Source: Mollicutes bacterium (GTDB lineage: Bacteria; Bacillota_I; Bacilli_A; RF39; UBA660). Taken from it: 35,550 nt of DNA. The stretch lies in NCBI GenBank assembly GCA_012799635.1, contig JAAZKW010000048.1, forward strand, positions 1 through 35,550. Direction: 5' to 3'. Each line of letters starts with the position of its first letter. Within the stretch, counting starts at the first letter, position 1. Under the pieces are notes generated by a model. The model was given only the letters and a program-made list of their open reading frames with translations, was not told the DNA's origin and searched no databases. Below are positions 1 to 35,550 of the stretch, one piece after another. The translations under genes and the position numbers were made by a program.

Positions 1-1
1 A

Positions 2-127
2 ATAATTATAATAGTCGATAAGAATAAAGAAAATTTAGCCAAACATTATTTAGAACAAGGATTTGATAATTATATCTTATATTCCAACTTTGAAGAAGAT
101 TTAAATAAAGTATTAGATACATATTAA
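2..127 (+). CDS. C-terminal fragment of a CDS truncated by the window edge (…IIIIVDKNKENLAKHYLEQGFDNYILYSNFEEDLNKVLDTY*)
   Basis: Open frame from base 2 to the TAA at 125-127; function not recognisable. Confidence 0.6.
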   Translation: MIIIVDKNKENLAKHYLEQGFDNYILYSNFEEDLNKVLDTY

Positions 128-148
128 ATACTGAAGACAAGATAAGAT

Positions 149-180
149 AATTAGCACTTGGGTATTGACAAGTGCTAATT
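149..180. promoter_or_regulatory. CIRCE-like HrcA operator
   Basis: Perfect 12-bp inverted repeat AATTAGCACTTG-N8-CAAGTGCTAATT immediately upstream of hrcA; matches the CIRCE core TTAGCACT…AGTGCTAA. Confidence 0.93.
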
Positions 181-193
181 TGCATATTATAAT
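165..193 (+). promoter_or_regulatory. Sigma-A promoter of the hrcA operon
   Basis: TTGACA (165-170) - 17 bp - TATAAT (188-193), perfect consensus; the -35 lies inside the CIRCE element. Confidence 0.9.
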
Positions 194-229
194 ATTTCTA
201 GTGTTAAAAAAACGCTAGAAAGGATTATT

Positions 230-1243
230 ATGGATGAAAGAAGCCGTAAAATTTTAAAAGCTATTGTTGAGCATTATGTTAAAACAGTTAAACCAGTTGG
301 AAGTAAATCACTATGTAAAAAGTTTAAGTTATCAAGTGCAACAATTAGAAATGAAATGGCTGAATTAGAAAAACTCGGTTATATTGAAAAAAGTCATATT
401 TCATCGGGAAGAACTCCTAGCAAATTAGGATATGAATATTATGTAGAAAATTTAATGGAACCGGAGAAATTAACTGGTACCGATGTTCTTAAATTACAAA
501 CAATTGTAAATAATAAAAGTTTAGTATTATCTGATACCATTAGTAAGTGTATGGAAATAATAAGTGAACTTACTAATTATGCTTCAGTAGTTTTAGGAAG
601 TAGTGCTCAAGAAAATTATTTACAACAGGTAAATATTATACCGATTGATGATTTTAAAATCGTAGCTCTTGTTTGTACTAACAGAGGAATTGTTGAAAAT
701 AAGAAATTTAATTTAGATGAAAATACAAATATTAAAGAACTTATTAAGACAAGTGAAATAATAAATAAACTTTTAGTTGGAACTCCTATTAATGAAGTTT
801 CTTCAAGGCTTGAATATGAAATTAAACCAATTATTTCTAAACAGCTTCAAGACTATGAAACCGTCTATAATATTTTTTATAACGCTTTTAGCGATTTTGC
901 TTCTGATACGAAAAGAGAGATGCAAGTTGTTGGAAAAACTAAAATATTAGAACAACCTGAATATAGTGATGCAACAACAATTAAGAGGATTGCTTGTAAA
1001 CTAGAAGATGAAGAGTTTATAAGAAGTGTTGTTGAAGATAAAGATAGTGAAGAAATAAAGGTATATATTGGTGAAGATTCAGAAGTTGATGAAAACACAA
1101 CAGTTATTAGACGTAAATATAATATCAATGGCGAAAAAGGTACGATTGCCATAATAGGGCCTAAAAGAATGGAATATGGAAAAGTCTTCGGACTTTTAAA
1201 TTATGTTTTAGATGAAGTAAAGAAGAAGGATGATACAAAATGA
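230..1243 (+). CDS. hrcA: Heat-inducible transcription repressor HrcA
   Basis: 337 aa; N-terminal winged helix (SKSLCKKFKLSSATIRNEMAELEKLGYIEKSHISSGRTPS) typical of HrcA; CIRCE upstream; grpE/dnaK downstream. Confidence 0.96.
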   Translation: MDERSRKILKAIVEHYVKTVKPVGSKSLCKKFKLSSATIRNEMAELEKLGYIEKSHISSGRTPSKLGYEYYVENLMEPEKLTGTDVLKLQTIVNNKSLVLSDTISKCMEIISELTNYASVVLGSSAQENYLQQVNIIPIDDFKIVALVCTNRGIVENKKFNLDENTNIKELIKTSEIINKLLVGTPINEVSSRLEYEIKPIISKQLQDYETVYNIFYNAFSDFASDTKREMQVVGKTKILEQPEYSDATTIKRIACKLEDEEFIRSVVEDKDSEEIKVYIGEDSEVDENTTVIRRKYNINGEKGTIAIIGPKRMEYGKVFGLLNYVLDEVKKKDDTK

Positions 1244-1743
1244 GTGAAAAAGTAAAAAAAGAGGTAAATAAGAAGCCTAAAAAGAAAAATGTAGAGCTTG
1301 AGAAATTGATTAATGAAAATAAAGATCTTAATGAAAAAGTGTTAAGATTAAATGCAGAACTACAAAATATGAACAAACGTTTTTCGGAAGAAAAAGCAAA
1401 TATATTAAAATATGATGGCGAAGCTTTAATAAAAGATTTGCTTCCTGTTGTAGATAATTTTGAAAGAGCTATTAGTTTAGATGATAATGATTTGACTGAT
1501 GAGCTTTCTAAATTCTTAGCAGGGTTTAAAATGATTTATACATCACTTTTAGATACGCTTAAAAACTTAGGTGTTAAAGAAATCGAAGCTAAAGGAAAAG
1601 AGTTTGATCATAATTTAATGGATGCAATTCTTACCGATCATGAAGAGGGTATAGATCCTGGTATAGTGCTTGAAGTGATGCAAAAGGGGTATATGTATAA
1701 TGATAAAGTTATACGCCATGCAATGGTGAAGGTAAATGAATAA
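1240..1743 (+). CDS. grpE: Nucleotide exchange factor GrpE
   Basis: GrpE signature (DLLPVVDNFERAI…GVKEIEAKGKEFDHNLMDAI…VLEVMQKGYMYNDKVIRHAMVKV); overlaps hrcA stop (ATGA). Confidence 0.96.
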   Translation: MSEKVKKEVNKKPKKKNVELEKLINENKDLNEKVLRLNAELQNMNKRFSEEKANILKYDGEALIKDLLPVVDNFERAISLDDNDLTDELSKFLAGFKMIYTSLLDTLKNLGVKEIEAKGKEFDHNLMDAILTDHEEGIDPGIVLEVMQKGYMYNDKVIRHAMVKVNE

Positions 1744-2041
1744 TAATATTTGGTATTTACCATTAGCATGTATGATAATGGGAAAAAGTTATGAATCTGA
1801 TGATTTAGAAGAATTAATGCTTCTTGATACAAAAGAAGCACAAGATGTCCACTTTGCAATAATGATAGGTCTTATTAGATATATAAATGAGGAAATATCA
1901 TTTGAAGAGTTTGATAGTTTATATAAAAACGGGCTTAATACATTAACATTAGAAGAACAAGATAGGGTGGATAAATTAATAAGAAAATTAGTAAAACAGA
2001 TTTTACAAAATAATGATAATAATAAAGAAAGGAAAAGATAA
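1736..2041 (+). CDS. Uncharacterised 101-aa protein between grpE and dnaK
   Basis: ORF overlaps the grpE stop by 8 nt (translational coupling) and ends 1 nt before the dnaK ATG; no recognisable family. Confidence 0.75.
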
Positions 2042-2042
2042 T

Positions 2043-3863
2043 ATGAGTAAAATTATAGGAATAGACTTAGGTACAACAAATAGTTGTGTTGCTGTACTTG
2101 AGGGAGGAGAAGCAAAAGTAATCCCTAATGCTGAAGGAAATAGGACAACACCTTCGGTAGTTGCTTTTAAAAAGGGAGAAGAATTAGTTGGAGAAACTGC
2201 TAAAAGACAAGCAGTTACTAACGTTAAAAATACGGTAGCCTCTATTAAGAGAATGATAGGAGGTAAAGAAAAAGTTGAAGCAAACGATCGAAAATATACA
2301 CCTGAAGAAATTAGTGCTAAAATACTTGGTAAGCTTAAAGCAGATGCAGAAAGTTATTTAGGAGATAAAGTAACAAAAGCTGTAATAACAGTTCCGGCAT
2401 ACTTTAATGATGCTCAAAGACAAGCTACTAAAAATGCTGGAAAGATTGCTGGTCTTGAAGTAGAAAGAATTATTAATGAACCTACTGCGGCAGCACTTTC
2501 ATATGGTCTTGATAAACAAGACGAGTTTCAAACGATACTAGTATATGACTTAGGTGGAGGTACATTTGATGTATCAATACTTGAGCTTGGTGATGGAGTA
2601 TTTGAAGTAAAATCAACAGCAGGGCATAATAAATTAGGTGGAGATGACTTTGATGATCGAGTATCTGAATATTTAATTAAAGAGTTTAAAAAAGATAATG
2701 GTGTAGATTTATCTAAAGATCCTATGGCCATGCAAAGAATTAAAGATGCAGCTGAGAAGGCTAAGATAGATTTATCATCAATGAGTGAAACTCAAATATC
2801 ATTACCATTTATAACTCAAAATGAAGATAAAGAACCGCTTCATATGGAAATAAGATTATCTAAGGCTAAGTTTGAAGACTTATGTAAAGATTTATTTGAT
2901 TCAACATTAGAACCAGTTAGAAAAGCTATGAAAGATGCTAAACTTAAAGCTAAAGATATTAACAAAGTTATTTTAGTAGGAGGTTCTACAAGAATACCTT
3001 ATATTCAAGAGTTAGTAAAAAAAGAATTAGAACAAGAACCTAATAAATCAGTTAACCCTGATGAAGTAGTTGCTATGGGTGCTGCTATTCAAGGTGGTGT
3101 TTTAACTGGAGAGGTAAATGATATAGTACTTCTTGATGTAACACCTTTATCACTTGGAATTGAAACATTAGGTAATGTCATGACGGTATTAATACCAAGA
3201 AATACAACTATACCTACAAGTAAGTCACAAGTATTTTCAACTGCAGAAGATAATCAACCAGCAGTAGATATTCATGTACTTCAAGGAGAAAGACCGATGG
3301 CTGGTGATAATAAGACATTGGGCAACTTTCAACTTACTAATATTCCTCCTGCAAGAAGAGGAGTACCTCAAATAGAAGTTAAATTTGATATTGATGCTAA
3401 TGGTATTGTTAATGTAACAGCAAAAGATTTAGGTACTAATAAAGAACAAAGTATTACTATTACATCATCAACAGCGCTTTCTGAGGATGAAATTGATAAA
3501 ATGATTAAAGAAGCGGAAGCTAATAAAGAAGCAGATGAAAAAAGAAAAGCAGAATCTGATGCTAGAAATGAAGCTGAGTCGATGATTCTTGCCACTGATA
3601 GAGCTTTAGAAGATCTTGGAGATAAAGTGTCTGAAGATGATAAAAAAGAAGCAGAAAGTTTAAAAGAAGATCTTGAAAAAGCATTAAAAGATGGCGATAT
3701 AGATGAAATAAAAGAAAAGACAGAAAAGCTAAATAAAAAAGCTATGGAACTTGCAGGAAAAGTATATGAACAAGAGGCTAAAAATAAACCAGAAGATGAT
3801 ACTTCTTCAGATAAAAAAGATGATGACGATGTAGTTGAAGCTACATATGAAGAAAAGAAATAA
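2043..3863 (+). CDS. dnaK: Chaperone protein DnaK (Hsp70)
   Basis: [22 protein letters not shown]…; [16 protein letters not shown]-track start 2013 is upstream of the conserved MSKIIG start. Confidence 0.98.
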
Positions 3864-3869
3864 TATCAT

Positions 3870-3891
3870 AGGTTCTAGGTAACTAGAACCT
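3870..3891 (+). terminator. Hairpin between dnaK and pepF, probably a partial terminator or processing site
   Basis: Perfect 9-bp stem AGGTTCTAG-GTAA-CTAGAACCT with GNRA-type loop; only a poor T-tract (TATGTTTGTTTAG). Confidence 0.65.
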
Positions 3892-3919
3892 TATGTTTGT
3901 TTAGTTAGGGAATAAGTAT

Positions 3920-5674
3920 ATGAAAATAGATTTAAAAGAATTATTTGAAAACGATAAAGAATTTGAAGCAGAATATAATCAAGTTAAAGGGAAAATCAAA
4001 GATTATTCAAAATATGAAGGGCATCTATATGATAGTGCAGATATATTATTAGAGTTTTTATTGTTTGATAGAGATATTAGTGTGAGACTAGAAAGATTAT
4101 ATTTATATGCTCATATTAATAATGATTTAGATTTATCTAATACTCATTATCAAAATTATTTAATTATGATGATGAATTTAATTAATGAAATAAGAGAATT
4201 ATCTTCGTTTGTTTCATCAGAACTTCTTTCAAAAGATTTAGATTATTTTGAAAAATTAATTGAAGAAAATAGTCATTTAAAAGAGTTCTTTTTATCTATG
4301 AAAAAATTATTTAGAAATAAGAAATATATTAAAAGTAAAGAAGAAGAGAAAATTATTTCTATTCTAACATCTACTTATAATAAACCATCAGAAATATCAG
4401 AGTATTTAATAAATACTGATTTAAAATATGGTTTTATAAAAGAAGGTGGAATAAGAAAAGAGATAACTAATTCCAATATGTCTAACTTCTTTGAAAGTTC
4501 TAATCCTAAAATAAGAAAAGATGTTTTTAATAAAGTTTATAATGAAATAAAAGCTCATGAGAATACTTTCGCCTCTATTTTAAGTGCCGAAATTATTAAT
4601 AATAATAAAATTGCTAAATTAAGAGGATTTAACAGTAGTAAAGAATATAGTTTATATCAAGATGAAATTGATCCTAAAATATATTCATCCTTAATTAAAG
4701 GTGTTCGTAATAATTTAGATAAGTTTTTTAAATATTTTGCTTTTAAAAAGAAAGCATTAAATTTAAAAACGATGCATATATATGATACTTATGCCAATAT
4801 TACAGAAAAATATAATAAAAAATATTCTCTTAAAGAAGGATTAGATATTATTATCAACTCCCTTTCTATTTTAGGAAAAGATTATACAAAAGTATTAAGA
4901 AAGGCTTTTGAAAATAATTGGATGGATACTAGAATTATAAAAAACAAAAGAAGTGGTGCTTATTGTACTTGCTGTTATTTAACCCATCCTTATGTAGTTA
5001 CAAACTATGAAGAAAAACTAAATGATTTATCTACTATAGCACATGAATTTGGTCATGCAATGCACTATTATTATGCTCAAAAGAATAATAGTTATCAAGA
5101 TTATGGTTATTCCATTTTTGCTGCAGAAGTAGCAAGTCAAGTTAATGAAATTATATTAACTGACTATTTACTTGAAAATACCAATAATAAAGAAGAAAAG
5201 AAATATTTACTCGATTTAACATTACAAAGATTTAAAGCAACAGTTGTAAGACAAACAATGTTTGCTGAATTTGAAGATAATCTTCATAATATGGAGCAAA
5301 ATGGAAGCCCTCTTACTAAAGAAAGTATTACTGATGAATATTTAAAATTAAATAAAATATATTTTGGTAATAATGTTTATGTTGATGATAAAATTAAATA
5401 TGAATGTTTTAGAATACCACACTTTTACTATAACTTTTATGTATATCAATATTCAACAGGTTATGTTGCAGCAATGAAAATTGCAAACGATATTATAAAC
5501 GGTAAGAAAGGTGCTTTAGATAAATATTTAGAGTTTTTAAAACTTGGAAGTACGAAGAATCCTATTGAATCATTAATGGTTGCAGGTGTTGATATAAACA
5601 ATTCAAAAATATATGATGAAGTATTTGATGTATTTGAAGAAAAACTAAAGGAGTTGAAAAAATTATATGAGTAA
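3920..5674 (+). CDS. pepF: Oligoendopeptidase F, M3 family metallopeptidase
   Basis: 584 aa; [12 protein letters not shown] zinc motif and M3B architecture. Confidence 0.93.
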
Positions 5675-6809
5675 AAAAGATTATTATGAAATATTGGGTG
5701 TTTCTAAGGATGCATCAGAAGAAGAAATAAAAAGATCATTTAGAAAACTTGCTAAACAATATCACCCAGATGTAAATAAGGAACCAGGAGCCGAAGCTAA
5801 ATTTAAAGAATTAGGTGAAGCTTATGCTATTTTATCAGATCCTAATAAAAGAAGACAATATGACCAATTTGGCTCAGCAGCATTTGAACAAGGAGGCCCA
5901 GGTTTTGGGGGCTTTGATGGTTTTGATATCCACAATATTGACCTTGATTCTATTTTACAAGAAGTATTTGGTTCTGGTTTTGGTGGTTTTGGAGGCTTTG
6001 GTGGTTTTTCAGGCTTTTCATCAGGAAGAGGAAATAGTTCTTCAAGAAGAGGTGAAGATGCCAGAGTAACAGTCAATTTAACCTTTGAAGAAGCTTGCTT
6101 TGGTACTGAAAAGGAAATAACTTTAAATTTAAAAGATGAATGTGATAGTTGTAATGGAAAAGGTGGTTTTGGAGAAAAAAAATGTTCTACTTGTGGAGGA
6201 AATGGTGTAGTTCTTGAAAGGGTTCAATCTTTATTTGGAATTATGCAAACTCAAAAAACATGTCCTGATTGTCGTGGGACTGGAATAAGTTTTGATAAAC
6301 CTTGCATGGATTGTACAGATGGAGTTGTAAATAAAAAGAAGACGATCACAGTTAAAATTCCCGAAGGTGTTGACAGTGGTTATCAACTTCGTCTTGCAAG
6401 AAAAGCTCACGCAGGATTATTAGGTGGTGATTATGGGGATTTATATGTCGATTTTAATATTGCAAAACACCCTTTATTTGAAAGGGAAGATACTGACATA
6501 TATTTAGAATTACCAATTAATATCGTTGAAGCTAGTATTGGATGTAAAAAAGAAATTCCAACTTTATATGGAAACGTATATTTAGAAATAAAGGCAGGGA
6601 CTCAAAACTATTCTAAATTAAAATTAAGAGGCAAGGGCATTAAAACTCCAAATAGTAAGACACCAGGAGATATGTATGTTATAGTAAATATTATTACTCC
6701 GACAAAGTTAAATAGAAAACAAAAAGCTTTGCTCGAAGAAGTTTTAGAAGAAGGTCTTGATGATGAAGAAGCTTTTAAAGAATACAATAAATCATTAAAA
6801 AAGCTATAA
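5667..6809 (+). CDS. dnaJ: Chaperone protein DnaJ
   Basis: J domain with HPD, G/F-rich region, CxxCxGxG repeats ([32 protein letters not shown]). Confidence 0.97.
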
Positions 6810-6827
6810 AAAATATATAGCTTTTTT
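6797..6827 (+). terminator. Rho-independent terminator of the heat-shock operon
   Basis: 12-bp inverted repeat AAAAAAGCTATA…TATAGCTTTTTT overlapping the dnaJ stop. Confidence 0.85.
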
Positions 6828-6876
6828 ATATGTTAAATGGTAAGATGTTGTTATAAGAAAGAAAGGGATAAACAAA

Positions 6877-7707
6877 ATGGAAAAGGGGAAAAAACGGATT
6901 TGGATTGAGATTATAGTTGTAGTTCTGATAGTAGTGGGCACCAGTTTATTAACTTATTTTATAATGAAGGATGAGAATAATATAGTTAAAAACATTATAA
7001 ATAAGTCTGTTGTCACTGAAAATCAAAAAGAAAAAAATAAAATAATACATGATACAGCTAAGGCCGAAAAGACTATCGATGCTTTTTTATTTCTTGATGA
7101 AGATAAGCACTATAGTGGAAATATGGATATTAATGATCTTGATACCCATGATTTAATATCTTTGAGCTTTAATAATATAGATAGAGATTATGTTGGTTCT
7201 TGTAGTCTTGAAGATGGGAAAAAGCTTGCTTTAAAGGATATTAATGATGTTTTGACAAAATATGTAAATGGACGAAAACTAACATTAGATGATCTTAAAA
7301 CCCATTTAGAATCAGAAATAAAGGTAAATCATCCCGGGATTTATTTCCATTATAAAATTGGGGACGATGATTCAATTAGTATTGATGTGTGTGGAGGTTG
7401 GATAGGCCCTGATCCAGATGTAGCGGTTTATAAGACTATTAAACATGAAACAAACGAAGATATAATGAAGGTTTATCGTAAAGTTGCATTTAAAAAATTT
7501 AAAGAGCATATTCAAACATATGATGAAAATCAAGAATTTTATAGAGATGTTTTTATATATGATTATTATCTTACCCCAAAGCGTGATGGTAAACCAGAAA
7601 TCTCAGAAACTCAAATGATGGCCCATGATAGATTTAATACTTACGTTTATACTTTAAAGCTTATAAATGATAATTATTATTTAAAGAATATTAACTTAGC
7701 AAAGTAA
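6877..7707 (+). CDS. Uncharacterised membrane-anchored protein (single N-terminal TM)
   Basis: 276 aa; KKRIWIEIIVVVLIVVGTSLLTYFIM N-terminal TM; strong SD GAAAGGG; no recognisable domain. Confidence 0.75.
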   Translation: MEKGKKRIWIEIIVVVLIVVGTSLLTYFIMKDENNIVKNIINKSVVTENQKEKNKIIHDTAKAEKTIDAFLFLDEDKHYSGNMDINDLDTHDLISLSFNNIDRDYVGSCSLEDGKKLALKDINDVLTKYVNGRKLTLDDLKTHLESEIKVNHPGIYFHYKIGDDDSISIDVCGGWIGPDPDVAVYKTIKHETNEDIMKVYRKVAFKKFKEHIQTYDENQEFYRDVFIYDYYLTPKRDGKPEISETQMMAHDRFNTYVYTLKLINDNYYLKNINLAK

Positions 7708-7729
7708 AGATCAAATTTGATCTTTTTTT
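7706..7729 (+). terminator. Rho-independent terminator
   Basis: Palindrome AAAGATCAAATTTGATCTTT followed by T-tract. Confidence 0.75.
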
Positions 7730-7788
7730 ATAAAATAAAAAGGAAAAATATAAACCCTTTGATATATATGTTATTGAAGGGAGATATT

Positions 7789-8391
7789 TTGATAAGATTT
7801 ATAAAAGAGATTTTTCTTATAGTAATAATATTACTAATAATTGGTCTTTATGTAGAAAGATATTATTTTTATTTTCATTATGAGGATAAAGAAGTTATTA
7901 AACCAGAACCAATAATTAAAGATGATACTTTAGAAATTAAGAATACTTCTAAAAAATATGTTGATATTAAAGGAGAAGTCGCTTCTCCAGGTGTTTATGA
8001 AATAAACGAAGGGTTTATTATTAATGATGTTATTTCTCTTGCAGGAGGGCTTACAGAAACTGCCGATTTAAGTAAAATTAATTTAAGTAAAAAAGTTAGT
8101 GATGAAGATGTAATATATATTTATAGTAAAGAAGAGGTTATAAAAGAAGATATCAAAATAAATTATAATAACACGAGTACTGTAATAAAAGATGATAATA
8201 ATTTAATTAATATTAATACTGCAGATAAAAATGAACTTATGAAATTAAATGGAATTGGCGAAGTTAAAGCAAGTAGTATCATTGAATATCGCAATACAAA
8301 TGGCTTATTTTTAAATATTGAAGATATAAAAAACGTTCCAGGAATTAGCAGTAATTTATATGAAAAGATTAAAGCTTTTATTACAATCTAA
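7789..8391 (+). CDS. comEA: ComEA-like DNA-binding competence protein (SLBB + helix-hairpin-helix)
   Basis: DIKGEVASPGVYEINEGFIINDVISLAGG (SLBB) and ININTADKNELMKLNGIGEVKASSIIEYR (HhH); probable TTG start at 7789 preceded by AAGGGAG (track start 7717 lies inside the upstream terminator). Confidence 0.9.
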   Translation: MIRFIKEIFLIVIILLIIGLYVERYYFYFHYEDKEVIKPEPIIKDDTLEIKNTSKKYVDIKGEVASPGVYEINEGFIINDVISLAGGLTETADLSKINLSKKVSDEDVIYIYSKEEVIKEDIKINYNNTSTVIKDDNNLININTADKNELMKLNGIGEVKASSIIEYRNTNGLFLNIEDIKNVPGISSNLYEKIKAFITI

Positions 8392-10366
8392 TTCTTTTTA
8401 TCTTATTTTATTAATAATTCTTATAATATATGTATTTGTAAATATCACTTTTTTAAAAATAAAGATTGATAATAATCGTAATCAAGAAACATTTATTGGT
8501 AAAGTAATATTAAAGAATAATAAAAATATTATAATTAAGAATGAAGAAAAAATTCTTGTGAAATATAAGGGTAATAAAAAAATATCTCTTGGTGATATTA
8601 TAAGTATAGAAGGTATTGTTTTTATTCCTCAAAACAATACCATACCAAACACATTTAATTATAAGAAATATTTATTTTACAATAAGATTAATAAAATCAT
8701 TTACGCTAATGAAATAACAATATTCAAAAAGAATAAGAATATTTTAATAAGATTTAAAGATGCGATTATTGATAAAGCAACACAAGATAAATATTTATCT
8801 TTATTTATCCTAGGAGATAAATCATATTTAGAAAAAGATATATATAATAATTATAAAAATATTGGGGTTGCTCATATTTTAGCTATATCAGGCATGCATA
8901 TTAATGTTTTAATTGGTATTTTAAACTTTTTATTTAAATATATAAATAAGAATAAGAGAAATATATTAATAATTATTATATTATATATTTATCTTTATTT
9001 GACTAGTTTTGTACCTTCGGTTTTTAAAGTTTTTATTTTTCATATTTTAAAAATCATAAATAAAAAGTATTTTCTTCAAATAAATAAATTAAAGCTTCTT
9101 TTTATATGTTTTTTCATTATGACTATAATAAATCCTTTTTATCTTTTTAATATAGGCGTTTTGTTTTCTTTTTTATCTTCATTAGCAATTATTATGTCAA
9201 AAAAATTTCATTCTAAAAATGCTTTCTTAAATATATTAATTATAACTTTTTTTATTAATTTATTTATTTTACCAATAACAATTAATATTAATTATGAAAT
9301 AAATTTAATTTTATTTATTAGCAATCTAATATTAATTCCATTAATAAGTTTTTTTATTTATCCCTTTTCTTTACTTACTTTTGTTTTCCCTTTTTTAATT
9401 AAAATATTTAATTTATTTACACTTACTATGGAGAAAATAGTTTTTTTAATAAATAAAATAACTTTTTTAAAAATAACTTTTCCTAAAATGGGAATATCTA
9501 TCATTTTATTATATTATCTAATCCTCGTTTTATTTATTTATTATGATAATAAAGCGTTATTTATATCTTTAATTGGAATAGTATTATCTTATAAAGCATT
9601 ATATTATATTGATTCAAATTTTTATTCTATTTATTTAGATGTAGGTCAAGGTGATTCATCATTAATGATTTTTCCATATAAGAAAAATGTCATTTTAATT
9701 GATACAGGAGGTAATATAAATAATTATATCTCAGAAAGGATAATTCTCTATCTAAAGAGTATAGGCATAAATAAACTTGATTATTTAATTTTAAGTCATG
9801 GAGATTTTGATCATATGGGAGAAGCTATTAATTTAGTAAATAATTTTAAAATAGATAAAGTTATATTTAATTGTGGTGAATTTAATGATTTAGAAAAAGA
9901 ATTAATAAAGGTTTTAGATAAGAAGAATATTAAATATTATTCCTGTATTAAAGGATTAAATATAGATAATAATAAATTATATGTTTTAAACACAAGAGAA
10001 TATGGTGTTGAAAATGATAATTCTATCGTAATATATACAAAGTTAAATAATTATAAATTTCTATTTATGGGGGATGCTGGGATAGAAGTGGAAAAAGATA
10101 TAGTAGATAAATATAATTTAATTGATATAGATTTTTTAAAAGTGGGCCATCATGGAAGTTATACAAGTAGCAATGAAGAATTCATAAATAAAATCACGCC
10201 CAAACATTCAATTATAAGTGTAGGAAAGAATAATAGGTTTGGTCATCCAAATGAAGATGTTTTAAATACATTAAAAGATTCTAAAATATATAGAACAGAT
10301 CAGGAAGGCAGTATTGAGATTAAATTAAATAAAAAGGGATATAAGATTATGACATGTAGTCCATAG
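8360..10366 (+). CDS. comEC: ComEC/Rec2-family DNA internalisation channel with metallo-beta-lactamase domain
   Basis: ILAISGMHINVLIGIL competence-domain motif; SIYLDVGQGDSSLMIFP; LSHGDFDHMGE; VGHHGS. Confidence 0.95.
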   Translation: MKRLKLLLQSNSFYLILLIILIIYVFVNITFLKIKIDNNRNQETFIGKVILKNNKNIIIKNEEKILVKYKGNKKISLGDIISIEGIVFIPQNNTIPNTFNYKKYLFYNKINKIIYANEITIFKKNKNILIRFKDAIIDKATQDKYLSLFILGDKSYLEKDIYNNYKNIGVAHILAISGMHINVLIGILNFLFKYINKNKRNILIIIILYIYLYLTSFVPSVFKVFIFHILKIINKKYFLQINKLKLLFICFFIMTIINPFYLFNIGVLFSFLSSLAIIMSKKFHSKNAFLNILIITFFINLFILPITININYEINLILFISNLILIPLISFFIYPFSLLTFVFPFLIKIFNLFTLTMEKIVFLINKITFLKITFPKMGISIILLYYLILVLFIYYDNKALFISLIGIVLSYKALYYIDSNFYSIYLDVGQGDSSLMIFPYKKNVILIDTGGNINNYISERIILYLKSIGINKLDYLILSHGDFDHMGEAINLVNNFKIDKVIFNCGEFNDLEKELIKVLDKKNIKYYSCIKGLNIDNNKLYVLNTREYGVENDNSIVIYTKLNNYKFLFMGDAGIEVEKDIVDKYNLIDIDFLKVGHHGSYTSSNEEFINKITPKHSIISVGKNNRFGHPNEDVLNTLKDSKIYRTDQEGSIEIKLNKKGYKIMTCSP

Positions 10367-10379
10367 GAAGGAGATAGAT

Positions 10380-11258
10380 ATGAATTATTATGATGAGATA
10401 AAGAATGAACTTTTAAATAATAAGATAAATAGAAAAGTAAAAAGTTATTCAATTAATAAAAATGATTTAGACACATATTATAATGTTGGGAGAATGTTAA
10501 GTGAGGCTGGTAATCATTATGGAGAATGAATTATTAGAGAGTATTCTAATAGATTAACAAAAGATTTAGGAAAAGGTTATAGCCAAAGAAATTTGAGAAA
10601 CATGCGAAAGTTTTATAGTGTTTCCGAAAAGTGGCAGACATTGTCTGCCAAATTAAGTTGGAGTCATTATTGCGAAATATTATGGTTTGATGAAAATAAA
10701 TTTATTTATTATGCAAAATTATCTTTTGAAAATAATTTATCGATTAGACAATTAAGAGATAGAATTAAATCTAATGAATATGAAAGATTATCTGAAGATA
10801 CAAGAAACAAAATAATTAGTATTAAGAAAGCAAATATAGTAGATTTTATAAAGAATCCAATTATAATTAAAAATAATAATTATAAAATGTTTTCGGAGAA
10901 AATATTACAAAAATTAATTTTAGAAGATATTGGAAAATTTTTAGATGAATTAGGAACTGGTTTTACATTTATCAAAAGTGAGTATAAAATTAAAATTGGC
11001 AATAGTTATAATTACATTGATTTATTGCTTTTTAATATTGATTTTAATTGTTATGTAGTGATTGAGTTGAAAGTAACAAAATTAAAAAAAGAACATATTG
11101 GTCAAATAGAGATTTATATGAATTATATTGATAGGAATTTAAGAAAAGTTACTCAAGATAAGACAATTGGTATAATAATTTGTAAAAAGAACGATAAATA
11201 TGTTATTGAATATTGCAGTGATAAAAGAATAATTCCGCGAGAATATGAATTAGCATAA
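10380..11258 (+). pseudogene. DUF1016/YhcG-type PDDEXK nuclease gene interrupted by an in-frame TGA (10527-10529)
   Basis: SD AGGAAGGAGA; translation MNYYDEIKNELLNN…YYNVGRMLSEAGNHYGE*IIREYSNRLTKDLGKGYSQRNLRNMRKFY…YIDLLLFNIDFNCYVVIELKVTKLKKEHIGQIEIYMNYID; single frame apart from TGA at codon 50. Confidence 0.82.
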
Positions 11259-11355
11259 TTGTTTTGTTGTGCTTTTTAAGTAATATTGCGCAATAACTGA
11301 GGTATAGCAATATACATTTTCTTCGTGCATAATAAATAACTAATTAGGTGATAAT

Positions 11356-11799
11356 ATGGAATATGAACAAACAAAGCGAATAAAAAATGAAAATTCACAA
11401 ATTAATATTTCTATATCTGAGGGTTATTGTACTCAAAGGATACAGATTGAAAAAGGTTATTTGCCAAATGGAGAATTAGAAAAGGTAGTTACTTTATCAA
11501 TGTGGGATGATATGTTATTTAGTGCTTATTTTCATAATAGAGTTTTATATTTAAAAGATTTAACAGAAATTTCATTTGAAATAGATTTAGAAGATCAAAT
11601 ATATTTTGCGTTAAATAGAATGTTAGTAAAAGATATTAGTCTTGTTGTGGATGATGATAATCATCAATACACATTCGATGAATATTTTGAAATATTAAAA
11701 CAACAAGGAATATATGAAGGGGAAAATCCATTTTTGGATAGAGCTAATAGATGGTTATATATCCAATTCCAAAAGAACAAAGTCCAGTTAAAAAATTAG
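11356..11799 (+). CDS. Hypothetical protein, 147 aa
   Basis: ORF preceded by AGGTGATA; no family recognised. Confidence 0.6.
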   Translation: MEYEQTKRIKNENSQINISISEGYCTQRIQIEKGYLPNGELEKVVTLSMWDDMLFSAYFHNRVLYLKDLTEISFEIDLEDQIYFALNRMLVKDISLVVDDDNHQYTFDEYFEILKQQGIYEGENPFLDRANRWLYIQFQKNKVQLKN

Positions 11800-11849
11800 T
11801 TCCAAATAATAAAAAATAATCTTAAGCAATATTTTAATATTTCGAAGAG

Positions 11850-11873
11850 AAGGCTTAGGAATAAGTCTTTTTC
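11850..11873 (+). terminator. Rho-independent terminator
   Basis: AAGGCTTA-GGAA-TAAGTCTT (one G-U) followed by TTTTC TTTT. Confidence 0.7.
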
Positions 11874-12036
11874 TTTTGTTAAAACTATGAAATGTAGAGG
11901 GTAATCATTTTGGAGGGGCATTCAGCGTAGTAAATAGTCTTAAAGTAGAAGATATAACATTTAATAATGATGAATATATTAAATAAGTTTTACAAAATAA
12001 AGGGATCAGATTTTATTAAAAATATGCTTTAAAATA

Positions 12037-12045
12037 TGTTATAAT
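12037..12045 (+). promoter_or_regulatory. Extended -10 promoter element TGTTATAAT
   Basis: TGnTATAAT 31 nt upstream of the start of the 190-aa ORF. Confidence 0.6.
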
Positions 12046-12075
12046 AACTAACGTAAATATTTTTTGGGGGGTTAT

Positions 12076-12636
12076 ATGTTGAAAATGTCAATTGAAGAAA
12101 TTAAAGATAATATATATCTTAAGGAAAAAGATTGGAGGTATTTTCAAGATACAAACTGTTATGCTTTTGCTTTAGGATTAGATATACCCGAGAAACACAT
12201 ATGTAAATCTGCTTATCAACCAGGAACTATTTATGCCAAAGCGTCAAATATATCTCCAATCACATTATGGAAGCTAAGCGTTTTTGAAAGATTAGTCTTA
12301 GATTTAAAAACTTTAGGAATATCTATTGAAGAAATAAAAAAATATGAAACACCAATATGCCAAAGATTTGGCGATCTTAGATATCTTAGTTGGTCGGTTT
12401 TAATGTTTTTAAGTTCATATGATTTTCATTTTGCTAGAATTAATTCTAATGGAAAATTGTTTGATAAGATGGGTTATGATGAATTACCAAAAAAGACGAG
12501 TATCAGAAAACTTGAAAAAAAAGGTTATCAATTAGTAAAAATTTTTTCCTTATATTTTTTTAAAGCAATTGAGCCAGAAGAAAACTTAACATCCTATTTT
12601 CAAAGACAAAAAATAACAAAACAACATGTTAAATAA
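12076..12636 (+). CDS. Putative papain-like/NlpC-like cysteine-histidine protein
   Basis: DTNCYAFALGL near the N-terminus and DFHFARINSNGKLFDKMG downstream, a Cys…His layout of papain-fold families; probable ATG 12076 after GGGGGG SD (track start 12064 is TTG). Confidence 0.55.
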   Translation: MLKMSIEEIKDNIYLKEKDWRYFQDTNCYAFALGLDIPEKHICKSAYQPGTIYAKASNISPITLWKLSVFERLVLDLKTLGISIEEIKKYETPICQRFGDLRYLSWSVLMFLSSYDFHFARINSNGKLFDKMGYDELPKKTSIRKLEKKGYQLVKIFSLYFFKAIEPEENLTSYFQRQKITKQHVK

Positions 12637-12662
12637 AACCTTTAATTTTTTTATATTTAAAG

Positions 12663-12668
12663 TATAAT
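12663..12668 (+). promoter_or_regulatory. -10 element of holA
   Basis: TATAAT ends 7 nt before the holA ATG. Confidence 0.6.
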
Positions 12669-12675
12669 ATTAAGT

Positions 12676-13614
12676 ATGAATGTTTATTTAATTGCAAGCG
12701 AAAGTTATAAAATAATTGATGAAAAAGTAAAGTTATTAATTAAGGATAAGCTTAATGTTATTTATTATGATTTAAGATTAAATAAACTGATTGATGTAAT
12801 AAACGAAGCTAATTATTATTCGCTTTTTGGTGATGAAAAATATATTGTTGTAAAAGCAACTAATTTGTTTAAAAGTAACAAAGATGAAGTAATAAATGAA
12901 CAAGAAATAAAAGCCTTAGAAGAATATTTTAAAAATCCTAATCCTTTATGTACAATTATTTTTACTTCTTTACAAATGCCAGATAAAAGAAAAAAAGTTT
13001 ATAAGAAAATATTAGAACTTGGTAAAGTAGATATTACTGTTACTTTAAACAAAAAAGAAATGGTTTATAGTTGTATAGATATTTTAAGAAAAAAAGGTTT
13101 TGACTTATCTTATGAAACAGCTAATTATATAGTAGAAAATTCATTTGTTAATTATGATATTATGTTAAATGAAATAGATAAAATAACAATGCTATTAAAA
13201 CCCAATAAGATTGAAACCGAAGATATTAATAAAATTGTATCAACTTCAGTTAATAGCAATATATTTGGTTTTATGTCAGCAATAATAAATAAAGATATTA
13301 AGAAAGCTTCAATTGAAAGTAAATATTTTGAAGTTTTAAAAATAGAGCCTTCAATGGTGATTGTTTTACTTGCTAAAGAATTTGAAATCCTTTATTTGTT
13401 ACAAAGTGAAATATCTGTAAATAATATTCAAAGATTATTTAGAAAAGAAGACTGGCAGATGAATAATTATGTATCATATAAAAATAAATACACATTAAAT
13501 GATATTAAAAAAATCATAGTAAAATTAAATGACTATGATTATAAATTAAAAACTGGTTTAATAGACCGAAGTGTAATAATTAATTTGTTAATAATTGATT
13601 TATGTGAAAATTAA
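12676..13614 (+). CDS. holA: DNA polymerase III delta subunit
   Basis: MNVYLIASESYKIIDEKVK…; HolA architecture; next-but-accessory neighbour of comEC as in Bacillota. Confidence 0.88.
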   Translation: MNVYLIASESYKIIDEKVKLLIKDKLNVIYYDLRLNKLIDVINEANYYSLFGDEKYIVVKATNLFKSNKDEVINEQEIKALEEYFKNPNPLCTIIFTSLQMPDKRKKVYKKILELGKVDITVTLNKKEMVYSCIDILRKKGFDLSYETANYIVENSFVNYDIMLNEIDKITMLLKPNKIETEDINKIVSTSVNSNIFGFMSAIINKDIKKASIESKYFEVLKIEPSMVIVLLAKEFEILYLLQSEISVNNIQRLFRKEDWQMNNYVSYKNKYTLNDIKKIIVKLNDYDYKLKTGLIDRSVIINLLIIDLCEN

Positions 13615-14537
13615 AGTTTAGTATAATTTTTAAAGTTTAGTTTAGCAATTTTCTTTAAAAAATCTTTTCCATGTTTTTCTATCAATTCTAAAATTTGTTT
13701 ATCAACATATTGGCTTGCACCTTTTTGTAAACGCATTTTCGCCATTTCATCAAGTTTTTTCATTTCAGTTAGAAAAACATATCTTGCTATTACTGATGCA
13801 GCAGCAACAGCCATACATTTACTTTCTGCTTTAGTATAAAAAGAAATGTTTTTTACAACTTTTGGAATGCCTAACAAATATTCATAATATTTCTTTGAAT
13901 TAACAAATTGATCAATTACACAATATTTATAATTAGGTTTATATTTTTCGATTAGATTATATAATACTTTATTATGTAATATACATTTAAGCTTTACCAT
14001 ATTCATATCTTGATAATTATTATTATAACTTTCATTATCTAATATAAAACAAACATAAGGAATTTTTTTAATAATTTTAGGCACAATTTCCATAATTTTA
14101 TCATCATTAATTTTTTTGGAATCTTTTACACCGAGTTCCTCTAAAAAGGGGATGTTTTCTTTTGAAACATATGTTGAACAAACAACAATTGGCCCAAAAA
14201 AATCGCCACATCCAGTCTCGTCGCTTCCTATAGTAGAAACATTGAAAAAAAAGTCATTATCATCTTTTTTTTTCTCTTTTTCTTTCTTTTCTTTTTTATT
14301 AGTATCTATTATTCTATTATTTAATCTTTTTTCCGCATCAATCCAAATACTTGCTTCAATATCGGCACCTATTCCTTGAAACATAACTTTTCCAGATTCA
14401 TATAGTGTAATTGTTACATCATAGTTTTTTGCTTGAAATACAGAATAAGGTGGCTTTTTATCACACATAAATGAATCATAAAATTTTATAAGTTTATTTT
14501 TCAAATTATCACTTATTTTAAAAACAATACAATTCAT
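13611..14537 (-). CDS. rnhC: Ribonuclease HIII
   Basis: STIGSDETGCGDFFGPIVVCS active-site motif; N-terminal TBP-like domain; convergent 4-bp overlap with holA. Confidence 0.95.
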   Translation of the reverse strand: MNCIVFKISDNLKNKLIKFYDSFMCDKKPPYSVFQAKNYDVTITLYESGKVMFQGIGADIEASIWIDAEKRLNNRIIDTNKKEKKEKEKKKDDNDFFFNVSTIGSDETGCGDFFGPIVVCSTYVSKENIPFLEELGVKDSKKINDDKIMEIVPKIIKKIPYVCFILDNESYNNNYQDMNMVKLKCILHNKVLYNLIEKYKPNYKYCVIDQFVNSKKYYEYLLGIPKVVKNISFYTKAESKCMAVAAASVIARYVFLTEMKKLDEMAKMRLQKGASQYVDKQILELIEKHGKDFLKKIAKLNFKNYTKL

Positions 14538-14639
14538 GTTTTACACCTTCCTTCGTAAAGATTATATCATAATGAATATTAATTTGCTTTATTTTTTATT
14601 TAATTATATAATAAATTTATAGAATAGTGAGGTAGAGAT

Positions 14640-15338
14640 ATGAAAATAGTGATGATAATGTTATTCAGTTTAGTGCTTGCTTTATTTGCATATATTGGTT
14701 ATAAAAAAGGAGTTTTTAAACAATTGATTTCGTTTGTGCTTTTTGTTTTAATGACAATAACTGCATATAAGCTAAGGGTTTTTCCAGCTTCGCTCTGTAT
14801 AAAGTATTTACCATTTTTTAATTTTGGAGGAGCATATAACAAGGTTTATTCATTAAATATACTAATATATCAAATAATATCCTTTATAGTTATTTTGGTA
14901 TTGATATATTGTATAATTTATATAATCATTGGACTTACAGGAATATCTGAATATTTAACAAAAAAACAATTATCATTTGATTTAATTTCAAAGTTATTTG
15001 GATTATTATTTGGCTTATTTGAAGGATTTATAGTTTCTTTTGTAATTAGTGTATGTTTATTACAATTTCCTATGACACAAAGTCTTATTATGAATAATAA
15101 GGTATTAAAAGGAATGGTTGAAAAAACCCCAATAGTAAGTAGAGTTTTCTCAAGTACGATTGTATCTAGTCAAGAGTTTTATTTTGTTTCTCAAGATAAA
15201 GCAATGTCACCAGAAGAAAAGAATTTAGAGATGATAAGAAAACTTATAAGATATGAAATTGTTTCAGCAAGAACAGTTCAAATCAACATTGATAATGGCA
15301 AGCTTAGATTAGATAATGTTACAGTTAGTTCTAGTTAG
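14640..15338 (+). CDS. CvpA family membrane protein
   Basis: Four-TM layout with GYKKGVFKQLISFVLFVLMTITAYKL and GLLFGLFEGFIVSFVISVCLL. Confidence 0.8.
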   Translation: MKIVMIMLFSLVLALFAYIGYKKGVFKQLISFVLFVLMTITAYKLRVFPASLCIKYLPFFNFGGAYNKVYSLNILIYQIISFIVILVLIYCIIYIIIGLTGISEYLTKKQLSFDLISKLFGLLFGLFEGFIVSFVISVCLLQFPMTQSLIMNNKVLKGMVEKTPIVSRVFSSTIVSSQEFYFVSQDKAMSPEEKNLEMIRKLIRYEIVSARTVQINIDNGKLRLDNVTVSSS

Positions 15339-15347
15339 GAGGTAAAA

Positions 15348-15647
15348 ATGGTTAAACATCTAGAAAAAGAAGAAGATTTTTATAAATTAATTGAAAAAGG
15401 AATAGTTCTTGTTGATTTTTATGCAGATTGGTGTGGTCCATGTAAAATGCTTATTCCAGTTCTAAACGAAGTTGATTTTTGTGATGTTATCAAAGTAAAC
15501 ATTGATGAATATCCAAATCTTGCTCAAAAATTTGGAATTATGAGTATTCCAACATTAGCCTTTTTTAAAGATGGTCTTGAAAGTGAAAGGTTAATTGGTT
15601 TTCGAGGCATAAATGATCTTAAAGAAACTTATGAAAGCATTCAATAA
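15348..15647 (+). CDS. trxA: Thioredoxin
   Basis: VDFYADWCGPCKMLIPVL; IPTLAFFKDG. Confidence 0.95.
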   Translation: MVKHLEKEEDFYKLIEKGIVLVDFYADWCGPCKMLIPVLNEVDFCDVIKVNIDEYPNLAQKFGIMSIPTLAFFKDGLESERLIGFRGINDLKETYESIQ

Positions 15648-15649
15648 AT

Positions 15650-15673
15650 ACTAGCTAAAAAGCTAGTTTTTTT
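15650..15673 (+). terminator. Rho-independent terminator after trxA
   Basis: ACTAGCT-AAAA-AGCTAGT + TTTTTT. Confidence 0.85.
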
Positions 15674-15695
15674 ATGGAATATTATCAAAATGTAG

Positions 15696-15701
15696 TATAA
15701 T
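15696..15701 (+). promoter_or_regulatory. -10 element of uvrC
   Basis: TATAAT 6 nt before GTG (15708) and 15 nt before ATG (15717). Confidence 0.6.
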
Positions 15702-15707
15702 ACAGTT

Positions 15708-17471
15708 GTGATTGTTATGTTTAAAGAAGAACTGAAATTAGTACCACATTTACCCGGATCTTATCAAATGATAAATAAGGAAGGAATAATCATATACGTA
15801 GGTAAAGCCAAAAATCTAAATAAGCGTCTGCGTTCTTATTTTCGTGGTACAACAACTGGTAAGACAGCTTTAATGGTAAATGAAACAAATCATTTTGAAT
15901 ATATAGTAACTAAAAATGAAGTAGAAAGTTTTTTACTTGAGATTAATTTAATTAAAAAACATAATCCTAAATATAATATTCTTCTTAAAGATGATAAATC
16001 TTATCCATATATAGAATATATCTCTAAACCATATCCTACTTTGAAAATATCAAGATATACTAAAATAAGAAAAAAAGCAAAAAAATATATTTTTGGCCCA
16101 TATCCAAATGCTTATGCCGCCAGAAGAGTAGTAAATCTTCTTAATAGGTTGTATCCCCTTAAAAAATGTAGTGGTAATCCTAAAAAACTTTGTTTGTATT
16201 ATCACATCGGTGAATGTTTAGGGTACTGTGTTAATAAAGTAAGTGATGATGAAATAATAAAGATAGAAAATGATATCCTTTCTTTTTTAAAAGGAAATGA
16301 TAAGCTTCTTATTGATAAAATTATGGAGAAGATAAAGGTGTTTTCTAATAATTTAAATTTTGAAAAAGCATTAGAACTTAAAAATGAACTTGAATATATA
16401 AAAGTTATCTCAACTAAACAACAAATAGAATTACGTGATAATATAAATAGAGATGTCATAAGTTATTATTTTTTAAATGGCTATTTATCAATTGAAATCT
16501 TTTTTGTTAGGAATGGAAAGTTAATTGGTAATTATAGTAAAATAATTAATACTGTATCGGAAGATGAAATAAATGAATTCATTTATTCTTTTTATGAAAA
16601 ACATGAACTTCCCCAAGAAATACTTGTTTCCAAAAATATTGATAATATCTTACTTGAAGAACTTTTAAAAGTGAAGTTTATTACTCCAATAAGAGGAAAC
16701 AAGAAAAAACTTTTAGATTTATGTTTTACAAATGCTAAACTAAATTTAGAAAAAGAAATAGAGAGTTTTAAGAATAATGAAAAAAGAACTTTTTTGGCTA
16801 ATGAAAGATTAAAAGAAATATTGAACTTGAGTAATTTAAATACGATTGAGGCTTTTGATAATTCTAATTTATTTGGTTCATATTCAGTAAGTGGAATGGT
16901 TGTATTTAAAAATGGGCTTCCTTCGAAGAAAGACTATCGTAAATTTAAAATATCTTTAGATAAAAATGATGATTATCATATGATGAAGGAAGTAATTTAT
17001 CGAAGATATTATAGACTTTTAATTGAAAGAAAATCCCTGCCTGATTTAATAATTGTTGATGGGGCAGTAAATCAAATAAATGCCTGTAAAGAATCATTAA
17101 GAATGCTTGGTTTAAATATTCCTGTTTGTGGCCTTAAAAAAGATGATAAACATAAAACAAAGAGTCTTATTACCACCAATTTAGAAGAAATATCTTTAGC
17201 TCAAGAAAATGATGTTTTTCATTATTTAACAAGAATTCAAGAAGAAGTTCATAACTTTACCATAAATTATCATAAAAAGTTAAGAAGTAAAGGTTCGCTT
17301 ACAAGTGTTCTTGATAATGTTGTGGGAATAGGAGAAAAAAGAAAAAAGTTGTTATTAAAAAGATATAAAAATTTAGATAATATAAAAGAAAGTGAAATTG
17401 AAGATTTAGAAAAAATAATTCCTAAAAATATAGCAATTGAATTAAAAAAATATTTGGCAAGCCTTAAGTAG
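15708..17471 (+). CDS. uvrC: Excinuclease ABC subunit C
   Basis: LPGSYQMINKEGIIIYVGKAKNLNKRLRSYF (GIY-YIG); EAFDNSNLFGSYSVSGMVVF; C-terminal HhH; start GTG 15708 or ATG 15717. Confidence 0.95.
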   Translation: MIVMFKEELKLVPHLPGSYQMINKEGIIIYVGKAKNLNKRLRSYFRGTTTGKTALMVNETNHFEYIVTKNEVESFLLEINLIKKHNPKYNILLKDDKSYPYIEYISKPYPTLKISRYTKIRKKAKKYIFGPYPNAYAARRVVNLLNRLYPLKKCSGNPKKLCLYYHIGECLGYCVNKVSDDEIIKIENDILSFLKGNDKLLIDKIMEKIKVFSNNLNFEKALELKNELEYIKVISTKQQIELRDNINRDVISYYFLNGYLSIEIFFVRNGKLIGNYSKIINTVSEDEINEFIYSFYEKHELPQEILVSKNIDNILLEELLKVKFITPIRGNKKKLLDLCFTNAKLNLEKEIESFKNNEKRTFLANERLKEILNLSNLNTIEAFDNSNLFGSYSVSGMVVFKNGLPSKKDYRKFKISLDKNDDYHMMKEVIYRRYYRLLIERKSLPDLIIVDGAVNQINACKESLRMLGLNIPVCGLKKDDKHKTKSLITTNLEEISLAQENDVFHYLTRIQEEVHNFTINYHKKLRSKGSLTSVLDNVVGIGEKRKKLLLKRYKNLDNIKESEIEDLEKIIPKNIAIELKKYLASLK

Positions 17472-17499
17472 TATTGTATAATAAATTAAAAGAGGCAAT

Positions 17500-18654
17500 A
17501 TGAGAAGATTATATAGATTAAAAAATGAATATCAAATAACACTTCAAAGTGAAATATTATCATTTCCTACTCCTGAATATATATATATTCCCATAAAAGA
17601 GGGGTGGAGTCCTTTGGTTAAAGAAAAAGATCGCATATTAAAGGGTGATATTCTTTTAAAGAGTGAAAATAATATGAGTTTTTCTCCTGTGTCGGGAATA
17701 ATAAATGGTATTGAAGAAAAAAACTTTGATGGCGTTAAACAAAAGTGTTTTGTTATTAAAAACGATTTTAAAGAAAAAGAAAAAAGTTATGATATTTTAA
17801 TCGAAGATAATTATGATAAAGAAAATATTTTAAATATTTTATATGTTTTTGGTTTTAATTATTATGCAAGTAGGTTAGAAAGCGGTGAAATTAAAACACT
17901 TATTATTAACTCTATTGAAGATGAACCTTATATGTATAATAAAAATTTATTATTAAATAATTTTGTTAATAAGATTTTAGCAACTGCTGATATTTTTTCT
18001 GAAGCATTTGAACTAAGTAATTCTCATATTGCAATAAAATCAAGTGATACAACTAATATTGAAAAATACATATCTTTAATGGGAACATATCCCAATATTG
18101 ATCTTTGTTTAATAGAGGACTATTATTTAGTAGGAAAAGAACCTTTTTTACTTGAATATTTAGATTATAAAAAGCAAGATACTTTAGTAATTGATATCGA
18201 AGATATTATTAGAATATATGATGCCATTAAACATCATAAATTTAATTATAATAAGTTTATTACGATAAGTGGACCAAATTTAAAAAGATCTGTTGTAATA
18301 GAAGTTAAGATTGGATCACTTTTAACAGATGTAATTGAAAATACTACTGATTATAAATATAAAAGCAAACTTAATATTCTTAATGGCCCTATGATGGGAT
18401 ATAAATGTGATCCTAATAAAGAAATAGTTACTGTTAATACTAAAGGGCTATTTATTTTAAATGAATATAAAACTAAAGAAGAATCATGTAATAATTGTGG
18501 TCTTTGTTATAAGATGTGTCCTGTTAAAGTTAATCCTAAAAAAGTTATGAAAACTGGTAAACCAGCAAAAGCTTGTCTTGATTGTGGCCTTTGTTCATAT
18601 ATTTGCCCATCACATATTAATTTACGAGCTTTTTTGGAGGATAAAAATGAATAG
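17500..18654 (+). CDS. RnfC-like electron transport subunit (degenerate) with two 4Fe-4S clusters
   Basis: TLIINSIEDEPYMYNKNLLL (cf. IINGAECEPY), CNNCGLCYKMCPVKVNP and CLDCGLCSYICP. Confidence 0.82.
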   Translation: MRRLYRLKNEYQITLQSEILSFPTPEYIYIPIKEGWSPLVKEKDRILKGDILLKSENNMSFSPVSGIINGIEEKNFDGVKQKCFVIKNDFKEKEKSYDILIEDNYDKENILNILYVFGFNYYASRLESGEIKTLIINSIEDEPYMYNKNLLLNNFVNKILATADIFSEAFELSNSHIAIKSSDTTNIEKYISLMGTYPNIDLCLIEDYYLVGKEPFLLEYLDYKKQDTLVIDIEDIIRIYDAIKHHKFNYNKFITISGPNLKRSVVIEVKIGSLLTDVIENTTDYKYKSKLNILNGPMMGYKCDPNKEIVTVNTKGLFILNEYKTKEESCNNCGLCYKMCPVKVNPKKVMKTGKPAKACLDCGLCSYICPSHINLRAFLEDKNE

Positions 18655-19501
18655 AATATATACTCATAATAAAAATAACTATAATACTTTAGTAAATATA
18701 ATGATAACTTTATTAATCCCTTTTTTTATTTTTAGTTTTTATAAAAATGGTTTTATATTATATAAAAGTAATATAATTAATAAAGTTATGTTATTTAAAC
18801 CACTATATTTTATATTATTATCTTTAGTTGTTAATCAGTTATATCGTTTAATAGTAAAAGATAATGTTAATAGGTCTTATAATCTTTTATGTAATTTACT
18901 TATATCTATTATGGTAATGCCTCAAACTAATATTATTGTTTATATAATTTTACTAGTAATATTTAATTTAATTCATATTTTATTAAAAATCAATATTGCT
19001 TCATTATTTATATTAATATTATCATTATGTATGTATCTTACTCAAAATTATACATTTAATAATTTAATTGAAGCAATGGCTATTTATAGATATTCATTTA
19101 TCGATTATTTAATAGGAAAGTCTTCTGGAGGAATTGGGGCCTCATTTATATTATGGTCTATTATTTCTTATGCTATTTTATTTATATTTAAAGAATATAA
19201 GAAACAAATTCCTTTGTTAGGATTTGCTCTTTATTATATCTTATTAATTGCCCTAACTTTTACAAAATCTAATTTTGATATTAATTATTTTGTTAATGCA
19301 AATATAATATTTACCTTTATATTTTTAGCTCCAATATCACTTTATAGTCCTTATACTAGGGGTGGTTGTTATATTTATGGCGTATTATTAGGAATCTTTA
19401 CTTTTCTATTTAGTCTAATAGATGTTAATATCGCGCCCTTTATAGCAATAAGCATTCTAAGTTTAATTTCTCCTTTAATTGATAAATTACTCACTAAATA
19501 A
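18647..19501 (+). CDS. RnfD-like membrane protein (NqrB/RnfD family, divergent)
   Basis: Polytopic; FIDYLIGKSSGGIGASF resembles RnfD GNxxGSIGETS; C-terminal YGVLLGIFTFLF…SLISPLID; ATG 18647 with TGGAGG SD, overlapping rnfC stop. Confidence 0.72.
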   Translation: MNRIYTHNKNNYNTLVNIMITLLIPFFIFSFYKNGFILYKSNIINKVMLFKPLYFILLSLVVNQLYRLIVKDNVNRSYNLLCNLLISIMVMPQTNIIVYIILLVIFNLIHILLKINIASLFILILSLCMYLTQNYTFNNLIEAMAIYRYSFIDYLIGKSSGGIGASFILWSIISYAILFIFKEYKKQIPLLGFALYYILLIALTFTKSNFDINYFVNANIIFTFIFLAPISLYSPYTRGGCYIYGVLLGIFTFLFSLIDVNIAPFIAISILSLISPLIDKLLTK

Positions 19502-19505
19502 GTAT

Positions 19506-19530
19506 AAACTCCTTAAAATAGGGGTTTTTT
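19506..19530 (+). terminator. Rho-independent terminator
   Basis: AAACTCC-N8-GGGGTTT + TTT. Confidence 0.65.
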
Positions 19531-19589
19531 AGTGTAAAAAGAAGGAAAATGAGCCCTTATGGGTAATATATATGATTGTAGGGGAAAAA

Positions 19590-21329
19590 ATGGCACTAAT
19601 AAAACAAGAAAAATTAAATGAAGTATTAGAAAAAGCAAATATTGTTGATATTATAGGTAATTATGTACCACTTCAAAAAAAGGGAAGTGATTATGTGGGA
19701 ATTTGCCCTTTTCACGATGATCATTCTCCAAGCATGCATGTATCAACAAAGCTAAATATATTTAAATGTTTTGTTTGCAATACAGGTGGAAACGTTTTTT
19801 CTTTTGTTTCAAAATTTGATAACATTTCTTTTATTGAAGCAGTAAAAAAAGTTTCTGAATTAGCTGGTGTTGATTTAGAAATAAAAGGGACTTTTAAAAC
19901 TGAACGAAGATTTAAAGAAGAATATGAACTTATGGAATTATCTTCAAAGTATTATCAAAATTATCTTAATACAAAAGAAGGCCTAGAAGCTAAAGAATAT
20001 CTTATCCAAAGAGGAATTAATGAAGATATAATTAAAGAGTATAAAATAGGGCTTTCTCCCGTTAATAACGATTTAAAAGATTTTTTAGAAAATAAGAAAA
20101 TTAATTTAGAATTAGCTTTTAAAGTCGGTTTACTTAACAAAAGTGGCATTAATTATTATGATACTTTTTCAGGAAGAATTATGATTCCTTTACAAGATAT
20201 GTATGGTAATTTATGTGGATATACAGCAAGATGTTATAAAGATACAAGTGAAAATAAATATATTAATAGTAAGGAAACAATCATTTATCGTAAAAGTGAT
20301 ATTTTATTTAATTATTATAATGCTAAAGAGCTTGCTAGAAAAGAAAGAGAATTAATTATTGTTGAAGGCAATATGGATGCAATATTACTTAGTAGTTATG
20401 GTATTAAAAACGTTTGTGCTTTAATGGGGGTAGTTCTTTCTAAAAATCAAATTGAGGCTATAAAAAAACTTAATTCTAAAATTATTTTAATTCTTGATAG
20501 TGATAATGCTGGTAAGCTTGCAACCATTAATATTGGAGATGAATTATTTAAAAATAATATTGATTTATATGTAGTAAGACTTTCAGGAGCTAAAGACCCT
20601 GATGAATATATTAGAGCTTTTGGTAAAGAGGCTCTTCTTGATAATATTAAACATGCTACTAAATATTTAGATTTTAAAATAGAAACTTTAAAAGAAGAAA
20701 AAGATTTAAATAATTTGAAGGACTTTACTGATTATATTAAAGAAGTAATTATTTTACTTGGAAATATTAGTGAACTTGAAAGAGAAGCTATTATCGCTAA
20801 ACTTTGTAAAGAATATAATATCGATCCAAATATAATAAGACAAAACATTAAAATAACTCAGCCTGTAATTAAAGAACAAAAAACGATATCTAAAAAAAGG
20901 AAAACTAAATATGAAAAAGCAGTATCAAGTTTAATATATGCAATGTTACTTAATAAGAATTATTATAAAATATATACCAAACAACTTGGATATTTAGAAA
21001 ATAAAGTAGAAAGTGATACAGCTATAAGTATTGGAGGATATATTAAAAAGCATGGTGATATTAATATAGCTGATTTTATAAGTTATGTGTCAGAGTATGA
21101 ACAAATAACAAATTTTGTGACTAATGTTATTTCTGAAAATACTGCTGATTTTATTGAAGAAAAAGAATTTTGTGATATATTAGATATTGTTTCAAAATGT
21201 ATGGAAGAAAAAGAAATAAAAAGATTAAGAAAAGAAATTATTGAAGAAAAAGATATTGATAAGAAAATAAAATTAGTTGAAAAACTAGCTGTTTTAAAGA
21301 AAGGGAGCGATAATAATGAAAGAAATTAA
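19590..21329 (+). CDS. dnaG: DNA primase
   Basis: CHC2 zinc finger [13 protein letters not shown]…FKCFVC; Toprim [10 protein letters not shown]; start ATG 19590 after AGGGG. Confidence 0.97.
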
Positions 21330-22422
21330 ATCATTTGAAGAAAGAGAAGATGAACTAATTAAACTTGGAAAGAAACAAGGTTACATTACTTATGATGATA
21401 TTGAAAAGGCCTTAAAAGATCTTGATGTAAATGATGAGGATGGTAGTGATTCTTTAGATAATCTTTATAATAGACTTGTAGAAAATGAAATAAAAGTTGT
21501 AACTGAACCAATAAAAGAAGATAAAGATAAGAAAGAAGAAAAAGAAGAGACAATTATACTTGATGATGAGGAGATAACTAAAGATGTTAACATTAACGAT
21601 CCAGTAAGAATGTATTTAAAAGAAATAGGAAAGATATCTCTTCTTACTGCAGAAGAAGAGTTAGAATTATCTGCAAGAATTGATCAAAATGATGAGATAG
21701 CAAAAAACTTACTTGCTGAATCTAACTTAAGATTAGTAGTTTCGATAGCTAAAAGATATGTGGGAAGGGGATTATTATTCTTAGATCTTATTCAAGAAGG
21801 AAATATTGGTCTAATGAAAGCTGTTGAGAAATTTGATTCATCAAGGGGATATAAGTTTTCAACATATGCTACTTGGTGGATTAGACAAGCAATAACAAGA
21901 GCTTTAGCTGATCAAGCAAGAACAATAAGAGTTCCAGTTCATATGGTAGAAACAATTAATAAAATGGTTCGTATTCAAAGGCAAATGACATTAGATTTAG
22001 GAAGAGAACCAACTGATGAAGAATTAGCTGAAAAGATGAATATAACTGTAGAAAAAGTAAGAGAGGTAATTAAAATTTCTCAAGAACCAGTATCATTAGA
22101 GACACCTATTGGTGAAGAAGATGACTCTCATTTAGGAGATTTTATTAAAGATGAAAGCAGTCTTTCTCCAGAAGAATATACTGAAAATGAAATATTAAAA
22201 GAAGAGATTAAACAAGTATTAATGAGTCTTCAACCAAGAGAGCAAGAAGTGTTAGAACTTCGATTCGGACTTATTGATGGAACTTGTCATACTTTAGAAG
22301 AAGTAGGTAAACGTTTTAATGTTACAAGAGAAAGAATAAGACAAATTGAAGCAAAAGCTTTAAGAAAACTTAGACATCCTTCAAGAGCTAAGAAGCTTAA
22401 AGATTTTATGGAAAGTCAATGA
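21316..22422 (+). CDS. rpoD: RNA polymerase primary sigma factor
   Basis: Regions 1.2-4.2, e.g. [65 protein letters not shown]. Confidence 0.98.
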
Positions 22423-23042
22423 TTAATAAAAAGTTATTAACAATAGCAAAGCTTATAAATAAAAATGAAATTGTTTTGGACGTCGGTTGTGATCATGCTT
22501 ATCTTCCTATTTATCTTGTTAAAAATAAATTATGTAAGAAAGTAATAGCTTCGGATATATCCGAAGGTGCATTAAAAATAGCAAGTAAAAATATAGCGAA
22601 AGAAAACCTTAATATTAAATTATATTTATCTGATGGGCTTAATAATATTAATGAAAACTATGATTGTCTTGTTATATCAGGAATGGGTACTAAGAGTATT
22701 ATAAGTATTTTAAAAGATAAAAAATTATGTAATCATATTATCCTTAGTTCTAATAATAATTTATATGAATTAAGATTGTTTATGAATAAAATAGGTTATA
22801 AAATTGATAAAGAAAAAATCATTTATGAAAAAGGTAAATATTATAATATTATTTCTTATTATAAAGGAAAAGAGTATTTAAATAAAAATGTTTTATTATT
22901 TGGGAAAAGTTATAATAAACAGTATTTAAAATATTTATTAAAAAAAGAATTTAAAATATTAAAAAAGTTAGATTTATTTAAACGAATTAAAAAGTATATT
23001 TATATAGCAAGAATAAAAAGGTATTTAAAAAGGTGTAATTAA
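22419..23042 (+). CDS. trmK: tRNA (adenine(22)-N(1))-methyltransferase TrmK
   Basis: [29 protein letters not shown]; canonical position after rpoD. Confidence 0.9.
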
Positions 23043-23055
23043 TTTACACTTTTTT
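23033..23055 (+). terminator. Rho-independent terminator after trmK
   Basis: GTGTAA-TTAAT-TTACAC + TTTTTT. Confidence 0.75.
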
Positions 23056-23134
23056 AAATGAAACAATTATTAATGTTTATACTAGTAAGAAAAAAACACT
23101 TGTGATATACTAAATATGATAAGGAGTTGCCCAG

Positions 23135-24727
23135 TTGAATACCGAAAAAGCAAATTCGCAATTCGTTTCAAATTCTACAATGGAAAATAATAATCTTTTC
23201 TTTGATTTTGTTATGTTAGTGCCCCTTATTTTTTGGTATGCATTAATAGGAATTAAATATCTTCTTTTTGATATATGGGTGCTTGTTATTCATAAAATAA
23301 GTTGGTATTTATCATCTTCTTATAAAAAACTATCTGGAGATATTGATTCTGATGCAGAAATAGACTTATATAATAGGACTAAAAGAGAGAAAAAAGTTAA
23401 GCCTAAAAGATATATTTATACAAAAGGAACTTTAAAAAGATATGAAAGATTAAGACGTGATTTGCAAAGAGATCTACAAATGTCTGGAGCAACAAGAAGT
23501 AAAGAAGCAAATATATATCAATATATAGCTAAAAATAAAGAGGGTAAATTTATAACAGATACAATGGCAGGTTTTTCTAAACTTGATATTCATTCATTTT
23601 TAATAAACGAAGGTTATGAAGTATATGATATTAAGACAAGTAATCTTATTAATTTTATATATCGTGACTCTGGACTTATAGGAGCTAAAATTTCAATTAA
23701 AGATTTAGTATTTTGGCTTACTCAACTTGCAACTTATATTAAAGCAGGTATTACTTTAAATGAGGGTGTTAAAATATTATGTAATCAAATGAAAAATAAA
23801 AAAGGAATGTATAAAGTCCTTAGATCTATTAGTTATGAGTTAACTTTAGGTGAAACCTTTTCTAATGCTTTAAAAAAACAAGGAAATTATTTTCCAGCAC
23901 TTCTTATTAATATGATTAAGGCTGCTGAAGCATCAGGTACACTTCAGGAAACTCTTGAAGATATGGCTAATTATTACACCGAGGTTAATAATACTAAAAA
24001 GGAAATGAAAAGCGCTTTAACATATCCTGCTATTATAACGGTCTTTTCAATTACTGTTATTACATTTATAATCATTTATGTTGTTCCACAGTTTACTAAA
24101 GTTTATGAAGCATCTAATATTGAAATAAAAGGATTAACTAGTTTCATAATTAAATTAAGTGATTTTCTAAAGTCAAACTTTTTTCTAATAATTCTAATTA
24201 TAATAGCAATAATGATTTTCTTTTTCATAGCATTTAAAAAAATTAAAGCTTTTAGAGTTGCTTGTCAAATTATATTTATGAAAATTCCTATAATTAAAGA
24301 TGTAATTATTTATAAAGAAATAACAATTTTTGCTAAGACATTTTCATCGTTATTAAGAAATAATGTATATATAACTGAAAGTATGGATATTTTAAGTAAA
24401 ATAACTACCAATGAAATATATAAATCAATAATGTTTAAAACCATAAATAATATTGTAAAAGGAGAGAAAATTTCTGATGCTTTCTCTAATCATTGGGCTA
24501 TACCAGATGTTGCTTATTATATGATTGTAACCGGAGAATCTACAGGGCAATTGGCTGAAATGATGCAAAAGGTAAGTGATTATTACCAAGTGCAACACAA
24601 ATCAATAGTAAGCTCTTTAAAAAGCTTTATTGAACCAGTTATGATAGTTTTCTTAGCTGTAATAGTTGCTAGTATTATTGTTTCGGTAATTGTTCCTATG
24701 TTTCAACTTTATAATGAGTTTTTATAA
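23135..24727 (+). CDS. Type II secretion/type IV pilus inner-membrane platform protein (GspF/PilC family) with N-terminal extension
   Basis: Two T2SSF domains (KDLVFWLTQLATYIKAGITLNEGVK…; EITIFAKTFSSLLRNNVYITESMDIL…); TTG start with AAGGAG SD. Confidence 0.9.
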   Translation: MNTEKANSQFVSNSTMENNNLFFDFVMLVPLIFWYALIGIKYLLFDIWVLVIHKISWYLSSSYKKLSGDIDSDAEIDLYNRTKREKKVKPKRYIYTKGTLKRYERLRRDLQRDLQMSGATRSKEANIYQYIAKNKEGKFITDTMAGFSKLDIHSFLINEGYEVYDIKTSNLINFIYRDSGLIGAKISIKDLVFWLTQLATYIKAGITLNEGVKILCNQMKNKKGMYKVLRSISYELTLGETFSNALKKQGNYFPALLINMIKAAEASGTLQETLEDMANYYTEVNNTKKEMKSALTYPAIITVFSITVITFIIIYVVPQFTKVYEASNIEIKGLTSFIIKLSDFLKSNFFLIILIIIAIMIFFFIAFKKIKAFRVACQIIFMKIPIIKDVIIYKEITIFAKTFSSLLRNNVYITESMDILSKITTNEIYKSIMFKTINNIVKGEKISDAFSNHWAIPDVAYYMIVTGESTGQLAEMMQKVSDYYQVQHKSIVSSLKSFIEPVMIVFLAVIVASIIVSVIVPMFQLYNEFL

Positions 24728-24749
24728 TTTTTTATATCAAGGAGATACA

Positions 24750-25544
24750 ATGGAAATATTTTATATAATTATTTTATTTTTAATAGGAAGCTGTTTTGGA
24801 TCTTTTTATTTAGTTATTTCAACAAGACTTCCCAAAAAAGAAAATGCTATTTTTACTCGAAGCAAATGTGATAAGTGTCATAAAAAACTTAATTGGTACG
24901 AACTTATCCCTCTTTTTTCATATCTTTTTTTAAAAGGTAAATGTAGTAAATGCAAAAATAAGATAAATCCATTAAATTTTATTGTTGAATTAGTTACTGG
25001 TTTTTTCTTTGCATTTAGTTATTTTTATTATGGTATTTCTTATGAAATGTTTATGTTTATAATTGTTACATCACTTTTAATTACAATATTTATAACAGAC
25101 TTTCAAGAATATATTATTTTAGATTCACCACTTATTATATCTAGTATTTTAATAATTATTCTTGATTTGATATATTTTGATTATAAATATATTTTAGTTC
25201 ATGTATTATCAGGAATCGGTTTATTTATAACAATGTTATTAATTAAATTAATCGGAGATAAAGTTTTTAAAAAAGAAAGTCTTGGCGGTGGTGATATTAA
25301 ATTATCTTTTGTAATTGGTTTAATTGTAGGTTTTAGATTAGGCTTATGTGTGCTAATTTTATCAACTTTCTTAGCTTTACCATATAGTGTAGCGTATTTA
25401 ATGTACAAAAAAAATAATGAAGTTCCTTTTGGGCCATTTTTAATAGCTTCATTATTTATTGTATATATATATATGGATAAATTTAACAACTTGCTTAACT
25501 TAATTTTAATATTAGCTAGATGCTATCATTGGGCCGATTATTGA
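24750..25544 (+). CDS. Prepilin peptidase (PilD/ComC family)
   Basis: GSCFGSFYLVISTRLP; CDKCHKKLNWYELIPLFSYLFLKGKCSKC; GGGDIKL; start ATG 24750 after AAGGAGAT. Confidence 0.92.
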   Translation: MEIFYIIILFLIGSCFGSFYLVISTRLPKKENAIFTRSKCDKCHKKLNWYELIPLFSYLFLKGKCSKCKNKINPLNFIVELVTGFFFAFSYFYYGISYEMFMFIIVTSLLITIFITDFQEYIILDSPLIISSILIIILDLIYFDYKYILVHVLSGIGLFITMLLIKLIGDKVFKKESLGGGDIKLSFVIGLIVGFRLGLCVLILSTFLALPYSVAYLMYKKNNEVPFGPFLIASLFIVYIYMDKFNNLLNLILILARCYHWADY

Positions 25545-25613
25545 AGCGGCAACTGAAGCAATCATTAATAAAAGCATAATCCATACAATAATTTTTTTTG
25601 TCTTTGCCTTCAT
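25512..25613 (-). CDS. 33-aa single-TM micro-protein resembling Prli42/DUF4044
   Basis: Minus-strand ORF MKAKTKKIIVWIMLLLMIASVAASIIGPMIASS* with GGAAG SD; absent from the ORF track. Confidence 0.7.
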   Translation of the reverse strand: MKAKTKKIIVWIMLLLMIASVAASIIGPMIASS

Positions 25614-25708
25614 GTTATCTTCCTTTCATTATTAATTTATCATAAAAACAATTCTTATTCAACAAAGACATTCTTAATAAATTTTGATATAATTTAGTTG
25701 GTGATTTT

Positions 25709-26959
25709 ATGAAATATAGAAAACACGTATTTGAATATCTTGATGTTATGTGGTATACGACTTCCTCGGGGAGTAAAAAGTCAAAACAAGAGATAATAAT
25801 AACCGGAAGAAAAGATAAAAAAAGACATTTTTTATGGTTGATTCTCTGTTTTTTTGCTATTACAATTTCTCAAGTTGATTCTTTTTTTCTAAATATTTAT
25901 ATCCTTGTTTTTCTTACTCCCTCATTTGAAATTGATTTAAATATAAAAGCTAATTTAATACTAATTTTGTTAATAATTTTTCTTCTTTTACTTATTAATT
26001 TAGTATTAATAATATTGCCAATAATAACAGTATTATTTAAAAGGCGCTTTTTATATAAAAAAATGGAGCCTAAATCTACTAAGGTTAATATATATTCTAG
26101 GGAATTACCAAGCAAGTTAAGACCAGCTCATGTAAGATGCCTTTTGCACGATGGAAAGATAGATGGTGTTTCTTTAGGATCTACAATTATTGATTTAGTA
26201 GATAGGGGTTATTTGGAATATATTAAAAATAAAGATAATAAAGATAAATTAATTTTCTTTCATGAAGATATCAAACTTAGAGTAACCAATAAATCTCAAG
26301 ATGATTTATTAAAATATGAAAAATTTATTATTGAATGGTTTATATTTGGCTATGGTAATGGTACTGAAGTATCAGCAAAAGAAGTTAATAATGGTTTAAA
26401 GAAAAGATTGTCAAAATATAATTTAGATTCGGCTCATATTTTTTTAGAATGGCAAGCCTTAGTATTAATGTCTTTTCCAATCGATAAGTATTATAAAAAA
26501 TTAGATCAGACTAAATATTCTCGTCATTTAATATATGAAATTTTGGGAATTATAACTATATTTACAAAAATAGGAGCAGCATTGTTTATGTATGGCTCTG
26601 GAATGCGTCTTTTATCTAATCCTAAAAGAGCATTAAATCAAGAAGGTGTAGATGAAATATATAGTTGGTTAACCTTAAAGAAATTCTTAAAAGATTTTAG
26701 TGATATGGAAAATAAAACAGCAGAAATGGTTAAAATATGGGATTTTTATTTAACATATTCAATTGCCTTAGATATATCTGAAGTTGCATCAAAAGAAATA
26801 GAGACCTTTTTTGGCGATAATATATATACTGGCACTTTAAGTAGAGCGATGTTTGTTTCTAATACTACTCCTCAAAGTGGTAATTTATATGATGAAAAAC
26901 AAATTAAAACTTTCGAGGTATTACAAAAAGAAATCGAAGAAGAATATAAAAAGTTGTAA
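25709..26959 (+). CDS. DUF2207-like membrane protein (C-terminal part)
   Basis: ELPSKLRPAHVRCLLHDGKIDGVSLGSTIIDLVDRGYLEY and LTLKKFLKDFSDME…IWDFYLTYSIALDIS. Confidence 0.65.
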   Translation: MKYRKHVFEYLDVMWYTTSSGSKKSKQEIIITGRKDKKRHFLWLILCFFAITISQVDSFFLNIYILVFLTPSFEIDLNIKANLILILLIIFLLLLINLVLIILPIITVLFKRRFLYKKMEPKSTKVNIYSRELPSKLRPAHVRCLLHDGKIDGVSLGSTIIDLVDRGYLEYIKNKDNKDKLIFFHEDIKLRVTNKSQDDLLKYEKFIIEWFIFGYGNGTEVSAKEVNNGLKKRLSKYNLDSAHIFLEWQALVLMSFPIDKYYKKLDQTKYSRHLIYEILGIITIFTKIGAALFMYGSGMRLLSNPKRALNQEGVDEIYSWLTLKKFLKDFSDMENKTAEMVKIWDFYLTYSIALDISEVASKEIETFFGDNIYTGTLSRAMFVSNTTPQSGNLYDEKQIKTFEVLQKEIEEEYKKL

Positions 26960-26981
26960 AAAAAAATATTTGTGATAAAAT
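26954..26981 (+). promoter_or_regulatory. Promoter of the prs leader
   Basis: TTGTAA - 16 bp - TAAAAT with extended -10 TG (TGATAAAAT). Confidence 0.6.
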
Positions 26982-27003
26982 GAAATTATAGAGAGGTATT
27001 GTT

Positions 27004-27063
27004 ATGAGAAAACTAAATTTTGATATTTGTTGTTTTTTGTCTAACAATATTTTTATACACTAA
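27004..27063 (+). CDS. Candidate leader peptide MRKLNFDICCFLSNNIFIH
   Basis: SD GAGAGG 7 nt upstream; stop TAA lies in the 5' arm of the prs leader terminator. Confidence 0.55.
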   Translation: MRKLNFDICCFLSNNIFIH

Positions 27064-27083
27064 ATTTTGTTTAGTGTTTTTTT
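27057..27083 (+). terminator. Terminator/attenuator in the prs 5' leader
   Basis: ACACTAAA-TTTTG-TTTAGTGT + TTTTTT, 14 nt before the prs ATG. Confidence 0.85.
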
Positions 27084-27097
27084 ATGGAGGAGAGGAT

Positions 27098-28195
27098 ATG
27101 AAAAACAATTTAGGCTTAATAGTAATGGATAGCATAAAAGAGGTTGGGTTGAAGGTTGAAAAAGAATTAAATCGTTTTCTTAAAACAAATGAAAATTATA
27201 TTATTCCGACAAAGATAATAAGATTTGCAAATGGTGAGGGAAAAGCAGAAATTTTGCAAACAGTTAGAGATAAAGAAATTTATATTTTAACAGATATTAA
27301 TAATTATAGTATTACTTATAATATGTTTGGTTTTGAAAATCATTATTCACCAGACAATCATTATCAAGACGTTAAAAGAATAATTCTTGCTATGTGTGGA
27401 CATGCTAAAAAAATAACCGTTGTAATGCCATTTTTATATCAATCAAGACAACACCGTAGGAAATCTAGAGAATCATTAGACTGTGCTCATGCTTTACAAG
27501 AGCTTAAACGAATGAACGTAGATACAATAATAACTTTTGATGTTCATGATCCCGATATAATTAATGCTATTCCATTAGGAAAGCTTGAAAATTTTTATGC
27601 TAATAATAATATCCTTGAAGCTATAGTAGAAGAACATGATATTACCTCTAGTAATACGATAATAATTAGTCCTGATTTTGGTGCTATGGAAAGAGCAAGA
27701 TATTTTGCAGAAATGTTACAAGTTGAGGTTGGAGTTTTTTATAAGCGAAGAGATTTATCAAAAATAGTAAATGGGAAAAATCCCGTTATAGAGCATGCTT
27801 ATATGGGTGCAGATGTGAAAAATAAAAATGCAATTGTAGTTGATGATATGATTGCATCTGGTGGATCTTCTGTAGAGGTGGCAGAAAACCTTAAAGAAAG
27901 AGGAGCTAATAAAATCTTTATTGCCTCAACATTTTGCCTATTTACCGAAGGAATTGATTTTATAAAAAAAGCTTATAAAGAAAAGATCTTTGATAAAGTA
28001 TATACTACTAATTTATCTTATCTTCCAAAAGAAATAAAAAAAGAAAGACTTATAAAGGTCGTTGATTGTAGTAAAGATTTAGCTGAGGTAATTTATTATG
28101 GGTATATGAATAAGTCAATGGCTCCACTTTTAGACAACAAAACTAGATTCTTTGAAGAATTAGAAAAAATAAGAACTAGAAAAAAAGGAAAATAA
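27098..28195 (+). CDS. prs: Ribose-phosphate pyrophosphokinase (long form)
   Basis: PFLYQSRQHRRKSRESLDCAHALQEL, ITFDVHDPD, VVDDMIASGGSSVEVAENLKERGA; start ATG 27098 after GGAGGAGAGG (track start 27020 is upstream of the terminator). Confidence 0.93.
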   Translation: MKNNLGLIVMDSIKEVGLKVEKELNRFLKTNENYIIPTKIIRFANGEGKAEILQTVRDKEIYILTDINNYSITYNMFGFENHYSPDNHYQDVKRIILAMCGHAKKITVVMPFLYQSRQHRRKSRESLDCAHALQELKRMNVDTIITFDVHDPDIINAIPLGKLENFYANNNILEAIVEEHDITSSNTIIISPDFGAMERARYFAEMLQVEVGVFYKRRDLSKIVNGKNPVIEHAYMGADVKNKNAIVVDDMIASGGSSVEVAENLKERGANKIFIASTFCLFTEGIDFIKKAYKEKIFDKVYTTNLSYLPKEIKKERLIKVVDCSKDLAEVIYYGYMNKSMAPLLDNKTRFFEELEKIRTRKKGK

Positions 28196-28223
28196 TAATA
28201 TTATATTAATAAATGGTTTTGAG

Positions 28224-28250
28224 AATAACATATAACTATGTTATTTTTTA
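28224..28250 (+). terminator. Rho-independent terminator after prs
   Basis: AATAACATA-TAAC-TATGTTATT + TTTTT. Confidence 0.75.
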
Positions 28251-28294
28251 TTTAATAATGGTACAATAAATTAAGTAATGTATAAGGAGAAGCA

Positions 28295-28813
28295 ATGGAA
28301 AGATTTAGACCTGATATGTATCAAAAAAGTATATTTACAATAAATTATCAAAAATTAAAGGAACTTCAGATAAAATGTTTGTTATTTGATTTAGATAATA
28401 CTCTATGTACTTATCAAGATTCGGTACCATCTACTGAAGTAAAAGAACTTTTTCATATGTTAGAAAAGGATTTTAAAATTATTATCTTTTCTAATTCAAC
28501 TAAAAAAAGATTAACTCCTTTTAAAGACATTCTTAATGTTGATACTGCATATTCGTCAAGAAAACCATTTAAAAGTAAATATTTAAAAATTATGAGAATT
28601 TATAAATTAAAACCTGAAGAAATTGCATGTATTGGTGATCAGTTAATGACTGATATTTGGGGAGCTAATAAAATGGGTTGTATGAGTATCTTTGTAAATA
28701 GTATTGGTCCTAATGAACCACCTTGGACAAAATTTAATCGTATATGGGAGAAAATAATATTAAGAAAATTTAGCAAAAGGGGTATATTAGAAAAAGGTAA
28801 ATATTATGATTAA
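28295..28813 (+). CDS. yqeG: YqeG family HAD-IIIA phosphatase
   Basis: CLLFDLDNTLCTYQD; CIGDQLMTDIWGANKMG; adjacent to yqeH. Confidence 0.92.
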   Translation: MERFRPDMYQKSIFTINYQKLKELQIKCLLFDLDNTLCTYQDSVPSTEVKELFHMLEKDFKIIIFSNSTKKRLTPFKDILNVDTAYSSRKPFKSKYLKIMRIYKLKPEEIACIGDQLMTDIWGANKMGCMSIFVNSIGPNEPPWTKFNRIWEKIILRKFSKRGILEKGKYYD

Positions 28814-29654
28814 ATGTAAGGGATGTGGAATAACTTTAGATAATGATAAATATAAATTTTGTCAAAGGTGTTTTAAGATTAAAAATTATAATAATCATGA
28901 AATAGAAAGTATTATTATAGATAATGATACTTTACTTAAAAATATAAATAAGAAGAAAGTATTTACTTTGTTTTTATGTGATTTTTTAAGTATTAATAAA
29001 AAAAATGTCTCTTTATATAATAAAATTACTAATGAGAAAATATTTATAGTTACAAAAATGGATACTATCCCTAAAAATATTAATATTGATAAACTTGCTA
29101 ATAATATTGTAAATATTTATAAAATAAATGATATGATGTACTTTTCTTATAAAAATGGTTTTGGAAAAAATGAAATCCTTAATTTGATAAAAGATAGAAA
29201 AGTGTTGATAACTGGACCTACTAATAGTGGTAAGTCTTCTTTAATAAATTATTTATTTAATACAGATATTACAGTCTCTAATTATAAAAATACTACCCAA
29301 GATTTTATTAATATAGGAAATATAATAGATGCCCCTGGATTTAATGATGATAACCTATATGATAATATTAAACAAAATGGTTATATTAAACCTAGGACTA
29401 TTAATATTAAAAAGGGCTATGAACTTATAATCGAAGATATCATAATATCCTTTTTAAAGGATTCTAAGATAACTTTATACATTCCTGATAATATTCTAGC
29501 AAAAACCAAAAAGAGTCTTTTAAAGCCTTCTACAGCATTAAATATAGTAGATAAAAGTGATTTAGTACTAAATAATATGGGTTTTATTTATTTTAAAGAA
29601 AAAAGTACGATATCTTGTAATATAAATATGGAAATAAGGAAGAGTATTATATGA
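28806..29654 (+). CDS. yqeH: YqeH-like circularly permuted GTPase (compact)
   Basis: CKGCG…CQRCF zinc finger; G4 TKMD precedes G1 GPTNSGKSSLIN and G3 DAPG. Confidence 0.88.
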   Translation: MIKCKGCGITLDNDKYKFCQRCFKIKNYNNHEIESIIIDNDTLLKNINKKKVFTLFLCDFLSINKKNVSLYNKITNEKIFIVTKMDTIPKNINIDKLANNIVNIYKINDMMYFSYKNGFGKNEILNLIKDRKVLITGPTNSGKSSLINYLFNTDITVSNYKNTTQDFINIGNIIDAPGFNDDNLYDNIKQNGYIKPRTINIKKGYELIIEDIIISFLKDSKITLYIPDNILAKTKKSLLKPSTALNIVDKSDLVLNNMGFIYFKEKSTISCNINMEIRKSII

Positions 29655-31375
29655 GTAAGATAAAGATAATGAGTGAACTTTTAGCTAATAAGATAGCTGC
29701 TGGAGAAGTAATAGAAAAGTTATCTTCAATAGTTAAGGAGCTTGTAGAAAATTCAATTGATGCTGGGGCAACGGAAATTAAAGTTAATTTAAAAAACTCA
29801 GGTTTAAGTAATATCGAAGTAATAGACAATGGAACAGGTATGAGTAAAAATGATGCTAAAATAGCATTTTTTAGACATGCAACATCAAAAATATATAAAG
29901 AAGATGATTTATATTTTATTAATACTTTAGGATTTAGAGGTGAAGCCTTAGCTTCAATTGCGTCTGTATCAGAAATAAAATTATCTACTTTCGATGGCAA
30001 AGAAGCTTCTTTTATTCATATAAAGGGAGGTAAAATACTAAGAGAATCATTATGTCCTAAAAGAAAAGGAACGATTATTGAAGTTTCTAATGTATTTTAT
30101 AATACCCCGGCTAGATTAAAACATTTAAGAAGTGAAAGAGCAGAGTTATATAACATTACTGATTTTATTGAAAAAATATCTTTAGCAGAACCTAGTATTT
30201 CTTTTACACTTATTAATAATGATAAAAAAATAATTTCAACAAGTGGTTCAGGTAATTTACATAAAACGATTAATGAAATCTTTGGTTTAAATATTTCTTC
30301 GAATATGATGGAATTTCATAATAACAATGATGATTTTGAAATATATGGGTATTTGTGTAAACCTCATATACTAAAAGCTAATAAAAATTCTATGATTATT
30401 TTAATAAATGGTAGAGTGGTAAAAAACTATGATATTAATGCTGCAATTAATGAAGCATATTATACTTATAAACCTGAAGGTAAATATCCCGTTGTGGTAT
30501 TAAATATTTTAACAGATCCAACTATAATAGATGTAAATATTCATCCTACAAAACAAGATGTTAAAATATCAAAAACCGATGATTTATGCGAGTTAATAAC
30601 TAATACTATTAAAGATACACTATATAAAAATTTACTTATTGTAAAACCTTTAGAAGAAACTATTAGTGATGAAAAAGACATCGTTTCTAAAACCGATATA
30701 AAACAAACTTTTATGGATTTCAAAGCAGAAAAAATAATATATAATGAAGAAATTAAAGCTTTAAAATTATATCCTATTGGGCTTGCTCATGGAACATATA
30801 TAATAGCTGAAAATGAAGAAGGCATATATCTTATTGACCAGCATGCAGCTTTTGAAAGAATTAATTATGAAAGATATATGAAAAAATTAAAAGAAAAAGA
30901 AGTTGATAAAGAAAGTCTTTTAATACCTATTACTATCGAACTTACTTCATCGGAATATCTTTCATTAATGGAAAAAAAAGATATTTTAGCTTCATTAAAT
31001 ATTGATTATGAAGAATTTGGTATTAATACTATAATTATTAAAACTCATCCAACTTGGTTAAAAGAAGGATATGAAGAAGAAAGTATTAGAAAAATAATAG
31101 ATCTTATAATAATGCTTGATAAAAAGTTTGATAGAGTAAAATTTGAAGAAAAAATAGCAATAACTTTAGCTTGTAAAATGAGTATTAAAGCTAATACTCA
31201 TATCTCTATGGAAGAAATTACATATATAATAGAGGAACTTATTAATTGTGATAATCCTTATAATTGCCCTCATGGAAGACCGACTATTGTTAAATTTACA
31301 ATTAATGATTTAGAAAAAATGTTTAAAAGAATAATGGGTGTAAAAGAAAGTAAAAAGGATAAAGATAAATTGTGA
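29651..31375 (+). CDS. mutL: DNA mismatch repair protein MutL (endonuclease-type)
   Basis: LLANKIAAGEVIEKLSSIVKELVENSIDAGAT; GFRGEALASI; DQHAAFERINYE; ACKMSIKANTHIS; CPHGRPTIV. Confidence 0.97.
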   Translation: MSKIKIMSELLANKIAAGEVIEKLSSIVKELVENSIDAGATEIKVNLKNSGLSNIEVIDNGTGMSKNDAKIAFFRHATSKIYKEDDLYFINTLGFRGEALASIASVSEIKLSTFDGKEASFIHIKGGKILRESLCPKRKGTIIEVSNVFYNTPARLKHLRSERAELYNITDFIEKISLAEPSISFTLINNDKKIISTSGSGNLHKTINEIFGLNISSNMMEFHNNNDDFEIYGYLCKPHILKANKNSMIILINGRVVKNYDINAAINEAYYTYKPEGKYPVVVLNILTDPTIIDVNIHPTKQDVKISKTDDLCELITNTIKDTLYKNLLIVKPLEETISDEKDIVSKTDIKQTFMDFKAEKIIYNEEIKALKLYPIGLAHGTYIIAENEEGIYLIDQHAAFERINYERYMKKLKEKEVDKESLLIPITIELTSSEYLSLMEKKDILASLNIDYEEFGINTIIIKTHPTWLKEGYEEESIRKIIDLIIMLDKKFDRVKFEEKIAITLACKMSIKANTHISMEEITYIIEELINCDNPYNCPHGRPTIVKFTINDLEKMFKRIMGVKESKKDKDKL

Positions 31376-31407
31376 TAAAATACTATTATAATTGGTGGTG
31401 AAATAAA

Positions 31408-33216
31408 ATGTGTGGAATTGTTGGATATGTAAGTGATAACAAACCAAATAAACAAATAATTAAAAAAATGACCGATAAAATAGCTCATAGAGGTCCTGAT
31501 GGGGAAGGTTTTTATCTTGATGATAATTGTGCCTTAGGTCATCGAAGACTTTCAATAGTTGATTTAAAAACAGGATCACAGCCTATATATAATGAAGATA
31601 AAACTAAAATTATTATATATAATGGTCAAGTTTATAACTTTAAAGAATTAAAAAAAGAGCTTAGTGAATACAAATTTACTACCAAAACAGATACTGAGGT
31701 AATTCTTCATGGTTATGAAAAATGGGGTAAAGATATTGTTAAACGCTTAAGAGGAATGTTTGCATTTGCAATATGGGATAAAACAAAAAAAGAGTTATTT
31801 TTAGCAAGAGATTCTTGGGGAATAAAGCCTTTATATTATTATCAAAATAATAATACTTTTATGTTTGCCTCAGAAATAAAAGCTTTTTTAGAACATCCTG
31901 ATTTTATTAAAAAATTTAATGAAAATATTTTAGCATCATATTTATGTTTTAATTCAACACCTACTGTTGAAACTTTTTTCAAAGGAGTATATCGAGTAAA
32001 ACCAGGTTATATTGTTACTTATAAAAATGGTATTACCAAAGAAGAATGTTTTAAAAAATTAGTCTTTAAAGAAACTGAAGAACCTTTAGAAAAGGTTGTC
32101 CAAAAGATTAGTGAAGCTATGGAAGAATCATTAAAATATCATCAAATATCTGATGTTGAAATAGCCTCTTTTTTATCTAGTGGTATTGACTCTTCCTATA
32201 TAGTAGCATTATCAAATGTTAATAAAACATACACAGTAGGCTTTAATGATTCTAAATATGATGAAATATCTTATGCTAAAGACTTAGCTAAAAAACTAGG
32301 TATTGAAAATAAATCCATGATAATTAATGAGAAAGAATACTTAAAGGCTTTGCCTGATATTATGTATTATATGGATGAACCTTTAGCAGACCCTTCTGGA
32401 GTATCTTTATATTTTGCATCAAAACTTGCATCTAAAGATGTTAAAGTAGTGATGTCTGGAGAAGGGGCTGATGAACTTTTTGGTGGTTATAATTCTTATC
32501 AAGAAGAGTTAAGTCAATCTTGGTATATGAAAATTCCTTTTGTATTTAGAAATATGATATCAAAAATAGTAAGTTTTCTTCCCGATGTAAGAGGATTAAA
32601 CTTTTTATATCGAAGAGGAATGCATTTAAAAGATTACCATATTGGAATTGGAAGAATATTTAGGGACAAAGAAGCTCTTAGTATTGTAAATAATAAAGAA
32701 CAAATCAAACCCACTGAAATTATTGCTCCTTTATATGAAGAATATAAGAATAATTCCACTTTAGTTCAAAGGCAAGTAATTGATTATTATTTTTGGCTTG
32801 TGAATGATTTTTTACACGTAGTTGATCGAAATACCATGATGTTTGGTCTAGAAGCTAGAACGCCTTACCTAGATGATGCTGTTTTTTCTGTTGCTTCACG
32901 TCTTTCTTTAGAAAATAAAATAAGTAAAACCCAAACTAAGATAGCTCTTCGAAAGGCAGCAAAGGAAGTTATTCCAACTGATGCTTATAAGAAAAGAAAA
33001 CTTGGTTTTCCTGTTCCATTAAGAAAATGGATGCAAAATGATAATTTATATAATCAAATAAAAGAAGTATTTGAAAGTTCAACGGCTAAAAAATATTTTA
33101 ATCAAAAAAAGATTATGAAACTTTTAAATAAACATAAGGAAGGTAAAAAAGATTGTTATAAAAAAGTATGGACTATTTATGTGTTTTTAGTTTGGTATAA
33201 GAAATATTTTGATTAA
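31408..33216 (+). CDS. asnB: Asparagine synthetase (glutamine-hydrolysing)
   Basis: MCGIVGYVSD Ntn amidotransferase; SFLSSGIDSSYIVAL; VVMSGEGADELFGGY. Confidence 0.96.
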   Translation: MCGIVGYVSDNKPNKQIIKKMTDKIAHRGPDGEGFYLDDNCALGHRRLSIVDLKTGSQPIYNEDKTKIIIYNGQVYNFKELKKELSEYKFTTKTDTEVILHGYEKWGKDIVKRLRGMFAFAIWDKTKKELFLARDSWGIKPLYYYQNNNTFMFASEIKAFLEHPDFIKKFNENILASYLCFNSTPTVETFFKGVYRVKPGYIVTYKNGITKEECFKKLVFKETEEPLEKVVQKISEAMEESLKYHQISDVEIASFLSSGIDSSYIVALSNVNKTYTVGFNDSKYDEISYAKDLAKKLGIENKSMIINEKEYLKALPDIMYYMDEPLADPSGVSLYFASKLASKDVKVVMSGEGADELFGGYNSYQEELSQSWYMKIPFVFRNMISKIVSFLPDVRGLNFLYRRGMHLKDYHIGIGRIFRDKEALSIVNNKEQIKPTEIIAPLYEEYKNNSTLVQRQVIDYYFWLVNDFLHVVDRNTMMFGLEARTPYLDDAVFSVASRLSLENKISKTQTKIALRKAAKEVIPTDAYKKRKLGFPVPLRKWMQNDNLYNQIKEVFESSTAKKYFNQKKIMKLLNKHKEGKKDCYKKVWTIYVFLVWYKKYFD

Positions 33217-33222
33217 GATATC

Positions 33223-33849
33223 TTATTTAGTACCAAAAATCCTATCTCCGGCATCACCTAGTCCAGGAACAATATAATTATTCTTATTTAGTCTTTTATC
33301 AATACATGCGGTATATATCTGTACATCAGGATGATTTTCTTCAACAAGTTTTATTCCTTCGGGAGCAGCAATAATACATAAAAACTTTATTTTTTTAACA
33401 CCTTTTTCTTTTAATAAAGAGATTGCATCAAGAGCAGAACCACCAGTTGCAAGCATAGGATCAACAATAATTACTTCTCTTTTTTCAATATCTTTTGGTA
33501 CTTTGAAAAAGTAATTTACGGGTTTAAATGTTTTTTCATCACGATACATACCAATGTGACCAATTTTTGCATTAGGTATTACACTTATAACTCCATCAAG
33601 CATTCCTGTTCCTGCTCTTAATATTGGAACAAAAGCATATTTGTGTTCATCTAACATATAAGTATTCATTTTTTGAAGCGGGGTTTGAACAGTTACTTTT
33701 TCAAGTTTAGCATCTTTCATTGCTTCATAACAAAGCAGCATTGCAAGTTCACTAGTAAGTTCTCTAAATTTTTTAGTTCCTGTTTTTTCATCTCTTAATA
33801 TTGCAAGTTTATGAGTAATTAAGGGATGATTAAGTTCAATTGTTTTCAT
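33223..33849 (-). CDS. upp: Uracil phosphoribosyltransferase
   Basis: [45 protein letters not shown]. Confidence 0.96.
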
Positions 33850-33870
33850 ATCTCCTCCAATAAAGAGAAA

Positions 33871-33907
33871 ACAAAAAAAAAGAGTCCCTAAAAATTAAGA
33901 CTCTTTT
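33871..33907 (-). terminator. Terminator/attenuator in the upp 5' leader
   Basis: On minus strand AAAAGAGTC-N12-GACTCTTTTTTTTTG, 21 nt before the upp ATG. Confidence 0.8.
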
Positions 33908-33957
33908 AATCTTATATTTAATATTCTTGAAATTATTAAATTATTTTTTGTTTTCAT
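33895..33957 (-). CDS. Candidate leader peptide MKTKNNLIISRILNIRLKES upstream of upp
   Basis: 20-codon ORF whose stop abuts the terminator 5' arm; SD (AAGG) is too close to ATG. Confidence 0.3.
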   Translation of the reverse strand: MKTKNNLIISRILNIRLKES

Positions 33958-34061
33958 CCTTTTTAAATAATAATACAATTTTTAATGAAAGGCAAGGTTT
34001 TTATTACAAAAACTTGTATTATTTTTGTTTTATTATAAAATATTCTTAGAGGTGACTAACT

Positions 34062-35453
34062 ATGATTAATGTAAAAATAGATTCAAGAAAAATAACTAAA
34101 GGAGATATTTTTGTCTGTATTAAAGGAAGTAACGTTGATGGACATGATTATATTGAAGATGCTATTAAAAATGGAGCTTCTAAAATAATAAGTGAAAAAG
34201 ATTTAAATATTGATATTACTTTAGAAGTAGTTAATGATACCCAAAAGTGGTTAAATCAGTATATGATAACTAATTATTCTGAAAAAATAAACAAACTTAA
34301 CATCATTGGTATAACAGGTACCAATGGTAAAACCACGACATGTTTTTTAACATATCAAATGTTAAATAAATTAAAAGCTAAAACAGCTTATATTGGAACA
34401 ATTGGTTTTTATATCCCAGAAGAAAAAGAAATAACTCTTCCTAATACTACACCAAATATCTTAGATTTATATGAGCTTTTATTAACTGCCTTTGACAAAG
34501 GATGTAAAAATGTTGTTATGGAAGTAAGTTCTCATGCTCTTCATCAAAAAAGAGTTGCAGGAATAAAATTTAAAATAGGAGCTTTTACTAATTTTTCCGA
34601 AGATCATCTTGATTATCATCAAACAATGGAAGAATATTTAAATTCTAAATTACTTTTATTAAAACAACTTGACGGAGTAATGATTGTTAATAGTGATGAT
34701 AAAGCAAGTCAAAAATTTATTAAGACTTATCCAAAGACTATTTCTTATGGTAAAAGTGGTAATCTTAAAATAAATAGTTACAAAGATATGTATACAAAGA
34801 CAGTAATTAATTTTACTTATAACAATAAAGATTATGAAGTTAAAACCAATTTAAAAAGTGATTTTAATGTTTATAACTATTTACTTGCTTTATTAATAAT
34901 TAATAATTTAGGATCTTCTATAGAGGAGATAATTTCTATTACTAAAGATATTTATCCACCTAAAGGAAGATGTGAACAAATTAAAGTTAAAAATGCTCTT
35001 GCTGTAGTAGATTATGCTCACACTCCAGATGCTGTTGAGAAAATAATTAGAGCTTTTAATAAACATAAAGAAGGGAAAATAATGACTATTATCGGTTGTG
35101 GAGGAGATAGAGATCCATATAAAAGACCGATTATGGGAAAAATTGCAACTGATGAATCTGATTATGTAATATTTACATCTGATAATCCTAGAACAGAGAA
35201 TCCTAATCTTATTCTTGAAGACATTTTAAAAGGGGTTATAAAAGATAATTATGAGGTTTTAGTAGATCGTCGCGTTGCTATTAAAAGAGGCTTAGATTTA
35301 CTTAATGATAATGATATTTTATTAATACTTGGAAAAGGCCATGAAGATTATCAAATAATTGGTAGAGAAAAGAAACATTTTTCAGATAAAGAAGAGGTAG
35401 AAAAATATATTCGCAATTTAGATATGTCAAATTTTTTTGAAAATGTCAGTTAG
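34062..35453 (+). CDS. murE: UDP-N-acetylmuramoyl-tripeptide synthetase, MurE family
   Basis: ITGTNGKTTTCFLTYQML; NFSEDHLDYH; TSDNPRTENPNLI; CGGDRDPYKRPIMG. Confidence 0.95.
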   Translation: MINVKIDSRKITKGDIFVCIKGSNVDGHDYIEDAIKNGASKIISEKDLNIDITLEVVNDTQKWLNQYMITNYSEKINKLNIIGITGTNGKTTTCFLTYQMLNKLKAKTAYIGTIGFYIPEEKEITLPNTTPNILDLYELLLTAFDKGCKNVVMEVSSHALHQKRVAGIKFKIGAFTNFSEDHLDYHQTMEEYLNSKLLLLKQLDGVMIVNSDDKASQKFIKTYPKTISYGKSGNLKINSYKDMYTKTVINFTYNNKDYEVKTNLKSDFNVYNYLLALLIINNLGSSIEEIISITKDIYPPKGRCEQIKVKNALAVVDYAHTPDAVEKIIRAFNKHKEGKIMTIIGCGGDRDPYKRPIMGKIATDESDYVIFTSDNPRTENPNLILEDILKGVIKDNYEVLVDRRVAIKRGLDLLNDNDILLILGKGHEDYQIIGREKKHFSDKEEVEKYIRNLDMSNFFENVS

Positions 35454-35463
35454 AAATTTTTAG

Positions 35464-35486
35464 AGAATGTCAGTAGGCATTCTTTT
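35464..35486 (+). terminator. Short terminator hairpin after murE
   Basis: AGAATG-N8-CATTCT + TTTT. Confidence 0.55.
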
Positions 35487-35550
35487 AAAATATCTTATTA
35501 GGGTTCCATTTAGCCCAAGGAGAGTTAACAGTTTTATTAGTTTTAGATAA
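35485..35550 (-). CDS. C-terminal fragment of a minus-strand CDS truncated by the window edge (…LSKTNKTVNSPWAKWNPNKIF*)
   Basis: Open frame from the window end to a stop at 35485-35487 on minus. Confidence 0.4.
   Translation of the reverse strand, partial: LSKTNKTVNSPWAKWNPNKIF

Follow-up and report, generated by a model that had tools for sequence, protein, structure and literature searches.

The prs gene encoded in the window, the 35,550-nucleotide stretch of DNA analysed here, is preceded by a short leader that probably acts as a translation-coupled transcription attenuator with a closed ribosome-binding site. In this leader, a promoter-like site is followed by a Shine–Dalgarno sequence (SD1), a short open reading frame (ORF), an intrinsic terminator on which the ORF stops and a second ribosome-binding site (SD2) that serves prs, and a hairpin covers SD1. 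We found the same order of elements in front of prs in seven lineages of a family of uncultured, gut-type Bacilli, six of them with the hairpin, and no antiterminator is shared among them. The first-pass annotation had proposed translation- or ligand-coupled attenuation of prs. Our analysis appears to support and generalize its core idea, and the gate on SD1 would be a new variation on translation-coupled attenuation. To our knowledge, no attenuator in a leader of a PRPP synthetase gene has been described, and a literature search for one found none. The features of the leader and of prs are as follows.

26954–26981, + strand: promoter-like site TTGTAA-N16-(TGTG)ATAAAAT for the leader (sequence; matching position in g126 leaders)
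26992–26996, + strand: SD1 (AGAGG), the ribosome-binding site of the leader ORF (sequence; AAGAGGTA nearly invariant in g126)
26992–27004, + strand: 5′ strand of hairpin 1, comprising SD1 and the first base of the leader start codon (folding; codon shuffles, p 0.005)
27004–27063, + strand: leader ORF of 19 codons, MRKLNFDICCFLSNNIFIH and stop (sequence; in 27 leaders the stop keeps its place relative to the stem)
27012–27022, + strand: upstream copy of the 11-mer ACTAAATTTTG, the antiterminator of the first-pass annotation (no counterpart in other lineages)
27042–27054, + strand: 3′ strand of hairpin 1, within the leader ORF (folding, codon shuffles, g126 covariance model)
27057–27083, + strand: intrinsic terminator, stem 27057–27077 and U tract 27078–27083 (sequence, dinucleotide shuffles)
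27085–27095, + strand: region with SD2, the prs ribosome-binding site, GGAGGAGAGG (sequence)
27098–28195, + strand: prs, encoding a PRPP synthetase of 365 aa (NCBIfam NF005299; score 436.6 bits, cut-off 327)

The window constitutes one of the 61 contigs in a low-GC genome of 1.15 Mb, whose relatives are titled Bacilli, Erysipelotrichaceae or Clostridium metagenome-assembled genomes, many of them from rumen and gut. The product of 27098–28195 is a divergent yet clear PRPP synthetase, with Pfam and PDB matches to ribose-phosphate pyrophosphokinases. This genome, which is 88.65% complete, encodes two PF00156 proteins, prs and the uracil phosphoribosyltransferase upp, both inside the window, and nicotinate phosphoribosyltransferase (NAPRTase) is encoded elsewhere in the genome, outside the window. 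In the small genomes G352, G438, G144, G243, G001, G006 and G008, prs is the sole PF00156 protein, NAPRTase was not found, and a PRPP consumer is not evident.

The terminator reads ACACTAAAT-TTT-GTTTAGTGT at 27057–27077, then TTTTTT to 27083, and is separated from the prs start at 27098 by 14–20 nt. It is present where the first-pass annotation had placed it, 14 nt from the ATG, and among 2000 dinucleotide shuffles of the window's upstream region, 7 produced a terminator as good as this one no more than 30 nt from the start. To call it perfect was an overstatement, as it is a modest terminator with two G-C pairs and −6.7 kcal/mol. The claim that no further promoter would fit is plausible but unproven, given that other terminators of the family lie 16–30 nt from prs directly behind an upstream gene (L017, L113, L124, L099, and L067). 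There is little promoter space at these five loci, and their prs may likewise depend on readthrough. Within the window, a strong terminator (CATAGGTTCTAGGTAACTAGAACCTTATG) in the region ~3868–3919 stops 24 nt short of the gene at 3920, directly behind the upstream coding sequence, so terminators near gene starts are not rare in this stretch.

Upstream of the terminator, the promoter-like sequence TTGTAA-N16-TGTGATAAAAT is present at 26954–26981 as had been claimed, but shuffled sequence contains matches of this kind at no lower frequency. It predicts a transcription start at ~26988, just upstream of SD1, and 15 g126 leaders also have a −10 element ~10 nt before AGAGG (TTAAC..TTGTTATAAT). The leader start codon is at 27004–27006 and the stop codon TAA at 27061–27063, inside the 5′ arm of the terminator. 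Each element that the first-pass annotation named can be read from the sequence. The open ORF of the window is unremarkable when taken alone (p 0.25).

Loci of prs in the family were gathered from named records and by searching sets of 117, 386, 18, 3 and 5 genomes. Most prs upstream regions are without this leader: the genes that precede prs are different, and a promoter-like site is usually present no more than ~60 nt from the prs start. A terminator lies within 30 nt of the prs start in 28 of 187 distinct upstream regions; when near copies are counted, the figures are 44 of 223 real regions and 6 of 669 shuffled ones. Once terminators that immediately follow an upstream gene are set aside, 27 leaders from seven lineages share the order promoter, SD1, ORF, terminator, SD2 and prs. 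They comprise 15 of 15 prs loci in g126, 5 of 5 in g123, two in g56, two in g58, one in g57, L038 (JAIKYM010000148) and the window. SD1 stands nearly at the predicted RNA start, and the ORF has 13–35 codons and is open to the terminator stem in all 27 (chance 0.02–0.30 each, with stops in the other frames of nearly all). In every leader the ORF stops at a position −6 to +22 nt relative to the start of the stem, a feature partly selected for outside the two wholly surveyed genera, where detection required a stop near the stem.

The first-pass annotation had looked to related genomes for conservation of the leader, and the outcome is mixed. No such leader was found in near relatives in the window's own genus, and the closest prs, L013 (68% identical), is without one, but the layout recurs before prs in the seven lineages. 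The window leader stands alone in its genus and is supported by the shared architecture and by its own p values. On the prs tree, the leader-bearing rows that were included (window, g56, g126, and L038) need at least four gains or losses, so the leader comes and goes, kept or re-evolved, and is not one frozen copy. The conserved part of the prs leaders is the architecture and not the sequence. The L013 gene (G001:C7:29134-30205) is split by in-frame stops or a frameshift in that assembly.

The terminator could merely end the upstream gene, which in the window encodes a DUF2207 protein, with prs expressed by leaky readthrough or from a promoter overlapping the terminator and with the ORF incidental. 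The weakness of the window terminator and the five loci in which a terminator directly follows the upstream gene are in line with this explanation. However, the upstream gene of the window ends 98 nt before the stem with the promoter-like site in between, and leaders across two genera keep SD1, the ORF and the hairpin. Furthermore, the leader of L158 is kept although the nearest upstream gene is divergent, so that its terminator cannot serve that gene. We consider this explanation of the leader unlikely.

The complementarity between TATTGTTA (26997–27004) and TAACAATA (27042–27049) reported in the first-pass annotation is confirmed, and it forms the core of a longer, 13-bp helix, 26992–27004/27042–27054, that covers the SD of the leader (folding z −2.3). 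In this hairpin 1, SD1 and the start codon pair with the 3′ half of the ORF itself. Compared with codon shuffles that keep composition and peptide content, the pairing between SD1/AUG and the ORF has p values of 0.005 in the window, 0.001 in L038, 0.001 in g56, 0.002–0.05 in g123 and a median of 0.013 in g126. Folding gives p 0.007–0.008 for SD1 pairing in g58, and neither codon shuffles nor folding revealed an SD1 hairpin in g57. The SD1-closing hairpin is present in six of the seven lineages, with a combined p of 8e-8 when one median value is taken per lineage and of 7e-14 within g126, values that overstate independence because leaders within one genus are related. The pairing sequences are wholly different among lineages, for example AGAGGUAUUGUUA/UAACAAUAUUUUU in the window and GUAGUAAU/AUUGCUAU in L256.

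The window stem belongs to a recurrent SD-covering hairpin, which in g126 shows compensatory changes. In the g126 structure, terminator helix included, 89% of cells are paired compared with 47–60% for slid partners, and there are 14 double-changed, compensatory cells as against 5.5 in shuffles (0/500; terminator helix again included). Hairpin 1 of g126 was detected by testing a named structure and by codon shuffles; RNAalifold on the g126 alignment found the terminator alone, because the 3′ strand of hairpin 1 shifts register. When a g126 covariance model was run against the 35-kb window, the leader was the better of two insignificant hits (E 1.9), and among 145 family genomes the sole g126 genome was matched at prs alone. 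Three weak hits of this model (L165–L167) were set aside as ordinary terminators of unrelated genes, at least two of which share AAACTAAC/GTTAGTTT.

An additional possibility is that the leader ORF feeds ribosomes to prs by reinitiation, or that hairpin 1 serves to shield the mRNA at its 5′ end, while the terminator sets a fixed low level of expression. The leader stop is roughly 30–60 nt before the prs start, and reinitiation from leader genes has been put forward as a general phenomenon (PMC4833913). These functions would, however, leave unexplained both the closure of SD1 by ORF pairing in six lineages and the placement of the stop on the terminator, and we hold them to be improbable.

The first-pass annotation had further proposed an antiterminator formed by a repeated 11-mer. 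Both copies of ACTAAATTTTG are present, at 27012–27022 and 27059–27069, but across the leader set the ORFs show no enriched pairing with the terminator arms (combined p 0.96 for the 5′ arm and 0.03 for the 3′ arm), and the repeat is unique to the window. We therefore rejected an RNA antiterminator. With no shared antiterminator pairing, a gate on leader translation is a better reading of hairpin 1 than one half of an antiterminator.

The leader peptides are not conserved, and no amino acid is common to all 27. The CC or CxC motifs in the first few peptides had suggested a cysteine attenuator of the trp/his type, in which ribosome stalling at leader Cys codons would choose between antiterminator and terminator. 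Such motifs occur in the leaders of the window, L038, L148, L154, L157 and L159, and the leaders contain 30 Cys compared with 18 expected from base composition (z 2.9). We dropped this as the main idea because 10 of the 27 leaders have no Cys. Moreover, Ser, Ala and Asn deviate more than Cys in leader composition, there is no enriched antiterminator pairing, and Cys has no link to PRPP. The leader stop is also at the stem, whereas amino-acid attenuators keep it >20 bp away (PMC4824070). Cysteine control of prs thus seems very unlikely.

A leader that precedes a PRPP gene and has a structured 5′ end might equally sense a ligand or a protein, with hairpin 1 as the aptamer or protein site (for PRPP, a nucleotide or a PyrR-like protein) and the ORF as a by-product. 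The ligand half of the earlier proposal was not borne out for known ligand RNAs, as the Rfam covariance models, including that of the PRPP riboswitch, matched neither the window nor any of five other leaders. The sequence and loop of the hairpin are not conserved within or between genera, unlike those of aptamers, and PF00156, the family of PyrR, is represented in the 88.65% complete window genome by prs and upp only. We give a sensing aptamer or protein site only a slim chance.

The upp gene lies at 33223–33849 on the − strand, and its upstream region (33850–33960) contains a terminator (AAAAGAGTCTTAATTTTTAGGGACTCTTTT) 28 nt before the start in which a 20-codon ORF ends; the SD of this ORF is poorly spaced and there is no SD hairpin. 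No such arrangement of ORF and terminator was found in 14 other upp upstream regions. Shared regulation of prs and upp was rejected, since the upp of the window is without an SD1 hairpin and has no counterpart among those 14.

Translation-coupled attenuation of prs, the other half of the earlier proposal, is supported by the recurrence of the layout in seven lineages and by the stop placement in all 27 leaders. We infer that the leader may work in the following way. Transcription would begin just upstream of SD1. In a nascent leader free of ribosomes, hairpin 1 would shut SD1 and the start codon, the terminator would form, and transcription would end before prs, making OFF the default state. 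SD1 would be usable only until the complementary strand ~40–60 nt downstream has been transcribed. A ribosome that reaches SD1 in time would translate the short ORF, keeping hairpin 1 open, and at the stop codon in or next to the terminator stem would mask the 5′ arm, allowing RNA polymerase to read into prs (ON). The peptide sequence would be irrelevant, and the thing sensed would be the timing of ribosome loading relative to RNA synthesis. In an E. coli experiment, termination fell from ~90% to <10% when the stop codon was shifted from 28 bp to 5 bp ahead of a terminator, and this repression of termination was lost when translation was uncoupled (PMC4824070). With the stop on the terminator, a ribosome can thus suppress termination, and translation of the leader should accordingly turn prs ON, whereas an untranslated leader should leave it OFF.

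With SD1 gated in this manner, the outcome would depend on polymerase speed versus ribosome loading. Either a low supply of nucleotides, perhaps of UTP, would slow the polymerase and open prs in a homeostatic loop, or the leader would respond to free-ribosome or initiation capacity. Nucleotide supply acting through polymerase speed is the most likely signal, and a role in PRPP and nucleotide supply fits prs as the regulated gene. It is a tentative suggestion that the leader is a purely kinetic nucleotide sensor, timing polymerase speed against ribosome loading, with the closing hairpin setting the period in which SD1 can be used. The U content of the leaders is 30–53%, compared with 25–36% in their own prs (higher in 26 of 27) and 37% in other prs upstream regions, and a high U content would favour UTP sensitivity. 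A UTP-specific claim is unwarranted, because the NusG pause motif TTNTTT is not enriched in the leaders beyond composition and some leader-bearing genomes are without upp. In B. subtilis, RNA polymerase reportedly runs ahead of the ribosomes ('runaway transcription', cited in PMC9226507), which would weaken the coupling if valid in the leader-bearing family; the same paper describes an expressome in Mycoplasma.

Among known systems, the prs leader resembles the UTP-sensitive, translation-coupled termination of E. coli pyrBI and pyrE, in which translation of a short ORF, and not its peptide, prevents an intrinsic terminator; these systems also act on nucleotide-supply genes, through a U-rich leader, a trait that the prs leaders may share (pyrBI details in part from PMC4824070). 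In pyrBI the terminator is located within the leader gene itself (PMC4824070); the ORFs of all 27 prs leaders, which we propose are translated, end within −6 to +22 nt of the stem start and have unconserved peptides. Unlike pyrBI, the prs leader has its SD1 closed by pairing with the ORF, is shorter (13–35 codons), controls a different gene and belongs to a different phylum, with no sequence relation. The uORF attenuators of Bacillus vmlR, tlrB and bmrC are also from low-GC Gram-positive bacteria and place a small ORF in a hairpin before an intrinsic terminator (PMC9226507). However, they use antibiotic-stalled ribosomes, and in vmlR also a competing antiterminator, to control antibiotic resistance genes, whereas prs is a housekeeping gene whose leaders have the stop on the terminator and no conserved antiterminator. 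Amino-acid attenuators (trp, his and mycobacterial poly-Cys) share the leader peptide and terminator but differ in their regulatory codons, which have no conserved equivalent in the 27 prs leaders, and in a stop >20 bp upstream; a competing antiterminator is not enriched across those 27 leaders. PyrR attenuation and the PRPP riboswitch likewise control nucleotide or PRPP genes by leader termination, unlike the prs leader in that the latter has no Rfam match or conserved aptamer.

In other lineages of the family, a palindrome like TGTTATTAATATAATGTTAATAACA overlies the prs −10 element (L005, L076, L091, L092, L100, L101, L104, L106, L110, L112, L118, and L128), and a second copy is often found near the start in these 12 promoters, which looks like a repressor operator pair. 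These lineages seem to use an operator palindrome instead of the leader, making prs a good case of regulatory turnover. The 27 leaders embody one architecture in natural variants whose sequences are unrelated from lineage to lineage, so that its rule (SD1 gate, short ORF and stop on the terminator) is open to direct testing. If the attenuator is real, PRPP supply would be tied to the pace of RNA and protein synthesis, and a small-genome lineage would regulate PRPP synthesis without a dedicated regulator. Bacilli, in which the coupling of transcription to translation is disputed, would then be using it to sense metabolism. Should the kinetic sensor also hold, PRPP synthesis in these Bacilli would be under a feedback that needs neither a protein nor a ligand and that arose repeatedly at prs.
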